Below are positions 1 through 64,000 of a stretch of 64,000 nt of DNA, one piece after another (the stretch's first letter is position 1; each line of letters starts with the position of its first letter). The notes below the pieces were generated by a model. It was not told the origin of the DNA. It did no database searches and worked only from the letters and a program-made list of their open reading frames with translations. A program made the position numbers and the translations under genes. Origin of the DNA: Chitinophaga sp. MM2321 (lineage in GTDB: Bacteria; Bacteroidota; Bacteroidia; Chitinophagales; Chitinophagaceae); the NCBI RefSeq assembly GCF_964033635.1, contig NZ_OZ035533.1, positions 4,030,001 to 4,094,000 on the forward strand, written 5' to 3'.

Positions 1-2468
1 TCGTGGGATACATGGGTGAAGAAGTTGAGTTTTACCTGGTGCAGGTCTTCTTCCTTCAGCAGCAATGCCCGCATGAAAAAGTACCGGGTAACGACGAAGA
101 ACAGCAGCGCCAGCAACACCGCATACAGGCAATATGCCCACCAGGTGCGCCAGAACGGCGGCTGAACGGTAATGTCCATAAACACAGGCGTACTCCATAC
201 GCCATCGTTATTGGCGCCTTTCACCCAAAGTGTGTAGCTGCCGGACGACAGGTTGGCATAGGTCACAGACGGGGTGCTGGTTTCTATCCAGTCGCGGTCT
301 GCGTCTTCCAGCTTGTATGCATAGCGGTTTTTGCCGCTTTTGATGTAGTTGAGTAAGGCGAATTCGATGGTGAACACTTCCTGGTCGTGCCGGAAACTGA
401 GCTTGCGCAGATAACCGATATCTTTTTTCAGAAGGCCATTTTTCCCGCCGATGTTCACCGGTTGGTTGAACAGCTGCAGGCCGGTGAAAAGTACGGGAGC
501 GGAGTAGGTATTCGCCGCTATCCTGCCAGGGAAGAAACTGGTGATGCCGTTGAACCCGCCGAAGTACATTTCGCCCCGGCTGTCTTTCAGGAAGGCATTG
601 TAATTAAAAGTGTTGGCCGCTATGCCATCGCTGATGGTGTATGTCTGGAAGGATTTTTTCTCCGGGTCGAACTTCACAAGGCCATTGCCTGTGCTGATCC
701 AGAACTGGTGATGCTCGTCTTCCAGCAGGCCCATCACATTGTTGTGCGGGAGCCCGTCTTTTTCCGTGTACATGGTATGTTGCCGCAAATCCGGACTGTA
801 TCGCACCAGGCCGCCGTAATACAGGCTCACCCAGATGTTGCCCCGCGAATCTTCCTGCACGGCATTGATGTATTTCTTGAGGACAGCCTTCATCTTCCCA
901 CCCTGGCTCATGTACAACCCCCTGGTAGCGCCTGCCCAGTATCTGCCGCGCGAATCCTGGAAAAGATAACGGATAGACTGTTTGGCGGTTGGCCCGGTAA
1001 GCGCGGAATCGTTCAGGGGAAACAATTCAGTTCCTTTGCGCTGCATAATGTGCAGGCCGGTGTTTGAACCGATCCAGAAGCGGCCCTCGTTGTCCTCCAT
1101 CAGCGAAGTGATTTCGCGCGGGAAAGCGTTCGGGTCCTGCTGATCGTAGAAATATCTTTTAAAACGCCCTGTGCCTTTTGCCATTACGTCCAACCCGCCG
1201 CCATGTGTGCCGGTCCAGATGTTATGATCGGCGTCTTCGTATACGATCTTCACAAGATTGGAACCAATGGAGCCGGGATCATCGGGAGCATGCTTATAAT
1301 AAGTATAGGCGCCGGTTTTACGGTTGTAGTAATTCAGGCCGCCACCTTCGGTACAGATCCAAAGGTTCTGCTGCCTGTCTTCAAGGATGTAGCTTACCAC
1401 ATCATCGCTGATGCCGGGCTGTACCTTACTGTTCTGCCAGGTAGTGAAGAAGGTACTGTAGGAATGCACCATGTTCACCCCGCCAAAATAAGTGCCGATC
1501 CAAACGGTGCCGTTGTTGTCCTCAAAAAGGGAATGGATGGAATTTTGGGAAAGGCTGTTTTTGTTGCCGGGATCGTAGCGGTAGGTAGCCGCTTCCAGCT
1601 TAACGGGATCGATCACGTTGAGTCCTTCCTGCGTGCCCACCCACATTTTGCCCGCTTTATCGCTAATGATGCTGCGCACGAAATTGTGCGCCAACCCTGG
1701 CTCGGTGAGGTGGGTGAAGGTACTGGTGATCGGATCGTAAATGTCAATCCCGGCATATTGCGTACCTATCCAGATGCGACCGGCCGGGTCTTCCGCAAGC
1801 GAGGTGATGTAGTTCATACCGAGGCTGGCGGCGTTGCCTTCTTCGTGCCGGAAGGTCTCGAAGCGGAATTGACCACCAGTTCCGCGGATGCGGTTGAGGC
1901 CGTTATTGGTACCCACCCAGATGTCGCCCCGTTTGTCCTGGCAGATGCTACGCGCCCTATATCCGGCCAGTTGGCCCTGTGCGTGCGTGAATTTCCGGAA
2001 GTGGAAGAGCGAATCGGTTTCCAGATACAATCCGCTGTTGGTCGCTACCCATAGCCGCCCTTTACGGTCTTCGAAAATGGTGTTCACATTTTCATGCATC
2101 CCGGGTGTGAGTGGGATGCGTTCGAACGAGTCCTTTTCGGGGTCGTACCGGCAGAGGCCCACGGAGGTGCCTATCCAAAGGACTTTCCGGGAATCAGCGT
2201 AAATGGCGGGGATAGTGTTTCCCGGAAGGCCGGTGGAATCTCCCTCGCGCTGTTGGTAAATTTTGAACCGCAGACCATCGTAACGATTGAGACCGTAACG
2301 GGTGCCATACCAGATAAAACCTCTTGCATCCTGCGCAATGGAGATTACAGAATTATGGGACAGGCCGTTTTCCACTGTCAGGTGGTTAAATGCAATATTC
2401 TGTCCTTTGGTTGACGTAAAAGCAAGTAAAATTACCAGGTATAAGCACACCACCTGCCTGAAAATCAT
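1..2468 (-). CDS. Hybrid two-component sensor/regulator of PUL1 (HTCS), 3' part outside window
   Basis: Translating the minus strand gives one open frame of about 822 residues running off the left edge. It begins with a signal peptide (MIFRQVVCLYLVILLAF), then many Reg_prop-type propeller repeats recognisable by recurring EDxxGxxWxGT and GLNRYD-like motifs, then a Y_Y_Y domain (about residues 690-760) and one membrane helix (about 773-796). The frame is cut at THVSHE, the phospho-acceptor H-box of a histidine kinase. Kinase, receiver and AraC output domains would lie beyond the edge. In this family the periplasmic propeller binds a glycan fragment and the cytoplasmic part activates the neighbouring PUL. 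An in-frame ATG at 2540 would add 24 residues before the signal peptide; 2468 fits a signal peptide better. It lies downstream of, and codirectional with, the PUL1 enzymes. Confidence 0.9.
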   Translation of the reverse strand, partial: MIFRQVVCLYLVILLAFTSTKGQNIAFNHLTVENGLSHNSVISIAQDARGFIWYGTRYGLNRYDGLRFKIYQQREGDSTGLPGNTIPAIYADSRKVLWIGTSVGLCRYDPEKDSFERIPLTPGMHENVNTIFEDRKGRLWVATNSGLYLETDSLFHFRKFTHAQGQLAGYRARSICQDKRGDIWVGTNNGLNRIRGTGGQFRFETFRHEEGNAASLGMNYITSLAEDPAGRIWIGTQYAGIDIYDPITSTFTHLTEPGLAHNFVRSIISDKAGKMWVGTQEGLNVIDPVKLEAATYRYDPGNKNSLSQNSIHSLFEDNNGTVWIGTYFGGVNMVHSYSTFFTTWQNSKVQPGISDDVVSYILEDRQQNLWICTEGGGLNYYNRKTGAYTYYKHAPDDPGSIGSNLVKIVYEDADHNIWTGTHGGGLDVMAKGTGRFKRYFYDQQDPNAFPREITSLMEDNEGRFWIGSNTGLHIMQRKGTELFPLNDSALTGPTAKQSIRYLFQDSRGRYWAGATRGLYMSQGGKMKAVLKKYINAVQEDSRGNIWVSLYYGGLVRYSPDLRQHTMYTEKDGLPHNNVMGLLEDEHHQFWISTGNGLVKFDPEKKSFQTYTISDGIAANTFNYNAFLKDSRGEMYFGGFNGITSFFPGRIAANTYSAPVLFTGLQLFNQPVNIGGKNGLLKKDIGYLRKLSFRHDQEVFTIEFALLNYIKSGKNRYAYKLEDADRDWIETSTPSVTYANLSSGSYTLWVKGANNDGVWSTPVFMDITVQPPFWRTWWAYCLYAVLLALLFFVVTRYFFMRALLLKEEDLHQVKLNFFTHVSH

Positions 2469-2619
2469 ACATACATATAAGCACTCGGATATTTTATTTC
2501 CGGAAATAAGAGAGGAATTTTCAGAATATCTTTTTTTCATCTGATCGGTAATCAAATCATTAATACGGGATTAGGATATTTCCCTATCCGTTTACGATTT
2601 TAATTATATCAAAAACCTA

Positions 2620-4860
2620 CTACTTCCCAACAACCGGTTTTCCGTCTTTATCACCCGGCGTCGGATAAACTTCTTTCAGGCCCGGAACATATTCCCACTC
2701 ACACGAATCCGTAACCACTTTGCTACCCCATTTCGCTGAAACTGCTATCGTGTTTTTTCCCGGGGCGAGATTAACCTCTTGCCATTCCGCAATGCGGATG
2801 TCGTTGGTTTTCCGCGCGCCGATTGACTTGCCGTTTACCTTTAACTCCACCAAAGAAGCATTGGAATATACCCGCACCGGCGTAATGGCCTGTCCACGGC
2901 GAACATGCCGCCTGCTGGTGATATAGACCATCGGCTCCGGGTTCCAGTTTGCCTTGTAGAAAAAGTAGGTGTCTTTTTTCCGTTGGCGGTCATAGGTCAT
3001 CAGCCCCTTATCGTTGATACCATCACGGTCGCCCTCCCTGCGGTTCCAGGTGCAGGATTCGAACATCTGCCAAAGAAAGGAGCCCCATATATAACGCCTG
3101 TCGGCAATGTCTTTCCAGATGCGTTCATGGGCGTACGATTGCCACTCCTCGGGATGCCACCTGCCGGCTGTGGCTACCGGCTTGTCTTTAAGCGTAAGGT
3201 GCTGCTGGTGTTGTATCATGCTGGCGCCGGCGCCGTATTCGCTGATGCAAAATGCGGGTATCAGCGGGATAGGGCGGCGGGCGTCAAAACTTTTTCCTGC
3301 TTCGTTGCCGGTGTACCAGAAAGGATAAGTGTTAAAGCCTACCCAGTCTGAGATGCGATTTAACTCGGGCCACCAGTTATGCGATGCGGCAACGATGGTA
3401 GGCCGGGTAGGATCTTCGCCATGTGCCTGCATATTGAGGTCGCGGATGTCACGATGCGGATCTTTGCCGCCGGGCTGCACTTCGTTAAAAAGGCACCAGG
3501 TAAAGATGCTGGCGTGATTGATATTCTGCCGGATCAAATCGCGGAGCTGTTCGGTGGTAGTTTGTGCGAAAGAAAGGCCGGGGTCAGTACCGGGAAGGCT
3601 TACCTGGTTAACGACGGGAAGTTCCGCCCACACCAGGATGCCAGCTTTATCGCAGATGGTATAGAAGTTATCGCTATGCTGGTAGTGTACGGCGCGAATA
3701 GCGTTCCCCCCCATTTCAGCAATAAGGTCTACATCCTGCTGTTCATCTTCCGCCGTAACGGCCCAGCCTTTGTGGTCCTGCCCCTGGTGAAGACAAACCC
3801 CCTGAAGTTTGAGGTATTGATCATTCAGGAAAAAACCTTTTTCAGGATCGACGCGGAAATTGCGAAGGCCAACGGACTGCGTTACACAATCGGTAACGGT
3901 TCCCTCATTTTTTAATTCGATTACAGCACGGTATAGATAAGGGTCGGACTGGCCCTGCCATAAATGTGGGCGCCTGACCGTAACGTGTTGTGTATACATC
4001 GGCGTCACTAAACGCTGGATGACGATAGGCCGTTCATCTGATACCACGATATTTCCTTCAGCGTCAAAAAGCGTAAAGCTGAGCGTGCGTTTGGCCGAAT
4101 TCGGCGCGGCATCCGTGATGGCTTCCAGTATTCCGATATCCGGCCGGGGAGTGCGCAGGTCTGTTCTCGCAGCCAGGTATGAAACCTGTGTGGAAATATC
4201 AAGCACCGCTTCGTTCTTTGTTACTTTTGTCTGAAGGATGGAAACGCCCGGCGAACCGTGATCGAGCGGTGTGATGCAGGCTTCATCAGTAATGATAAGA
4301 TGTACGGGACGGTATAAACCTCCAAAGATCGTGAAGTCGCCGGCAAGCGGCGCAACGTCAGGCTTGGGCGCATTGTCGGTGCGGACTTCCAGTTTATTTT
4401 CTTCCCCCGGCTTTACAAAATTGGAGATCTCGAAAGTGAAAGCACTAAAGCCGCCACGATGTTGCCCAAGATATTTTCCATTTATCCAGACATCCGCAAC
4501 GAGTGAAGCCGCTTCAAATTTTACGAAGATGCGTTTGCCCTTTATGTCCTTCGGGATGTCGATCATCTTCCGGTACCATGCCGGCCCGCGAAAATTTTCC
4601 TTTCCCGCCTCCGCCTCCAGATAGCCGTAGTTATGCGGAATGCTGATCATTTCCCAAGCCGCGGAATCCCCAGGCGCTTTGTCTTTTGGATAGTCTTTAT
4701 CGACCGTCACAAAACTCCACTTACCGCCAAGGAGCACTTCCGTGCGCGGCCCCTCTTTTGATTGAAAAGGCGTAAATGAGAAAGAGATAAAAGCAAGCAA
4801 TAAAATAATTGCAACGGATGCCGTTTTATTTTTATGTGGTATTTCGAAATTTAATTTCAT
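2620..4860 (-). CDS. Glycoside hydrolase family 2 (beta-galactosidase/beta-glucuronidase-like)
   Basis: 746 residues. An N-terminal hydrophobic segment (about 15-30) directs export. The GH2 order follows: jelly-roll sugar-binding domain (about 40-190, with WYRK, VWINGKYLG and HRGGFSAF), immunoglobulin-like domain (about 200-330), then a TIM barrel. The acid/base Glu is E460 in TWCLFNE and the nucleophile is probably E541 in ISEYG. A C-terminal beta domain (about 640-730) contains ELKVNGKSIG. Members release a terminal non-reducing beta-linked sugar. Galactose, glucuronate or another sugar cannot be told from sequence. Pairing with the lyase just upstream in the operon favours trimming of oligosaccharides from a uronate-containing glycan. 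The next gene upstream starts 38 bases away. Confidence 0.88.
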   Translation of the reverse strand: MKLNFEIPHKNKTASVAIILLLAFISFSFTPFQSKEGPRTEVLLGGKWSFVTVDKDYPKDKAPGDSAAWEMISIPHNYGYLEAEAGKENFRGPAWYRKMIDIPKDIKGKRIFVKFEAASLVADVWINGKYLGQHRGGFSAFTFEISNFVKPGEENKLEVRTDNAPKPDVAPLAGDFTIFGGLYRPVHLIITDEACITPLDHGSPGVSILQTKVTKNEAVLDISTQVSYLAARTDLRTPRPDIGILEAITDAAPNSAKRTLSFTLFDAEGNIVVSDERPIVIQRLVTPMYTQHVTVRRPHLWQGQSDPYLYRAVIELKNEGTVTDCVTQSVGLRNFRVDPEKGFFLNDQYLKLQGVCLHQGQDHKGWAVTAEDEQQDVDLIAEMGGNAIRAVHYQHSDNFYTICDKAGILVWAELPVVNQVSLPGTDPGLSFAQTTTEQLRDLIRQNINHASIFTWCLFNEVQPGGKDPHRDIRDLNMQAHGEDPTRPTIVAASHNWWPELNRISDWVGFNTYPFWYTGNEAGKSFDARRPIPLIPAFCISEYGAGASMIQHQQHLTLKDKPVATAGRWHPEEWQSYAHERIWKDIADRRYIWGSFLWQMFESCTWNRREGDRDGINDKGLMTYDRQRKKDTYFFYKANWNPEPMVYITSRRHVRRGQAITPVRVYSNASLVELKVNGKSIGARKTNDIRIAEWQEVNLAPGKNTIAVSAKWGSKVVTDSCEWEYVPGLKEVYPTPGDKDGKPVVGK

Positions 4861-4897
4861 TCAATTGTTTTTAAATTGATCAGAAGGAAGTTGCCCC

Positions 4898-6853
4898 TTA
4901 TTTATGAATGCTGTAAGTGACCGACCCGCTGGCAGCAGGCGATTTAGCCGTGAGCAGCACACGCCATACGGGCCGGCCTTTCCAGGATGTTTTCAGGGTC
5001 TGATCTTCAGGAGCGGTGAGCGATACTGTTTCCTTGTTTGCATCCCACAACTTTTTATTATAATCGAGGTGTACTGTACCCTGGTTGGGCAAGCTGAAAA
5101 TTATTTTCCCGGGAATGGAAATATCGATGTCACACACCGACATGAACGATTGCACGATACTGGCAGGTTTTGCATTCATTGCATACGTATCGTTGATACT
5201 GATAGCACCGCTTCGTTTATTCATTTCCACTTTGCGCCGCCAGCTTTTTATGCCGCTTTCTGCGGGGTACGCGTCCGCGATGTTCATCGTCAGTTGCGCG
5301 GAATTCGCAGTTTTGCGGTAGTCCACCTCCCTGGCGGTAAAGGCTGTGCCGCCCTTTTGCTCCTGCCCGTTTACGGTGGGCAGGTTGTGGTAGGGAGAAG
5401 TATTGAACCATAACGTATATCGGTCTTTTGAGAAAGTCTTTGAGGTATAGGTACCTGGGCCCACATCTATGATCACGGGGAAACCATCGGCATACACGAT
5501 AAAATCGCCTACATCGTTGTGGTTATGGCTTTCGCCGTTGTGACCGGCGTGCGTGGCCAGGAACATGCCATTTTCCGAGCGGGCTGCCATCAGTTGAACA
5601 TCGCTGTACCATACGTCGGGGGAGGTGTTTTCGTGGTAAGCATACGCCGCGCAATCTTTTATGGCCAAAAGATTATAGACCCGCCGCATGCTGTGAAAAA
5701 CACCTACGCCATCGGTTTGGCCATACGAATTATACATCAGGCTGCCGAAATTCGTCATGGGTTCGTAGCCGGCATTTTTACCAAACCGGTAGATCATCAG
5801 ACCATCCGGCGTTATTTCAGGATGCGCGTCGGCTACGTTGATGAAATACTTTCCGGCAATATGGGTTTTCTGGATATAAGCGCCCATTTTTCGGATGAAG
5901 GGATCCTTATACACATTCACTTTTCCGCCCGTAGCATCGTACAACAGGTTTAAGGCGTCGAATACACAGCCCCCGGCAGCACTCCAGTAACCGGGGCCTT
6001 CGTCGCAACCTGCATCAGCCCCCAGCCCATTGATGTAGCGGTCAATAATTTTAATGGCAATATGTAACGCCTCCACCCGCTTAGTTTCATCTTTTTCGAT
6101 CAGTAAATTCGCCAGTATATAGTTGGAAGCGATCCAGGGAGCCCAGTTATTGAGTTTGGCATTGGGCTTACCTGCACCCATCCAGCCGTATTGCGCGGTT
6201 GTCATGGGCGCCAGCATTCTCCTGTTGATTTCATACCGGATGCGGCGGCGGATCAGTTTGGACGTTTTATCGAGTTCAGCGCCGATGAAATAATCGGTTA
6301 ATGCCAGTAAGCCTCCCGTTTCTGCCTCAAAAAGATCAACTATGGGATCTTCCACATCCGGCAAGCCCGCGCCGGCTTTCTGATAACGAACGTGCGCGCT
6401 GATACCCCAAAAAGTTTCCTCGCATATCGCCCATATCCCATCAAGGATATGATCTGTAAACCGGCCCTTGCCCTCCATGGTTTCGGCTAACACCATATTC
6501 CATAACTGCCTGCGGTTCGCAAAGGAAATTTCCTCGTAATCCGTACGGTTGCCGTTGCGCACATATTCCAAAGCGATCGTCGCGGGAATGTTCCTGAAAT
6601 TTTTTTTCAGCTCGGCTCTCCCGGCGCTGATGATCGAGGAGATGACAGAATCCGGCAGCAACTGTTTCCACTCGCCGGGTGTCTGTGGGAACGGCTTGAA
6701 CTGCCCCTGGGGAATAAGCGAGCCAGGAAGCTCCTGCTGCGTGGCTTTTCGCAGGATATCACGTTGAACGATCTGCGCGTCCGCGCAAAAAGAATGCAGG
6801 ATGCTGAGAGAAGAAAGCAGGAGAACAACTGAGCGATTCAATAAATTCCGCAT
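4898..6853 (-). CDS. Heparinase II/III-family polysaccharide lyase
   Basis: About 651 residues from the ATG at 6853, chosen because MRNLLNRSVVLLLSSLSILH is a good signal peptide; the frame is open 30 codons further upstream. The N-terminal two thirds looks like an alpha/alpha toroid (for example NNWAPWIASNYILANLL and CDEGPGYWSAAGGCVFDAL). The C-terminal part is the beta-sheet domain with SHNHNDVGDFIVYADG, the hallmark region of heparinase II/III-like lyases that carries a catalytic or metal-binding His. Such enzymes cleave uronate-containing polysaccharides by beta-elimination, mostly in the periplasm. The CAZy PL subfamily and substrate are not assignable by eye. It sits between the small lipoprotein and the GH2 gene of PUL1. 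Confidence 0.82.
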   Translation of the reverse strand: MRNLLNRSVVLLLSSLSILHSFCADAQIVQRDILRKATQQELPGSLIPQGQFKPFPQTPGEWKQLLPDSVISSIISAGRAELKKNFRNIPATIALEYVRNGNRTDYEEISFANRRQLWNMVLAETMEGKGRFTDHILDGIWAICEETFWGISAHVRYQKAGAGLPDVEDPIVDLFEAETGGLLALTDYFIGAELDKTSKLIRRRIRYEINRRMLAPMTTAQYGWMGAGKPNAKLNNWAPWIASNYILANLLIEKDETKRVEALHIAIKIIDRYINGLGADAGCDEGPGYWSAAGGCVFDALNLLYDATGGKVNVYKDPFIRKMGAYIQKTHIAGKYFINVADAHPEITPDGLMIYRFGKNAGYEPMTNFGSLMYNSYGQTDGVGVFHSMRRVYNLLAIKDCAAYAYHENTSPDVWYSDVQLMAARSENGMFLATHAGHNGESHNHNDVGDFIVYADGFPVIIDVGPGTYTSKTFSKDRYTLWFNTSPYHNLPTVNGQEQKGGTAFTAREVDYRKTANSAQLTMNIADAYPAESGIKSWRRKVEMNKRSGAISINDTYAMNAKPASIVQSFMSVCDIDISIPGKIIFSLPNQGTVHLDYNKKLWDANKETVSLTAPEDQTLKTSWKGRPVWRVLLTAKSPAASGSVTYSIHK

Positions 6854-6971
6854 ATGTATTTTTTTAACAAATAAGCTATGATGGCTACCGCACAAAAAAA
6901 TATGGAACAGGCTTGTAGGATCACTCCGGCGCGCCTGTCCCATATTTTATCTTCAATAAGGTGTCCAATCG

Positions 6972-7358
6972 TTATTGGACGGTAATATTTATTTCTTTGG
7001 CAGCATCTACCTGTTTGGTGCCTGCCGCATTAAAAGCTGCGAAAACCGCCTTATAAACGCCCGGATCGGGATAGATGTAAAAATATCTGTCCAGCCTTTG
7101 GCTAATGTCTTTAATAGCGACGCCTCTGTCGGGATCAGGCACCCTGTCCTTAAAGGTATAGTCGGCTCCCGCTTGGCCGGAATAAAAAGTGATGATGTCC
7201 GGGTTGCCGGATAAGGTAAAGAAAACAGTATCCCCGGCGTGATACGTATTGCCCGTGGTGGCGACGTCGAAAGAGATCGGTTTTGGCTTTAGCTCCTTTT
7301 CGCAGGACGCCAGCATAGCCGATACTGCTAATATGGTAATGAAAGATAAAATTCGCAT
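6972..7358 (-). CDS. Small PUL lipoprotein, DUF5017/PKD-like
   Basis: 128 residues from ATG 7358, the start that gives a lipoprotein signal (MRILSFITILAVSAMLASC, Cys in the lipobox). The mature part has GDTVFFTLSGNPDIITFYSG, resembling the DUF5017-type beta-sandwich found in lipoproteins encoded right after SusD. It probably sits on the outer membrane surface as an accessory glycan-binding or spacer protein. It is short for a SusE-like protein, with a single domain. It lies 35 bases after susD and about 118 bases before the lyase start. An upstream ATG at 7385 would spoil the lipoprotein signal. Confidence 0.7.
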   Translation of the reverse strand: MRILSFITILAVSAMLASCEKELKPKPISFDVATTGNTYHAGDTVFFTLSGNPDIITFYSGQAGADYTFKDRVPDPDRGVAIKDISQRLDRYFYIYPDPGVYKAVFAAFNAAGTKQVDAAKEINITVQ

Positions 7359-7393
7359 AGTGACTATCTTAATTAATTGAAACATTGTATGAA

Positions 7394-8995
7394 TTAGTAC
7401 CCAGGATTCTGGATGATCGCCTTGTTCACCGATATTTCGGAGGAAGGTATCGGGTATAATAAATATTTCGGGGATGATGCGGCGTTTATGGGGCCGAGTA
7501 ACGCATATTTCAAGGAAGACTGATTGGCGAGATCGGTTTGCATCTGCGCGGCCAGGGCTGCCATGGTCTGCGTCCATTTACCCCACCTTATCAGGTCAGG
7601 TCTGCGCAGGGTTTCATAACACAATTCACGCGCCCGTTCGTCTTCAATGGCCAACTGGAATTGCTCCCGGTTGAGCCCGGGCGTTAAGTCCGCCGTAGCA
7701 TTGGGAATGTCCACCGGCAAGCCATATGCCCTTCTCCTTACGCGGTTGATCGCATCATACGCCGCGTTGGAAGGCGCCTGACCGTTTACCTGGTTATCCG
7801 CTTCTGCCAGCATCAGCAGCACGTCGGCATACCTGAGTATCGGGAAATTCTCAGGCGTGTAGTTGAGATTCTTGGGGGTATGCGCTTCTTCGGTCCTTCT
7901 CCATTTACCGCAGTTACGGTCGTATATGAGCGAGCCCCGGAGTTGCCTTTGAGTGCCTGAATACCTATAAGGTGAGATAGCCCAATCCCTTCTCAGATCG
8001 CCTTCTCCATACAGGTTATACAATTTGGCGGTAGCATTGATAAAACCATAGCTGTAACCGGTATCAGGATGGTTGGAGGCAGAATATGCGATACCATTGG
8101 TATTGCCTACCCTTCCTTCTTCTTTGTAAATATCCAGCCCGTTCCCGGAGAAATCGGCTTCCCACATCGATTCTTTGATATCATAGATATCACTGGACTG
8201 ATTGATGAATATCTGGCTGTAGCTGGGGTTCAATGAATGCAGGCCGGAGTTTTTCACTTCGTTGGCCCAATGAAGTGCTTCCTCGTATTTTGATTTATCC
8301 AGCAAAGGATATCCTGCCATCGTTAAAGTTACCCTTGCCAGTATGCCCTGCACGGTAGTTTTGGATACCCGGCTGGAATAATTGAAAAAGTCGGCGGTCC
8401 GGCATTTATCAATGGCCTCCGTCATATCCTTCAATACCTGGGCGTACACTTCTTTCGCGGGCGTAGCCGGAACGTTGATGCTGGATGCGCCCGTAACCGT
8501 AGTCGGCTCAAGCCGCAGCGGCACGTCGCCCCACCTGCTCACCAGCGTAAAATAGAAGAACCCGCGAAGAAACATCGCTTCCCCTAATATCGCCTGCCTT
8601 TCTGCATCGTCCATGTTGGCTGGAACATTGATATTCGCAATCAGGTTGTTGGCTCTTTCAATACCGCGATAGCAGCTTGCCCAAAGGGAGGCGATCTCGG
8701 GGTCAGTGTAATCGAAGTTGTACACCTGCGGGCCACTTACCTTGGAAGCCCTGGCATAAAACCCTTCGTCGGTGCAGGCGCCTAGCTGGTCGTATAACTT
8801 GTCTGCGTACATGTCGCGCGTGTCCGCACCCAGCACATCGTACACGCCGGCCAGCGCATTGAGCAACTGTTTCGGAGTGGAATAATTGGCAACAGGCGTT
8901 GCGAAATCAGCAGGTGTGGTGGTTAAGAACTTCTTGCACGAGAATAAGCCTACGGCAAGAAGGAATAGTATGGAAAAGTAATGTATGCGTTTCAT
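7394..8995 (-). CDS. SusD/RagB-family outer-membrane glycan-binding lipoprotein (PUL1)
   Basis: 533 residues from ATG 8995; a start three codons upstream is also open. The lipoprotein signal has a Cys (LLAVGLFSCKKF). The N-terminal TPR-like helices and the RagB/SusD C-terminal signature (FPILRYADVLLMLAEADNQV, then ELCYETLRRPDLIRWGKW and YPIPSSEI) are clear. It acts as the lid on the SusC barrel and captures oligosaccharides at the cell surface. It follows susC by 20 bases. The length is normal for the family. Confidence 0.95.
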   Translation of the reverse strand: MKRIHYFSILFLLAVGLFSCKKFLTTTPADFATPVANYSTPKQLLNALAGVYDVLGADTRDMYADKLYDQLGACTDEGFYARASKVSGPQVYNFDYTDPEIASLWASCYRGIERANNLIANINVPANMDDAERQAILGEAMFLRGFFYFTLVSRWGDVPLRLEPTTVTGASSINVPATPAKEVYAQVLKDMTEAIDKCRTADFFNYSSRVSKTTVQGILARVTLTMAGYPLLDKSKYEEALHWANEVKNSGLHSLNPSYSQIFINQSSDIYDIKESMWEADFSGNGLDIYKEEGRVGNTNGIAYSASNHPDTGYSYGFINATAKLYNLYGEGDLRRDWAISPYRYSGTQRQLRGSLIYDRNCGKWRRTEEAHTPKNLNYTPENFPILRYADVLLMLAEADNQVNGQAPSNAAYDAINRVRRRAYGLPVDIPNATADLTPGLNREQFQLAIEDERARELCYETLRRPDLIRWGKWTQTMAALAAQMQTDLANQSSLKYALLGPINAASSPKYLLYPIPSSEISVNKAIIQNPGY

Positions 8996-9015
8996 ATAGA
9001 ACAAAATTTTAGCAA

Positions 9016-12000
9016 TTAAAAAGTAACATTCGCGCCGAACGTGATCGTTCTCGCCCTGGGATAAGCGGAGTAGTCAACACCGGGGGTCAATACACTGTTA
9101 TAAATACTAACTTCAGGGTCCATGCCTGAATACTTCGTCCAGGTGATGAGGTTCTGGCCAGACGTATATATTCTCAAAGAGCTGATCTTTAATTTCTTTA
9201 TGATGCTGGCCGGCAGCGTATAACCCAATGCGGCTGTTTTTAACCTGAGATAAGAGCCGTCTTCGATAATCCTCGTAGAATACTCGTTCGCAACAGGGCC
9301 TTCTCCTTTTGTGCGGTGAAGCGTGTTGCTGGCATTTTCAGGCGTCCATCTGTCCGCAAAGTTGGCAAATTGATTCAACCCGTTTTTGGTGCCCGATTCA
9401 AACACAAGCCTGTTAATGTTTAAAATATCGTTGCCATAGGACCACTGAAAGAAGATATTCAGATCAAATCCTTTGTACACGAGATTGTTGCCGAAACCGC
9501 CGGTATGAACAGGGATTCCCCTGCCGGTAATGACAAAATCGCGGCTGTCCACGATACCATCACCGTTGATATCCTTGTATTTAATATCACCGGGCTGAAT
9601 GGAGGTGCGGACGTTGCCATTCGTCGGCATTGAGTTCTTTAAGACATAATTACCGGACACTTCATTGAAATCGCCGACCTGGAAAATGCCGTCCCATACT
9701 GGCCCGTACATCAGGCCCAGCGGGCTGCCGACTTTAGCGATAAACGCCGGTACTGTTTTGGAACCGTTATCATACGGTGCATAGAGGTTGGTAATTGATT
9801 CCTGGTTTTCAGTCAATGCCAGCACTTTGTTGGCGTTAAAGGATATGTTGAAGCTGCTGCCCCAGGTGAAATCTGGTGTTTTGACATTTACCGTATTGAT
9901 TGAAAATTCCAATCCCTGGTTCTGCACACTGCCAATGTTTTTATAGATCGTGGTGTACCCGTAAGAGGCCGGTATCGTTGAGTTCAGGATCAGGTCGATC
10001 GTTTTTTTGCGGTATGCATCTGCTGTGAAGCTGATGCGGCCGTTGAACAATTCCAGGTCCAATCCTATATCCACCTGGGAGGTGGTTTCCCATTTCAGGC
10101 TGGGGTTGCCCAGCGTAGAGGGAATGGTGCCCGGCACGTTTTCGTTGTTAAACGTGTATCCCTGACTGATCGGGGAGGTACTGAACTGTGACAGGTAAGG
10201 GAAATCTCCTACCCTGTTGTTCCCGGTTACGCCATAACTTACGCGGAGCTTCGCATCGGACACGACCCGGATATTTTTCATGAATTTTTCCTCGGTGATT
10301 CTCCAGGCTATTGCGCCTGAGGGGAAGTAGCTCCAATGGTTCTCCGGGGCGAATTTTGATGATCCGTCTGCCCTGAAACTGGCTGTAAGCAAGTATTTTG
10401 ACCGGAAGTTGTAATTGGCGCGCCATAAAAATGAAGCCAGCGTATTGGATGAGCTGCGCGCGGTAATCGATGAGGGTGTGCCGTTATCCAACCAGTTGAT
10501 ATCCGTAGCCTGCTCCGGAAGAATGCTGGCCGATCCGCCATAGGCCGAAGTTTTGACGGCCTGTTCGGTAAAGCCGGCCAGTAAGATGAGGGAATGGTCC
10601 CGGTTAAACCGCTTGTTGTACGTCAGCGTGTTTTCATTCACCCAGGAGTTGTCATGGTAATATACAACGGACCCGTTTATCCCGCCTTGCCGCAGCTTCG
10701 GGTTGCCCATATAAGTGTGCTCGTTGTTGAACTGAACGGCTTGTCTTTGATTATTGGTGATGCCGCCGGTAACCCTGAACTTCAATTCCGGCGTGAAATT
10801 GTACTCTGCGTAAGCGTTGGCGGTAAGATTGTTGAAATTATTGTTCCTTACCGTATTTTGCTGGTTAACTACGGGGTTATACCGGAAGTCCACACTGGGA
10901 TCAACATCTTCATCCCGTTCGTCTATATCCAGGCCGTCGCCGAAGGGGCGGTATCCCCATATGCTGTACATCATGGCGCTGGACACGCTGCCCCCGGACA
11001 CTGCGGAAGCAGAAGGGGAAACACCGCTTTGTTGCATGTAGCTGTAATTGGTGTTGATGCCGACCTTCATGTGTTTGCCGATCAACTGATCCAATACAAT
11101 CCGGCCCTGGTATCTTTTATACCCCGAATTGATAACAACGCCGTCCTGGTTGAGAATAGAACCGGAGATGGCATATTTTGTAACAGCCGTACCGCCGGTG
11201 ATGGATATGCTGTAGTTCTGCATGGGCGCTACCCGGAACATTTTGGACTGCCAGTCTATCACCCCTGTATCCCTATAGGTATCCAGCGTATTGCCATCAC
11301 GCAGGTAGCGGTAAGCGGCGGTGTTTTCCGTAGTTGTATCGCCGGGAGACCGCTCCAACTGCAGTTTCACGAATTCGTAAGGACTTAACAGCGCAGGGGT
11401 TTCGGGTATTTGCTGGAAACCGTACCAGGCATTCAACGTTACGACTGGCGCGCCCTCTTTTCCTTTTTTTGTCGTGATCAGGATGACGCCGTTCGCGCCG
11501 CGCGCGCCATAGATAGCGGTTGCAGAGGCATCTTTTAATACCACCAGTGATTCGATATCTTCCGGGTTGATCACGTTATTGTCGGGGTCTTCGATAGGAA
11601 AGCCGTCTACAACGTACAAGGGAGAGTTTTCCTGCGTGATGGAATTATTACCTCTTACCACGATGCTGATGGCGGACCCGGGCTGGCCATCGGTGGAAGA
11701 AACGGTAACACCTGCCACCCTGCCTGCGAGAGCTTCGTCAAAAGAGCGTACGGGCGCTTTTTTCAGATCGTTCACGGATACCTGTCCTACGGCGCCGGTC
11801 AGGTCCTGCTTTCTGGCCTGTCCGTAACCTACCGTAACCACTTCCCCGAGCGACTTGATCTCGATTTCCATTTTCACGACGAGGTTGCTCCTGCCCGTTA
11901 TTTTCTGTTCCTGCGTTTTCATGCCGATAAAAGAAAATACCAGGGTAGCGTCCGGGGGTATGTTCTGGAGTGTAAAGGTCCCGTCGCCTGCTGTCGTCGT

Positions 12001-12570
12001 GGAAACCGCGCTTCCTTTTACTGATACGGAAACGCCGGGAAGCGGCGCGCCTTTTTCATCGGTCACCTTTCCATTTATGGGAGGAGGCATAAACAATGAA
12101 TCCAGCAACAAGAACTGTTTGCCTGGAGCAGGCGGTTCGTCGCTGACCTTGCGGGTCAGGAGAATTGTTTTCGACGCTAGCGTGTATTTGATGGGCTGGC
12201 CTTTCAGGACCATATTCAGGAATTGCTCCAGGGAAATGCCTCTCGCTTCCACGGATACGGGCCGTGTATCGTTAAAGATGTTGGCCTGATAGGTGATGCC
12301 ATAGCCGGTTTGTTTTTTGATGGCGGTAAACACTTTTTCCAGCGGCACATTTTTCCCGGAAAAACTGATTTTTTCTTGTGAAAAGCCTTTGGCGCTCACA
12401 TTCAGAATGGCAGCAGTCAATAATACGAAAGTTAACTTCATGGCTAGCCAGATTACTCCTCTGCTGCAGCCATGGCGCCTTTTGTTAATAGCAGCCTTAG
12501 CTGGCAGAAAATTAGTGATGCAGGAGTCGCTCCCCCGAGCCTGGCTCCCACAAATTGCTGTTTTTAGCAT
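9016..12570 (-). CDS. SusC/RagA-family TonB-dependent receptor with STN signalling domain (PUL1)
   Basis: 1,184 residues from ATG 12570; the hydrophobic signal core starts at an internal MKL (12441), leaving a 43-residue basic N-region. Order: signal segment; STN domain (VPLEKVFTAIKKQTGYGITY), the part that contacts the FecR anti-sigma; carboxypeptidase-D-like domain (INGKVTDEKGAPLPGVSV); TonB plug (YVVDGFPIEDPDN then LKDASATAIYGARGANGVIL); and the 22-strand barrel ending in an aromatic strand (TITFGANVTF). It imports oligosaccharides across the outer membrane with SusD. The STN domain together with the upstream sigma/FecR pair indicates cell-surface signalling, in which substrate passage switches on the locus. 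Confidence 0.96.
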   Translation of the reverse strand: MLKTAICGSQARGSDSCITNFLPAKAAINKRRHGCSRGVIWLAMKLTFVLLTAAILNVSAKGFSQEKISFSGKNVPLEKVFTAIKKQTGYGITYQANIFNDTRPVSVEARGISLEQFLNMVLKGQPIKYTLASKTILLTRKVSDEPPAPGKQFLLLDSLFMPPPINGKVTDEKGAPLPGVSVSVKGSAVSTTTAGDGTFTLQNIPPDATLVFSFIGMKTQEQKITGRSNLVVKMEIEIKSLGEVVTVGYGQARKQDLTGAVGQVSVNDLKKAPVRSFDEALAGRVAGVTVSSTDGQPGSAISIVVRGNNSITQENSPLYVVDGFPIEDPDNNVINPEDIESLVVLKDASATAIYGARGANGVILITTKKGKEGAPVVTLNAWYGFQQIPETPALLSPYEFVKLQLERSPGDTTTENTAAYRYLRDGNTLDTYRDTGVIDWQSKMFRVAPMQNYSISITGGTAVTKYAISGSILNQDGVVINSGYKRYQGRIVLDQLIGKHMKVGINTNYSYMQQSGVSPSASAVSGGSVSSAMMYSIWGYRPFGDGLDIDERDEDVDPSVDFRYNPVVNQQNTVRNNNFNNLTANAYAEYNFTPELKFRVTGGITNNQRQAVQFNNEHTYMGNPKLRQGGINGSVVYYHDNSWVNENTLTYNKRFNRDHSLILLAGFTEQAVKTSAYGGSASILPEQATDINWLDNGTPSSITARSSSNTLASFLWRANYNFRSKYLLTASFRADGSSKFAPENHWSYFPSGAIAWRITEEKFMKNIRVVSDAKLRVSYGVTGNNRVGDFPYLSQFSTSPISQGYTFNNENVPGTIPSTLGNPSLKWETTSQVDIGLDLELFNGRISFTADAYRKKTIDLILNSTIPASYGYTTIYKNIGSVQNQGLEFSINTVNVKTPDFTWGSSFNISFNANKVLALTENQESITNLYAPYDNGSKTVPAFIAKVGSPLGLMYGPVWDGIFQVGDFNEVSGNYVLKNSMPTNGNVRTSIQPGDIKYKDINGDGIVDSRDFVITGRGIPVHTGGFGNNLVYKGFDLNIFFQWSYGNDILNINRLVFESGTKNGLNQFANFADRWTPENASNTLHRTKGEGPVANEYSTRIIEDGSYLRLKTAALGYTLPASIIKKLKISSLRIYTSGQNLITWTKYSGMDPEVSIYNSVLTPGVDYSAYPRARTITFGANVTF

Positions 12571-12639
12571 ACTTTTGCGATGTTTGGTTGAGTAATAAGA
12601 AGTCTTCCCAGACCTTGTTTACAATTAAACAGATACTCG

Positions 12640-12671
12640 GCCAGGGATGTACCACCATCCCTGGCTTTTTT
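12640..12671 (-). promoter_or_regulatory. A-tract plus hairpin between fecR and susC (PUL1)
   Basis: A perfect 10-bp stem (GCCAGGGATG at 12640-12649 with CATCCCTGGC at 12656-12665) and a 6-base loop. On the transcribed minus strand it is preceded by six A (12666-12671) and is not followed by a T-tract. It lies 40 bases after fecR and about 70 before the susC ATG. It may be the end of the sigma-fecR transcript, or a leader element of susC. The same arrangement occurs in the other two PULs. Confidence 0.6.
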
Positions 12672-12705
12672 CTGAATGCCTTATAGTGTTTGCCTAATGT
12701 TTTTT

Positions 12706-13890
12706 CTATTGTACTATCACCGTTCTTCCTTCAAGTCTAAGCTTAATGCCGCTTTCTGACAGGAACTTCAGCACTTCCGAGAGGTTCACGCCCCTGTCCA
12801 TATCCCCTGTAAACCGTATTGCCGGTATCTTTCCTTCATACCTGACATCGATATCGTACCACCGTTCCAGTTGTTTCATTACTTCACCCAGGCTTTTGTT
12901 CTCCAGGTTAAAGAAGCCGTTTTTCCAGGCCATTACTTCGTCCATATCAACAGACTTATCGATCACGATATGCTCGTCTACCACGGCCTGCTGGCCGGGT
13001 CGCAGCAATTTTATATCCTTGCCACGGCTTACTTTTATGCTTCCTTCGAGAAGGGTAGTGCGCACGCTTCCTTCATTTGGATAGTTATTCACGTTAAAAT
13101 GTGTTCCCAGCACTTCCACCTCGCATTCTCCGTTCAGGTCCACCAGGAAAGGGTGCTGCACATTGCTGGCTACTTCAAAATAGGCTTCGCCACTCACCTG
13201 CACTTTGCGATGTTTCCCTGTGAACAATGTTGGGAAGCGGAGGGACGAAGCTGCGTTTAACCATACCCTGGTACCGTCAGACAGTGTAACCTCGTATTGC
13301 CCTCCCCTTGGCGTGCTCACCGTATTATAGCCGGCAGGGGCTTCGCCAACTCCCTCGTAAGAAAGTTTGCCCGCATCCGGTTTTGATATCTTTGCGCCGC
13401 CCTGCTGCGCGATCGTTCCGTTTTGCGCACTGTCCAACATGATCACGGAGCCATCGGCAAGCGTGAGCATGGCCTTGTTTCCGCCTGGCGGTATGTCTTC
13501 CAACTTGGCCAGATGAGGCTTGCCGGGCAGGTTTTGGTTTTGTGACAGGTTATAAAAATAGTAGCCTGCCGCTCCGGCTATCAGTAAAAAGGCTGCCGCG
13601 TAACGAAACCAGGCAGTTGCAAAAAAACGGCGCCGGTATAGAGGTATAGGGATAATCTCCGTTTCGGGAGCAGGTTTAATAATCTGATTGAACGCTTCAT
13701 CCCAATCAAGCCCCTCTGGCAGTTCGTCAGGGTTCACCTGTTTCCACTCCTGCAAAAACGCTTCATTCAGTTGCGCATCCTGTTTTGCCAGGCGAATATA
13801 TTCGAACAGCTCTTCCATTTCCTCCCTGGTGCAGGTATCATTACCATAACGCTGCAGCAGAAAGCGGAGCCGGGCCTGATCAATTTTCAT
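12706..13890 (-). CDS. FecR-type anti-sigma factor (PUL1)
   Basis: 394 residues. The N-terminal cytoplasmic part (about 1-85) should bind the sigma factor. One membrane helix (WFRYAAAFLLIAGAAGYYF, about 93-112) follows. The periplasmic FecR domain has the usual GGNKAMLTLADGS, STPRGGQYEVTLSDGTRVW and GEAYFEVA motifs, then the C-terminal DUF4974 domain (VMKQLERWYDIDVRYEG). It holds the ECF sigma inactive until the SusC STN domain signals that substrate is present. It lies 74 bases downstream of the sigma gene. Confidence 0.94.
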   Translation of the reverse strand: MKIDQARLRFLLQRYGNDTCTREEMEELFEYIRLAKQDAQLNEAFLQEWKQVNPDELPEGLDWDEAFNQIIKPAPETEIIPIPLYRRRFFATAWFRYAAAFLLIAGAAGYYFYNLSQNQNLPGKPHLAKLEDIPPGGNKAMLTLADGSVIMLDSAQNGTIAQQGGAKISKPDAGKLSYEGVGEAPAGYNTVSTPRGGQYEVTLSDGTRVWLNAASSLRFPTLFTGKHRKVQVSGEAYFEVASNVQHPFLVDLNGECEVEVLGTHFNVNNYPNEGSVRTTLLEGSIKVSRGKDIKLLRPGQQAVVDEHIVIDKSVDMDEVMAWKNGFFNLENKSLGEVMKQLERWYDIDVRYEGKIPAIRFTGDMDRGVNLSEVLKFLSESGIKLRLEGRTVIVQ

Positions 13891-13964
13891 TTAATAGCCG
13901 TTTTAAATTAAAGGTTAGCCCAATTCTGTATAAGAGGGACGTTTGAAATTGAAGGAAGGACTAC

Positions 13965-14654
13965 CTACAGGAAAAAAATATCTGATGCAGATATAATGAG
14001 GGAGAAAATGACGGGGGTAATGTCATGCTGCATCAAAAAAAGCCTGATGTGGCGGAGGGTTTTCACCAGGTGGTTCTTGACGGTATTTTTTGAGAGCGCG
14101 CATTTTTCCGCGATCTCATGATGACTAAGCCCTTCGAAACGGCTCAGGTAAAAAATCTTCTGCTTTTGGGGGGATAACTGGCCTACAGCCTTTTCTATCA
14201 GGCGTATGCTGTCTTTGACATCGAGGTGCCCGGGCGCTTCCTGCCGTTCGCTGATAGTATGCCATACTTTCTCGAACAACCGGCCTTCGTTGGCTATTTT
14301 CCTGAGATGATCCAGCGTGCGGTTTTTCACCAGCACAAAAATGTAGGTCCCGATGCTCTGTATTTCGGGCAGTTGCACCCGGTTGGTCCACAGTTTCAGG
14401 AACACCTCCTGCACGATTTCCTCTGCCACATACCGGCTCTTGGACAACCTGAGCGCATACACTATCACCCGTCCCTTATAGAGATCGAAAAGGGATCTGA
14501 ATGCATGCTCGTCCCCTCCGGCTATGCGAGAGAGTAAATGCGTTTCTTCATATTGTGGTATTTCTTTCAAGTTAGCTGCTTCATACAAACCGGAGTTAAA
14601 AATAATATTTTTCTGATAACATAGGTTTTTTTGAAGTGTGTAGTGTGTACGCAA
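13965..14654 (-). CDS. ECF sigma-70 factor of PUL1
   Basis: Up to 229 residues with region 2 (EHAFRSLFDLYKGRVIVYA, then YVAEEIVQEVFLKLWTNR) and region 4 (LSPQKQKIFYLSRFEGLSHHEIAEKC then SKNTVKNHLVKTL). It belongs to the Bacteroidota SusC-linked ECF group and should activate the PUL1 promoter when released by FecR. The frame has no ATG upstream of region 2. The coordinate given is a TTG; other TTG codons at 14588 and 14570 are possible starts. A -7-like TAACTTTG on the minus strand (14652-14659) overlaps the first TTG, which favours one of the later starts. A hydrophobic tail (ITPVIFSLIISASDIFFL) ends the protein. Confidence 0.9.
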   Translation of the reverse strand: MRTHYTLQKNLCYQKNIIFNSGLYEAANLKEIPQYEETHLLSRIAGGDEHAFRSLFDLYKGRVIVYALRLSKSRYVAEEIVQEVFLKLWTNRVQLPEIQSIGTYIFVLVKNRTLDHLRKIANEGRLFEKVWHTISERQEAPGHLDVKDSIRLIEKAVGQLSPQKQKIFYLSRFEGLSHHEIAEKCALSKNTVKNHLVKTLRHIRLFLMQHDITPVIFSLIISASDIFFL

Positions 14655-14656
14655 AG

Positions 14657-14851
14657 TTAATTCGGTATACGTGATCGCTTTGGTTCAATTTCTACAACGG
14701 GCATTTTTTGATGCTTATAAGTAAGGCGCTTACAGCTAACCGGTCTTACCTCAAAACTCGTTTGTAGTTCTCCGGAGTCTCTTCTGTTGTACCAAAAGCA
14801 CTTTATAATATCCCGTAGCTCTTCAGGGGACTCAAATTCTTGGTGCTGCAT
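14657..14851 (-). pseudogene. N-terminal remnant of an AraC-type (DUF6597) regulator
   Basis: A 64-codon frame whose first part (MQHQEFESPEELRDIIKCFW through FEVRP) resembles the start of DUF6597-containing AraC regulators. In that family FEV-P is normally followed by DGYAEIIF-like sequence; here it runs into unrelated residues and stops. No HTH follows. It ends where the PUL1 sigma frame begins, so the rest was probably lost when PUL1 and this flank were joined. It could also be an unrelated small gene. Confidence 0.5.
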
Positions 14852-14955
14852 TTTGCAAGATAGCATATTTGGGGTGTAATGGATACTAGTATGAAGTACC
14901 GGTAAGAAAATGAAGAAAAAATAGAAATTTTAGGAGATAATGGAAAGGTCATTGA

Positions 14956-15228
14956 TTACAGTTTTCTCTGTCTATTTAACTTCTTCTTTAGCAAATGTCC
15001 CTTCCACATCCAAAGACCACTTAATACCACCACCGGCAAAAATACCCAGCGTACTGTATTTGCGGCAGGAGGATTGGCCGCTACCGGCCCATAGATATAT
15101 CCCAGGATGGGGATGCTGAGTATAATGTGTAACCAGCGGATTATCTTACGTTCTGTAGCTGCTTTCATAAAAATGTTTGTTACACAAAAATAACCCGCAA
15201 CCCATAGCCATTTATTGAAAGTAGACAT
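14956..15228 (-). CDS. Small hypothetical membrane protein
   Basis: About 90 residues from ATG 15228; an upstream in-frame ATG at 15276 would add 16. I see two or three hydrophobic segments (WLWVAGYFCVTNIFM, IIRWLHIILSIPILGYIYG and TVRWVFLPVVVLSGLWMW) and a basic tail (KKKLNRQRKL), so a small inner-membrane protein is likely. I do not recognise the family. It lies between the AraC remnant and the YdeI pair, all on the minus strand, separated by 122 bases from the gene upstream. Confidence 0.5.
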   Translation of the reverse strand: MSTFNKWLWVAGYFCVTNIFMKAATERKIIRWLHIILSIPILGYIYGPVAANPPAANTVRWVFLPVVVLSGLWMWKGHLLKKKLNRQRKL

Positions 15229-15350
15229 GTCGGGAAAATGTGCCGATAAAACGGGCAATGTATATTCACCGTACAAAAAGTCTATGAGCTAAATGATAAG
15301 CAGCTAACTTATTTTTTCGAGAATGAAGAAATAAATGATGAAGATCAAAC

Positions 15351-15941
15351 TTACCAATCATTCAATCCCTTTCCATTGAGAATTTGCTGCATACATTTTT
15401 CAATCCTCGAATCCCGGGTTTTGGATTGTTTGGGGGCAGAAAAATAAAGATTATATGCTCTTTGCCGTCCTGGTGTTAATGCATGGAAAGCTCTTTTAAA
15501 GGCAGGGTTTTCATCTAATTTACGTTGAAGTTCTTCCGGAAATATGAGTGCTGTTTTCTCTTTAAAATCCACTTTCAAACCGGCCTTCTCCACTTCAATG
15601 GCTTCAAAAATATAGGCTTTCAGGATAGGTTCCATCTCAACTATTTCCCGAACTTTGGTGAACGGGATCACGCGTGCTGACTGCGTATTATCTCCGGGTT
15701 TGACCAGTATACCATTGGCATCATTTAACAAGGCGCCTTTGAAAAAACTAAGTACGCAGTATTCTTTTAATCCACCGATGATAGCGATGTTACTTTTCCG
15801 AAACGTGTAACAAGGGGCACCCCATTTCAATTCTTCGGTCAGCATACAGTCAAGCAGGATCATTCTCAATTTCTCCAGCTCTTTCTGCCACTTCTCGACT
15901 TTACTAAAATATGCATCCACCTTCGGATTCATGCTATTCAT
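15351..15941 (-). CDS. YdeI/OmdA-like protein (DUF1801 fold), copy 2
   Basis: 196 residues. An N-terminal DUF1801-like part (VEKWQKELEKLRMILLDC, then ELKWGAPCYTF and LSFFKGALL) is followed by the YdeI/OmpD-associated C-terminus (FPEELQRKLDENPAFKRAFH, then LTPGRQRAYNLYFSAPKQSK, then RIEKCMQQIL). Family members have been linked to iron handling and peptide resistance, but the biochemical role is not settled. It is a close tandem paralogue of the gene at 15989-16576. It is probably the last gene of the ArsR-led operon. Confidence 0.8.
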   Translation of the reverse strand: MNSMNPKVDAYFSKVEKWQKELEKLRMILLDCMLTEELKWGAPCYTFRKSNIAIIGGLKEYCVLSFFKGALLNDANGILVKPGDNTQSARVIPFTKVREIVEMEPILKAYIFEAIEVEKAGLKVDFKEKTALIFPEELQRKLDENPAFKRAFHALTPGRQRAYNLYFSAPKQSKTRDSRIEKCMQQILNGKGLNDW

Positions 15942-15988
15942 TTATTGATTAACTGAAATGATTTCTCTATTGGCACAAACCTATTCCT

Positions 15989-16576
15989 TTAATCATCTAA
16001 TCCCTTTCCGTCGAGAATTTGCGGTATATATTTCTCAACCCTCGACTCGCGGGTTTTGGATTGTTTGGCTGCAGAAAAATAAAGGATGTATCCTCTTTGC
16101 CGCCCCGGTGTCAATGCATGGAATGCCGTTTTCAAGGCTGTGTTTTTATCCAGTTTGTTTTTAAATTCTTCAGGGATGTTGTATTCCGGTGTCTTTTTAA
16201 AATCCACTTTCAGACCAGCTTCTTTCACTTCAACGGCTTCATAAATATAGGCCTTCAAAATAGGCTCCACCTCAACTATTTCCTGCACACTGGTGAACCG
16301 GACCTGGCGCGCCGACTGCACATTCTCCGTTTGTTGGATCAGAATACCTTTGTCATCTTTCAACAAAGATCCTTTAATAAATAAAAGCGCACAGTATTCC
16401 TTAAACGCATGTATTAAAACGATGTTGCTACCCTCAAACGTGTAACAAGGAACGCCCCATTTCAATTCTTCAGCCAGGTGACAGTCAAGAATGATCCTTC
16501 TCAATTTCTCTAATTCTTTCTGCCACTTTTCGGCTTTCTTAAAATAGAAATCAACCTTAGGGTTCATGTTATTCAT
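15989..16576 (-). CDS. YdeI/OmdA-like protein, copy 1
   Basis: 195 residues, same architecture as its neighbour: VEKW/AEKWQKELEKLR start, ELKWGVPCYTF, IPEEFKNKLDKNTALKTAFH, LTPGRQRGYILYFSAAKQSK and RVEKYIPQIL. The two genes are 47 bases apart and share long stretches of near-identical DNA, so they arose by tandem duplication. The start abuts the stop of the DoxX-like gene upstream, which supports co-transcription. Confidence 0.82.
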   Translation of the reverse strand: MNNMNPKVDFYFKKAEKWQKELEKLRRIILDCHLAEELKWGVPCYTFEGSNIVLIHAFKEYCALLFIKGSLLKDDKGILIQQTENVQSARQVRFTSVQEIVEVEPILKAYIYEAVEVKEAGLKVDFKKTPEYNIPEEFKNKLDKNTALKTAFHALTPGRQRGYILYFSAAKQSKTRESRVEKYIPQILDGKGLDD

Positions 16577-16960
16577 TTATTTTTTGACTAAAATAACTTT
16601 TCTTTCCGCAGGCCTGAAATACCACGATATCATAGTCAGGACAAGCAATAACAACGGCGGAGCTATTTCTTTAATGGTATTCCCCGATGCGATATGCGAA
16701 AATATCGCTCCTGACATGGCAAAGAAAAAGCCTGCATACACCCATTCCTTTAGTAAAGGAAATTTAGGAACCAGCAATGCTATAACTCCCAGAATTTTCC
16801 AGATACCCAGTATTTTCAGAATATAGACAGGATAGCCCAAATTTATAATAAAATCTGTTTCCTCCTTCATTTTGAGTAACTGTACTATTCCAGTTGACAG
16901 CATTCCTAATGCAAGCCAGAGCGTAGCAATCCAATAGATGATTTTATTTCTCTTTGTCAT
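16577..16960 (-). CDS. DoxX-like membrane protein
   Basis: 127 residues with four hydrophobic helices (IIYWIATLWLALGMLSTG; VYILKILGIWKILGVIALLV; WVYAGFFFAMSGAIFSHIA; IAPPLLLLVLTMISWYF), the size and pattern of the DoxX-like family. The role is unknown. Genes of this family often accompany an ArsR regulator and an SRPBCC protein in Bacteroidota, exactly as here. It lies 6 bases after the SRPBCC gene. Confidence 0.8.
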   Translation of the reverse strand: MTKRNKIIYWIATLWLALGMLSTGIVQLLKMKEETDFIINLGYPVYILKILGIWKILGVIALLVPKFPLLKEWVYAGFFFAMSGAIFSHIASGNTIKEIAPPLLLLVLTMISWYFRPAERKVILVKK

Positions 16961-16966
16961 AAAGTG

Positions 16967-17434
16967 TTATTTTAATTTGCTTACGATGTCCTGCAACCGG
17001 TTATGTGCCATATTAATGCCTTGGGCAAAGGGTAGTTTTAATACCTGGTCTCTGAGTTCGACCGACCTGTATACTATATGCATATTGAGTTTGCTGGTGT
17101 CGTCAGTGAGTTTTTCAAATTCCAGGAACTCCAGCTGGACGTCAAAAGGCGCATTCCCCATTTCAAATGTCCGCGTGATTTTCTGATCCGGAACAAACTC
17201 ATGGATCACCCCATTGGCCTGAAACACTACGTTTCCATTAGCATCTGTTGTTTCAAATTGCCAGCCGCCGTGTTTTTTATTTTCAAGTTTCAGCACTTTC
17301 GTCCCCATCCATTGCTCAACAATTTCGGGCTCTACATAGGCTTTAAAAAGTAATTCCAATGGCAAATCAAACTCCCTTGTAATCACTAATTCCTGTTTGC
17401 CGTCTTCGGCACTGACTTTTGTTTTTCGTTCCAT
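16967..17434 (-). CDS. SRPBCC (AHSA1-like) domain protein
   Basis: 155 residues of the Activator-of-Hsp90 homologue-1-like START fold: TREFDLPLELLFKAYVEPE at the start, EQWMGTKV, a central beta-sheet and a C-terminal helix (FAQGINMAHNRLQDIVSKL). These soluble proteins form a hydrophobic pocket whose ligand is unknown. It starts one base after the ArsR stop, so it is translated from the same message and is presumably controlled by that repressor. Confidence 0.86.
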   Translation of the reverse strand: MERKTKVSAEDGKQELVITREFDLPLELLFKAYVEPEIVEQWMGTKVLKLENKKHGGWQFETTDANGNVVFQANGVIHEFVPDQKITRTFEMGNAPFDVQLEFLEFEKLTDDTSKLNMHIVYRSVELRDQVLKLPFAQGINMAHNRLQDIVSKLK

Positions 17435-17435
17435 G

Positions 17436-17756
17436 TTATTTGTTTTTATATTTTTTCATAATGGTTTCCAATTTATTGAACCTGTCATCCCACATTTCGC
17501 GGAATGGCTCAATGAAATCGGCTATCGCTTTCATTTTTTTTGCATTGATGTGATAGTGAATTTCCCTGCCGTTTTGCTTTTGTTCAAGCAATTCGCACTC
17601 GGTAAGTATTTGCAGGTGTTTTGAAACTGTTGGTCTTGCTGTATCAAAGTTTGAGGCTATTGCGCCTGCTGTCATGGATTGCGAAGCAACCAACAGCAGT
17701 ATAGCCCTTCTGGTGGGGTCTGCTATAGCTTGAAATACATCTCGTCTTAAATTCAT
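17436..17756 (-). CDS. ArsR-family winged-helix repressor
   Basis: 106 residues: [19 protein letters not shown], then [20 protein letters not shown] as recognition helix, and a wing ([12 protein letters not shown]). It lacks the metal-binding CxC of ArsR proper, and belongs to the non-metal ArsR group that precedes SRPBCC genes. It is the first gene of a five-gene operon (ArsR, SRPBCC, DoxX-like, two YdeI-like). Two 16-bp operator-like repeats lie directly upstream, one only 3 bases from the ATG, so it very probably represses itself. Confidence 0.9.
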
Positions 17757-17759
17757 TGC

Positions 17760-17806
17760 GTAGCTATTTGACTACAAATATAAATGTAGTTATTTAACTA
17801 CGCAAA
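17760..17806 (-). promoter_or_regulatory. Promoter and double ArsR operator of the arsR operon
   Basis: Two direct copies of a near-palindrome, GTAGCTATTTGACTAC (17760-17775) and GTAGTTATTTAACTAC (17786-17801), are 26 bases apart centre to centre. On the minus strand they are interleaved with a Bacteroidota promoter: TTTG (17803-17806), a 20-base spacer, and TATATTTG (17775-17782). One operator fills the spacer; the other covers the start of transcription up to the ATG. This is a standard layout for autorepression. Confidence 0.8.
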
Positions 17807-17820
17807 AAAATTTACGTATT

Positions 17821-17944
17821 CTATTTTTCCAAGAGGGCGGTTGCATTGCTGAAACCGATATGAAATACATGCCCGCCGGTTTCCACTTTCCAACCGAGGG
17901 CGAGGCCTTTTAGCATTTCATTTTTACGCCCATGATGATTTAAC
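17821..17944 (-). pseudogene. C-terminal fragment of a beta-barrel-like protein (possibly DUF5777)
   Basis: A short minus-strand frame without a plausible start ends in KGLALGWKVETGGHVFHIGF followed by SNATALLEK and a stop. The ETGGHVF-FTN-like ending resembles the C-terminus of DUF5777 outer-membrane proteins of Bacteroidota. A stop codon precedes it in frame, and nothing upstream matches, so it looks like a degraded gene end. The resemblance is by eye only. Confidence 0.3.
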
Positions 17945-18021
17945 CTTTAATTGCGGAATGGCCAGCACTGCTTTCTTAAAGCTATATACAAGGCAACACT
18001 CCTATTCAGAGAGAATACGGA

Positions 18022-18204
18022 ATGAAAACACGAAATGTTGCTTTGGTATATTTTTCTTCTGAAGAAATTAATGCAGAATTAGGTCGTGTAGAAGCCGCCG
18101 GCAGTAAAATAATCCGTCCGAAACCTGGTATAGGTGACTTTGGTTTTATGGCGCTGATAGAAGATACGGAAGGAAATATGATTGGCTTGTATTCAATAAA
18201 ATAA
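18022..18204 (+). pseudogene. C-terminal half of a VOC (glyoxalase-like) protein
   Basis: 60 codons starting at an ATG in mid-fold: ALVYFSSEEINAELGRVEAA, then SKIIRPKPGIGDFGFMALIE and DTEGNMIGLYS. This is the second beta-alpha-beta-beta-beta module of a VOC protein of about 120-130 residues. The first half is missing; upstream DNA has a TAA in the same frame (about 17977) and no VOC-like sequence that I can see. It is probably a remnant. A short stand-alone half-VOC cannot be excluded. Confidence 0.6.
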
Positions 18205-18242
18205 TTTTCTTATTTTGATAAAATAAGCCAGTCAAATATAAC

Positions 18243-19100
18243 ATGGAACAAAATAAAAAAACTGTGGAACCCGACAATACTGCTGTACGCGTAGCTTTAT
18301 GGAGAGCTATGCATGTGCAGACTGATTCAGCACCTTATATAATTGAAGATGAAGTTGGGTTGAAACTTATAGCACCAGATAGTGAATGGCGACAACGTCC
18401 TGACATGAGCCCTGATTTCACCAAACGTCTTCGGGCATCCATTGTGGCCCGTGCCCGTTTCATTGAAGATGTAGTGATAGAACAACATGAACATGGGATC
18501 GATCAATATGTGATACTCGGTGCGGGACTTGATACTTTTGCTCAACGCAGACCAGAGATTGCTTCTCAATTACAGCTATTTGAAATTGACCAACCTGATA
18601 CCCAGGCCTGGAAACAACAACGATTAACTGAACTTGGCTTTGGCGTTCCAAAGTGGCTGCATTTTGTTGCCGTTAATTTTGAAGTTTCTTCGTGGTGGGA
18701 GCAATTAATAAAAGCAGGTTTCGATACCAGCAAACCTGCCGTTGTGGCTTGTACAGGCGTTAGCTTATATCTTACAAAAGACGCAGTATTCGCTACGCTA
18801 CGCCAGATTGCCACGCTGGCACCAGGTTCAAAACTTGCTATGACATTTTATTTACCATTGGACCTGCAGGATGAAGAAGACAAACCTTTACAACTGATAG
18901 CAGAGAAAGGCGCCCGGGCAGCTGGCACACCTTTTATCAGCTTTTTCACCCCGGAAGATATGTTGGCGCTGGCACGTGAAGCTGGTTTTAAAGCTGTAGA
19001 GATTGTATCGACAGCCAATCTTGCCAAACGCTATTTTGCTGACAGAACAGATAACCTAACTCCTGCAAGCGGAGAAGAATTTTTAGTAGCGACTACATAG
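18243..19100 (+). CDS. Class I SAM-dependent methyltransferase, LCM/TIGR00027 type
   Basis: 285 residues. Motif I is YVILGAGLDTFAQRRP and the acidic loop is FEIDQPDTQAWKQQRL, both characteristic of the leucine carboxyl methyltransferase-like family; ACTGVSLYLTKDAVFATL is the post-II motif. Members methylate carboxyl or hydroxyl groups of small molecules, often in secondary metabolism; the substrate here is unknown. It stands alone. An 8-bp AT-rich inverted repeat (18209-18227) lies just upstream. Confidence 0.85.
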   Translation: MEQNKKTVEPDNTAVRVALWRAMHVQTDSAPYIIEDEVGLKLIAPDSEWRQRPDMSPDFTKRLRASIVARARFIEDVVIEQHEHGIDQYVILGAGLDTFAQRRPEIASQLQLFEIDQPDTQAWKQQRLTELGFGVPKWLHFVAVNFEVSSWWEQLIKAGFDTSKPAVVACTGVSLYLTKDAVFATLRQIATLAPGSKLAMTFYLPLDLQDEEDKPLQLIAEKGARAAGTPFISFFTPEDMLALAREAGFKAVEIVSTANLAKRYFADRTDNLTPASGEEFLVATT

Positions 19101-19135
19101 TTTTCCTTACAGAAGTACCTTATCAATAAAAATTA

Positions 19136-19166
19136 TTTGCAGTTTGTTTCATATTTTCTATATTTG
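19136..19166 (+). promoter_or_regulatory. Bacteroidota-type promoter of the MarR-GNAT gene
   Basis: TTTG at 19136-19139, a 19-base spacer and TATATTTG at 19159-19166. This matches the major-sigma consensus TTTG-N19-TAnnTTTG exactly. Transcription would start near 19173, leaving a leader of about 20 bases before the ATG at 19196. Confidence 0.7.
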
Positions 19167-19195
19167 CATAACTGATTATGTAATTGATTATACAT

Positions 19196-20149
19196 ATGAA
19201 ACTATTTGAAAAAACAGGGAAAATGGCTTTAGGCAGTCGTCTTAGATTACTGACCTCAAAGGTGACGGAAGACGCCGCCCAGATTTATGCGTTATATAAG
19301 GTAGCATTCTCTCCAAAATGGTTCCCGGTGTTCTTTGTCCTTTCAGAAGAAGGCGAAAAGACCATAACGGAAATCGCCAATGAGATTGGACATTCCCAAC
19401 CCTCGGTAAGCAAAATAATCCAGGAAATGACGGTAGCCGGATTGGTGCAGGAAAACCGGAATTCGCAGGATAAACGCAGAAATATGGTTGCATTAACTAC
19501 AAAGGGAACAGCACTTTCGGCGAAAATAAAAGTACAAGCCGCTGATGTGGATGCTGCCATCGAAAGCGTTATTTCGGAAGCCAGGCATAACCTTTGGGAA
19601 GCGATTGAAGAGTGGGAGTTTCTGCTGGAACAAAAGTCGCTGCTCAGAAGGGTGCAGGAACAAAAGAAGCTGCGCGAAAGTAAAGACGTGCAGATTGTGG
19701 CGTATGAAGACCAATATCAAACGGCCTTCAGATCGCTCAACGAGGAATGGATCTCTACCTATTTCCAAATGGAAGAAGCGGATTACAAGGCTTTGGACAA
19801 TCCTAAAGCATACATTCTGGACACAGGCGGAAAGATATTTGTTGCACTATACAACAACGAACCTGTTGGTGTTTGTGCACTGATCAAAATGAACGACCCT
19901 GATTACGACTTTGAACTGGCAAAAATGGCGGTCTCGCCCAAGATCCAGGGTAAAAGTATTGGCTGGTTGCTTGGCCAGGCTGCTGTAAATGCTGCAAAAG
20001 CGTTAGGGGCATCCAAAGTGTACCTGGAAAGCAATACCGCTTTGAAACCCGCCATCAACCTGTATCACAAGTTAGGATTCAAAAAAGTGGTAGGCAGATC
20101 CACACCGTATGCACGGTGCAATATTCAAATGGAACTGGAACTGAAGTAA
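19196..20149 (+). CDS. Fused MarR-type regulator and GNAT acetyltransferase
   Basis: 317 residues from ATG 19196. The N-terminal half (about 1-150) is a MarR winged helix (ITEIANEIGHSQPSVSKIIQ; wing QDKRRNMVALTTKGT). The C-terminal half (about 160-317) is a GNAT fold with the acetyl-CoA loop region AKMAVSPKIQGKSIGWLLGQ and LESNTALKPAINLYHKLGFK. This two-domain architecture is widespread; the acetyl acceptor and the regulon are unknown. It has its own consensus promoter. Confidence 0.9.
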   Translation: MKLFEKTGKMALGSRLRLLTSKVTEDAAQIYALYKVAFSPKWFPVFFVLSEEGEKTITEIANEIGHSQPSVSKIIQEMTVAGLVQENRNSQDKRRNMVALTTKGTALSAKIKVQAADVDAAIESVISEARHNLWEAIEEWEFLLEQKSLLRRVQEQKKLRESKDVQIVAYEDQYQTAFRSLNEEWISTYFQMEEADYKALDNPKAYILDTGGKIFVALYNNEPVGVCALIKMNDPDYDFELAKMAVSPKIQGKSIGWLLGQAAVNAAKALGASKVYLESNTALKPAINLYHKLGFKKVVGRSTPYARCNIQMELELK

Positions 20150-20166
20150 TCCTATTCCTTTATTTG

Positions 20167-20205
20167 ATGCACCGCGGCTACACCATAAAAAATCGCCCGG
20201 TGCAT
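20167..20205. terminator. Possible shared terminator between convergent genes
   Basis: An 8-bp stem (ATGCACCG at 20167-20174, CGGTGCAT at 20198-20205) with a 23-base loop lies between the convergent MarR-GNAT and DinB genes. The loop is long and there is no good T-tract, so this is a weak candidate. Confidence 0.3.
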
Positions 20206-20214
20206 ATGCCATTC

Positions 20215-20769
20215 TCATCTCTTCTTTGTCTCATTTTTATGCAAAAAAAGTTGCTCATCAATTCTTTTCTGTTGTCTGAAATGATGCCTCATGTGCATTT
20301 CTGCAAACTGAAGCCAATTCAGGGCGCTAAAAAATCGTAAGCCCGGATGTTCAGTTTTACCCGTTGATGTTGAAAAATCAGTAGTCGTATATAGCTTATT
20401 TACTTCCTCCTTTATGCATGACAAGCCTTGTGATAATTCATCTTTACTTTGTGGCTGCCTTAAATTGGGGTCATTAGAAGGGTTAGCAAGCAACATATCC
20501 GGAAATGCATTCTTCTCAAACATAGCTTTTGCATCTTCGTGCATCTCTTTTTCGCTGTTAATATTATCTAACAATAGCGCAGCTTTCATTTGTTCAACAA
20601 AATAGGTGGTATCGGCTATAATATGCACATACACCTGCCCCAATGACCAGGAGCCTGGGTGAGGTTGCTGACAAAGCATTGCTAACGTGTAGCCATCCAG
20701 GTTAGTGATCCATTTCTCAATGGTTTCATTGAATTGTTGCAGTAAAGTATCTGCGTTGCTTGTTTCCAT
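20215..20769 (-). CDS. DinB-like four-helix protein
   Basis: 184 residues. The DinB_2-type helix starts show a histidine after HPGSWSLGQVYVHIIADTTY and another in NWLQFAEMHMRHHFRQQKRI, placed to bind a divalent metal. Family members are metal-dependent, some acting as thiol S-transferases; the substrate is not predictable. It is a single gene on the minus strand, convergent with the MarR-GNAT gene. Confidence 0.78.
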   Translation of the reverse strand: METSNADTLLQQFNETIEKWITNLDGYTLAMLCQQPHPGSWSLGQVYVHIIADTTYFVEQMKAALLLDNINSEKEMHEDAKAMFEKNAFPDMLLANPSNDPNLRQPQSKDELSQGLSCIKEEVNKLYTTTDFSTSTGKTEHPGLRFFSALNWLQFAEMHMRHHFRQQKRIDEQLFLHKNETKKR

Positions 20770-20913
20770 CGGTACGCTTTTTATACTACCTCAAAGGTAA
20801 TAGTTAACATATTCAAATCCAGATGTAAATATACCGGCGTTATTCATTCAGAATTTGTTTAAACTTGTATAGAAATTCCGGAAAATACCTCATCATCATA
20901 ACTCAAAAAAATC

Positions 20914-21216
20914 ATGATCTACATTACCCAGCTCATTTATATCAACCAGGGGCAGGAAGCGCAGTTTGATCAATTTGAAAGCGTTGCCATTCCCATCATC
21001 AGCAGGTACAATGGCCGGCTTCTCTTCCGTTTGCGGCCTGCACCGGACCACTACATTGAGGCCACCATTGACCACCCTTATGAAATACACCTGGTAACTT
21101 TTGACAACGAAGCTGATTTCGAAGCCTTTAAAGCCGATAAAGAACGGGATCAGGTGCTGCACCTGAAAAATGCATCGGTTAAAAAGATAGTATTAGTAAA
21201 GGGTGTAGCATTGTAA
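20914..21216 (+). CDS. DUF1330-like small protein
   Basis: 100 residues with a dimeric alpha/beta-barrel (ferredoxin-like) pattern: YITQLIYINQGQEAQFDQFE, then RYNGRLLFRLRPAP and FDNEADFEAFKADKERDQVL. This is the size and pattern of DUF1330 proteins, whose function is unknown. It precedes a YciI gene of similar fold by 108 bases in the same direction. Confidence 0.65.
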   Translation: MIYITQLIYINQGQEAQFDQFESVAIPIISRYNGRLLFRLRPAPDHYIEATIDHPYEIHLVTFDNEADFEAFKADKERDQVLHLKNASVKKIVLVKGVAL

Positions 21217-21324
21217 AGAAATGCGAATACTTCAGAAAATATTTTGGGAATGATGTCCAATTTCTTCCGTCTCATTTGTTATAGATGTAGATAATATATT
21301 CAATAACAATTAAAATCAGGCAAG

Positions 21325-21672
21325 ATGAACGAGTTCATATTATTATTCCGTTTAGACATCATCACAAAAGAAGCGCAACCTTCTCCTGAACAAATGCAGG
21401 CGTATATGAAAGAATGGCAAAAATGGGTAAATGGTATCGATGCGCAGCATAAATTGTCATCCGGAGGCAATCACCTCTCCAGTGAAGGCAGGGTGGTTAA
21501 GTCGGGCAATGTGGTAACAGATGGCCCTTATGCCGAACTTAAGGAATCAGTTGCCGGCTATATTATTATAAAAACAACGGACTTTGAAGATGCTGTCAGC
21601 ATCGCAAAAACTTGTCCGATCCTCGCGGGAGCAGGCAACAGTGTAGAAGTAAGGCAAGTGGATCCAATGTAA
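21325..21672 (+). CDS. YciI-like (DGPF/YCII) protein
   Basis: 115 residues of the YCII-related fold with the DGP motif (VVTDGPYAELKESVAGYIII) and a KTCPIL-like C-terminal part. DGPF-type YCII proteins are the constant genomic partner of ECF42 sigma factors, and the next gene, 38 bases downstream, is one. They are proposed to act in the same regulatory unit; the molecular role is not established. Confidence 0.85.
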   Translation: MNEFILLFRLDIITKEAQPSPEQMQAYMKEWQKWVNGIDAQHKLSSGGNHLSSEGRVVKSGNVVTDGPYAELKESVAGYIIIKTTDFEDAVSIAKTCPILAGAGNSVEVRQVDPM

Positions 21673-21710
21673 TTATAAATGCTGCCATACCTTTGGCGGA
21701 CCTCTTCTTT

Positions 21711-22937
21711 ATGGAAAATAAGGAGTTAATACCACATTTATTCAGGACGGAATACAGAAAAATAGTTTCCGTCCTGTGCCGGCATTTTGGACTCCGGCAA
21801 ATAGCAATTGCGGAAGATATTGCCAGCGATACCTTTCTCACAGCAACAGAAACCTGGGGACTGAAAGGTATTCCGCAAAACCCGGTAGCATGGCTGTACA
21901 ATGCGGCAAAGAACAAAGCAAAAAATCATTTACAGCGGGATCATTTCTTCGAAAATAAAATAGCACCGGAATTAAAAAACAACTCTTCGGACAGTTACCC
22001 TGACGATATTGATCTGTCTCCACAAAATATCAGTGATAGTCAGTTACAGATGATGTTTGCCATTTGTCATCCTGCTATTCCTCCTGAAGCGCAAATCGGT
22101 TTATCACTCCGTATCCTCTGTAGTTTTAGTATTGAAGAAATTGCAGCTGCTTTTCTTACCAACAAAGAAACCATCAATAAACGATTATTCAGGGCCAGGG
22201 AAAAACTGCGGCAGCAAAAAAATATCATCAGTCTGCCGGACCCGTCGGAAATAGATGAGCGGTTAGCGCCCGTACTAACGACCATCTATTTATTATTCAA
22301 TGAAGGATATTATTCTGTCAGCCAAAACAAAACGCTTCGGGAGGAGCTTTGTCTTGAAGCCATGCGGTTATGCACGATGCTTGTTGAAAATAAAAGCACC
22401 AATCAACCACAGGTCAATGCCCTCCTTTCGCTGATGTGTTTTCATGCATCACGATTTGAAGCACGCCTCCATGAAAATGGTGAACTTATTTTGTACGAAG
22501 AACAAGATATCAGTCGCTGGAACGCAGACCTTATTGGCAAAGGAGGATATTTCCTGCATTGTTCGGCCAACGGGAATATCATTTCAAAATATCATATAGA
22601 AGCAGCCATTGCTTATTGGCATACCCAGCCATCTGATGAGAATGAGAAATGGGAAAACATCTTACAACTCTATAACCGGTTATTACAGATAGCCTATTCC
22701 CCCATAGCCATTCTCAACAAAATGTACGCACTTTCAAAAGTAAACGGAAAACAGGCAGCGATAACAGCAGCGGAAGAATTAAGCCTGACAGACAATCATT
22801 TTTACTTTGCACTCCTTGGTCTGCTTTATACAGATATTGATCATGAAAAGGCAAAAACAAATTACAGGAAAGCATTTTCATTGGCGAAGACAGCATCTCA
22901 AAAGCAGGCTATTCAAAAGAAGATGGCTATTCTCTGA
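21711..22937 (+). CDS. ECF42-type sigma factor with C-terminal DUF6596/TPR extension
   Basis: 408 residues from ATG 21711 (MENKELIPHLFRTEYRKIVS). Region 2 includes IAEDIASDTFLTATETWGLK; region 4 includes LRILCSFSIEEIAAAFLTNK and NKRLFRAREKLRQ. It continues into a long C-terminal extension with LTTIYLLFNEGYYSVSQNK, the DUF6596 signature, and helical repeats to the end. The extension replaces a separate anti-sigma factor in this group. The YciI gene just upstream is the standard partner. Target genes in such systems are often the YciI-type genes themselves. Confidence 0.88.
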   Translation: MENKELIPHLFRTEYRKIVSVLCRHFGLRQIAIAEDIASDTFLTATETWGLKGIPQNPVAWLYNAAKNKAKNHLQRDHFFENKIAPELKNNSSDSYPDDIDLSPQNISDSQLQMMFAICHPAIPPEAQIGLSLRILCSFSIEEIAAAFLTNKETINKRLFRAREKLRQQKNIISLPDPSEIDERLAPVLTTIYLLFNEGYYSVSQNKTLREELCLEAMRLCTMLVENKSTNQPQVNALLSLMCFHASRFEARLHENGELILYEEQDISRWNADLIGKGGYFLHCSANGNIISKYHIEAAIAYWHTQPSDENEKWENILQLYNRLLQIAYSPIAILNKMYALSKVNGKQAAITAAEELSLTDNHFYFALLGLLYTDIDHEKAKTNYRKAFSLAKTASQKQAIQKKMAIL

Positions 22938-23034
22938 TCACACATTAAAATATATCAATATTCATTTTCTCCTATTTTTAGCTTAAAATTGAATAATAAT
23001 TAAACAAGTAGCTACCCCAAAAAACAAGCTAAAA

Positions 23035-23931
23035 ATGAAGATCACCATTACCCTGCTATTCGTCCTTATAGCTAATTGCGCCATTGCACAAAGCATCACG
23101 ATTGCCACCTATCAATATGCAGATAACCCCCGGATAAAGAACCTGGAGCCTTTAGCCAACCATCTGCAGGAGAGAATGGGTATAAAAACACAGGTAAAAA
23201 GCTATCCGACGATCCAGTTGTTTATTGAAGCGATCCAGCAGGGTGAAGTAGATGTAGCTTTTATTAATACTTTTGGTTACCTGCTTTTAGAAACCAGCCA
23301 TAAAAAACATGTCATGGTTCCTTCCCTGGTCATGCAAGGGCCCGACACCGTAAAGGCGGATTATAAAACAGCTTTTGTGGCCGCTGCTACTTCTCCTGTT
23401 AAAACCTGGAAGGATGTAAAAACTTATGCCGGACAAACACACCTTGCACTGGTGTTTACCGGGTCAACAGCGGGAAACCTGGTGCCACGGCTCGGATTGA
23501 CAGCCCTGAACATTAATGATGCAGAACAATATTTTAAAAAGGTATCTTATGCCGGCACACACGCCAATGCACTGCAATATTTATTAAAGGATTCTGCCGA
23601 CCTGGCCGCCATGGGAAGCGCCGAACTGGAGAAGCTTTCACCGCAGGAAAAAAGCCAGCTGCGTGTGATCTGGACATCGCCGGAAATTCCTTTGGGACCT
23701 GCCCTGATCAATACCAAACTCAATAAGGAGCTGCAACGGAAGATCACGGAAGAACTGATCAACCTGGATAAAACAAACAACCTTGCTTTCAGTGGTTTAA
23801 AATCTGCCTGGAGCGAGGCTAAAACAACCACTCACTTTATTGCTATTTCAAAAAATTATTATCAGCCCTTTCTGCAACACTTTGGCGCAACAAAATATGT
23901 AAATGCGATTTTACAACAATTCGCTAATTAA
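23035..23931 (+). CDS. PhnD-like periplasmic substrate-binding protein
   Basis: 298 residues with a signal peptide (MKITITLLFVLIANCAIA). The two-lobed binding-protein fold shows NLEPLANHLQERMGIKTQVK, then IQQGEVDVAFINTFGYLLLE and FTGSTAGNLVPRLGL, as in phosphate/phosphonate-binding PhnD-type proteins. No permease or ATPase gene is adjacent, so the usual ABC role is not supported by context. It could feed a distant transporter or act as a sensor. It is convergent with the oxidoreductase gene at 23973. Confidence 0.75.
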   Translation: MKITITLLFVLIANCAIAQSITIATYQYADNPRIKNLEPLANHLQERMGIKTQVKSYPTIQLFIEAIQQGEVDVAFINTFGYLLLETSHKKHVMVPSLVMQGPDTVKADYKTAFVAAATSPVKTWKDVKTYAGQTHLALVFTGSTAGNLVPRLGLTALNINDAEQYFKKVSYAGTHANALQYLLKDSADLAAMGSAELEKLSPQEKSQLRVIWTSPEIPLGPALINTKLNKELQRKITEELINLDKTNNLAFSGLKSAWSEAKTTTHFIAISKNYYQPFLQHFGATKYVNAILQQFAN

Positions 23932-23972
23932 CTATTTTCAGTTTCCAGGAAAAAAAGTTGAGCAACTTCCTG

Positions 23973-25079
23973 TCAGGTCAATTTTAAATCTACTTTTTGT
24001 CCTGTTTTAGCTGCCAGGTAAATCGCATCGATAATCTTTAAATCTTTCAACGCCTCTTCCCCGTTTACCGGTACTATAGGTTGCTTCCCTTCTAAAATGA
24101 TGCCTGCCATTTCTTCCATTTGAACGGTTTGGTGGGTGACGTGGGGCTGGGTTAATTCTCCCTTACTGGTACGCCCTTTAATAGGGCCATAGCCAGTAGA
24201 AGGCTGCAATTCGGCAAATCCTTTTTCGCCATTTAAGAAAAAGCGATCCAGGTTATTCATGCTGTAGGTTGATAAACAGGAAGCCACTGCCCCGCTTGGA
24301 AAGCCAAATTGAAATTGAATGGTTTCATCAACGCCGTCTTTAAATTTAACAGGGTCTGTTTTGGTTTCCTGGGCAGTAACCCATGTCGGTTCTTCCCCTA
24401 CCATATAACGGGCGCCATTGATGGCGTATATACCAATATCCATGAGAGAGCCGCCGCCAGCCAGTTGCTTATTTAACCGCCACTGTGTAGGATCGCCTAT
24501 TTTAAAACCACATAATCCCTGGAAGAACAAAATTTTCCCGAAATCATCATTTTTCCGCATGCGGATGATCTCCAGTGTTTTGGGTTCAAAATGCATCCGG
24601 TATCCCACCAATAACGTCACGTTCGCCTTTTTGCAGGCATCGATCATCTCCTGCCCTTCTTTAGCGTTCAATGCCATCGGCTTTTCGCAGATAACATGTT
24701 TGCCTGCTGCGGCTACCCGTATCACCTGGTCATGATGCAACCCGTTTGGTGTGGTGATATATACCACATCAATGTCCTTGTTATCTTTTATGCGGTCGAA
24801 GTTTTCATAATTGTAGCAGTTCTTTTCGGGGATGGAAAACCTGCCCTGCCAGTCCGTTATTTTTGCTGGCGTGCCGCTGATTACACCCACCAGCTTTGCT
24901 TTCTTACAGGCTTGCATGGCTTCCGCTACGCGGGTGCCATAACCACCCAGGCCCATGATGGCTACACGCAATACCGGCCCTTCATAGTTGCTGCTGTTTG
25001 CCCATCCGGCAAGTGGCAGCAGGGGCAAAGCGATCGCCGAAGCGGCTATTTTCTGTAAAAAATCACGACGTGAATTCAT
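23973..25079 (-). CDS. Secreted Gfo/Idh/MocA-family oxidoreductase (Tat substrate)
   Basis: 368 residues. A twin-arginine-type start (NSRRDFLQKIAASAIALPLL) indicates folded export with bound cofactor. The Rossmann motif is AIMGLGGYGTRVAEAM and the EKP motif is intact (HVICEKPMAL). The C-terminal part contains GGGSLMDIGIYAINGARYM, as in glucose-fructose oxidoreductase-like enzymes. It probably oxidises or interconverts a sugar in the periplasm using tightly bound NADP. A terminator separates it from PUL2, so it is probably transcribed on its own. Confidence 0.88.
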   Translation of the reverse strand: MNSRRDFLQKIAASAIALPLLPLAGWANSSNYEGPVLRVAIMGLGGYGTRVAEAMQACKKAKLVGVISGTPAKITDWQGRFSIPEKNCYNYENFDRIKDNKDIDVVYITTPNGLHHDQVIRVAAAGKHVICEKPMALNAKEGQEMIDACKKANVTLLVGYRMHFEPKTLEIIRMRKNDDFGKILFFQGLCGFKIGDPTQWRLNKQLAGGGSLMDIGIYAINGARYMVGEEPTWVTAQETKTDPVKFKDGVDETIQFQFGFPSGAVASCLSTYSMNNLDRFFLNGEKGFAELQPSTGYGPIKGRTSKGELTQPHVTHQTVQMEEMAGIILEGKQPIVPVNGEEALKDLKIIDAIYLAAKTGQKVDLKLT

Positions 25080-25163
25080 AACTAAGGATTTCGGGTTTTA
25101 CTGGCATATACTTATTTAATACTACGAAATTTTATGCAGGTTTTCTCATTTTTGCACCGTTTT

Positions 25164-25212
25164 TATCAAAACGACCGCACCCGCTACGTGAGCGGGTGCG
25201 GTCGTTCTGATA
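25164..25212 (-). terminator. Strong hairpin terminator after PUL2
   Basis: Arms of 22 bases with one mismatch (25164-25185 and 25191-25212) and a 5-base loop, GC-rich in the middle (GACCGCACCCGCT). It begins 21 bases beyond the last PUL2 stop codon and precedes the oxidoreductase start at 25079. A T-rich run is poor on the minus strand, but stem strength and position fit transcription termination. Confidence 0.65.
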
Positions 25213-25233
25213 AAGAAATTTTTCTGATCTGTT

Positions 25234-26721
25234 TTATTCCTTAGTGATTGCGATCTCCTGTTGTTTTTCCATCGTATTCAATGGAGTGTCTTTATACAGG
25301 CGAAGCGCAGGTGTATCACCAATATTGTTGATGACCAGGCTGTAAGTGCCAGTCAGGGACGTATTCAGCTCAATAATGGCGCGGTTGCCATCTACCGTAA
25401 TCTTTTTTATTACCTGATCCTGGAGCCTGGCTTCTTTCATCAGTTTATAATTTGCCAGGTTGCTACCGCTCGTTTCATCGATCCGCTTGCTGAAGGAAAC
25501 AATCACTGAATCATTCCCCTGTTGCACTGCTTTCAATGGCACAGGCGCACCGGCATAAATATAGCCACCCAGATGATACTCATAGGTTGTCCAGGTAGCG
25601 TAGCCATACTTAGGCACGGCTTCATTAAACTGATGTACCCAGGCTGCTGATTTTATCATATCCTTGCCTGATCCTTGATCTGCCTGGAAACCTAAAGGCA
25701 GGTCGGGGAATGGCGCATGCACCGGCCCGGTAAAGATGTTGTATGCTTTCATATAATCCGGTGGCAGTTGCTTTTCTGTCTTTATCCAGTCGGGCCAATG
25801 TGTCTGAAAAAAGTGTGCATCAGGTTTTACCTTGCCTACAATTTCCACCACATCCAGTCCATGATCTTCTCTAACCTTTTCAACGGAATTGAGTCCTGCA
25901 TCCACTACCAGGCTCCAGGTGGCCACCAGTACATTTGGATGAGTTGCTCTTACACCACCGGCGCCATTATAAATTTCATCCAGGAAATCAGTCACGCCGT
26001 CTACCCTGAACTGCATCCACTTCTTATAAATCTCTGGTATTTTAGTGTAGAAGTTGGCAGCGGAAGCGTTATTAAATTCCGGTATTCCCAGGTTATATTT
26101 TTCCTTAAAGGCCGCCTGCGCCACCGGGCCCACATCTCCATACCTCCCGGTACGGATAGCATCCCATTCCGGGAAATAAGTTTCCGCCATTTCTACGCCA
26201 TCAAAGGGATAATCCGTCAGGAGTTTCACCAATGACTGCTTTTTCCAGGCAGCAAAATCTTTATTAAACAAAGAGAAAAAGGTAAATCCTTCCCCGTTCT
26301 TTTCTCTCGTCATTTCCATCTTCCATTGTTCCCATCCTGCCGGCAATCCTTTAGTAGAATACGTTCCGTTTCCTACTACCATCAGCCATACAGGCATCCC
26401 ACGTTTATGAAATGCGGCTATTAACGGACCATTTACTTCCTGCTCATTCACAACAAAGTAATGCACGCCTGTATAACCGGCGAGCGCAATTTCATCCACG
26501 ATACTTTCATTGGAGCGGTGCTGATAATAAGGGAAGGAAGGATCTATTTGTATGGTGGCGCCATGAAGCGCCCGGTATTTAAGGGAGGTGCTGTCCTGAG
26601 CGCCTATACTATCTGCAGGATGCTCCTTGCCCGGCGTATCAGGTGTGGCTGTATGCCTGCTACATGACAGTAGGCCGGCCATGATGGTGATACAGATACC
26701 AGATAAAAAAATCTTCTTCAT
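25234..26721 (-). CDS. PUL2 lipoprotein, putative TIM-barrel glycosidase with Ig-like C-terminus
   Basis: 495 residues. Lipobox Cys at 20 (MAGLLSC). Residues of about 50-390 look like a beta/alpha barrel: strand-like GVHYFVVN, MPVWLMVVGN and YPFDGVEMAETYFPEWD (acidic cluster E177, E180, E185), then HPNVLVATWSLVV, and DAHFFQTHWPDW. Residues of about 400-490 resemble an SbsA-type Ig-like module (VIVSFSKRIDETSGSNLANY). I do not recognise an established GH family. Being the only enzyme candidate of PUL2, it probably acts on the glycan imported by this locus. It could instead be a binding protein. Confidence 0.5.
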   Translation of the reverse strand: MKKIFLSGICITIMAGLLSCSRHTATPDTPGKEHPADSIGAQDSTSLKYRALHGATIQIDPSFPYYQHRSNESIVDEIALAGYTGVHYFVVNEQEVNGPLIAAFHKRGMPVWLMVVGNGTYSTKGLPAGWEQWKMEMTREKNGEGFTFFSLFNKDFAAWKKQSLVKLLTDYPFDGVEMAETYFPEWDAIRTGRYGDVGPVAQAAFKEKYNLGIPEFNNASAANFYTKIPEIYKKWMQFRVDGVTDFLDEIYNGAGGVRATHPNVLVATWSLVVDAGLNSVEKVREDHGLDVVEIVGKVKPDAHFFQTHWPDWIKTEKQLPPDYMKAYNIFTGPVHAPFPDLPLGFQADQGSGKDMIKSAAWVHQFNEAVPKYGYATWTTYEYHLGGYIYAGAPVPLKAVQQGNDSVIVSFSKRIDETSGSNLANYKLMKEARLQDQVIKKITVDGNRAIIELNTSLTGTYSLVINNIGDTPALRLYKDTPLNTMEKQQEIAITKE

Positions 26722-26775
26722 AATAGTTTAAAATAAGGAATTGCAGGGAGATCCTGCAATTCCTGTATAATTTTT

Positions 26776-28176
26776 TTAAGGATTGAATTTCATCTTGTAA
26801 GCCATCACACCTGCTGTAGTGGCGTCATTGGTAGCCATGGTGGCATAAACAGTGATGTCGTTACCTTTTACATCTACGGCAACATCGCCATACCTGTTGT
26901 AGTTGGTACCACCGTACATGGGTGACGTGAATAACATGAAATCATCGTATCCTGCACTTCCCGGTACCAGTTTCATCTTTGCAGGATCTGTGATATCATA
27001 TACTTTTATGTGCGTAGCATCCCAGGCAAAATAACCCTGTGTCAGTGCAGCCATAAATACGGTACCGCCTATATTAAATACTTCAAAATCAAGAATTTTA
27101 TAATAGTGATTCTGTGTATTCATTTCAGTTACATCCATATCAGGTGTAAAAGAGGCAAAGCGGCTTCCTTTTTCCAGGTTTGCATCCGGTGATACGTAGT
27201 TACAGTAGGTGATGTAATGATCGGAGTTGGCATCCAGCGATTTCCTTTTTATGGTGGCAAAGTTCCATGGCGTTGCATTGGTATACTTTATAACAGTAGG
27301 CAACACATCAACAGGAACACCATCATTAAATTCCCAATAGTAACAGTTATTATTGTTAGCCGTGGTGGCATACACATACGCCTTACCTTGTTTGAGGTTA
27401 CCTATTACGCTCATCTTTTTACCCAGATCAGCCGGGCAACCCGCTGCATTTGTATAGTTCAGGATGAGCTGTGGCGCACTGTCTACATCTTCATAGTAGT
27501 ATACCATAAATCCGGCGCCGTAAACGTTGTACCTGTTCATCACAAAATGACCGGCATCATCCGCTACTACTTGCATACAGAAAGTAGTTGGCGGGGCAAT
27601 GATCTTTTTATAATCACCGGTTACTTTGTCAAATACCCGCACACCTGCATCAGCACCCATATTTCCGCCATTATAATCTGCTACCAGCAGGTTATCACCC
27701 GCTACGGTCAGACCAGAAATATTGGTTCTTAATACACCCAGTGTGGAGGCGGTTTTGAACCACAGGCTCTTGAATACTGTTCTTGGTAGGGTAGGCACCA
27801 CTTTTACAATATAGCGTTTCGTGTTGCCTGATCCATCCACCACGCTTATCTCCATTGGATTGGTGAAATCTGCCAAACCGGGCAAACCGGGTTTAATTTC
27901 ACTGTTATTTTCCAGGCTGGCCAAAGGTTTCAGCTTTGTTACATCCAGCGGGTCTTCATCTGTGGTAGGTACTTTTATATAAATAGTATCTCCATCGTTA
28001 TACGGGCCTGCTACCGTGGCATTGTATTGCGCAGGCTGACCCGGAACTTCTATCTGGAAGTTCAATAACCCTTTCTCAAAGGTAATCCCTTCGTGCAGGT
28101 TCACTTTTTCACAGGAAGAAGCCAGGAACAAAGTGAACAGCATTGGTAAACTATATAAAAAAATATTTTTCTTCAT
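26776..28176 (-). CDS. PUL2 surface lipoprotein with DUF5018-like domain
   Basis: 466 residues from ATG 28176, the start that gives a lipoprotein signal (MKKNIFLYSLPMLFTLFLAS then SC). Residues of about 30-130 resemble the DUF5018 beta domain (DVTKLKPLASLENNSEIKPG, then VVDGSGNTKRYIVKV). The rest is a repetitive beta structure, propeller-like (SGLTVAGDNLLVADYNGG; GDYKKIIAPPTTF; YGDVAVDVKGNDITVYATM). It occupies the SusE/F position after SusD, so it is likely a surface glycan-binding protein. Using the further ATG at 28209 would overlap susD. Confidence 0.65.
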   Translation of the reverse strand: MKKNIFLYSLPMLFTLFLASSCEKVNLHEGITFEKGLLNFQIEVPGQPAQYNATVAGPYNDGDTIYIKVPTTDEDPLDVTKLKPLASLENNSEIKPGLPGLADFTNPMEISVVDGSGNTKRYIVKVVPTLPRTVFKSLWFKTASTLGVLRTNISGLTVAGDNLLVADYNGGNMGADAGVRVFDKVTGDYKKIIAPPTTFCMQVVADDAGHFVMNRYNVYGAGFMVYYYEDVDSAPQLILNYTNAAGCPADLGKKMSVIGNLKQGKAYVYATTANNNNCYYWEFNDGVPVDVLPTVIKYTNATPWNFATIKRKSLDANSDHYITYCNYVSPDANLEKGSRFASFTPDMDVTEMNTQNHYYKILDFEVFNIGGTVFMAALTQGYFAWDATHIKVYDITDPAKMKLVPGSAGYDDFMLFTSPMYGGTNYNRYGDVAVDVKGNDITVYATMATNDATTAGVMAYKMKFNP

Positions 28177-28192
28177 TGTAGTTAGTTTTAAA

Positions 28193-29788
28193 CTATTTCC
28201 ATTCATCAAATTGTTCCATTAACGGATTCTTCTGAATTTCGTCGACAGGAATAGGGAAACGATTATATTTTTCAGGATAAACACGCTTCTTGCCATTATC
28301 ACTGTCTACTTCTACATAGCTGAAAGTACCGTCTCCATTTTTAGTGACCTTGGTGCCGGTAACATTTGTGCCATTTAATACGGTAGTAGCCAGTCCCCAG
28401 CGGCGCAGATCCCAGTAGCGGTGTCCTTCAAAAGCCAGTTCCACCATCCTTTCATGACGCAACAGTTTCATAAACTCATCTTTACTACCAGCGGATACGT
28501 CTGTAGTAAAACCTGCTCTTGCACGCACTTTATTTAATGCTTTCAATGCCTCTCCTAACTGTTGCTGCTCAGCCATCGCTTCCGCATAGATCAGCAATAC
28601 TTCTGCATACCGCATGAAATAGAAAGTCAGTTCACCTGCGCGGAATCCTTCGGTTTGTGTTTTGATGCTACCGTCAAACAGTTTCTTCATATAATAGCCG
28701 GTGCAGGTAGTACCACCACCGATGGCATATCCATCAACGCCGCCTACAAAAGTTTCCACGGTTCTTCCTTTCCAGGATGCACCATTATATAAAATGGAAG
28801 CATAGAAACGGGGTTCGCGGTTTTCGTATGGGGAGGCGGCCTGTGTGGCATTGCTCCAGCTGAATTTGCTACCATCGGCCATTTCATATTCAGACACCAG
28901 GTTTTCCGTTGGGCTCACCTGTGCATAGCCTTTATCACCGGGAGGGCAAAAGAAGTAATCAAAGGAATAGCCGAAGTTTGGTGAGCTATAGCCGAATTCC
29001 AGGATGCTTTCTTTATTCTCTCCACCACCGGACCGTTTCAGGTTAAACAGCTTTTCATAGTCGGGGTACAGATCGTACAGTTGCAGCTTATCCAGGTTTA
29101 CCACTGCGTCAGAAGCGTCTTTCCATCTTTTTGCGTAGAGCATGGCCCTTGCTTTGAGGCCAAATGCAGCGCCTTTGGTGAGCTTCCCTCTTTTATTGGC
29201 AGGCACTTCTGTAGGAAGATTGCCGGCAGCAAAATCAAGGTCTTCTGCAATAAAGTTCCATACTTCATCCGGTGTGCTCCTTGCATAAAATTTTTCTGTA
29301 GGAAGATCTTTTAAGAGGATCACACTACCGCCATATCTTTTGGCGAGTTCAAAATAAACGTAGGCCCTGAAAAACCGTACTTCCGCTTCAGCTCTTGCGG
29401 TGGTTTCGGCCGACAGTTTTGTACCAAACTGTTTTAATCCATCCAGGAACTGGTTGCAGCTCTTCACCCAGGTATATCCCCAGGCCCAGTTATCCATGGC
29501 ATTGGCGCCGGGTGTGATGGCAGAGGAACCTAATACCAGCAGGTTCACTTCATCACCGGGTGTATTCATTTTCAATACATCTGCATAAGCATCCTGCGTT
29601 ACGTGTGAACTATAGTAGGTTTGTCCGATCAGCGGGTAAAACTTATTCAGTGAAAGTTCCAGGTTTGCCTCGCTTGTCCACGCCACTTCACTGGTGTACA
29701 CGTCCGTTAGTTCCGGATCAATGCTACAACCCGTGGTGAATAAGAACCCGGACAATAATAAAGTATATGTAAGTCTTTTAATTTTCAT
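28193..29788 (-). CDS. SusD/RagB-family lipoprotein (PUL2)
   Basis: 531 residues; lipoprotein signal with Cys (LLLSGFLFTTGCSIDPELTD). SusD hallmarks: EVRFFRAYVYFELAKRYGG, then FYFMRYAEVLLIYAEAMAEQ, ELAFEGHRYWDLRRWGLA and YNRFPIPVDEIQKNPLMEQ. It binds glycan at the cell surface together with the SusC encoded 11 bases upstream. Confidence 0.95.
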   Translation of the reverse strand: MKIKRLTYTLLLSGFLFTTGCSIDPELTDVYTSEVAWTSEANLELSLNKFYPLIGQTYYSSHVTQDAYADVLKMNTPGDEVNLLVLGSSAITPGANAMDNWAWGYTWVKSCNQFLDGLKQFGTKLSAETTARAEAEVRFFRAYVYFELAKRYGGSVILLKDLPTEKFYARSTPDEVWNFIAEDLDFAAGNLPTEVPANKRGKLTKGAAFGLKARAMLYAKRWKDASDAVVNLDKLQLYDLYPDYEKLFNLKRSGGGENKESILEFGYSSPNFGYSFDYFFCPPGDKGYAQVSPTENLVSEYEMADGSKFSWSNATQAASPYENREPRFYASILYNGASWKGRTVETFVGGVDGYAIGGGTTCTGYYMKKLFDGSIKTQTEGFRAGELTFYFMRYAEVLLIYAEAMAEQQQLGEALKALNKVRARAGFTTDVSAGSKDEFMKLLRHERMVELAFEGHRYWDLRRWGLATTVLNGTNVTGTKVTKNGDGTFSYVEVDSDNGKKRVYPEKYNRFPIPVDEIQKNPLMEQFDEWK

Positions 29789-29799
29789 GTCGTAATGGA

Positions 29800-32700
29800 T
29801 TAAAGCGTGATATTCAGTCCAAATTCAAACAAGCGTTGCTGCGGATAATATCCCTGATTTACGCTTGGCATTTCCGGATCCAGAAAACCCAGCGCGCTCA
29901 CCGTAAATAAGTTACTGCCGGATACGTGTATACGTGCACGTTGTATATTGATCCTGTTTGTTACGGTAGCAGGCAAGGTGTAACCGATCTGGGCACTTTT
30001 CAGGCGCAGATAATCACCTTTCCTGATCCAGAAGGAAGAGAACTTTCCACCGCTTTGCGCAGGAGTGGTACTGAGACGCGGATATTTTGCATTTGGATTC
30101 TCCGGCGTCCAGGCGCCTTCCACGAGGTAATTGGGTGCATTACCATCCTGGTAAAAAGGCATGGTATAAAAGGTGTTATCATAAATACCGGAGCTGGAAT
30201 ACAAACCAGACAGCGCGACGTCTGATACTGCAGCGCCCTGGAAGAACATGTTGAAATCAAATCCTTTGTAGTCTGCACTCACATTAAATCCGAACATTAC
30301 TTCCGGGAGATCACCTCTTCCGATCATGGTCCAGTCCTGATCCCAGGTAATACGTCCATCACCATTCAGGTCTTTCAGTTTCACTTCCCCTACACGGGTT
30401 GGTCCGAACAATGCGCTGTTGTCAATTTCTTCCTGTGACTGAAATAATCCGTCTGCCACAAAACCGTACTTCATACCAATCGGCTTGCCTGTTTTGCGTA
30501 AATAATCAGGAACATTCGGATCTTCTGTTGTTTGAATCACTTTATTTCTGGCCCAGGATACATTTCCTCTCACCTGGTAATTGAGTTGACCGATATGATT
30601 CCTGTGTTGTAATGTCAATTCAAATCCCCTGTTGTCCACTATCCCTGAATTGACATAAGCAGGAAAATATCCACCCAAAGATGATGGCATCAGGTTGGAT
30701 TGACCCTGGAGAATATCTTTGGTTACTTTATAGAACACGTCTGCTTCCACACCCAGTAAGCCATTCCACAAGCTACCTTCTATACCACCGTTATATACCA
30801 TGGTGGTTTCCCATTTAATATCCAGGTTAGGTATGCTGCCGGGAGACAAAGGACGCGACAATTTATCACCGATCATCACTACAGGATCCGGTCCCAGGCT
30901 CATTGTTGTTAAATACTGATAGTCCGCTATCCTGTCATTACCCAGCTTACTGGCAGAGGCACGCAATTTCAGGTTGTCTACGAATGACACATTGTTTTTG
31001 AAAAAATCTTCTTCAGATATACGCCATCCCAATGAAGCACCCGGGAAAATCCCCCACCTGGTTTGACTTGGAAGCATTGGAGAGCCATCTACTCTTCCGG
31101 TAAATTCAAACAGGTACTTACCGGCAAAATCATAATTCAGCCTGGTAACATAGCCCGCTCTGTGAAACATGCCATGGCCGCCTTTTACAAGATCATCTAT
31201 TACTTCTTCACCAAAATTCAGGTCCATGATATCGGTAATCGGATAACCTCTTCTTCCACCCGACAAAGACGAATTATCATTGCGCATATACTCGTACAGG
31301 AATAAGCCGCTTACGGAGTGCTTACCAAAGCTGCGGTCATAATTCACCGAAGGTTGTAAGGTTGTCTGCCAGGAATCTGCAAACCACTGGTTAAGGGTGG
31401 CATCACCGGTAAGGGCATGACGGGCATAGGTTTCAGTAAATGCTCTGGAAGCAGGATTATATACGGACAATAAATAAGGGAGCAGGTATGATTTCTTCAT
31501 ACTATACCCCTTATCAAAAGCAGTATTCATTTTCAAACTTAACCCTTCTACACCAGGTACATCATATTTCAATGCGATGCTTCCCTGGAATTTGCTGGAT
31601 CTCGTATTCTGTTCTCCGGAAAGATCTCTTGCAGCGATAGCATTCTGATTCCCGTTACCAGGGTTCTGGCTGCCTACCGGCATTCCTGCCGCATTATACG
31701 GCTGCAGAAATGGATATGACAACATCGCCTGGCTGAAAATAGACGCATAGGAGTTACCGATACCGGCGCTTAATCCGGGTTGTTTGGTATTATCATCTCT
31801 CAGGGCCAGGTTTACAGCGGCGCTTAATCTTTTTGTGATAGTAGCGTCCAGGTTTGCTCTTACATTATAACGTTTGTAAGAAGTGCGGTCAATAATACCG
31901 TCCTGGCTATAGCTGCCTATAGACACAAAATATTTATACCTGTCTGTTCCGCCGGAGATGGACAGATTATTAGTGTATATCGGGGCGCTGCTTTTAAACA
32001 GCAGATCAAACCAATCCGTGTTTCCAAATACGCCCTGGGGATCGCCATTCTTTATCCGGTCCATTTCGTCCGCGGTAAATCTGCGCGCATTTTCGCCGAT
32101 ACCATCCAGTTCCTGCGCCCTGTTGTACCAGTAAGCATAGTCCTGGCCGTTGAGGAATTTCGGGAAATTAGTATTTGTACTTAAAGCGAGGGATGAATTA
32201 AAATTGATGGTTGGTTTCTGATTGTTATTCCCTCTTTTGGATGTTACCATAATTACGCCGTTGGCAGCGCGTACACCATATACTGCGGCAGCCGCGTCTT
32301 TCAACACTGTTACGGATTCAATTTCATCAGGATTCAAGGAAGGGAAATCACGTTCCACCCCATCTACAATGATCAGCGGGCTGCTATTTCCCAGCGTACT
32401 GTATCCCCTTACAAGCAAAGAAGCACCATCAGAACCGGGCTGTCCGCTGGACTGCCTGGTTACCAATCCTGGCAGCCGTCCCTGTAGCATAGCAGACAAG
32501 TTGGAGGTAGGCGCCGTACTCAATTCTTTGGAACTTACCTGTACAATGGAACCTGTTACACTGCTCTTCTTCTGTGTACCATAACCAACTACCATCACCT
32601 GGTCTAACTGCGTGGTGTTTTCTTCCAGCCTGATCATAACCGCACTGTTTACATTCGTTACGGCTATTTCTTTCGGATTATATCCAATATAAGAAACGAG

Positions 32701-33237
32701 CAGTACGATGTTGCCGGGGGCAGGGCGGAGTATAAAATTTCCATCAGCATCTGTGGAAATACCTTTATTCTGGTCTTTTACTTTTACTGTAACACCGGGC
32801 AAAGGGTTGCCATTGGGATCGGTGACCCTGCCACGTAAGGTGATCACAGAATCCTGGAACAGGTCTGCTTTCTTATCCTTCGGACTGATAACAATGGTTT
32901 TGCCTACAACCGCATACGTGAGTGGCTGATCAACAAAACACAGGTCCAGCGCCTTTTCCAGGGGAATGCTTTTCACATTCATACTTACCGGATGGGTATC
33001 CGATAACCAGGAATAATCATAGAAGAAAACGTAGCCGGTTTGTTTTCTGATAGACTGAAAGATCTTTTCCAGTGGAGCGTTCTTTTCTGCCAGCGTTACC
33101 GGCTGCGAATAACCGCTGGCACTTACGTGCAGGCTGGCTATGATGATGATCGCAATAGCCAGCTTCATCTTCAGGAGGATGCCGACTGGCATACCAGGAT
33201 AACCCCTGCGTTTAAAGGCAAGTAATTTTTTGTACAT
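29800..33237 (-). CDS. SusC-family TonB-dependent receptor with STN domain (PUL2)
   Basis: 1,145 residues from ATG 33237; the hydrophobic signal begins at an internal MKL (codon 24). STN domain (APLEKIFQSIRKQTGYVFFY), carboxypeptidase-D-like domain (LRGRVTDPNGNPLPGVTVKV), plug (PLIIVDGVERDFPSL, LKDAAAAVYGVRAANGVIMV) and a barrel with a terminal aromatic strand (LFEFGLNITL). It is the import pore for the PUL2 glycan. The STN domain links it to the FecR/ECF pair upstream. Confidence 0.96.
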   Translation of the reverse strand: MYKKLLAFKRRGYPGMPVGILLKMKLAIAIIIIASLHVSASGYSQPVTLAEKNAPLEKIFQSIRKQTGYVFFYDYSWLSDTHPVSMNVKSIPLEKALDLCFVDQPLTYAVVGKTIVISPKDKKADLFQDSVITLRGRVTDPNGNPLPGVTVKVKDQNKGISTDADGNFILRPAPGNIVLLVSYIGYNPKEIAVTNVNSAVMIRLEENTTQLDQVMVVGYGTQKKSSVTGSIVQVSSKELSTAPTSNLSAMLQGRLPGLVTRQSSGQPGSDGASLLVRGYSTLGNSSPLIIVDGVERDFPSLNPDEIESVTVLKDAAAAVYGVRAANGVIMVTSKRGNNNQKPTINFNSSLALSTNTNFPKFLNGQDYAYWYNRAQELDGIGENARRFTADEMDRIKNGDPQGVFGNTDWFDLLFKSSAPIYTNNLSISGGTDRYKYFVSIGSYSQDGIIDRTSYKRYNVRANLDATITKRLSAAVNLALRDDNTKQPGLSAGIGNSYASIFSQAMLSYPFLQPYNAAGMPVGSQNPGNGNQNAIAARDLSGEQNTRSSKFQGSIALKYDVPGVEGLSLKMNTAFDKGYSMKKSYLLPYLLSVYNPASRAFTETYARHALTGDATLNQWFADSWQTTLQPSVNYDRSFGKHSVSGLFLYEYMRNDNSSLSGGRRGYPITDIMDLNFGEEVIDDLVKGGHGMFHRAGYVTRLNYDFAGKYLFEFTGRVDGSPMLPSQTRWGIFPGASLGWRISEEDFFKNNVSFVDNLKLRASASKLGNDRIADYQYLTTMSLGPDPVVMIGDKLSRPLSPGSIPNLDIKWETTMVYNGGIEGSLWNGLLGVEADVFYKVTKDILQGQSNLMPSSLGGYFPAYVNSGIVDNRGFELTLQHRNHIGQLNYQVRGNVSWARNKVIQTTEDPNVPDYLRKTGKPIGMKYGFVADGLFQSQEEIDNSALFGPTRVGEVKLKDLNGDGRITWDQDWTMIGRGDLPEVMFGFNVSADYKGFDFNMFFQGAAVSDVALSGLYSSSGIYDNTFYTMPFYQDGNAPNYLVEGAWTPENPNAKYPRLSTTPAQSGGKFSSFWIRKGDYLRLKSAQIGYTLPATVTNRINIQRARIHVSGSNLFTVSALGFLDPEMPSVNQGYYPQQRLFEFGLNITL

Positions 33238-33300
33238 TAGAGTTGGTTTAGGAAATACTAAATAGTGCCGATTATTTACTTTTTTTAAGCCTGTACTGAT

Positions 33301-33335
33301 CAGGATTCCGTTTAAGCCGGAATCCTGTTTTTTTT
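33301..33335 (-). promoter_or_regulatory. A-tract plus hairpin between fecR and susC (PUL2)
   Basis: A perfect 10-bp stem (CAGGATTCCG at 33301-33310, CGGAATCCTG at 33318-33327) with a 7-base loop. On the transcribed strand eight A precede it (33328-33335) and no T-tract follows closely. It lies about 87 bases after fecR and about 63 before susC. Read on the plus strand it is a textbook intrinsic terminator, so it might also stop antisense transcription entering fecR. Confidence 0.6.
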
Positions 33336-33414
33336 ATTCCAGGCATACCATTCTACTATGAAGGATGTAAATCTTTCTTCATACAATTTTGATTTCGTTA
33401 GGAATAAATTATTG

Positions 33415-34596
33415 TCACATGATAATGATCTGTTTCCCTTTCACCCTAAATTGTATCCGGCTCAGTTCCAGGATCTTTAGAATCTCCGGCAGGCCGGCAT
33501 TGCGGGGTATTTCACCGCTGAATTCCCTGGCAGGGATCTTTCTTTCATAACGGATGTCTACATCATACCATCTTGAAAGTTGCCGCATCACCGCTTCGAG
33601 GCTGGTACGCCTGAAAAGGAAAAATCCGTTTTTCCAGGCCAATGCCTGATCCATATCTGCATTAACCACCCGTATATTGGCAGCATCTGCGTTTATAACA
33701 GCCTGTTCACCTGGCTTAATCTGTTTACTGGCAGCGCCATTGCTCACTTTTACGGCGCCTTCAAAAAGCGTGGTTTTAACCGCTGCTTCATCATGATAAG
33801 CATTGATATTAAAATGCGTTCCCAGTACCGCTACTTCCATGTCATCCACCTTTACAAAAAAAGGTTGGTTGTCATTCCTGGCTACTTCAAAATAGCCTTC
33901 GCCGGAGAGCGTCACGGTGCGCTCTTTACCGGTGAATGATACAGGATATTTCAGTGAACTGGCGGCATTCAGCCATACGCCGGTGCCGTCCGGCAGTACC
34001 ACTTTATATTGTCCTCCTCTCGGAATGGATAGTGTGTTATAAGAGATGGCGGTTGCGGCGTCGCCGGTAGCTGCCTGGTATGCCAGCTCTCCGTCTTTTG
34101 ATTTTGATACCTGTGTATTGCCTTGTAAGGCCAGTACACCATTGCCGGTACTGTCCAGCGTTACCTGTGAACCGTCTGCCAGGGTTAGTACTGCTTTATT
34201 CCCCCCCGGTTCAGGCGTCTCATTTTTTTCTATGGGCGCGGCTAGCTTCTTTGCTGCATATGGTGTGGTGTTGTGTTCAAATAACAGATACGCACCTACG
34301 CTCAGTAATACCGTAATGGCCGCTGCTGCTGCCAGTTTCGGCCACAGCCTCCGTTTCATTTGTACAACGGGGGTAGTAGCTGATTGTAAGGCCCGCAGCA
34401 ACATAGCGTCGCTTTGCTCCGGCGAAAAAACGGGATCGGTTGCATTAAATGACTGCCATGCTTCTTCCATGAGCGCCTGTACTTCTTCTTCATTATTATT
34501 CTCATACAGCAACGCCATCAACTCAGCCTGTTCCTCAGGGGTAGCCGTGTTGTCGAAATAACGATGGAATAACCAGGTAATCCTTTTATCAGCCAT
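33415..34596 (-). CDS. FecR-type anti-sigma factor (PUL2)
   Basis: 393 residues. Cytoplasmic sigma-binding region about 1-80, one membrane helix (LAAAAAITVLLSVGAYLLF), periplasmic FecR domain (GGNKAVLTLADGSQVTLDS, then SIPRGGQYKVVLPDGTGVWL and GEGYFEVA) and DUF4974 (AVMRQLSRWYDVDIRYERK). It keeps the PUL2 sigma factor inactive until SusC signals. It lies 63 bases after the sigma gene. Confidence 0.94.
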   Translation of the reverse strand: MADKRITWLFHRYFDNTATPEEQAELMALLYENNNEEEVQALMEEAWQSFNATDPVFSPEQSDAMLLRALQSATTPVVQMKRRLWPKLAAAAAITVLLSVGAYLLFEHNTTPYAAKKLAAPIEKNETPEPGGNKAVLTLADGSQVTLDSTGNGVLALQGNTQVSKSKDGELAYQAATGDAATAISYNTLSIPRGGQYKVVLPDGTGVWLNAASSLKYPVSFTGKERTVTLSGEGYFEVARNDNQPFFVKVDDMEVAVLGTHFNINAYHDEAAVKTTLFEGAVKVSNGAASKQIKPGEQAVINADAANIRVVNADMDQALAWKNGFFLFRRTSLEAVMRQLSRWYDVDIRYERKIPAREFSGEIPRNAGLPEILKILELSRIQFRVKGKQIIIM

Positions 34597-34659
34597 TAAA
34601 TGTTTTTATTTTCCGGTTATAAGACACCGGAGATCAGAGAAAGGGTCAATGCCGGAAGA

Positions 34660-35259
34660 TTATTTTTTTAAATCTTCAAAAAGAATGACAAATACCGGGA
34701 TCATCTTGCCGGCATGTGCCTGTACATAGCGGGTGATAGCACCTATCGCCAGGCTGATATGTCTTTTTACAGTTTCCCGTGAAAGGAGCAGCCGGGAGGC
34801 TATCTCTTCATGTTTTAATCCTTCCCTGCGACTCAGCAGCCATACTTTTTGCTGCTGGGGAGGGAGTTTTTTCACGGCTTCTTCTATTAAAGTATAATAT
34901 CTTTCCATGTCTTCACCGGCAGCATGGTCTGACCCCTGCGCGGTATCCGAAGCCCAGGTTTGCTGCTTCATGGCCTCACGGGCCTGTTGCCGGAGCACAT
35001 TGTAGGTATGATTACGGGAAGCGATAAATAAATAAGACCGGAAATTATTCACTTCCTGCAACTGTGTGCGCTTTGTCCAGATCTTGATAAACACCTCCTG
35101 CACCACTTCTTCCGCAAGTGCTACTGACTTTGTAACACGTAATACATAAGCGCCCAGCTCCTGATGATAAGCCCGGAACAACTGCTCAAAGGCTCGCTCA
35201 TCACCTTCCGCGGTTTGCTTCAGCAATAACTTCTCATCCAATACGGGAATACGGTGCAT
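34660..35259 (-). CDS. ECF sigma-70 factor of PUL2
   Basis: 199 residues starting at an ATG. Region 2: ERAFEQLFRAYHQELGAYVL then LAEEVVQEVFIKIWTKRTQL. Region 4: LPPQQQKVWLLSRREGLKHE then SRETVKRHISLAIGAI. The short hydrophobic tail (KMIPVFVILFEDL) is common in SusC-linked ECF factors. It is the first gene of the PUL2 transcript. Confidence 0.93.
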   Translation of the reverse strand: MHRIPVLDEKLLLKQTAEGDERAFEQLFRAYHQELGAYVLRVTKSVALAEEVVQEVFIKIWTKRTQLQEVNNFRSYLFIASRNHTYNVLRQQAREAMKQQTWASDTAQGSDHAAGEDMERYYTLIEEAVKKLPPQQQKVWLLSRREGLKHEEIASRLLLSRETVKRHISLAIGAITRYVQAHAGKMIPVFVILFEDLKK

Positions 35260-35601
35260 ACGTCAATAATACAAAATTTAAAAGATTATTATCCCCGCTT
35301 TATTTTAGCCGGTATTGGCCATCATATATAATTACAATGTTGTAAAATACAACACAGCCGCCAGGCAATCATCATTAATAAATTGTTATCCCGCAATAAG
35401 GAGGCGGGTCACTCCTGTTCTTCCCTCTTATTCTATGGTTGATAATGATACCCCCGAACCATCACCGGTTCGGTGTATTCCGGTCAGCAAGATATTATAC
35501 TGCCGTCCCTTCTACAAAACTATAGCAAAATATTTATAAATTAAAAGGGGAAGATGAACAGGTGATGTCGAAGTGAGCGTTTTTTTTATGGAAGTCCGGG
35601 A
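35260..35601. other. Intergenic region upstream of PUL2 (342 bases)
   Basis: No reading frame here is convincing. A 7-bp stem (CCGAACC at 35454-35460, GGTTCGG at 35467-35473) is the only clear hairpin; it lies about 130 bases beyond the stop of the PhnB-type gene and may end that transcript. The promoter for the PUL2 sigma gene should lie between it and 35260. A loose -7 candidate, TAAATTTTG, occurs on the minus strand just upstream of the sigma ATG, but has one base too many against the consensus. Confidence 0.4.
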
Positions 35602-36075
35602 TTATTTTTCATCGTATGCTTCCTGTAAAGTTTTAATATCAATTTTATCCATTTTCATCATCGCCTTCATCACTCTTCCTGCTTTCACGGGATCTTTATC
35701 ATTCATCAACTCCATTAAAGTAGCGGGAATGATCTGCCACGACAGGCCATATTTATCCTCCAGCCAACCACAGCGACTTTTAGCTCCACCCTCAGAAAGC
35801 GTTTCCCACAACTCATCTACTTCTTCCTGTGTTATGCAGTTTACAAAAAGCGATATGGCCGGGGTAAAAGTGTAATGCGGGCCGCCGTTTAAAGCCACAA
35901 AATCTTCTCCTTCCAGTTGGAAGCTGACCGTTAGTACACTTCCTGCGGGCGCAGGGCCTCCTTCTCCATAACGGTTTATAGCTGTGATTTTTGAATTTTT
36001 AAAAACAGAGACATAGTAATTCACGGCTTCTTCGGCGTTATCATTAAACCAGAGGAATGGTGTGATCTTTTTCAT
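35602..36075 (-). CDS. PhnB-type VOC protein
   Basis: 157 residues from ATG 36075; the frame is open further upstream but without homology. The PhnB-like VOC fold is clear: ITPFLWFNDNAEEAVNYYVS, then FQLEGEDFVALNGGPHYTFT, AISLFVNCITQEEVDELWET and CGWLEDKYGLSWQIIP. These proteins are often annotated as 3-demethylubiquinone methyltransferase-like, but they have a metal-binding VOC fold and no methyltransferase domain. It is a single gene; the role is unknown. Confidence 0.85.
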   Translation of the reverse strand: MKKITPFLWFNDNAEEAVNYYVSVFKNSKITAINRYGEGGPAPAGSVLTVSFQLEGEDFVALNGGPHYTFTPAISLFVNCITQEEVDELWETLSEGGAKSRCGWLEDKYGLSWQIIPATLMELMNDKDPVKAGRVMKAMMKMDKIDIKTLQEAYDEK

Positions 36076-36258
36076 AAAATGTTTTTTGGGTTTACGCTGA
36101 ATACAATTACCTCTTTGCAAAAGTACCTCCGGCCGGTTGAACATATTGTCCATCCATTTACCGGAGGTTGATAAACCAAATTTACTTGCAGAAATTCACT
36201 TCCAGGAGGTGGAGAAGCGACAATTTAAGGGGTTAATTGCGACAACCACCAATTTCCG

Positions 36259-39210
36259 CTACCGCACCACATTCAGTACCCCGTTCATAATCCGCCAATG
36301 CCCCGGATAAGAGCAGATATAAGGGTATGCGCCCGGTTCTGCCGGTACCCTGAACCTCAGGCTGTATTTTTCTGCCGGATTCACCAGCGGCGTGGCATGC
36401 AGTACTTCCGGGATGCGCGGCACATATTGCCGGCTTGCGCCATCCAGTGTTTCTGCCAACTGATCAGCCGCTTCCCCTACCCTGGCAAGACTACCAGGTT
36501 TCAGGATCAGCAGGTTGTGCTGCATGAAGTCTACATTATCAAAAACGATTTCCAGGATGGTGCCTGCCTTTGCATGTAGCACGGTCTTATCATATTTCAT
36601 TTCATGCGGCAGTGTTTTAAGTACGATCACCTGGTCGGGCTTTCCAAGTTCGGCGATCTCTACTTTTTCACTGATCCCGCTTTCCTTAGAGGCCGCAGCA
36701 ATACCTGCATGATGTTTCACTGCTGCGATAGACAATGCTTTGCGTATCCATTTATCTTCCACCACACGTCCTTTCTGGTTGGCCATCTCAAATAATTGAT
36801 GCCCAATTTCATTAGAGGTGGGCAGATCAATTACTTTCAGTACGGCAGCCAGCACCACCCGCAGATCTTTGTCTTCAAATACTTTTGATGCCAACAATGC
36901 CTTACCGGTGGCTTCTATGGGCGGCAGCACCTGGATAGCGGCGCGGCGCACACCGGCGGCAGGATGATGGAGCGCACCTGTAACTACGTCGATTGCTTTT
37001 TTATCCTGGCCATCCAATAATTTCAGTCCCTGCAATGTCCAGAGTGCATGCACTGCAGGTGCATTGATACCCACTTCATCTACATGTGTATCCTGGATAA
37101 TTTTATACAGCTGATCCGCTACTTTGCGATTACCGGATTCTACCAGCAAACGTTGTGCGGTAGTACGCCAGAACATATTGGTGCTGCGCATCGCTGCTAC
37201 AAGATCATCCGGTTTATCTTTACTGAGGGATAATATTTTATCATCCTTTGCTTCTTTATATTTGATGCGGTAGATACGGCCTCTCAGTGTATCCCTGAGC
37301 GGGTTTACATAAGCGTTGCCTTTACCTGTTTCAAATCCTTCCGGCGTAGGATTATGCTGGATGATGAAGTTATACCAGTCCAGCATCCAGAGCGCGCCGT
37401 CAGGCCCTACTTCTGCCTGTACCGGACCAAACCATTCATCCGCACTGGCCACAAAATTCCATCCATCCTGTTCTTTGAAGGAAGAACCATGGGGGGTCAG
37501 GATAGCGCGATGAATGACGCGCCCGGTTGGCTCACAAACAAAAGCGATCCTGTTCCAGTATTCTTTCGGAAACTTGCGGGCAGTATACAAATTGTGCCCT
37601 GCCGCTGCGGTAAAGCCTCCATGTACATCTACCTGCCGCAGGTTTTTGGTCACTACGTGCATCCCGTAATGCCCATCGATCTTTTCTATTCCCGGCTCCG
37701 TTTCGCCGGATACCATATCCAGATATCGTTTGGGTATGGCGTAATGCGCACTGTGGGTATTGTTGGCAGTAGATAAGAACACATCAAAGTCTTCGGAAAA
37801 TCCCAGGCCCCAGGTGTTATTACTGGTGCTGCCCAGGAAGTTCAGTTCTTTCCCATCCGGCGTAAATTCATATAATCCCTGGCTAAACCTCATCGTATCC
37901 AAAGAGCCGCCAATAGTACCTTTGAAGCCCGAATAGCCTACCGTTCCCCATATCTTGTTATCGGGGCCATAACGCAGGTTAGAAGGTCCCGCATGGGTGT
38001 CAAACGTACCCCAGCCTGTGATAATTACTTTTCTTTCGTCGGCAATATCATCTCCATTGGTATCTTTCAGAAAAAGAAAATGCGGTGGTTGTGCCAGCAC
38101 AACACCTCCGTTTATAAAAGTGAAGCCGGTAGGGATATTTAATTTATCTGCAAAGACAGTAAACTTATCCGCTTTCCCATCGCCATCTGTATCTTCCAGA
38201 ATCTTAATCCTGTCTCTGCCTTCAGCTTTATTCTCCCGCACCATATTCGGATAATCCACGGTTTCCACAATCCATAAACGACCACGTTCATCCCAGTTCA
38301 TGCAGATAGGTTTACTGATTTCAGGTTCGGAAGCAAACAACTGCATTTCAAATCCGGGAGGCAGCTGCGTCAACGCTACAGAGGCCGCAGGCGTAAGCGG
38401 TTGTTGCAACTGAGGCGCCGGATCACGATGCTCGTAATTAGGAATTTTAGCGGGAGTATAGGTTGGTACCGGTAAATGCAGGCTATCATGCAAAGCTTTT
38501 ACATGGTCTCCTACCGCCCATAATATACCATTACGTACCAGGTTCAGGAAATCAGGATTGTTCCATGTTTTTTCATCGTGTCCGTAAGCTGTATAAAAAA
38601 CGCGGCCTTTACCATAAGGGCGCACCCAGGTATAAGGCTCATGATGATCCCCTTCCACCCGCTCTGTCAGCACTTCAATATCTTTGCTGATCTTGTCATG
38701 CACATAGGTTTCATCTTCCGTACGGAAAGCCGGAATCCCTTTCATAACAGGATGTTCCGGTTTCACGATCACAGCAGGAAAGGAATCATATTGATGTGTT
38801 TTAAACTGTCCGCCTATCATCTCTACTACTTCCGGCGAATTACGGAAACAATAAGAAGCACAGTGCAGCGGGATAAAACCTTTACCGGAACGGACAAATT
38901 CCAGCAATCCTTTTTCCTGTGCAGGTGTAATACTATCGTAATTGGCATATACGATCAGGCCATCATATAATTTAAGATCCTCCCCGGCAAGATCATCAGG
39001 ATTGGCAGAATAGGTAATGTTGATACCCTGCTTAAAATATTCCTGTGAGAGCATCTCCGCCAGTCTTTCGGAATTATGATGCTTGCTTTGATGTCCCAGG
39101 AAAAAAATCTCCAGTTTGCGGGGGGCTTTATCGTGTCCCATATTACATGCAGAGAAAAGGGCACCCGTCAATGCCAATACAAAGAGATATAACCAATTAT
39201 TTTTTTTCAT
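36259..39210 (-). CDS. ThuA - propeller dehydrogenase - HEAT - cupredoxin fusion lipoprotein
   Basis: 983 residues. Lipobox (LTGALFSAC). Residues of about 32-245 form a ThuA domain (GLIVYANYDSITPAQEKGLL, GKGFIPLHCASYC, GRVFYTAYGHDEKTW). About 285-645 is a sorbosone/PVC-type membrane-bound dehydrogenase propeller (WDERGRLWIVETVDYPNM; DTDGDGKADKFTVFAD; GPDGALWMLDWYNFI). About 660-840 is HEAT-like. The C-terminus is an azurin-like copper domain with ligands H898, C966, H971 and M975 (CSYPGHWRIM). Relatives commonly carry a CxxCH haem-c domain as well; none is present here. It probably oxidises a sugar at the cell surface or in the periplasm and passes electrons to copper. It is the last gene of a three-gene operon. 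Confidence 0.82.
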   Translation of the reverse strand: MKKNNWLYLFVLALTGALFSACNMGHDKAPRKLEIFFLGHQSKHHNSERLAEMLSQEYFKQGINITYSANPDDLAGEDLKLYDGLIVYANYDSITPAQEKGLLEFVRSGKGFIPLHCASYCFRNSPEVVEMIGGQFKTHQYDSFPAVIVKPEHPVMKGIPAFRTEDETYVHDKISKDIEVLTERVEGDHHEPYTWVRPYGKGRVFYTAYGHDEKTWNNPDFLNLVRNGILWAVGDHVKALHDSLHLPVPTYTPAKIPNYEHRDPAPQLQQPLTPAASVALTQLPPGFEMQLFASEPEISKPICMNWDERGRLWIVETVDYPNMVRENKAEGRDRIKILEDTDGDGKADKFTVFADKLNIPTGFTFINGGVVLAQPPHFLFLKDTNGDDIADERKVIITGWGTFDTHAGPSNLRYGPDNKIWGTVGYSGFKGTIGGSLDTMRFSQGLYEFTPDGKELNFLGSTSNNTWGLGFSEDFDVFLSTANNTHSAHYAIPKRYLDMVSGETEPGIEKIDGHYGMHVVTKNLRQVDVHGGFTAAAGHNLYTARKFPKEYWNRIAFVCEPTGRVIHRAILTPHGSSFKEQDGWNFVASADEWFGPVQAEVGPDGALWMLDWYNFIIQHNPTPEGFETGKGNAYVNPLRDTLRGRIYRIKYKEAKDDKILSLSKDKPDDLVAAMRSTNMFWRTTAQRLLVESGNRKVADQLYKIIQDTHVDEVGINAPAVHALWTLQGLKLLDGQDKKAIDVVTGALHHPAAGVRRAAIQVLPPIEATGKALLASKVFEDKDLRVVLAAVLKVIDLPTSNEIGHQLFEMANQKGRVVEDKWIRKALSIAAVKHHAGIAAASKESGISEKVEIAELGKPDQVIVLKTLPHEMKYDKTVLHAKAGTILEIVFDNVDFMQHNLLILKPGSLARVGEAADQLAETLDGASRQYVPRIPEVLHATPLVNPAEKYSLRFRVPAEPGAYPYICSYPGHWRIMNGVLNVVR

Positions 39211-39273
39211 TAGGCAAATGTGATTAGCATTACTATCAAAAAAAATTCTTTACATTATTTATATCGTGGTGAC

Positions 39274-40401
39274 TTACAGCATTGTAAAAGCGGGCAACGG
39301 TACAATAGCCCCGCCCTGTTGCGCCGACTCATGTGCCAGGATGCCCACACAGGTGATATTGGCCGACTGCCGCGCATTGGGAAATGGCTCCCGCCGCCCT
39401 GTCAGCGCACTTACAAACTCGTGTACCAGGTGTGGATGCGAACCACCATGACCAGCGCCCTGCGTAAATGAAAGATGTTGCGACCCATCACTATCATACA
39501 CGCCTCTTGTTGTAAAAAGCTGTATCGGCTCCGGCAACAGGTGCGCATAATCCGGTGACACCACTTCTTCCGGTATTTCCGGCTCCGGGCGTTTGGCCGT
39601 ATGCAGTACCAGTGGCCTTCCTTCTATCAGTGGCCACTCAACAGATTTCTCTGAACCATATACTTCAAAGCTTTCCCGGTATTGCCTGGCTGTATCAAAC
39701 AAAGAACGGTATACATGCGCACTCAGGTCTGAATTTCTGAATTTAATATGTGTGCTCTCCACCGCATATGATGAATGATAAAACGGATGCAGTTCTTCAC
39801 GGATAGTACCGGAACCGAAACAGGAAACATATTCCGCTTCTGCTTTTGTTAATCCCAGTACCGGCCCTACGCAATGCGTGGCATAATACATAGGCGGCAG
39901 TCCCGGCCAGTAGTTGGGCCATCCGTCCATATCCTGCTGGTGACTGGCTTTCAGAAACTGGATCTTGCCCAGTGCCCCTTTTTCATACAGTTCTTTCATA
40001 AACAGAAACTCCCTGGCATATACCACTGTTTCCATCATCATGTAAGTAAGCCCGGTTTCCTTTACCGCCTCAACAATCTGTCTGCACTCTTCCACCGTAG
40101 TAGCCATCGGCACGGTGCAGGCCACGTGTTTGCCTGCTCTCAGGGCTTTCAGTGATTGGGCAGCGTGATCAGGGATCGGTGTATTAATATGTACCGCATC
40201 GATGGTGCTGTCTTTCAACAGCTCATCATAGTCTGTATATCTTTTCGCTATCCCGAAAGCATCTCCTACCTGGTCCAGTTTCTCTTTATTGCGCTGACAG
40301 ATAGCAAACATCTCCGCCTGGGGATGGCGTTGGTAGATAGGAATGAATTCCGCTCCGAAACCCAATCCAACGATGGCGATGTTAACTTTATTTGCTTGCA
40401 T
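39274..40401 (-). CDS. Gfo/Idh/MocA-family protein with TVP in place of EKP
   Basis: 375 residues, no signal peptide, so cytoplasmic. The Rossmann motif AIVGLGFGAEFIPIYQRHP is present. At the usual EKP motif the sequence is HVACTVPMATTVEE, so the conserved Lys (position 97) is Val. The C-terminal dimerisation sheet looks normal (HQQDMDGWPNYWPGLPPMYY, then ATHCVGPVLGL). Without the Lys, ordinary sugar dehydrogenation may be altered or carried out differently. It lies 18 bases after a sugar isomerase-like gene and 63 before the ThuA fusion, so a shared role in sugar oxidation is likely. Confidence 0.82.
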   Translation of the reverse strand: MQANKVNIAIVGLGFGAEFIPIYQRHPQAEMFAICQRNKEKLDQVGDAFGIAKRYTDYDELLKDSTIDAVHINTPIPDHAAQSLKALRAGKHVACTVPMATTVEECRQIVEAVKETGLTYMMMETVVYAREFLFMKELYEKGALGKIQFLKASHQQDMDGWPNYWPGLPPMYYATHCVGPVLGLTKAEAEYVSCFGSGTIREELHPFYHSSYAVESTHIKFRNSDLSAHVYRSLFDTARQYRESFEVYGSEKSVEWPLIEGRPLVLHTAKRPEPEIPEEVVSPDYAHLLPEPIQLFTTRGVYDSDGSQHLSFTQGAGHGGSHPHLVHEFVSALTGRREPFPNARQSANITCVGILAHESAQQGGAIVPLPAFTML

Positions 40402-40419
40402 AGCTAAAGATTTTATTTG

Positions 40420-41283
40420 TTATCCCTGTGCCCATTGTTTAAGAAATGCCAACCCTTCTCTTGCAAAAGTATCCTGATCTTCTGCCAGCTTACGCCATAT
40501 ACATACGGCGCCTGCCAGCTCTTTATTATCGGGTGTAAAGCTTTCAATGGAAACGGCGCCTTTATAATTTATTTCCTTTAATCCTTTCAGATAGGCGTTC
40601 CAGTTAGTTTGCCCGCTACCCGGTGTGCCGCGGTAATTTTCCGATACCTGGAAGTGGATCAGTTTCTCCCCCGCATCCACAATCGCCTGGGTTGCATCCC
40701 GTTCTTCAATATTCATATGAAAGCCATCCAGTCCTATTCTGGCGGCAGGATGGTCAATATCTTTAATCAGTTGCAGCAGATCCTGTACATTATTGATGAG
40801 ATCCGATTCAAAGCGGTTCAGCGGCTCCAGCGCCAGCTGCAGCCCTTTGTCTGCAGCCATGCCGCTAACGATGCGCAGGTTCTTTACCGCCCGCTCCCAC
40901 TCTGTTTTACGTTGCTCTGCAGCTACCATCCGCGCCTTTCCTACTGCAGCATACATTGGACCGGCAAAAAAAGAAGCCCCCAATTGTTGTGCAATATCCA
41001 GGCACGTAGCTATATATTGTAACCCGTTTTTTTGTAGGGCCACATCATCACTGCTCAGGTCGCGGGTACTGCCAAATGCGCCGCAGATAGCTACCTGTAG
41101 GTTATTCCGGAATAGTTCTTCTTTGATAATAGCCGTGTCTATCAGCTGAGGATCTTCCACAGCAATTTCTACCATGTCATAGCCCATACCGCTGATCTTT
41201 GCAAAAAGATCCCGCGCATTTGATGTACTAAAAGGAGAAGTCCACAACCAGGTACTAACGCCAAAGCTAACTTGTAAAGACAT
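40420..41283 (-). CDS. Sugar phosphate isomerase/epimerase-like TIM-barrel protein
   Basis: 287 residues of the xylose-isomerase-like TIM barrel (AP endonuclease 2 fold): GVSTWLWTSPFSTSN, GYDMVEIAVEDPQL, LQLALEPLNRFESDLINNVQ, IGLDGFHMNIEERDATQAI and AVSIESFTPDNKELA. Metal-binding Glu and His residues lie at the expected strand ends (E in LALEPLN, D and H in GLDGFHMN, E in SIESF). It probably isomerises or epimerises a keto sugar. It is the first gene of a three-gene operon with an oxidoreductase and the ThuA fusion. Confidence 0.85.
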   Translation of the reverse strand: MSLQVSFGVSTWLWTSPFSTSNARDLFAKISGMGYDMVEIAVEDPQLIDTAIIKEELFRNNLQVAICGAFGSTRDLSSDDVALQKNGLQYIATCLDIAQQLGASFFAGPMYAAVGKARMVAAEQRKTEWERAVKNLRIVSGMAADKGLQLALEPLNRFESDLINNVQDLLQLIKDIDHPAARIGLDGFHMNIEERDATQAIVDAGEKLIHFQVSENYRGTPGSGQTNWNAYLKGLKEINYKGAVSIESFTPDNKELAGAVCIWRKLAEDQDTFAREGLAFLKQWAQG

Positions 41284-41434
41284 AAGTATTGACTTGACTT
41301 AACGTGAAATAATAACACAAAATAGCCGCTCTCCGGTAGTATCTTTTAGCGGATTATGTCAGAAACCGACTGTATTATATCTCAAAAAGCACAAAATTGA
41401 TTATTTGATGAAAAAAGAGTGGGGGTAAGAGGCT

Positions 41435-42304
41435 TTATAAGGAAAGGAATGCTTGTCTGTATTCTTTGGGGGGCATTTTCATGAATGTTTTAAACTGCCT
41501 GTTAAAATTTGACAAAGTGTTAAAGCCACATTCATAACAGATCTCATGAATGCTTTTACCGTCTTCTTCTGAAAGCAGTTTGCAGGCATGGCGGATACGC
41601 AACTCCGACAGGAAACCTGTAAATGATTTACTGGTTTTAATGCGGAAATATCTGCTGAAAGAAGTGGGTGTCATGTGTAATAATGCCGCTACCTGTTCCA
41701 GTGCGATGGGCTCTTTGAAGTGTTGTAAAACATAATTATAAACCAGGTTGATACGATGCGTTTCTGTTTCTTTCAGGGTATTGACGTAATCAGCATTGTG
41801 TAAAAGGCGGAAATCCTTTGAATGGGCGAAACTATCCAGCAATGAGAGCAGCAGGATCACGCTTTCCATACCATGAGCCGCCAGGATATTGTTTATCTGC
41901 CGGCTCCCCAGATCCCTGATCTTTCCATAATACTCAATACCACGCTGTGCTTTGACAAAAAGCGTTTTGATATGTGTCATCTCATCTTTTTCCAGCAGTT
42001 CTCCCAGAAAATCTTCTTTAAAATAAATCACTAACCCGTGGGTATACTCGTTATTCTGTTTATCAAAATAAAGATCATCGCTCCGCCACAAATGAGGAAC
42101 ATGAGGGCCCAGCAAAGTAAAATCACCGGGAGAAAAAGAGGTCACCGTATTGCCAATGAACCGTGTGCCGGTGCCTTTCAGCACCAGGAAAATCTGGTAT
42201 TCCTCATGCGCATGCCAGGTAGGATCAAAATGCTTCTCGCGCAGGTCATGCGCTACAAATATCCGCGACGCGGGAATCGTGCTTTTCTGTACGACGGACC
42301 TCAT
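41435..42304 (-). CDS. AraC-family regulator with cupin sensor
   Basis: 289 residues from ATG 42304; a longer frame would overlap the divergent gene. N-terminal cupin (PTWHAHEEYQIFLVLKGTG, SPGDFTLLGPHVPHLW) and C-terminal double HTH (EQVAALLHMTPTSFSRYFRI; IHEICYECGFNTLSNFNRQF). The pattern fits sugar-responsive AraC regulators. The three-gene sugar-oxidation operon begins 151 bases downstream of its stop, in the same direction, and is the likely target. Confidence 0.9.
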   Translation of the reverse strand: MRSVVQKSTIPASRIFVAHDLREKHFDPTWHAHEEYQIFLVLKGTGTRFIGNTVTSFSPGDFTLLGPHVPHLWRSDDLYFDKQNNEYTHGLVIYFKEDFLGELLEKDEMTHIKTLFVKAQRGIEYYGKIRDLGSRQINNILAAHGMESVILLLSLLDSFAHSKDFRLLHNADYVNTLKETETHRINLVYNYVLQHFKEPIALEQVAALLHMTPTSFSRYFRIKTSKSFTGFLSELRIRHACKLLSEEDGKSIHEICYECGFNTLSNFNRQFKTFMKMPPKEYRQAFLSL

Positions 42305-42400
42305 ACTTGCCTGATATACAATTTTAGTTCTCTCAAATATATCAAAATACTGACAGCACCGTTCATCTGAATTGCATAAATTTGCAAAACAGCTACCAGC
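42305..42400. promoter_or_regulatory. Divergent promoter region between two AraC genes
   Basis: The 96 bases hold two -7-type motifs facing apart: TATATTTG on the minus strand (42334-42341) for the cupin AraC gene, and TAAATTTG on the plus strand (42377-42384) for the DUF6597 AraC gene. I see no good TTTG at the expected upstream spacing for either, which suits activator-dependent promoters. Confidence 0.4.
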
Positions 42401-43174
42401 ATGAAAATCGAGCAATATCTTCCATCCAGCCTTCTAAAACCGTTTATCAAAACTTTCATGATCATTGAAAGCGAAAATGGTATGGAAAGCACGATATTGC
42501 CAGGCACCTCACTTGTAATAGCCCTACGCTTAAAAGGAGGAATAACTTATTCAGAACAGGGCATCGAAGAAAAGCTACCCCCATCCGTTATTACAGGACT
42601 GCGGAAATCCCCCCGCTTATTACATTATACCAGGGAAACCGCCACCCTACTTGTCGTTTTCCGGGAAGGTGGTGCAGCAACGCTTTTTAAAGAACCACTG
42701 CATGAACTATTCGGCATCAGCCTGCCACTGGATTACCTGATTGGCCGTCAGCAATTAAATGATATAGAAGCCCGGTTGGCCGAAGCAGAGAGTCATCTTC
42801 AAAGGATAGCGGTTATTGAAAAATACCTGCTTTCAATCATACCAGCATACCAGTCAGACCAGCTTATCACCCATGCAATTGAAAAAATACACCAGGCCAA
42901 AGGAAATCTCCGCATAAAAGACCTTGCAACCGATCTGCATATTAGTCAGGACCCTTTTGAAAAAAGGTTCAGACGGGTAACAGGTGCTTCTCCCAAACAA
43001 TTTGCCTCCATCCTGCGGTTAAGAAACCTGATCGATACCTATTCACCTACGGAAAGTCTTGCTGCAACGGCTTATACGGCAGGCTATTTTGACCAGGCAC
43101 ACTTTATTAAAGACTTCAAATCATTTACAGGACAAACACCACATCTCTTTTTTGCATCCGCTTCCTATTGGTAA
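42401..43174 (+). CDS. AraC-family regulator with DUF6597 N-terminus
   Basis: 257 residues. The N-terminus (LPSSLLKPFIKTFMIIESEN then ESTILPGTSLVIALRLKGG) is the DUF6597-like sensor. The C-terminal HTH pair is INDLATDLHIS-like (RIKDLATDLHISQDPFEKRF) and ATAYTAGYFDQAHFIKDFKS. The ligand is unknown. The next gene in the same direction, a small monooxygenase-like protein, begins 77 bases downstream and may be its target. Confidence 0.87.
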   Translation: MKIEQYLPSSLLKPFIKTFMIIESENGMESTILPGTSLVIALRLKGGITYSEQGIEEKLPPSVITGLRKSPRLLHYTRETATLLVVFREGGAATLFKEPLHELFGISLPLDYLIGRQQLNDIEARLAEAESHLQRIAVIEKYLLSIIPAYQSDQLITHAIEKIHQAKGNLRIKDLATDLHISQDPFEKRFRRVTGASPKQFASILRLRNLIDTYSPTESLAATAYTAGYFDQAHFIKDFKSFTGQTPHLFFASASYW

Positions 43175-43251
43175 ATAAATGATTTTTTACAATTACGGCT
43201 TACTTCATCCCACTAATTTTGTGTTCTTTAAAAAGATTAAAAGACACAAAA

Positions 43252-43569
43252 ATGAAAGCACATATCTTAATTGACAAATTCATCGTTCCTTCCGCTGCTA
43301 AAGAAGAATTCTATAACCAGGTGCGGGTAAGACGGGCCTTTATCAAAAGCCTGCCAGGCTTTATAGCAGACCATGCCTATGAACAACTCACAACGGAAGC
43401 TCAATTCAGCTTTGTAACCGTGGTTATATGGGAAAATGAGGAGGCTTTTATCAATGCCAGACAAGCCGCAACAGCCGCATATGAAAAACAGGGTTTCGAT
43501 TTGGCCGGCATGCTTAAAAGATTAAACATTCAAATAGACAGGGCATCTTATCAGGAAATAGATCAATAA
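43252..43569 (+). CDS. Antibiotic biosynthesis monooxygenase-like (ABM) small protein
   Basis: 105 residues from ATG 43252. A dimeric alpha/beta-barrel pattern: AHILIDKFIVPSAAKEEFYN, IKSLPGFIADHAYEQL, FSFVTVVIWENEEAFINARQ. The fold covers heme-degrading and quinol monooxygenases as well as proteins without known activity. A -7-like TAATTTTG (43214-43221) lies 30 bases upstream, so it may have its own promoter. The AraC gene upstream may control it. Confidence 0.7.
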   Translation: MKAHILIDKFIVPSAAKEEFYNQVRVRRAFIKSLPGFIADHAYEQLTTEAQFSFVTVVIWENEEAFINARQAATAAYEKQGFDLAGMLKRLNIQIDRASYQEIDQ

Positions 43570-43654
43570 TGTTTTTTGCTGACTGCTGCATCATGGGGGC
43601 TTCCCGGGCCGCCTTTTTCACTTATCTTCGTACTGATCAATAGTCAGCTGCTTC

Positions 43655-44239
43655 ATGCCGGAAAATATTCATACTGAAAAATTAAGAGAGAAAGTATCAG
43701 GCATCTCCTCGTTATCTGAGGAGTCATTTACACTTTTATTGCAGCATGGAAAGATAAAACAATGGCCGAAAGGCGCTCTCCTGCTGAAAGAAGGAGCAAA
43801 GTGCAGCGAGATTTATTTTATTGAAAAAGGCGCTATCAAGGCTTTTCAGGATAAAGATGGGAAGATGATCAATCTCTGTTTTTATTTTGAAGATACCTTT
43901 GTAACCAATCTCAAAAGTCTACGGTCAGAAGCCGCGTCCGCATACAATCTACAGGCGATGGAGCCATTGCAGACGTATAGTTTTGAAAAGCAGAATCTTC
44001 TTAGTTTGTATACACTTTCCGCTGAGATAGAGCTTTTTGGCAGAAGCCTGCTGGAATCATTGTTGATAGAACAGGAAGAACATGCCAACTTCTTCAAACT
44101 GTATTCCCCCGAAGAGCGATACAGTTACCTGCTTACGCATGCTCCCTTCTTTATTCAACGGATCCCCGTGAGCCAGTTAGCTTCTTACCTGGGCATCACC
44201 CGGGAATCGTTGAGCCGCATCCGGAAAAGAATAAAATAA
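43655..44239 (+). CDS. Crp/Fnr-family regulator
   Basis: 194 residues. Cyclic-nucleotide-binding-like barrel (WPKGALLLKEGAKCSEIYFI, EKGAIKAFQDKDGKMINLCF) and a C-terminal HTH (IPVSQLASYLGITRESLSRI). No Fe-S cysteine set is present, so it is not an oxygen-sensing Fnr. The effector is unknown. Many short Bacteroidota members of this type control neighbouring genes; the SnoaL-like gene follows 81 bases downstream. Confidence 0.86.
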   Translation: MPENIHTEKLREKVSGISSLSEESFTLLLQHGKIKQWPKGALLLKEGAKCSEIYFIEKGAIKAFQDKDGKMINLCFYFEDTFVTNLKSLRSEAASAYNLQAMEPLQTYSFEKQNLLSLYTLSAEIELFGRSLLESLLIEQEEHANFFKLYSPEERYSYLLTHAPFFIQRIPVSQLASYLGITRESLSRIRKRIK

Positions 44240-44320
44240 ACCAACCCCGCTTTTTTGTGACGTTCGTCACAGGTGAATATACTGCTGCCGGTCTACTTTT
44301 GTGGTTATAAAAATATATTT

Positions 44321-44722
44321 ATGACCGCACCAATCGTATTGAAATTTATAGAAGAAGTATGGAACCAACAAGCCATACACTTAACGGAATCTTATCTGCA
44401 TCCTGATTTTATTGATCATTCGCTTCCCGATACTTTCCCCGCCGGCGCCGAAGGGGTAAAAAAATGGATCAGGGTTACTTCCGCATCTTTTGCTCACCAC
44501 ACCATTGTGGAGGATCAGGTAACAGAGGGAGATAAAAGCATAATAAAAATTACCATGCGCATGAAACATATCGGTACCTGGAGAGGGATACCTGCAACCG
44601 GAAAAGAAGTATCCACAAAAGGTTACCGCTTCTTCCGGCTGAAAGATGGTAAGATCATTGAGCAATGGGCTATGATTGATGGTAATTTGCTGGAAAAGCA
44701 GCTGACCAAAACTGAAGATTAA
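44321..44722 (+). CDS. SnoaL-like (ester cyclase-type) protein
   Basis: 133 residues from ATG 44321; an upstream start at 44273 is open but unlikely. NTF2-like fold with the SnoaL/ester-cyclase pattern: NQQAIHLTESYLHPDFIDHS, GAEGVKKWIRVTSASFAHH, MRMKHIGTWRGIPATGKEVS and GKIIEQWAMIDGNLLEKQL. Members fold around a hydrophobic pocket; most have no known substrate. Transcription faces the NO-defence operon, whose last gene ends 50 bases away. Confidence 0.8.
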   Translation: MTAPIVLKFIEEVWNQQAIHLTESYLHPDFIDHSLPDTFPAGAEGVKKWIRVTSASFAHHTIVEDQVTEGDKSIIKITMRMKHIGTWRGIPATGKEVSTKGYRFFRLKDGKIIEQWAMIDGNLLEKQLTKTED

Positions 44723-44771
44723 CAATACCACAGCACTTATCCGGCTGGTTTGGAAAATCATTTATGACACC

Positions 44772-45107
44772 TCACTCCTGCCACAACCGTATAGTGCTGT
44801 TATTCAAGGAATGATCGACCAGGATCTGGCAAGCCAACCGCACATTATCATTTTCGATCCCGGCCTTATAAATAGTTGCTTCTTCATTCCTGCCTAATTT
44901 CGATAAAGGAAGCTCACTCGATATTATTTCAACAAGACAGGTGCCACACCTGCCTATTCCTCTACATTCACCAAAATCTTCTACATAAATTTTGTCACTG
45001 ATCAACATCATGAGGTTCCTGTATTCGCCGGTATGCGTTTTCAGTTCACTCTCTTCCCCGTCATGCAGTACCTTTATAATAATATCATCTGTTATTGCCT
45101 CCATCAT
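44772..45107 (-). CDS. [2Fe-2S] ferredoxin (adrenodoxin/plant type)
   Basis: 111 residues from ATG 45107; the frame is open 11 codons upstream, but that would overlap the hemerythrin gene. Cluster ligands follow C-x5-C-x2-C-x35-C: CRGIGRCGTC (C48, C54, C57) and C93. It is a soluble one-electron carrier. As the last gene of the NO-defence operon it is a candidate electron donor for the truncated haemoglobin, the RIC protein or the hemerythrin. Confidence 0.9.
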   Translation of the reverse strand: MMEAITDDIIIKVLHDGEESELKTHTGEYRNLMMLISDKIYVEDFGECRGIGRCGTCLVEIISSELPLSKLGRNEEATIYKAGIENDNVRLACQILVDHSLNNSTIRLWQE

Positions 45108-45117
45108 ATCCCCTAAA

Positions 45118-45603
45118 TTACACTTTAACCCAAAATTCATCCTGATAATTATCTACCGGGGTTACTGCGTGCATGTTTTTTAATTGAATCCCGATATTGG
45201 AAAGGCTTTTTGCAGACAATGCAGATTCCAGGTAAGGAAACAGCTCTCTTTCTTCAAAACGGATATGCTGGTCTATCAATGCGGCCAACGAGGTGTAAAT
45301 ACCAGGAACCTCCTTTCCGGCAGTATTGATACGTTGTATCATATCCGTTATCTGCTGGTGTTGCACAATAGCTTCATCACAAAATTTATGTTTCACCTGG
45401 TTAAACAGGATGTTCTCTTCTTCTTCAAAATGTTGTTTCAAATGGGTGTCCCAAAAGTAATTGATATACTTTCTGATCCTGTCAGGTGCAATCTCTCTTT
45501 TTACGCCCTGTCTTAATTTCCAGCAAAACAGCAACCCCATATGATGTTCCCTGGAAAGCGGCATGATGTGCTCATTTCTTTTTATAGGTCTGCTACTGGC
45601 CAT
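45118..45603 (-). CDS. Hemerythrin-domain protein
   Basis: 161 residues of the four-helix hemerythrin HHE fold: IMPLSREHHMGLLFCWKLR, HLKQHFEEEENILFNQV, CDEAIVQHQQITDMIQRIN and IDQHIRFEERELFPYLES. The His and Glu residues are placed to bind a di-iron centre (H-HH, H-EEEE, H, H-E). Such proteins bind O2 or NO or buffer iron. It is placed between the RIC and ferredoxin genes of the operon. Confidence 0.87.
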   Translation of the reverse strand: MASSRPIKRNEHIMPLSREHHMGLLFCWKLRQGVKREIAPDRIRKYINYFWDTHLKQHFEEEENILFNQVKHKFCDEAIVQHQQITDMIQRINTAGKEVPGIYTSLAALIDQHIRFEERELFPYLESALSAKSLSNIGIQLKNMHAVTPVDNYQDEFWVKV

Positions 45604-45634
45604 ATGTAAATCATTTAAGGGTGACTATATACAA

Positions 45635-46369
45635 CTAAGCCGTCATGGCCGTTTCCATTTCTATAGACTTAGGGAAAAGAATATTGTTTTCCAGGTGGAT
45701 ATGCAGGTGCAGGTCTTCTTCAAATTCGTTCAGCAACGCATAGGTGACCCGGTAAGTATTACAGGCATCTGCCGGCGGTGTATAGCTATCCGCTAGTTCC
45801 CTGATCTTTCTATATCTTTCCCCTTCCGCATCATGCTCGTGCATCATCATGCGGATAGGGTTTTGCACGGTTCCGAACGACGCTGCAACAGCACCGCTTT
45901 TCTGTTCTTTTGCCTGCACCATTTTCCGGATAAAAGGAAATAACATCAGTTCCTCTTTTTTCATATGCATGGTCAGCTCGCCTGCTCCCCCGGCAAATAA
46001 TGTTCTTATTTCAAAAAGTTCCGGGTGCTTTTCCCCATGTACCTTGCATAGTTTATCCAGGTAATTTTCCAGCACGGGTATTTGTGTTGATACATAGCGG
46101 TGGTGCTTTTTCTCGATGTAATCTGCTAACAGATCCAGCGGCCAGGATTTGTAATCGTTGGTAGCATTTTCTTTGTTGGCCGCCGATTCTATAACCTGCA
46201 GGATTTCGAGTTTCACCTGCACGGCGTCCGTATTAATGGGTCTGCAAGCTTCTTCAACAGACCTGTTGCCATTGCAGCAGAAATCAATGTTGTGTTTTTT
46301 AAATACTGCGGCGGTGCGGTAGTCGGAAGCTACCCATTCTCCTATCGTTTTTTCGAGTGTAGTAGACAT
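45635..46369 (-). CDS. ric: RIC (ScdA/YtfE-type) iron-sulphur cluster repair di-iron protein
   Basis: 244 residues. The N-terminal ScdA_N domain has TIGEWVASDYRTAAVFKKHN then DFCCNG (C31, C32). The hemerythrin-like part binds two irons: IEKKHHRYVSTQIPVLENYL, GAGELTMHMKKEELMLFPFI, IRMMMHEHDAEGERYRKI and EEDLHLHIHLENNILFPK. RIC proteins repair Fe-S clusters damaged by NO or peroxide. Its presence is the strongest single pointer to nitrosative stress for this operon. Confidence 0.94.
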   Translation of the reverse strand: MSTTLEKTIGEWVASDYRTAAVFKKHNIDFCCNGNRSVEEACRPINTDAVQVKLEILQVIESAANKENATNDYKSWPLDLLADYIEKKHHRYVSTQIPVLENYLDKLCKVHGEKHPELFEIRTLFAGGAGELTMHMKKEELMLFPFIRKMVQAKEQKSGAVAASFGTVQNPIRMMMHEHDAEGERYRKIRELADSYTPPADACNTYRVTYALLNEFEEDLHLHIHLENNILFPKSIEMETAMTA

Positions 46370-46391
46370 GTTTTGTTTTTTTAAAGATCAT

Positions 46392-46829
46392 TCATTGTTT
46401 AAAAAGTGATATTCCTGAAATGATCAGGCAACCCGTTTTGATGATTTCCACTCCTATAAAATAAAGATGCAGACTGGAAGATGGTACCGGTTTTCCGGAG
46501 ATATATAATGCTGCTCTCTGACCCAGCCAGGGCAAGAGCCAGCATGTTTGTACGATTAATATAATGAGTATAATCAGCAGGAAAATATTCCGTCCCGAAA
46601 GAATCGGTGTATTGCTCATGACTGCACCGATCATCACAACAACAGCAAATCCCCATTCTACTTTATTCAATGCATTAAATACCAGCCGTCCGATACTCAG
46701 CCCGATAGGAAGTGTGACGCCGGGCGCCCTGAACTTTATCCAGGCTTCCATAAAGCTGATTGACAATACGAAACCCAGCCAGGTAAAGATGCAAATCAGC
46801 ACCAGTGGTTGTTCTACTTTTGTTATCAT
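46392..46829 (-). CDS. Four-helix membrane protein of the NO-defence operon, unassigned
   Basis: 145 residues with four hydrophobic helices: PLVLICIFTWLGFVLSISFM, VEWGFAVVVMIGAVMSN, NIFLLIILIILIVQTCWLL and LYFIGVEIIKTGCLIISGIS. I do not recognise a named family. The start overlaps the truncated-haemoglobin stop by four bases (ATGA), so the two are translationally coupled. A haem- or quinone-related membrane role is possible, but only by context. Confidence 0.7.
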   Translation of the reverse strand: MITKVEQPLVLICIFTWLGFVLSISFMEAWIKFRAPGVTLPIGLSIGRLVFNALNKVEWGFAVVVMIGAVMSNTPILSGRNIFLLIILIILIVQTCWLLPWLGQRAALYISGKPVPSSSLHLYFIGVEIIKTGCLIISGISLFKQ

Positions 46830-47221
46830 AGCAGTGGTGTTCCGGGGTTGCTGTTGTAATAGTTAATTTTTGAGAGAAACATGATAGCCATCTTATCTCC
46901 TCTCCATTTCGCTTCTCTGGCTTTCTCTCCTTCAAAGTATTCATCGATGGTGGCATACCACAATTGCAGCCAGGCATCAAAATGTTCCTGTTGTACAGGT
47001 AGTTTGGCATGTGGTAGAAAAGGGCTGCCATAGTAGGTATGCTCCTGCAATAGAACGGTTTGCCAGAACCGGTACATCTTCTCCAGGTGTGCAGGCCAGC
47101 GGCCCTCCAGGATACCGTTGAAGATGGGGCCCAGCAATGCGTGTTCCCGTATCCTGCCATAAAAGGTGTCTACCAGGAGCCGTATATCGTCCATTGTTGT
47201 GATCTCTTTTGTGTCTTGCAT
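46826..47221 (-). CDS. Truncated haemoglobin, group III-like
   Basis: 131 residues of the 2-on-2 globin fold. Tyr at the B10 region (DTFYGRI), Trp-rich E/F region (RWPAHLEKMYRFWQTVLL), and proximal His H80 in LPVQQEHFDAWLQLW, the group III signature. In other bacteria such globins help to detoxify NO or handle O2 at low tension. It lies 6 bases after the Ig-like membrane gene and overlaps the next gene by four bases. Confidence 0.9.
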   Translation of the reverse strand: MQDTKEITTMDDIRLLVDTFYGRIREHALLGPIFNGILEGRWPAHLEKMYRFWQTVLLQEHTYYGSPFLPHAKLPVQQEHFDAWLQLWYATIDEYFEGEKAREAKWRGDKMAIMFLSKINYYNSNPGTPLL

Positions 47222-47227
47222 AACCCT

Positions 47228-47644
47228 TTATTGTGTTAAGGAAATATATCTTGCCAGGTAGTACATCGCCCATCCGGCGAAGCCAATGATCAGCGTCCAT
47301 ACCCACGCGGGGATACTTTGCGGGGTTTCACTGCCTTCAATCAGGAAAGATTTCTGATCTCCTTTTCCATACGCATTGATCATCAATGGCAATACACCAT
47401 CTACTACCGCATTTTCCCTGATCCCTTCAATCGCAATGGCGGGGCCGTTGCGTACTACAAAGGGAATAAGGCGGATCCCTTCTTTGCCGGAGGGATCCTT
47501 GCTGACCACCTTCAACGTATGATTACCATCTACCAGCTTACGTGTGTCCAGCTCAAAATTTACCGGTGATTTTACTTCGGCAATGGGCCTTGGCTCATCA
47601 TCTATAAAAATAAATATGGTGCTTTCTTCATCCATGTTATTCAT
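47228..47644 (-). CDS. Ig-like domain protein with C-terminal membrane anchor
   Basis: 138 residues without a signal peptide. An immunoglobulin-like beta domain (STIFIFIDDEPRPIAEVKSP, then DTRKLVDGNHTLKVVSKD, IRLIPFVVRNGP) is followed by a single C-terminal helix (IPAWVWTLIIGFAGWAMYYL). No haem or metal motif is visible. It overlaps the CxxC membrane gene by 8 bases and is encoded right behind the cytochrome/oxidase genes, which suggests a small structural or assembly subunit of that complex. Confidence 0.6.
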   Translation of the reverse strand: MNNMDEESTIFIFIDDEPRPIAEVKSPVNFELDTRKLVDGNHTLKVVSKDPSGKEGIRLIPFVVRNGPAIAIEGIRENAVVDGVLPLMINAYGKGDQKSFLIEGSETPQSIPAWVWTLIIGFAGWAMYYLARYISLTQ

Positions 47645-47897
47645 TGTTTAAAATGTTCCTTTTAATATGGCTATCCGATTTTTCTCCGGGATGGACCAGC
47701 CATTTTACGGAGAAGAAAAGGGTGAAGAGCACGATGATAACGGTGACCCATACAATCAGGTAATCCCAGTTACTGCCGGGCGTACCTCCATGTGTAAAGC
47801 CGCCCAGTATCCCTTTCTGCTGTCTTTCACAAACCGGGCAGGCCAATGCTTGTAAACCTGTTAATACGACAAAAGCTGTCAGGATGATTCTTTTCAT
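47637..47897 (-). CDS. Small exported membrane protein with CPVC motif
   Basis: 86 residues: signal peptide (MKRIILTAFVVLTGLQALA), immediately a CPVCERQQ motif, then a single membrane helix (YLIVWVTVIIVLFTLFFSVK) and a short cytoplasmic tail. The exposed C-x2-C could bind a metal or a haem-less cofactor, or act as a redox pair, so a copper or cytochrome assembly role is possible. It starts on the last base of the cytochrome c stop codon and overlaps the next gene by 8 bases, so coupling to the cytochrome is strong. I do not recognise a named family. Confidence 0.6.
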   Translation of the reverse strand: MKRIILTAFVVLTGLQALACPVCERQQKGILGGFTHGGTPGSNWDYLIVWVTVIIVLFTLFFSVKWLVHPGEKSDSHIKRNILNNE

Positions 47898-48901
47898 TAC
47901 TTGCTGGCTTTCAGTTTTACAAAATCCATGATCTTTTTAACTTCCTGCGATGTAACCGGCTGACCGTTATTTCCCCAGCTGTTTCTCTCATAGTTGATCA
48001 GGGCGGCTACTTCTTCTTCGGTAAAGTTCATGTTGGTGCCTACCGGTGGCATGACGCCATAGTCGGCTCTCGCATCATATCCGTTCATTACAATGTCCAC
48101 ATATAATTCCAGGTTGTCGCCCAATACAACCGGGCTTCCTTTCAGTGGAGGGAAAGCACCCTTTAATCCTTCTCCGTTGGCCTGATGGCAGCTCTGGCAG
48201 TTAGCTGTAAAAATTGCTTTACCATCCGGTCCTGCTGGTGATCCATTGGCTGGTGCTTTTTCCACTGTTCTTTTATATAAAAAACCTGGTGTTGCGCTGC
48301 TATCAGATAGTTTGGTTTGTTTGAGCGATTGCAGGTAAGCGATCAGGTATAAGGCATCTTTTGAAGCAACTACTTTTCCTGTTGCGCCATTCAGATAGGC
48401 TTCCGGCACGTTTACCACTACATCTGTTTTCGCGGGTGTTTCCTTGATGGAGAACAACCACTCATAGGAAGGCATGATAGATTCCTTCACTACTATTCTC
48501 GGATTGTACAGGTGTACCAGGTTCCAGTCTTTGCTGGGCTGCCGGCTTCCTATATTTGTGAGATCCGGTCCTGTGCGCTCTGTTCCCATCAGGGTAGCAG
48601 TGTTGCGCCATATATCTGTGCGGTGGTTATCTGCATAGTCTGCCGCCATACCCGGGCGTTCGCCCCACATTTTATCCATGTCCACATTGCGCACCTGTTG
48701 GGTATGACAGGCCACGCAGCCATTCGCTACGAAGATGGCCTTTCCTTTCACTGCATCTTCGCTCAGTGGCTTTGCATCGGGCAGGGGCGCATTGTTTTGC
48801 TGATTACTGATCGCCGGCATAATGGCAACGAGTATCGTAAGTCCTGCAAAAAATAAAAATGCAGTGGTAAAAAGTTTCTTATGATTATCGAATAATTCCA
48901 T
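47897..48901 (-). CDS. Diheme cytochrome c, CcoO-like N-domain plus CcoP-like C-domain
   Basis: 334 residues. One N-terminal membrane anchor (LFTTAFLFFAGLTILVAIMP). Haem 1 at CVACH (62-66) lies in a CcoO-like domain (KMWGERPGMAADYADNHRTD, TGPDLTNIGSR, NPRIVVKESIMPSYEWLF; axial Met probably 143). Haem 2 at CQSCH (235-239) lies in a small cytochrome c domain ending MPPVGTNMNFTEEEVAALI. It combines in one chain what cbb3 oxidases have as separate subunits. It should feed electrons to the oxidase subunit I encoded 19 bases upstream. Confidence 0.88.
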   Translation of the reverse strand: MELFDNHKKLFTTAFLFFAGLTILVAIMPAISNQQNNAPLPDAKPLSEDAVKGKAIFVANGCVACHTQQVRNVDMDKMWGERPGMAADYADNHRTDIWRNTATLMGTERTGPDLTNIGSRQPSKDWNLVHLYNPRIVVKESIMPSYEWLFSIKETPAKTDVVVNVPEAYLNGATGKVVASKDALYLIAYLQSLKQTKLSDSSATPGFLYKRTVEKAPANGSPAGPDGKAIFTANCQSCHQANGEGLKGAFPPLKGSPVVLGDNLELYVDIVMNGYDARADYGVMPPVGTNMNFTEEEVAALINYERNSWGNNGQPVTSQEVKKIMDFVKLKASK

Positions 48902-48920
48902 GCTGAACTGAATATTTTAT

Positions 48921-51086
48921 TTAAATAGTTTGTGCGCCGGATTCCTTTTCTGCTAATTGACGTATAGTCCTCTCCGTTACATCCACCACGCCATCGTTTA
49001 CCAGCATCCTATACATGTTGTATGCAAAGAACAGGTGAGACAACCACATCAGGCTGCCGCCGATTGCCCTCCATAGCCAGTAGGGCGCCATCATCACCAC
49101 GCTGTCGATGAATGGCTTGCCGGCTAACCACATCAGTCCTTTCAGCGTGCTGCCATACATTAACGGGATGGTATAAAAAAGCATCCCGATAAGTGCCAGC
49201 CAGAAATGGGCGCCGATGGTTATCTGCGGCGCCTCTTTACCGGTGAGACGCGGTACTACAGCATAAATAGCCGCCCAAAGGAAAAAGCAGATAATACCGT
49301 ACATGGTGAGATGAGAATGCGCCACCGTGAAATCGGTAAAGTGCCAGATCAGGTTGGTGGAGCGGAAGGCTTCTGCGGTGCCCTGCATAGACCCCGTGAA
49401 ATAGAAGATGATCCCTACCAGGAAAAACGGCAGCGTATAACTGTCTTTAATCTTATACCACGCGCCTTTAAAGGTCATGAGGAAGTTGGTGGTACCTGCA
49501 ATCACAGGAATCGCCATCCCGCCGCTACCTACAATAGCAATGGTTTGTAACCACCAGGGAATAGCACTGAATACAAAATGGTGCGTACCGATCAGCGTAT
49601 AAAAAAGGATCTGCGTCCAGAAGGCAAGGATCCCTAAGCTATAGGAATAAATAGGCTTGTTGAGTTGCTGCGGCAGAAAATAATAAACGATCCCCAGAGT
49701 AAATAACATGAACCACATGCCTACGCCCTGGTGCATGTAATAGCCCTGGATAATGGTTTCGCCCAGGCCGTCCTGCCAGTAAGGAACATAGGCAACCACC
49801 GCTATCACGATGGCAAAAATGATGGCAGAAACGATATACCAATTGGCGATGTAAATTTCTTTGGTGGTGCGCCTGGCGATGGTCTGTAAAAAGTTGACCA
49901 GTGTTAATGCCAGCCCGATACCAAACAATAGCATTACCGGCCATATATATTCACGGTATTCACCACCGCCGTTGTTGATCCCTGCCAACAGGCAGAGGGT
50001 ACCTAAAATAACCGCCGCATTGATCAGGTAAAGGGTATACCAGCCTTTTTTAAGACTCGCCAGCGCCGTGTTGCTTACCCGGGGTACCACGTAATATCCC
50101 AGGCCCAGCATACCCAGTGATGCCCAGCCCCAGAAGACTGCATTGGTATGTACGGGACGTAAACGGCCAAAACTTAACCAGCTGACGTGGTCTGCATCCG
50201 GGGCCACAAATTTGATCCCGATATATTCTCCCACCGTGGTGCCAAACAGCAGCCAGAAGGTAGCACAGCCAATATACCAAAGTATAAGCCTGGACAGCGC
50301 CGGATCTATATTGGGGCGTTTTACTGCTTTCTTTTTGATAGCCACTATGGGCAATCCTTTATTAACATTGATGTGCAGCAAGCCTTTTTCATCTTCGGCT
50401 TTATGAGAACCGGCCAGTTCCTGGTTTTTCAGCTGGTAGTCCAAAGCGGCTTTACGCTTCTTTAAGGCCGCTTCTATTTCCTCCTCCGGCTGGGTACTGA
50501 TATAAGCTGCCAGCTTCTCCGCTGCCTCCAGGTTTAGTTTGTTGCGGTGTTGCTTTAACGCATACATCACTTTTGTCACCAGGAAGATAACCCCCAGGAT
50601 GATGGGAATCAGCAGGAGTACAATGGTAATGATGATCCCCGGTTCGTTCAACAGGGAGGGAGATGCCTCTCCCTGTGCTGAAACACTGTTACTGAAAAAA
50701 GTAAAGATGCTTGTCAGTCCCAGTACCAGCAATGCGGATGAGGCGCCGCTGCCACTTTGCGGGTGTTTGTTTTTTCTTTGTTTGTATTGCAGACAGGCAT
50801 CGATCTGCTCACTGCTAAAGTCGTTGAAATACTCCTTAAAGGTCTGCGCCCCTTCTTTGCTCCGCTCCTTTTTGTTTACAGCCCGCATCTTATTCACTTT
50901 GTTGCTGAGTACCAGTACAACCAGGATCAATGTCAGCAGCAGTCCGTACAGGACCATTAACCGTGCTTCTTTTGAATGAAAGGAAAAGGTATAGGGACTC
51001 ATGCCCTGCGCACAAACGGATAAAGGTTGTGCCAGGAAAGCGACAAAGGTTAAAAAGATAATGCCAGCTGATTTTCTTCTATTCAT
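48921..51086 (-). CDS. Divergent cbb3-like (CcoN-type) haem-copper oxidase subunit I with N-terminal extension
   Basis: 721 residues. Residues of about 262-710 are a CcoN-like 12-helix core. Ligands visible: H313 (RPVHTNAV), H452 (YMHQGV), H502/H503 (GTHHF), H590 and H592 (VAHSHL). Y496 lies six residues before H502, as does the cross-linked tyrosine of CcoN. The conserved Glu of the CcoN TFEGP motif is Gln here (Q568 in SMQGT). About 260 extra N-terminal residues contain two similar blocks, each a signal-like segment ending AQG, a membrane helix and an amphipathic helix. No CcoS, CcoG or CcoI assembly gene is nearby. It could reduce O2, NO or both. Confidence 0.85.
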   Translation of the reverse strand: MNRRKSAGIIFLTFVAFLAQPLSVCAQGMSPYTFSFHSKEARLMVLYGLLLTLILVVLVLSNKVNKMRAVNKKERSKEGAQTFKEYFNDFSSEQIDACLQYKQRKNKHPQSGSGASSALLVLGLTSIFTFFSNSVSAQGEASPSLLNEPGIIITIVLLLIPIILGVIFLVTKVMYALKQHRNKLNLEAAEKLAAYISTQPEEEIEAALKKRKAALDYQLKNQELAGSHKAEDEKGLLHINVNKGLPIVAIKKKAVKRPNIDPALSRLILWYIGCATFWLLFGTTVGEYIGIKFVAPDADHVSWLSFGRLRPVHTNAVFWGWASLGMLGLGYYVVPRVSNTALASLKKGWYTLYLINAAVILGTLCLLAGINNGGGEYREYIWPVMLLFGIGLALTLVNFLQTIARRTTKEIYIANWYIVSAIIFAIVIAVVAYVPYWQDGLGETIIQGYYMHQGVGMWFMLFTLGIVYYFLPQQLNKPIYSYSLGILAFWTQILFYTLIGTHHFVFSAIPWWLQTIAIVGSGGMAIPVIAGTTNFLMTFKGAWYKIKDSYTLPFFLVGIIFYFTGSMQGTAEAFRSTNLIWHFTDFTVAHSHLTMYGIICFFLWAAIYAVVPRLTGKEAPQITIGAHFWLALIGMLFYTIPLMYGSTLKGLMWLAGKPFIDSVVMMAPYWLWRAIGGSLMWLSHLFFAYNMYRMLVNDGVVDVTERTIRQLAEKESGAQTI

Positions 51087-51105
51087 ATTAAACGATATTA
51101 ATACC

Positions 51106-51119
51106 TTTTTATCTTTTAT
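51106..51119 (-). promoter_or_regulatory. Candidate Rrf2 half-site upstream of the oxidase gene
   Basis: ATAAAAGATAAAAA on the minus strand, about 20 bases before the oxidase ATG. The same 14 bases occur on the plus strand at 51611-51624 upstream of the Rrf2 gene itself. The AT-rich setting makes chance recurrence possible. Confidence 0.35.
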
Positions 51120-51133
51120 TATATCAAAAAAAA

Positions 51134-51568
51134 CTATTTCCGTCTCAGGAATGTGAGGTTCAGGTCCAGCTGGGCGGTAAATTCACCCAACTTTGCTTTC
51201 TCAAGCATCTGTTTAATTTCTGCTCTCACTTTCTTAAACTCGTGGTGGATGGGACATGGATGGGATTCTGAACACTGTTTAAGTCCTAACCCACAACCGG
51301 AAAAAAGTTTATCCCCATCTACCTCTGTTACGATATCAGCCAATGAACATTTTAAAGATTTATTATCGAGATAAAAACCGCCATTTGGTCCTTTTAGAGA
51401 TTGCACCAGCCCTTTCCTGCTCAGATCCTGTAATATTTTGGCAATAAAAGATTCCGGTGAGTCAATCCCTTTTGCAATTTCTTTAATCCCAACTTTATTA
51501 CCATCTTTCGATTTGTGTGCAATAAAAATCATCGCACGAATCGCATATTCGCAGGTCTTTGAAAACAT
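51134..51568 (-). CDS. Rrf2-family regulator with three clustered cysteines (NsrR/IscR-like)
   Basis: 144 residues. Winged helix: CEYAIRAMIFIAHKS, GIKEIAKGIDSPESFIAKIL, QDLSRKGLVQSLKGPNGGFY. Cysteines C92, C99 and C105 (CGLGLKQC, HPC) sit where NsrR and IscR bind a Fe-S cluster. Such a cluster would sense NO, iron or redox state. Being first in the minus-strand operon with RIC, globin and oxidase, it is probably an NsrR-like repressor of the whole set. The gap to the oxidase gene is 47 bases. Confidence 0.87.
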   Translation of the reverse strand: MFSKTCEYAIRAMIFIAHKSKDGNKVGIKEIAKGIDSPESFIAKILQDLSRKGLVQSLKGPNGGFYLDNKSLKCSLADIVTEVDGDKLFSGCGLGLKQCSESHPCPIHHEFKKVRAEIKQMLEKAKLGEFTAQLDLNLTFLRRK

Positions 51569-51587
51569 TGATTTTCCTTTTTCAAAA

Positions 51588-51634
51588 CAAAGGTATAATA
51601 TTCCACCATAATAAAAGATAAAAAACTCTTTTAT
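51588..51634 (-). promoter_or_regulatory. Promoter and inverted-repeat operator of the rrf2 operon
   Basis: On the minus strand TACCTTTG (51588-51595) matches the -7 consensus, 20 bases upstream of the rrf2 ATG. An inverted repeat ATAAAAGA (51611-51618) / TCTTTTAT (51627-51634) with an 8-base spacer covers the -33 position, where only a TTTT is seen. This fits autoregulation by the Rrf2 protein. Confidence 0.5.
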
Positions 51635-51677
51635 TTTTTTATTAAGACCTGTTTACCAACCAAAAAATCCCCAATTA

Positions 51678-51708
51678 TTTGGATTTCAAACCCTTTTGAC
51701 TAAATTTA
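51678..51708 (+). promoter_or_regulatory. Promoter candidate of the PUL3 sigma gene
   Basis: TTTG (51678-51681), 19-base spacer, TAAATTTA (51701-51708), one base off the TAnnTTTG consensus. The ECF sigma ATG is 58 bases further on. It is divergent from the rrf2 operon promoter in the same intergenic region. Confidence 0.5.
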
Positions 51709-51765
51709 AAGGCCGTAAAAATAACTGCTGCAAAGTGACGGCATCAATTATTGCGCACACCGGAT

Positions 51766-52359
51766 ATGAACAATTTATCTACTGAAGCTGATATACTGGA
51801 TGGCCTGGTTAAGGGAGAAAGAGTTGCTTTCATACAACTGTATGAACAGTATGCGGGAGAATTGTACCGGTATATTTATTTGTTTATCCGCTCCAGGGAA
51901 GATGCGGAAGATATTCTCCAGAATGTATTCACCAAAATCTGGCTCAAAAGGGATACCCTCGCAGGAATCAGGTCCCTGCGCAGTTTCCTCTTCAGGGTTA
52001 CCCGGAACCAGGTACTCAATTATTTCAGGAGCAGCAAAGTAAAGATGCGGGTGCATAACCTGATGACATCGGCAGATACACGCGAAGATGCTGACGCTAA
52101 CGAACTCCTGCAATACAAACAATACTATGAAATCGCAAAAGACGCCATTAATAAACTCCCGAAACGCCGGCAGGAAGTTTTCAGGCTGAACCATGAAAGC
52201 GGGCTCAATACACATGAAATTGCCCAACAGTTAAATATATCTACTTCTGCTGTAAAGCAACACCTCTACGCAGCATCGGATTTTATCCGGGAATATCTTC
52301 AGAAGCACGGAGATCTTACCGTATCCCTGGTTATTTTTCTCTCGCTATTCAAAAAATAA
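51766..52359 (+). CDS. ECF sigma-70 factor of PUL3
   Basis: 197 residues from ATG 51766. Region 2: RVAFIQLYEQYAGELYRYIY then REDAEDILQNVFTKIWLKRD; region 4: LPKRRQEVFRLNHESGLNTH then STSAVKQHLYAASDFIREYL. It ends in a hydrophobic tail (LTVSLVIFLSLFKK). It is the first gene of PUL3, 81 bases before its FecR partner. Confidence 0.92.
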   Translation: MNNLSTEADILDGLVKGERVAFIQLYEQYAGELYRYIYLFIRSREDAEDILQNVFTKIWLKRDTLAGIRSLRSFLFRVTRNQVLNYFRSSKVKMRVHNLMTSADTREDADANELLQYKQYYEIAKDAINKLPKRRQEVFRLNHESGLNTHEIAQQLNISTSAVKQHLYAASDFIREYLQKHGDLTVSLVIFLSLFKK

Positions 52360-52440
52360 AAAAAAATTAATCCCTGACCTGTCTTATTCTTCACCCCGGG
52401 TGTCTTATATCTGCAGGTGTAACAAAAATCAAGCTTTCTA

Positions 52441-53592
52441 ATGAATAAAGATGAAGCACGACATTTTGTGGAAAGGTTTGCTGCCGGGAACTATACCCCG
52501 GAGGAGCATGAATCATTTGAGCAATGGATCTTCAGTCAGCCACTACAGGAAGTACAAGGCCTGCTGGTTGAATATACGGAACTCCTGGAACAACAACGGG
52601 TATGGCTGCCGGCAGATAAACAATTACTGGGCCGCATCCTGAAAGAAATTGATCAGCAGGAACCGGGGGTTGTATCCCTGTTGAACTGGAAGAAGAAACT
52701 GGTCTATGCAGCTGCCATCACGGTGTTGCTGCTAAGTGGCGGCTATATGATATGGCAACAGCAACATAAAAAAAAGCCAACCGGAACATATGCGCACACC
52801 ACCCGGCCAGGAAGCAATAAAGCGACATTGCAACTGGCGGACGGCAGCATAGTAGAACTGGATAGCACCGGCAACGCAGCACTGACCGGAAAGGGCCAGA
52901 TCCTGAAAATAACTGCAGGGGTTTTACAATATAACCCGCAGCATGGCCAGGAAACAATGGCATACAACACGCTGGCCACCCCACGTGGCGGCCAATACGA
53001 AGTGTTGTTGCAGGACGGTACCCGGGCTTTTCTGAATGCAGCATCTTCTATCCGTTTCCCGGTTTCATTTACCGGCAATGAAAGAATAGTGGAGATGACA
53101 GGAGAAGTATATTTTGAAGTAGCAAAAAACGCGGCGAAACCTTTCATTGTAAAGGCCGGAGATATGCAGGTGCATGTACTGGGCACGCATTTCAATATCA
53201 TGGCGTACCCCGAAGAAGATTGCATCCGCACCACTTTGGCAGAAGGCGCCGTGGCAGTGTCCCGCGGTACCGCCATAAAAACACTGCAGCCTGGTCAGCA
53301 GGCAGTATTGCAACACAACGATACCGGTTTTGAGATACATCCAGCAGACGTGGAACAGGAAATGGCCTGGAAAGATGGCCGCTTTATCTTCAATGACAAT
53401 ATCAAGGGCATCATGCGGCAGATTGAACGCTGGTATGATGTACGCGTATCCTACGAAGGAAATATAAGTAGCAAAGCTTTTATAGGAGATATTTCCCGGA
53501 AAGAAGATTTAACAGCCGTATTAAAAATGCTGGAGATGACCGGGAAAATCCATTTCAAAACAGTGAACAATGAAATAATTGTGCAGCCTTAA
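52441..53592 (+). CDS. FecR-type anti-sigma factor (PUL3)
   Basis: 383 residues. Cytoplasmic region about 1-85, membrane helix (LVYAAAITVLLLSGGYMIW), periplasmic FecR domain (GSNKATLQLADGSIVELDST, then LATPRGGQYEVLLQDGTRAF and GEVYFEVAKN) and DUF4974 (IMRQIERWYDVRVSYEGN). It restrains the PUL3 sigma factor. Confidence 0.94.
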   Translation: MNKDEARHFVERFAAGNYTPEEHESFEQWIFSQPLQEVQGLLVEYTELLEQQRVWLPADKQLLGRILKEIDQQEPGVVSLLNWKKKLVYAAAITVLLLSGGYMIWQQQHKKKPTGTYAHTTRPGSNKATLQLADGSIVELDSTGNAALTGKGQILKITAGVLQYNPQHGQETMAYNTLATPRGGQYEVLLQDGTRAFLNAASSIRFPVSFTGNERIVEMTGEVYFEVAKNAAKPFIVKAGDMQVHVLGTHFNIMAYPEEDCIRTTLAEGAVAVSRGTAIKTLQPGQQAVLQHNDTGFEIHPADVEQEMAWKDGRFIFNDNIKGIMRQIERWYDVRVSYEGNISSKAFIGDISRKEDLTAVLKMLEMTGKIHFKTVNNEIIVQP

Positions 53593-53661
53593 ACGTACGT
53601 CACCAACAGTATCAACCAAACAAATATGATGTAATTCCTCAACAAACATGAAGGAGCAGGT

Positions 53662-53690
53662 AAAAAATACAGGCGCGCTTACGACGCGCC
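53662..53690 (+). promoter_or_regulatory. A-tract plus hairpin between fecR and susC (PUL3)
   Basis: Six A (53662-53667), then a 6-bp GC-only stem GGCGCG (53672-53677) / CGCGCC (53685-53690) with a 7-base loop, and no T-tract directly after. It lies 79 bases after fecR and 81 before susC. The layout matches PUL1 and PUL2, though the stem is shorter. Confidence 0.5.
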
Positions 53691-53771
53691 CGGATTTGTA
53701 TTGCCTGAACTAATCCTTCCACCCAATGGACTGAATGAAATTTTTTAAATTAAACCAAGCACATCAAAATT

Positions 53772-56700
53772 ATGCTTTTTAAACGAAAGGTCAAACCTGG
53801 CGCGTGGGTATACCGCCTGCCTGCCACAACACTGTTGTTTATGAAATTGACACTGGTCTTGATGATTGCAGCCACCTTACAGGTTACTGCCGGGGCTTTT
53901 GCTCAGAAAGTAACCATTTATAAAAAGGATGCATCCCTGCTGGAAGTACTTAAATCCATCAGGAAGCAAACAGGCTGCAGTTTTATCGGCGACCGAAAAA
54001 TGCTGCAACAGGTGCAGGATATTGATATAGCCGTATCCAATGTATCCCTGGGGGAAGCGGTGGAAGTTTGTTTAAAAAACAAACCTTTTACCTATTCTAT
54101 TATCGGCAAAACCATCATCATCAAAGAAAAAGAATGGGACGAACTGCCAACGGGCGTGGGCGATGCCACTGTAGCAGATACCAGTATCCTCATCAGGGGT
54201 AAGGTGACCGATACTACCGGGCTACCTTTGCCCGGGGTATCTATCACGCTGAAATCGGCCCCGCAGAAAGGAGTACAAACAGATGCTGCCGGCAACTATA
54301 GTTTTCGTATACCCATGAAGGATATACTGGTGTTCAGTTTTATCGGGTTCGAAAAGAAAGAGGTAGCTATCAGCCGGAGTACCGTGTTGAATACTATCCT
54401 GCAAACAATAGACAGTAAACTGGGCGAAGTGGCCATCGTTGCTTTCGGCACGCAAAAGAAAACGAGCATGGTCGGCGCTGTCACCACCATTAACCCCAAA
54501 GAACTGAAAGGTCCTACCAGCAACCTTACCACGATGCTCGCCGGACGGCTGGCCGGTGTCATTTCTTACCAGCGCAGTGGGGAACCGGGAAAAGATAATG
54601 CGGAATTCTTTATCCGCGGCGTTACTTCCTTTGGTACCGGTAAAGTAGATCCGCTCATCCTGATTGATGGAATGGAAATGACGACCAACGATCTCGCCCG
54701 CATACAACCAGATGATATCTCCGGTTTCTCTATCCTGAAAGATGCCACCGCATCCTCCCTCTATGGCGCCAGGGGCGCAAACGGGGTGATACTGATCACC
54801 ACTAAATCCGGACAGAAAGGAGATACAAAATTCAATGTACGGGTAGAGAATTCCACCTCTTCCAATACCAGTAATTTTAAACTGGCAGATAACATCGATT
54901 ATATGAATCTCGCCAATGAAGCAGTGCTGACCAGGAATCCACTTACCAGCAGGCCATATGCGCAAAGCAAGATTGCACATACCGCTGCCGGAGACGACCC
55001 CTATCTCTATCCAAATAATAACTGGATCAAACAACTGGCGAAAGACAATACCAACAACCAGCGGTATAACGCCAACGTAACCGGCGGCGTAGACCGCGCG
55101 CAATATTATATCTCCGGCACCTACAATATTGATAACGGCGTGTTGCGCAGCATCTCGGAAAATAATTTCAACAGTAATGTCAAAACCCGCAACTACGAGA
55201 TCCGTTCCAATATTAACATAAAACTCACGCCCACCACTGAGGCTATCGTGAGAACTTCCGGTCGCTTCAATGATTATAACGGCCCAATAGGAGGTGGTTC
55301 TGAAATATTCAGACAGGCAATGACAGCCAATCCCGTACTGTTTCCTGCCTATTTCCCTTCCAGCTTCGCGCCGGATGAAAAACATCCTTTGTTTGGTAAC
55401 ATGAAAACCGGCGATGGTGGTTTTTATAACAATCCCTTCGCTAATTCCGTAGCTGGATTTCAACAGGAAACCAGCTCTACACTCATTGCACAACTGGAGT
55501 TGAAGCAGGACCTTCATTTTCTGACGAAAGGGCTTTCTGCACGCCTGATGACCTATACCAAGCGTTACTCCTTTTTCAATATGAGCCGCCAGTATCATCC
55601 CTTCTATTACAGTGCCAGCATAGATCCGGAGGAAGGCATGCGGGGCCTTACATTGCTGAATGAAAAAGATGGTACGGAATACCTCAATTATACGCCGGGT
55701 ATAAAAGTGCTGAACACATATACCTACATGGAAGCGGCGCTGAATTACAATACTACGATCAGGGAGAAACATAATATCGGTGCGATGCTGATCACTATTA
55801 TGAACAACCAGCTATCCGCCAATGAGACAACATTGATCATGTCCCTTCCACACCGTAACCAGGGGCTTTCCGGCCGGTTGACTTACGATTATGATAACCG
55901 CCTGATGACAGAATTTAACTTCGGTTACAATGGTTCCGAGCGTTTTCACAGAAGCCACCGTTTTGGTTTCTTCCCCTCCATCGGTGCCGGCTGGAACGTG
56001 AGCAATGAAAAATTCTTTGAAGCCCTGTTACCGGTTGTGTCGCGCCTGAAATTAAGAGGTACTTACGGACTGGTTGGGAACGATCAGATCGGGAACGAAG
56101 GCGACCGCTTTTTCTATTTATCGGATGTAGTCATCAACGATCCTGGCAAATCCTATACGTTTGGGGAAAATTTCACAGAAGGTAAACCCGGTGTTTCCAT
56201 CCGTCGTTATGAAAACAAAGATATTACCTGGGAACAAGCCTATAAAACGAACCTGGGATTTGAACTGGAACTATTTAAAAGTTTTCACCTGGAAGCAGAT
56301 TTTTTCCGGGAGAAGCGTACCAATATCCTGATGAGCCGTGCCTACATTCCTACTTCCTTAGGACTGAATGCTATACCACAAGCCAATGTGGGCGAAGCAG
56401 CAGGACAAGGAATAGACATGTCAGGAGATTACAAACATGCTTTTAATAAAAACACTTCCCTGATCATTCGCGGAACCTTTACTTATGCCACCAGTAAAAT
56501 GTTGGTCAATGAAGAACCGAATTATCCGCAGCAAAACCGGTACCTGTCGGCTATAGGATATCCTATCAAACAGACGTGGGGATTGGTAGCGGAACGCTAT
56601 TTTATAGATGAACATGAAGTAGCTAACTCACCCCGGCAGAACTATGGAAATTATCTGGCAGGAGATCTCAAATACCAGGACATTAATGGCGACGGACAGA

Positions 56701-57218
56701 TCACAGACCTGGACAAAGTGCCAATGGGTTATCCAACAGTTCCGGAAATTAACTATGGCTTCGGCTTTACATTCACTTACCGCGCATTTGATATCAGCGC
56801 CTTCTTCCAGGGCTCCGGCCGTTCCTCCCTGTTTATTAATCCCCGTGCAATTTCTCCTTTTGCAGAGCAACAGGGCTTATTACAGGTAGTAGCAGACGAC
56901 CATTGGTCTGAGGATAACCGCAACCTCTACGCTTTCTGGCCCCGGTTAAGCCATGAAATGCAGGCCAATAACCTGCAAACCTCCAACTGGTGGATGCGTA
57001 ATGGCGCTTTTCTCCGTCTTAAAACAATGGAACTCGCTTATAACCTGCCAGACAGCTACATGCGGAAATATCGCCTGAGCACCTGTCGCATCTATGCCAA
57101 TGGACTCAACCTGTTCCTGCTCAGCAAATTCAAACTATGGGATGTGGAAATGGGAGGTAATGGTCTCGCATACCCGGTTCAACGGGTCATCAACATAGGA
57201 ATGAACATCGGATTTTAA
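53772..57218 (+). CDS. SusC-family TonB-dependent receptor with STN domain (PUL3)
   Basis: 1,148 residues from ATG 53772; the signal core begins at an internal MKL (codon 24), leaving a 23-residue basic extension. STN domain (ASLLEVLKSIRKQTGCSFIG), carboxypeptidase-D-like domain (IRGKVTDTTGLPLPGVSITL), plug (PLILIDGMEMTTNDLARIQP, LKDATASSLYGARGANGVIL), barrel, and a C-terminal strand (RVINIGMNIGF). It imports the PUL3 glycan and signals through FecR. Confidence 0.96.
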   Translation: MLFKRKVKPGAWVYRLPATTLLFMKLTLVLMIAATLQVTAGAFAQKVTIYKKDASLLEVLKSIRKQTGCSFIGDRKMLQQVQDIDIAVSNVSLGEAVEVCLKNKPFTYSIIGKTIIIKEKEWDELPTGVGDATVADTSILIRGKVTDTTGLPLPGVSITLKSAPQKGVQTDAAGNYSFRIPMKDILVFSFIGFEKKEVAISRSTVLNTILQTIDSKLGEVAIVAFGTQKKTSMVGAVTTINPKELKGPTSNLTTMLAGRLAGVISYQRSGEPGKDNAEFFIRGVTSFGTGKVDPLILIDGMEMTTNDLARIQPDDISGFSILKDATASSLYGARGANGVILITTKSGQKGDTKFNVRVENSTSSNTSNFKLADNIDYMNLANEAVLTRNPLTSRPYAQSKIAHTAAGDDPYLYPNNNWIKQLAKDNTNNQRYNANVTGGVDRAQYYISGTYNIDNGVLRSISENNFNSNVKTRNYEIRSNINIKLTPTTEAIVRTSGRFNDYNGPIGGGSEIFRQAMTANPVLFPAYFPSSFAPDEKHPLFGNMKTGDGGFYNNPFANSVAGFQQETSSTLIAQLELKQDLHFLTKGLSARLMTYTKRYSFFNMSRQYHPFYYSASIDPEEGMRGLTLLNEKDGTEYLNYTPGIKVLNTYTYMEAALNYNTTIREKHNIGAMLITIMNNQLSANETTLIMSLPHRNQGLSGRLTYDYDNRLMTEFNFGYNGSERFHRSHRFGFFPSIGAGWNVSNEKFFEALLPVVSRLKLRGTYGLVGNDQIGNEGDRFFYLSDVVINDPGKSYTFGENFTEGKPGVSIRRYENKDITWEQAYKTNLGFELELFKSFHLEADFFREKRTNILMSRAYIPTSLGLNAIPQANVGEAAGQGIDMSGDYKHAFNKNTSLIIRGTFTYATSKMLVNEEPNYPQQNRYLSAIGYPIKQTWGLVAERYFIDEHEVANSPRQNYGNYLAGDLKYQDINGDGQITDLDKVPMGYPTVPEINYGFGFTFTYRAFDISAFFQGSGRSSLFINPRAISPFAEQQGLLQVVADDHWSEDNRNLYAFWPRLSHEMQANNLQTSNWWMRNGAFLRLKTMELAYNLPDSYMRKYRLSTCRIYANGLNLFLLSKFKLWDVEMGGNGLAYPVQRVINIGMNIGF

Positions 57219-57245
57219 GCGATCAAAATGATTAATTACTTCAAC

Positions 57246-59171
57246 ATGAAAAGAACTTTCTTATACAGTATATGTGGGATGGCATTATCAGCAGCACTAC
57301 TATTCACAGGATGTAAAAAATCTTTCCTGGACATTGTGCCGGATAATATGGTAACCCTCGATAATGCCTTTTCCAATAAAACGGAAGCAGAAAAATACCT
57401 GTATACCTGCTATTCTTATCTGCCTGATGCTGGTCCGGTTTCCAATATCCTCTTTATGGGAGCAGATGATATGTGGACGTACCGGTGGAACAACTACTCC
57501 TATCAATCTCCCTGGAAAATTTCGCTGGGTGAACAAAATATCGTGAGTCCTTTAGTGAATTTCTGGGACGGGGAAAATCATGGCAAACCTTACTTCAAGG
57601 CCATCCGCGACTGTAATATCTTCCTTGAAAACATGATGGATGGCGAGTCTACCCGCCACATTGCCTATCTCGACCCCGCTATGCAGAAGAGGTGGATAGC
57701 AGAAGTAAAGTTCCTTAAAGCCTATTATCACTTCTACCTGTTACGGATGTACGGACCTATTCCCATCACGGATAAAAATCTCCCTATTTCTGCCACACCA
57801 GACGAGGTAAAGGTAAAACGGGAACCGGTAGATCTTGTGGTAGATTATATCAGCGGACTGCTCGATGAAGCAGCCAATGAATTACCCGCAGAAATAACCA
57901 ACCGTGGAACAGAACTGGGGAGAGCCACCAAAACCGCAGCGCAAATGCTGAAGGCGAAATTACTGGTAATGGCGGCCAGCCCACTTTTTAATGGCAACCC
58001 GGACTATGCTTCTTTTAAAGACAAAAGTGGGCAGCTCTTATTCAATCCCACCGTTGATCCTTCGAAATGGGAAAAAGCAGCAGCGGCATGTGACGCAGCC
58101 CTTCAAACCTGTGCAGGTGTGGGTATAAAACTATATGAATTTGCAGATCCCTTTGTGACGATTTCACCCGGCACTACTACCCAGTTGAGTATCCGGGGCA
58201 GCGTAACAGAAAGGTGGAATACAGAAATCATCTGGTCTTTATCTGGTCGTACAGATAATACACTCCAGCAGTATAGTATCATCGGTAGAATAGATCCTTC
58301 TTTTACAGATGGTAACTATCTCAGCTCTTACCTGTCGCCCACGATGCGCATGGCGGAAACCTTTTACAGCAACAATGGCGTTCCTATCAATGAAGATAAA
58401 ACCTGGAATTACAGTCGCCGGTACGAATTAAGAACAGCCACCCATGATGAGCGTTTCAATGTCCAGGAAGGCCAAACTACAGCACGTCTTCACTTCGACC
58501 GTGAAAACCGTTTCTATGCCAGCCTCGGATTTGACGGAGGTGTATGGTTCCTGCAAAGTAACCGTACAGATGAAAACGCCTGGACTATTCAGGCAAAATT
58601 CGGACAACCACAAGGCAAGCAGCATGATGAATTTTATTCTGTAACCGGTTACTGGCCCAAGAAGCTGGTGAACTGGAAATACACGCAAACCAGTACAGGT
58701 TTCACCACCGAAAGCTACCCCTGGCCGGAAATGCGCCTCGCAGACCTCTATCTGCTCTATGCAGAAGCCCTGAACGAAACAGGTAAAAGCACAGAAGCGA
58801 TCATATGGCTGGATAAAGTACGGCAGAGAGCAGGACTCCAGGGCGTAGTAGCATCCTGGTCCAACTATTCCACCAGCCCGGGTAAATACACGACCAAAGA
58901 AGGATTGCGGAGTATTATTCACCAGGAGCGGCTCATAGAAATGGCTTTCGAAGGCTCCCGCATCTGGGATATCAGAAGATGGAAAGAGGCCGTCGCCTAT
59001 CAAAACCAGCCAGTAGTAGGTTGGGATGTGTTTCAGCGCGTTACCAGCGAGTACTATCGTCCCAAGACTTTGCATAACCAGACATTCGTGGCGCCACGGG
59101 ATTACCTGTGGCCGCTCAAGGAATACGACCTCACCGTTAACACTAACCTGGTGCAAAATCCCGGATGGTAA
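57246..59171 (+). CDS. SusD/RagB-family lipoprotein (PUL3)
   Basis: 641 residues from ATG 57246; lipoprotein Cys after ALSAALLFTGC. SusD marks: EVKFLKAYYHFYLLRMYGPI, then YPWPEMRLADLYLLYAEALN, MAFEGSRIWDIRRWKEAVAY and YLWPLKEYDLTVNTNLVQNP. It is about 100 residues longer than the PUL1 and PUL2 SusD proteins, with extra sequence mainly between about 290 and 480. It follows susC by 27 bases. Confidence 0.95.
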   Translation: MKRTFLYSICGMALSAALLFTGCKKSFLDIVPDNMVTLDNAFSNKTEAEKYLYTCYSYLPDAGPVSNILFMGADDMWTYRWNNYSYQSPWKISLGEQNIVSPLVNFWDGENHGKPYFKAIRDCNIFLENMMDGESTRHIAYLDPAMQKRWIAEVKFLKAYYHFYLLRMYGPIPITDKNLPISATPDEVKVKREPVDLVVDYISGLLDEAANELPAEITNRGTELGRATKTAAQMLKAKLLVMAASPLFNGNPDYASFKDKSGQLLFNPTVDPSKWEKAAAACDAALQTCAGVGIKLYEFADPFVTISPGTTTQLSIRGSVTERWNTEIIWSLSGRTDNTLQQYSIIGRIDPSFTDGNYLSSYLSPTMRMAETFYSNNGVPINEDKTWNYSRRYELRTATHDERFNVQEGQTTARLHFDRENRFYASLGFDGGVWFLQSNRTDENAWTIQAKFGQPQGKQHDEFYSVTGYWPKKLVNWKYTQTSTGFTTESYPWPEMRLADLYLLYAEALNETGKSTEAIIWLDKVRQRAGLQGVVASWSNYSTSPGKYTTKEGLRSIIHQERLIEMAFEGSRIWDIRRWKEAVAYQNQPVVGWDVFQRVTSEYYRPKTLHNQTFVAPRDYLWPLKEYDLTVNTNLVQNPGW

Positions 59172-59201
59172 TCTTCCTCATTAAATTTTAATACAAACAT
59201 C

Positions 59202-60407
59202 ATGAAGCTATATACTTACTTTCTTTTTGCAAGCCTGCTGCTTTCAGCTTGTGAACAGGAAAAACTCAAGCCCATAGAAAATGATCCGACAGCACCGGAA
59301 CAGGTAATCAAACCTGTTTCAGCGCCCACACCGGGTGGTGCAAAAATCACCTATTCACTTCCTGGTAATTCCAATCTTTTATACGTACTGGCGGAAGTAA
59401 CTACACACCGGGGTATAACAAGACAATTCAAGGCTTCCTACTATACCAACTCTATCCTGGTAGAAGGACTCAGCGATACAGACCCTTATGAAGTAAAACT
59501 ATATACCGTGAATAAAAGTGAGGTAAAGTCTGAACCGGTAACCATAACGATCCACCCACTTCCACCACCATTTACAGAAGTATACAAATCCTTCGTGATG
59601 AAAGCGGATTTCGGTGGTATCAACGTTAAATTTGAAAATCCTACCGGGCTTGATCTGGAAATCGGCTTCTGTGGAAAGGATACAATCCAGCAACAATTCG
59701 GATTACTGGATACTTATTATTCCAACCTCAAAGAAGGGAATTATACTTTCCGCGGATTGCGTGCTACCCAAGACAGATACGGCGTTTTTATCCGGGATAA
59801 ATGGGGCAACACCTCGGATACCCTGTATGAGGAGCTCACACCACTATTTGAAAAAATGCTGGATAAATCCAAGTTCCGGGATGTTACATTCCCTGGAGAC
59901 GGTTCTATCTACGCCTCAGAATGGAACGTCAATAAACGTTTTGCGTGGGACGGAAAATGGTCATCCACTTTCAGCAATCCCTATGATGGCAACGGCAACG
60001 GTTGGCTAAACGTTACCACTAATGCCCCTGACGATGGTAAGCCTGTTCATATCACCATCGACCTGGGTGTTACTACGCATATCAGCCGTTTCCGCCTGAA
60101 CCACTACTACCGCTTTTTCAACAGGGGCATGCGGAAATATGAGCTCTGGGGTTCTGATAATCCACCGGCAGACGGTAGTTGGAATAACTGGACAAAGATC
60201 CTGTACTATGAACAGATAAAACCTTCCGGTCTTCCTGTGGAACAATATACAGACGCAGATCAGGAAGTATGGTTAAGAGGTGATCAGGCAAATTTCCCTG
60301 ACGGGCTGCCTCCTTTCCGGTACATCCGGATAAAATGCCTGGAGAACTGGCAGGGGCTCGGTAACCTCAGTTTCTCAGAAATCACCTTCTGGGGTGATAC
60401 CCAATAA
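59202..60407 (+). CDS. PUL3 surface lipoprotein, DUF4959 - DUF5126 - DUF5000
   Basis: 401 residues. Lipobox (FASLLLSAC). Three beta domains: a DUF4959-like fibronectin fold (about 35-125, TPGGAKITYSLPGNSNLLYV), a DUF5126-like middle domain (about 125-240) and a DUF5000/discoidin-like C-terminal domain (about 245-400; FAWDGKWSSTFSN, HITIDLGVTTHISRFRLNHY, FRYIRIKCLENWQGLGNLSF). The last resembles F5/8 type C carbohydrate-binding modules. It probably captures the PUL3 glycan on the cell surface. Confidence 0.82.
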   Translation: MKLYTYFLFASLLLSACEQEKLKPIENDPTAPEQVIKPVSAPTPGGAKITYSLPGNSNLLYVLAEVTTHRGITRQFKASYYTNSILVEGLSDTDPYEVKLYTVNKSEVKSEPVTITIHPLPPPFTEVYKSFVMKADFGGINVKFENPTGLDLEIGFCGKDTIQQQFGLLDTYYSNLKEGNYTFRGLRATQDRYGVFIRDKWGNTSDTLYEELTPLFEKMLDKSKFRDVTFPGDGSIYASEWNVNKRFAWDGKWSSTFSNPYDGNGNGWLNVTTNAPDDGKPVHITIDLGVTTHISRFRLNHYYRFFNRGMRKYELWGSDNPPADGSWNNWTKILYYEQIKPSGLPVEQYTDADQEVWLRGDQANFPDGLPPFRYIRIKCLENWQGLGNLSFSEITFWGDTQ

Positions 60408-60435
60408 TCATATTGTTCAGATTTAAATATTCAGC

Positions 60436-61143
60436 ATGAAAAAAATATCCAACATACTTTATATACTACTGGGTGTATGCGTGGTGGCTGGTTGCACAAA
60501 AATGGACCAATACCTCGATTATACCGGCCACAAGGAACTCACCTACACCGGGAAAGTAGATTCGCTTAAAGCCCTTTCCGGAGACGACAGGATAAAACTT
60601 TCCTGGCTACTGATAGCAGATCCCAAAATATCCGGTGTAACGATCTACTATAACAGCAAAAGTGATTCTGTTGTCATCCCTGTAAACAGAACAGGCGGTA
60701 TTGATTCCATGGAGTACCTTTTCTCCAACATGCCGGAAGGCTCTTATAGTTTTGAAGTCTACACCTGGAATACAGCAGGCATCCGTTCCGTACCTACTTA
60801 CATTACCGGCAGGTCTTATGGCCCCAATTACAAAAGCGGGTTGCTCAACAGGGCCATCACCGACGCTGAATTAAAAGACGACGGGAATGCTATTATCAAC
60901 TGGAGCCAGGCGGAAGAAACAACAATCGGCATGGAGGTGACATTTACCAACAGTAGCGGAGTACAGCACTTATTGCAAATACCACTCACCGAATCCTCCA
61001 CCGTATTGGAGGCCTATCAACCCGGTAGTGATTTTTCTTACCGTACTTTATTCCGTCCGGACTCTTTTGCCATTGATACTTTCTATGCTGCTGCCACCGT
61101 CCGTAAAGTAGACTATTCTGGTACCCTCCCACCTGGGTTTTGA
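60436..61143 (+). CDS. PUL3 surface lipoprotein, DUF4998
   Basis: 235 residues. Lipobox (LGVCVVAGC). Two fibronectin-like segments: SGDDRIKLSWLLIADPKISG with YSFEVYTWNTAGIRSVPTYI, and DDGNAIINWSQAEETTIGME to the end. This is the DUF4998 pattern seen next to DUF5000 proteins in PULs. It is probably a glycan-binding or spacer protein on the outer membrane. Confidence 0.75.
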   Translation: MKKISNILYILLGVCVVAGCTKMDQYLDYTGHKELTYTGKVDSLKALSGDDRIKLSWLLIADPKISGVTIYYNSKSDSVVIPVNRTGGIDSMEYLFSNMPEGSYSFEVYTWNTAGIRSVPTYITGRSYGPNYKSGLLNRAITDAELKDDGNAIINWSQAEETTIGMEVTFTNSSGVQHLLQIPLTESSTVLEAYQPGSDFSYRTLFRPDSFAIDTFYAAATVRKVDYSGTLPPGF

Positions 61144-61206
61144 TGCACAGAATTTCCGTGCCGCAGACATATTATTATACCAATTACCTTAAAAAAAGAA
61201 ATCGAT

Positions 61207-62316
61207 ATGCTTAAAATATCTTTCCTTTTAATGATGATCATATCAGTGGCGGCCTTACCTGCAACCACCTCCTGTAAAGAAGATCAACAGAAGATCATTA
61301 CACCGGAAGTACCGGAAAAGCCTACACTTCCGGCTACGTACATTTCCGATCTTGCACTGATCTATCAGGGTGGCACACACCGGCAACCCTGGACCAAAGA
61401 TCAGTTGGCACCCTACATTTTCCGCAACACGGCTAAAGGCCCCGAATGGTTGTTTGACGGCTTCCTGTTCATCGAATTCAAAGATGGCATGGGCAATGAA
61501 TATGCAGAAGGCTATGAGCCCACACCTGCCGGAAAAAAAGAATGGGAATGGTTGCTCGACAGAAATTTCGAACCCGGTAAAGCACTACATGCACTCGAAG
61601 ATGTGCTGGACAGTCTCGCAAAAAAGAATATCCAACCCACCCGCAAACGCAAGGTAGTACTCACGTTGCCAGAACCTATCCGCAAACTCACCAACTGGGG
61701 AGAACTCAATGGTAAGCAACTCAGTTTTGAAAACACGGAAGACCGGATAGCAGCCTGCAACTGGTACGTGGAAACGGCGCTGGCGAAATGGAAAGCGGCC
61801 AATTTCAAACACATAGAACTGATGGGATTCTACTGGGTAGCCGAACAGAATACCGGCGCAGCAGAGATCTTACCCACCGTAGCAAAGTTTATACAATCCA
61901 AACAACAGCGTTTCTACTGGATTCCTTATTACGGGGCTACCGGTGCGGCCAACTGGCAGGAAATGGGATTTGATATTGCCTATCAGCAACCCAATTACTT
62001 CTTTAATCTTGCATCCCCCTACTCCATCCTTACCGGCGCCATTGATTTTTCGAAAAAACACAACATGGCGTTGGAAATGGAATTTGACAACCGCCTGATG
62101 ACCCAATCCGCCTACCGTAAAAAGTACGTCGATTACATCAGCGAATTTCAGAAATACGGTGCATGGGATAGCCTCCCCGTTGCCTACTATGAAGGCGGGG
62201 GCGCCTGGCTGGAAATGGCGCTCAGCAAAGATGTTGAAGTGAAAGGATTATTCAACAGACTGGGAGATATCATTGCGGAACGGCAAAAAAGAACGGACAA
62301 ACTAGCTGCACCATGA
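61207..62316 (+). CDS. PUL3 lipoprotein of the DUF4855 family, putative TIM-barrel enzyme
   Basis: 369 residues. Lipobox Cys at 23 (LPATTSC). The body looks like a beta/alpha barrel: ISDLALIYQGGTHRQPWTKD, EWLFDGFLFIEFKDGMG, RKVVLTLPEPIRKLTNWGEL, HIELMGFYWVAEQNTGAAEI, RFYWIPYYGATGAANWQEMG and MALEMEFDNRLMTQSAYRKK. Acidic residues at strand ends (E90, E213, E290, E292) are candidates for catalysis. It is the only enzyme candidate encoded in PUL3. The activity of DUF4855 is unknown to me. Confidence 0.7.
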   Translation: MLKISFLLMMIISVAALPATTSCKEDQQKIITPEVPEKPTLPATYISDLALIYQGGTHRQPWTKDQLAPYIFRNTAKGPEWLFDGFLFIEFKDGMGNEYAEGYEPTPAGKKEWEWLLDRNFEPGKALHALEDVLDSLAKKNIQPTRKRKVVLTLPEPIRKLTNWGELNGKQLSFENTEDRIAACNWYVETALAKWKAANFKHIELMGFYWVAEQNTGAAEILPTVAKFIQSKQQRFYWIPYYGATGAANWQEMGFDIAYQQPNYFFNLASPYSILTGAIDFSKKHNMALEMEFDNRLMTQSAYRKKYVDYISEFQKYGAWDSLPVAYYEGGGAWLEMALSKDVEVKGLFNRLGDIIAERQKRTDKLAAP

Positions 62317-62343
62317 TTTAAATGTTTCTATTTATAAAATACG

Positions 62344-62376
62344 GCGCCCCTTTTGGAATAATTCCCAAAGGGGCGC
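62344..62376. terminator. Bidirectional terminator between PUL3 and the PepSY gene
   Basis: Arms GCGCCCCTTTTGGAA (62344-62358) and TTCCCAAAGGGGCGC (62362-62376) pair with one mismatch around a 3-base loop. It lies between convergent genes, 28 bases after the PUL3 stop and 38 before the PepSY stop. T-runs are weak on both sides. Confidence 0.7.
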
Positions 62377-62413
62377 TGCTCTTTCCGGGGTTAAATTAGT
62401 TGCTAATGGCTCA

Positions 62414-63646
62414 TCATACCGGCATCGCCTTTTCAGCCGCTTTCTTTACCACGGTTTTCTCCGGTTTCTTCTTTTTCTTTTTCCCCCACCATATCAGGAA
62501 CCCGGTAACTGGTAAGGTAGCGCCAATAAGGCTGGCAAAGAAAGCCAGGAATTTTCCGGGAAGCCCTAAGATGCTCCCTACATGGATATCGTAGTTCATA
62601 CGCCGTAGTTTGGTAGCAAAAGTTCCTTCCTCAAAACTTTCTGCATACAGCTTATTGCCTTTCAGTTCTGCCAACGTATGCTGATCAAAAACATACCGCT
62701 TGTTATTATAATACTGTCCTTTACTGGGATAAACAATAATAGATATAGTAGACTGTAACCTGGCCGTATCGGGAAAACCCATATAAAAACCAGTTGCTGT
62801 GGCATTATTAGCGGCTACTTTATGCCAGGTAATATCCATCGATTCCGCCAGTGTATGTTTTCTATTGGGCGCCTGTAATGAATCAGATTTTACTTCTGTC
62901 ATTGCCGGCAGCTGTTTACCACCAGCTGTCACCCAATACAGTCCTTTGCTAAACCATTCTATTCCCCATACCATACCCGTTATACCAATCGCAAATAAAA
63001 GCAGCAGGGTATAAAACCCAAATACATTGTGCAAATCATAATTCACCCGTTTGAAGCTGGCGCCCCACTTTATTTTAAAGCTCTGATTACGGGTATTTTT
63101 ATTCCACTTCTTTGGCCACCATAATACCATACCACTGATAAGGGTAATGACAAAGATGAGCGTACTATAATTTACAATAGGCCGGCCTATTTTAAAAGGC
63201 ATCCACAAAAACCGGTGGCCATTCAATACCCATCGAAAAAAGCTGACCTCGCCTTCTTTGCGGTCTACTTTACTGATAACTTCACCCGTGTAGGGATTCA
63301 GTTTCAGGGTAGATCCTCCCCTTCTGCCACCGATATTGGCTTCAATCACTTTTCCTTCCCGATACAGCACATATCCTACCTGCTTGCCCGGATACTCCTT
63401 CCCGGCAATCGCTATAATCTGTGAAGGACTGATAATGGCTTTATCCTGCTTAGCTATAAAAGTATGGGGTTCCATCCACCCGGTAATTTCTTCGTTAAAT
63501 ACCCATATACAGCCGGTAAGACACACAATTACGACCACAATACCTGATACAAGCCCCAGCCACAAATGCAGCCATGCTGAAATACGATAGAACAGCGACC
63601 GTGAATTTGTTTTCTTTCCAGCTGTTTTTTTTGAGACAAAAGTCAT
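62414..63646 (-). CDS. PepSY-domain membrane protein (PepSY_TM, siderophore-linked type)
   Basis: 410 residues from ATG 63646. Four membrane helices: WLHLWLGLVSGIVVVIVCLT, YSTLIFVITLISGMVLWW, FGFYTLLLLFAIGITGMVWG and FLAFFASLIGATLPVTGFLI. Histidines near helix ends (WLHLW, NYDLHNVFG, NYDIHVGS) could ligate haem, as in FpvG/PiuB-like ferrisiderophore reductases. A lysine-rich tail ends the protein. Its DUF4374 neighbour upstream is the usual partner in siderophore loci, so iron uptake is the probable role. Confidence 0.87.
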   Translation of the reverse strand: MTFVSKKTAGKKTNSRSLFYRISAWLHLWLGLVSGIVVVIVCLTGCIWVFNEEITGWMEPHTFIAKQDKAIISPSQIIAIAGKEYPGKQVGYVLYREGKVIEANIGGRRGGSTLKLNPYTGEVISKVDRKEGEVSFFRWVLNGHRFLWMPFKIGRPIVNYSTLIFVITLISGMVLWWPKKWNKNTRNQSFKIKWGASFKRVNYDLHNVFGFYTLLLLFAIGITGMVWGIEWFSKGLYWVTAGGKQLPAMTEVKSDSLQAPNRKHTLAESMDITWHKVAANNATATGFYMGFPDTARLQSTISIIVYPSKGQYYNNKRYVFDQHTLAELKGNKLYAESFEEGTFATKLRRMNYDIHVGSILGLPGKFLAFFASLIGATLPVTGFLIWWGKKKKKKPEKTVVKKAAEKAMPV

Positions 63647-63708
63647 GACCTTAAGTTTTTTTCCTGCATACATCCGCTAATACCAACTACCGGAGCTTTC
63701 CTGCAAAA

Positions 63709-64000
63709 TCAGTAATCCATTTTGGTGATAGCCGTTATTTTGCCACCATCTACTTTAAGTCCGCGTGTAGCCGTTGCCGTAGCAATGTCAATTTTGTACA
63801 CCCAGCTACCATCAGCGGTATTAAGACCGATATAACCCATTTTACCATCGGCGGAAACCGTATTGTTATTATATGCCGCCGAAGAAGATAGAATATGGTC
63901 CGGCGCACCTTTCACCCAGGAGAAATTCTTTTCATAAACATCTATCAGCGCCATTTTCTTATCACCTGTTAATGCATTTGCATCTCCATACATCATCAGC
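63709..64000 (-). CDS. C-terminal part of a DUF4374 protein (start outside window)
   Basis: At least 95 residues remain, ending VDGGKITAITKMDY. They show repeated strands of a beta-propeller-like protein (GKMGYIGLNTADGSWVYKID). The end matches DUF4374 proteins, exported companions of PepSY proteins and TonB siderophore receptors. The gene continues past the right edge; a receptor gene is expected there. The stop lies 62 bases before the PepSY start, in one transcript. Confidence 0.65.
   Translation of the reverse strand, partial: LMMYGDANALTGDKKMALIDVYEKNFSWVKGAPDHILSSSAAYNNNTVSADGKMGYIGLNTADGSWVYKIDIATATATRGLKVDGGKITAITKMDY

Follow-up and report, generated by a model that had tools for sequence, protein, structure and literature searches.

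The closest described relatives of the locus reported here are the cbb3-type (C-family) oxidases encoded by ccoNOQP and the NO reductases cNOR and qNOR, which belong to the same superfamily. Other NO reductases are distinguished by the residue at the diagnostic position, which is Q in eNOR, N in sNOR, D in gNOR and N in CuANOR (PMC8756737, Table A4). In NirK-bearing SAR11 bacteria without a NOR, a bifunctional cbb3 enzyme, with NO reduction as a possible activity, was proposed, and canonical ccoNOQ and ccoPGHIS genes stand there behind a crp-fnr gene and adjoin nirK (PMC12816887). In Pseudomonas aeruginosa, the orphan catalytic subunit gene ccoN4 is switched on by cyanide, a poison of heme-copper oxidases, in a system that uses MpaR (PMC10790758). 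The Rrf2-family repressor NsrR was described in proteobacteria and firmicutes with hmp, and the Bacteroides systems named in the same account use HcpR2 (PMC1274295).

The window analyzed here is a stretch of 64,000 nucleotides from Chitinophaga sp. MM2321 (contig NZ_OZ035533.1, positions 4,030,001 to 4,094,000). Inspection of its open reading frames confirmed the ten-gene, single-strand operon proposed in the first-pass annotation: ten ORFs lie on the minus strand at 44772-51568, with intervals no longer than 47 bases or with small overlaps; all features below lie on this strand. Its oxidase core is conserved among Bacteroidota. This core, consisting of subunit I, a diheme CcoO-type subunit II and two small proteins termed OrfA and OrfB, was found together and in identical order in 87 of 90 related loci (1.69 Mb; L034 and L035 were removed from the counts as duplicates of L121 and L104), so that other genomes, too, retain the small genes alongside subunit I. 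Strains with the operon include Pedobacter ginsengisoli (L085) and Dyadobacter koreensis (L097). In a plasmid collection no close member was detected, since all 436 matched records were below 60% identity and none covered 80% of the query.

The genes around the core distinguish these loci from ordinary ones. On the same strand and within 8 kb, RIC, group III globin or hemerythrin was encoded in 69 of the 90 loci and in none of 26 ordinary ccoN loci used as controls (L050 and L051 were excluded from the second-tier controls in this comparison), which confirms the previously noted joining of a divergent cbb3-like oxidase to genes of the NO-response type. An ordinary cbb3 oxidase adjoined by stress genes through chance would agree with the overall C-family membership, yet it is contradicted by these counts, by the clade-specific core and by a palindrome of its own, and is very improbable. 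The genes for RIC, hemerythrin, ferredoxin and the four-helix protein each occur in a minority of the 90 loci. Where 7 kb of sequence downstream was available (74 loci), 9 loci had no RIC, globin, hemerythrin or rrf2 gene in the vicinity. The packing of an oxidase with the kinds of protein that bind NO or repair its damage suggests that respiration is maintained, or NO destroyed, under NO.

Subunit I (48921..51086) is a CcoN-type protein according to profiles, the closest PDB match (CcoN, 3mk7) and trees. It scored 278.8 bits with COX1 (PF00115) in the Pfam search and 247 bits with the NCBIfam ccoN equivalog TIGR00780; the latter is under the cut-off of 583, and the protein is therefore regarded as a CcoN relative and not as an equivalog. 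Its N-terminal membrane module (about residues 16-220) is duplicated (hhalign probability 98.4%, E 4.6e-15, 88 columns). The match of the N-terminal extension to the N-terminus of the genome's CcoP (89.5%) covered 23 columns only, resembled a signal-peptide end and is not claimed. Based on two trees, the subunit I sequences form their own clade (100/100) with a long stem, which stands among the C-family rows and apart from cNOR and qNOR. The NOR rows separated from the C-family rows with 100/99 in the first tree and 100/100 in the second, and the clade was sister to part of the C-family rows with 97/76 and 98/99, respectively, the last value being a reading of the run-together label 9899. The first tree was built without L163, where there is no open frame of 300 aa, and without L171, a further clade member; in this tree an A-family row joined the C-family rows on a very long branch (7.09). 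That row was dropped from the second tree, together with the NOR-like rows and near-duplicate CcoN and qNOR rows. In the comparison with CcoN and the NORs, subunit I thus did not mix with ordinary CcoN, although it stayed inside the C family, and on this sequence evidence it is a C-family (cbb3-type) member of a separate clade.

The active site of subunit I is retained (H452, H502, H503, Y496, H313, H590 and H592). The CuB ligands H452, H502 and H503 and the helix VII tyrosine Y496 are identical in the 17-sequence and 12-sequence clade sets, so the C-family tyrosine noted in the first pass, six residues before H502, stands. The residue at His+4 is Gly in the clade, as in most CcoN rows, and the NOR glutamate is missing; where cNOR and qNOR combine Glu at His+4 with the absence of an active-site Tyr, subunit I has Gly and Tyr496. 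With His+4 equated with the position tabulated in PMC8756737, this Gly also sets the clade apart from eNOR, sNOR, gNOR and CuANOR by their published residues. Tyr482, which is Tyr in 16 of 17 clade rows, aligns with Tyr237 of P. stutzeri, and Gly485 with Ser240. We take Tyr237 and Ser240 to be K-channel residues. Gln568, which replaces the Glu of P. stutzeri CcoN (STFEGP), was considered as a special active-site change and dropped because Gln also occurs in most other Bacteroidota C-family rows aligned.

These residues bear on the idea that the enzyme is a physiological NO reductase, i.e., a C-family enzyme that would convert NO to N2O and replace cNOR or qNOR in NirK-bearing Bacteroidota with its tyrosine kept. 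The intact O2-reductase site and the Gly at His+4, where Glu, Gln, Asn or Asp would be expected of a NOR, weaken the earlier suggestion of a hitherto undescribed kind of NO reductase. NO reduction by the C-family enzyme of P. stutzeri (PMC8780969) keeps this suggestion alive, and the SAR11 proposal (PMC12816887) agrees with it. The distribution of nitrogen-oxide genes was compared across 117 genomes of the window's family, a set of related genomes whose kinship was ignored. A loose NirK cut of >150 bits, picked after the scores were seen, was passed by 19 genomes, 11 of which had no cNOR, qNOR or NOR-like match, NOR absence being judged from one cNOR query at E <= 1e-10 and the qNOR domain. 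Under these post hoc terms, the clade was enriched in the NirK-positive, NOR-less genomes (7/11 vs 14/106 others, Fisher p 0.0005), where the operon's oxidase is a candidate for respiration or NO removal. NosZ was found in 15 of 21 clade-bearing genomes versus 41 of 96 others (p 0.028). However, the contrast within the 19 NirK genomes was not significant (clade in 1/8 with NOR vs 7/11 without, p 0.059), qNOR was not depleted in clade-bearing genomes (2/21 vs 9/96, p 1.0), and 13 of the 21 clade-bearing genomes have no NirK above 150 bits. Searches of the window genome detected no qNOR domain, cNOR, NosZ or NrfA, and for NirK only a match of 36.8 bits against a cut-off of 296, which makes a purely denitrifying role there unlikely. 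Taken together, we regard a physiological NO reductase as rather unlikely. If it were true, NO reductase function would have arisen in the cbb3 line with the tyrosine kept and under a dedicated Rrf2 operator, and the enzyme would also keep a CcoP-type glutamate.

Subunit II (47897..48901) consists of a CcoO domain (FixO/CcoO, PF02433, 95.9 bits, cut-off 29.6) fused to a second cytochrome c domain (Cytochrom_C, 68.8 bits), with CxxCH motifs at 62 and 235. The diheme, CcoO/CcoP-like character assigned to it in the first-pass annotation is supported by these domains, and its NCBIfam ccoO score (TIGR00781, 86.6 bits) is under the cut-off of 200.65. The protein is present in 89 of 90 loci, and 88 of these 89 copies carry two CxxCH motifs. 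The two small membrane proteins, formerly unassigned, can now be equated in place with CcoQ and CcoP, OrfA by position only and OrfB with some support from its sequence. OrfA (47637..47897; 89/90 loci) is predicted to have one helix, carries CPVC close to its N-terminus and ends in a PGE...HIK tail; P70, E72, H77 and K79 were invariant in a 26-sequence alignment, the CxxC is missing in L038, L040, L042 and L044, and the window copy matched no Pfam family above its cut-off. OrfB (47228..47644; 87/90 loci) combines an Ig-like domain with a CcoP-type membrane segment. Of 34 members, 10 gave a weak FixP_N match (best E 0.008), and Ig families were matched in 6/34 and 3/34. Three observations link OrfB to CcoP. 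It has the corresponding position; hhalign aligned it over 22 columns with the N-termini of single-heme CcoP from the sister group at 92.6%, where controls gave 0.7 and 6.4%; and in 7 of 87 loci it is fused to a cytochrome c domain that contains one CxxCH. The match to canonical CcoP N-termini was only 16%. The window copy and 80 of the 87 loci have no CxxCH in OrfB and thus differ from diheme CcoP. An invariant Glu (34 sequences) stands eight residues before a Trp conserved in at least 90%, and two of three canonical CcoP proteins, the genome's own and one of two from plasmids, have the same spacing. These arrangements suggest that, within the cbb3 family, a heme domain of CcoP can be transferred to CcoO or disappear. 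For the complex encoded here, two c-type hemes are predicted.

The genes downstream of the core encode soluble and membrane proteins whose proposed identities were upheld by family models for RIC, globin, hemerythrin and ferredoxin. The group III truncated haemoglobin (46826..47221; 58/90 loci) scored 24.6 bits with PF01152 (Bac_globin, cut-off 21), and its best solved relative was the group III globin 2ig3 (E 1.2e-13), followed by 1ux8 (9.8e-6). The RIC protein for iron-centre repair (ScdA/YtfE type, 45635..46369; 33/90 loci) reached 234.6 bits with TIGR03652 (cut-off 204.7) and is encoded by the only gene in the genome with a ScdA_N match. The hemerythrin-domain protein (45118..45603; PF01814, 43.6 bits) occurs in 28 of 90 loci, and the [2Fe-2S] ferredoxin (44772..45140; Fer2, PF00111, 27.1 bits), with Cys59, 65, 68 and 104, in 30 of 90. 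The four-helix membrane protein (46392..46829; 20/90 loci) is distantly DUF4149-like: this family was matched at E <= 1 in 4 of 21 members (best 4.8e-4), and the window copy gave E 0.58.

The first gene of the operon encodes an Rrf2-family regulator (51134..51568; PF02082, 98.4 bits) with Cys92-X6-Cys99-X5-Cys105 and Glu7. SKTCEYA and the three-Cys region are conserved in 65 sequences, and rrf2 lies 5' of subunit I in all 64 loci that have it. The regulator had been called NsrR-like: the three cysteines (92, 99 and 105) fit this label, but the NCBIfam NsrR model gave 41.2 bits against a cut-off of 182. Since the regulator fails this model, it may respond to Fe-S status or to O2 instead of NO. 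Along these lines, the oxidase could serve low O2 or general Fe-S stress, with Rrf2 sensing Fe-S status like IscR and NO being incidental. The IscR model scored higher (61 bits) than NsrR, both being far under cut-off, a ferredoxin gene lies inside the operon, and RIC also repairs Fe-S damage by other oxidants. The joint occurrence of group III globin, RIC and hemerythrin nevertheless points to NO, and none of the three was found beside the 26 ordinary ccoN loci, so we hold this alternative to be quite unlikely.

An operator-like perfect palindrome, ATAAAAGA-N8-TCTTTTAT (51611..51634), lies upstream of the Rrf2 gene and is the sole exact match in the 6.78 Mb genome; it presumably differs from the E. 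coli NsrR box. With at most 2 mismatches, 86 matches were obtained in the 90 loci, and six permutations of the pattern, of which five were distinct, gave 1-7. Of the 86 matches, 62 precede rrf2 or subunit I, 8 precede ric genes and 16 are unassigned. Among 89 loci, one contig-end locus being left out, 62 have the site in the promoter region; it is present in 10 of 25 loci without local rrf2, and no site at up to 2 mismatches was found in 12 of 64 loci with it. Only one operator is claimed in the window genome, because loose genome-wide matches (up to 3 mismatches) were outnumbered by the reversed control (141 vs 181) and the only 1-mismatch site elsewhere lies inside a sulfatase-like reading frame. 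Upstream of rrf2, TACCTTTG (51588..51595) was read as a -7-like element, which we take to fit the Bacteroidota -7 promoter consensus TAnnTTTG. By raw counts, 48 of the 58 palindrome sites with at most 1 mismatch had a TAnnTTTG no more than 40 nt further on, and for 46 of these the distance was 10-17 nt.

The reading that we favor, with slightly better than even confidence, is that the operon encodes an Rrf2-controlled alternative C-family terminal oxidase for nitrosative conditions with some NO turnover. The Rrf2 protein would hold an Fe-S cluster and cover the promoter by binding to the palindrome. Loss of the cluster to NO, or to Fe-S damage of another kind, would end repression, and RIC, hemerythrin, group III globin and ferredoxin would be produced along with a second cbb3-type oxidase. 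The alternative oxidase may then sustain electron flow to O2 at low O2 and convert some NO to N2O, while the soluble proteins would bind NO and repair iron centres. The window genome has three COX1 genes in all, and a separate ccoNO-P-G-H-type locus elsewhere in it, with G and H named by eye, would serve house-keeping respiration and is probably the source of assembly factors. With an Rrf2 operator that it would share with RIC, the cbb3-type enzyme is a concrete, testable candidate for continued respiration or NO removal, and surveys labelling such genes merely "cbb3 subunit I" would miss its function.

Compared with the described systems, the operon resembles the NsrR regulon in its Rrf2 repressor and NO-defence targets (PMC1274295), although NsrR has been reported from other phyla. 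Like ccoN4, it has an extra cbb3-type catalytic subunit with a neighboring regulator and palindrome (PMC10790758), but it encodes a whole divergent complex, and its regulator is an Rrf2 protein. It shares with the SAR11 region the tie of cbb3 genes to nitrogen-oxide metabolism, and the part of that account describing the region mentions no Rrf2, RIC or globin (PMC12816887). The superfamily and the NO context are common to cNOR and qNOR, which differ from the Gly and Tyr of the clade. With ccoNOQP it shares the order N-O-(Q)-(P), the CuB and heme ligands, the Tyr on a separate helix and a FixO-type subunit II. Unlike ccoNOQP, it has a subunit I in its own long-stemmed clade with a duplicated N-terminal module, a subunit II with an additional cytochrome c domain, and a CcoP-like protein with an Ig-like domain and no heme motif here; it is also without assembly genes and instead stands with Rrf2 and RIC, globin and hemerythrin neighbors.

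The ten-ORF operon lies on the minus strand at window positions 44772-51568, where adjacent genes either overlap slightly or lie no more than 47 bases apart. Its genes are transcribed in the order Rrf2, subunit I, CcoO-type diheme cytochrome, OrfA, OrfB, truncated haemoglobin, four-helix protein, RIC, hemerythrin and ferredoxin. Seven of the ten proteins are backed by Pfam or NCBIfam families with scores over or near the curated cut-offs, and the same search returned no family for OrfA, OrfB and the four-helix protein. The nearest structure to the globin is the group III protein 2ig3, and the operon RIC is the sole ScdA_N match in the genome. The 6.78 Mb genome contains three COX1 genes, another of which is a CcoN-O fusion inside a ccoNO-P-G-H-type locus (CcoG, CcoH and their neighbours were named by eye). 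A Crp/Fnr-type regulator gene past the 3' end of the operon (43655-44239) and a sigma factor/anti-sigma pair directly upstream on the opposite strand (51751-53592) were also named by eye. The operon was not described among the literature matches listed, which consisted of titles and starts of abstracts and covered subscription journals thinly.

Subunit I (48921-51086) and its close relatives in Bacteroidota, here called the clade, were monophyletic with 100/100 support in both trees (59 and 63 rows), where the stem branch measures 1.25-1.33 changes per site. The clade was grouped with the C-family rows, and the NOR rows were separate (100/99 with 59 rows, 100/100 with 63 rows). Its neighbour is a C-family subgroup including a Cupriavidus megaplasmid sequence (97/76, and 98/99 as the label reads in the 63-row tree). 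In the alignment, the CuB ligands H452, H502 and H503, the tyrosine Y496 and the heme ligands H313, H590 and H592 are all present, and Gly occupies His+4, the fourth residue after H452; in cNOR and qNOR that residue is Glu, and the Tyr is missing. The part of PMC8756737 consulted gives E/E/N/Q/D/N for cNOR/qNOR/sNOR/eNOR/gNOR/CuANOR at the Tyr position of oxygen reductases, a diagnostic position that was equated with His+4 from our own alignment. Based on these residues and its place in the trees, subunit I appears to be an oxygen reductase of the C family, although it falls below the NCBIfam ccoN equivalog cut-off and carries Gly485 at the position of P. stutzeri Ser240. Its N-terminal extension (residues about 16-222) is an internal duplication of a unit composed of a membrane helix and a charged helix (hhalign 98.4%, E 4.6e-15, 88 columns, 79 sequences); in more distant genomes (L009-L016) the matched regions start after it. 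A separate heme-copper protein, NOR-like and 448-472 aa long, in which GSMVG replaces the first CuB/FeB His and the HH pair is retained, is found in genomes of the window's family (L165-L168 and L170) and forms its own clade (100/100); in genomes G410, G480 and G487 such a gene adjoins a weak NorC-like match.

The order subunit I-CcoO-OrfA-OrfB is that of ccoN-O-Q-P. OrfA, in the ccoQ position, belongs to no family. Among 34 OrfB members, ten gave a weak match to FixP_N, the N-terminal domain of CcoP (best E 0.008), and Ig-like families were matched by some. The OrfB membrane segment resembles the N-terminal segment of the single-heme CcoP of the sister group (92.6%, E 4e-7, 22 columns), compared with 0.7% and 6.4% for controls and 16% for canonical CcoP. 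Glu106 is invariant (34/34) and is followed eight residues later by Trp114, and the CcoP encoded elsewhere in the genome has its Glu and Trp equally far apart. This glutamate of CcoP has been assigned to the mouth of the proton channel. In seven loci of more distant genomes (L038-L040, L042-L045), OrfB forms a fusion with a single-CxxCH cytochrome c domain, which is 36-45% identical to the second domain of CcoO. In the window operon, then, CcoO carries the second cytochrome domain, and what is left of the CcoP-like protein, OrfB, is an anchor plus an Ig-like domain. The sister subgroup (L134, L017, L018, L020, L021, L024, L027) has members in other Bacteroidota as well as on the Cupriavidus metallidurans CH34 megaplasmid, and the five CcoP sequences read from it have a single-heme domain and a short N-terminus.

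Subunit I had a match of at least 56% identity in 13 of 395 Bacteroidota genomes, its own included, and the next best-scoring match was at 35%. Scanning genome contigs yielded 457 candidate loci; the best 80 of them, all Bacteroidota by their titles, and ten from another comparison, two duplicates having been removed, made up the 90 loci examined. Subunit I was present in 90, diheme CcoO and OrfA in 89 each and OrfB in 87, counts that are not independent, the loci being mutually related and picked by similarity to the query. The four-gene core was complete in 87, with identical gene order in 87/87; OrfB was not found in L041, and in L071 and L105 the contig runs out. Rrf2 occurs in 64 loci, always on the 5' side, and the further same-strand genes within 8 kb are globin (58), RIC (33), ferredoxin (30), hemerythrin (28) and the four-helix protein (20). 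RIC, globin or hemerythrin of the operon's families accompany 69/90 clade loci versus 0/26 ordinary ccoN loci (six of eight second-tier regions plus 20 others, with identical profiles and thresholds). Among the 74 clade loci for which 7 kb downstream was available, nine lack all of these as well as rrf2. Other neighbours recurring within 9 kb, named by eye in 92 loci with two duplicates kept (L034-L045, L054-L133), are DUF488-like (18), cupin (15), DUF2249/DUF1858-like (14), NnrS-like membrane (13) and SufT-like (11) proteins. In Chitinophaga pinensis YS-16 (L096), diheme CcoO appears split between two reading frames, which score 388 and 91, and ric and rrf2 lie opposite to the oxidase strand, with a palindrome before ric.

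The palindrome, ATAAAAGA-N8-TCTTTTAT, is common to the upstream regions of 65 Rrf2 genes, that of the window and those of 64 loci, and its exact copy at 51611-51634 is the sole exact match in the window genome. At up to two mismatches, 86 sites were found in the 90 loci (1.69 Mb), compared with 1-7 for each of six permuted patterns (five distinct). Of these sites, 62 precede rrf2 or subunit I, 16 were not assigned and eight precede ric (two on the strand opposite to the oxidase, two upstream and four downstream of it). The promoter region carries the palindrome in 62/89 testable loci, 52/64 with a local rrf2 versus 10/25 without (Fisher p 0.0003). Of 58 tight sites, 48 are followed by a -7-like element, TAnnTTTG, no more than 40 bases away, in 46 cases at 10-17 bases; at this spacing the palindrome would overlie the -33 region. 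The shared palindromes link Rrf2, the oxidase and RIC in one putative regulon, for which NO may be the signal.

The operon more probably encodes an alternative cbb3-type oxidase for NO or Fe-S stress; a physiological NO reductase is less likely. The survey of the window genome covered qNOR, cNOR, NosZ, NrfA and NirK. It found no qNOR domain, NosZ or NrfA, only subunit I with the cNOR query, and a single NirK match of 36.8 bits (cut-off 296), so defence is more likely than denitrification. The clade is carried by 21/117 genomes of the window's family. It occurs in 7/11 genomes with NirK above 150 bits and no NOR or NOR-like gene found versus 14/106 others (p 0.0005); the 150-bit cut was fixed after the scores were seen, and this is one of several tests tried, all ignoring kinship. 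With the curated NirK cut and cNOR/qNOR only, it occurs in 5/9 versus 16/108 (p 0.009). NosZ is present in 15/21 clade genomes versus 41/96 others (p 0.028). Against NO reduction, however, 13/21 clade genomes lack a NirK above 150 bits, qNOR presence is indifferent (2/21 versus 9/96, p 1.0), and among the 19 NirK genomes the clade occurs in 1/8 with NOR versus 7/11 without (p 0.059). As for known systems, the parts of the two reports consulted describe the cbb3 of P. stutzeri as capable of NO reduction (PMC8780969) and propose a bifunctional cbb3 in SAR11 (PMC12816887).
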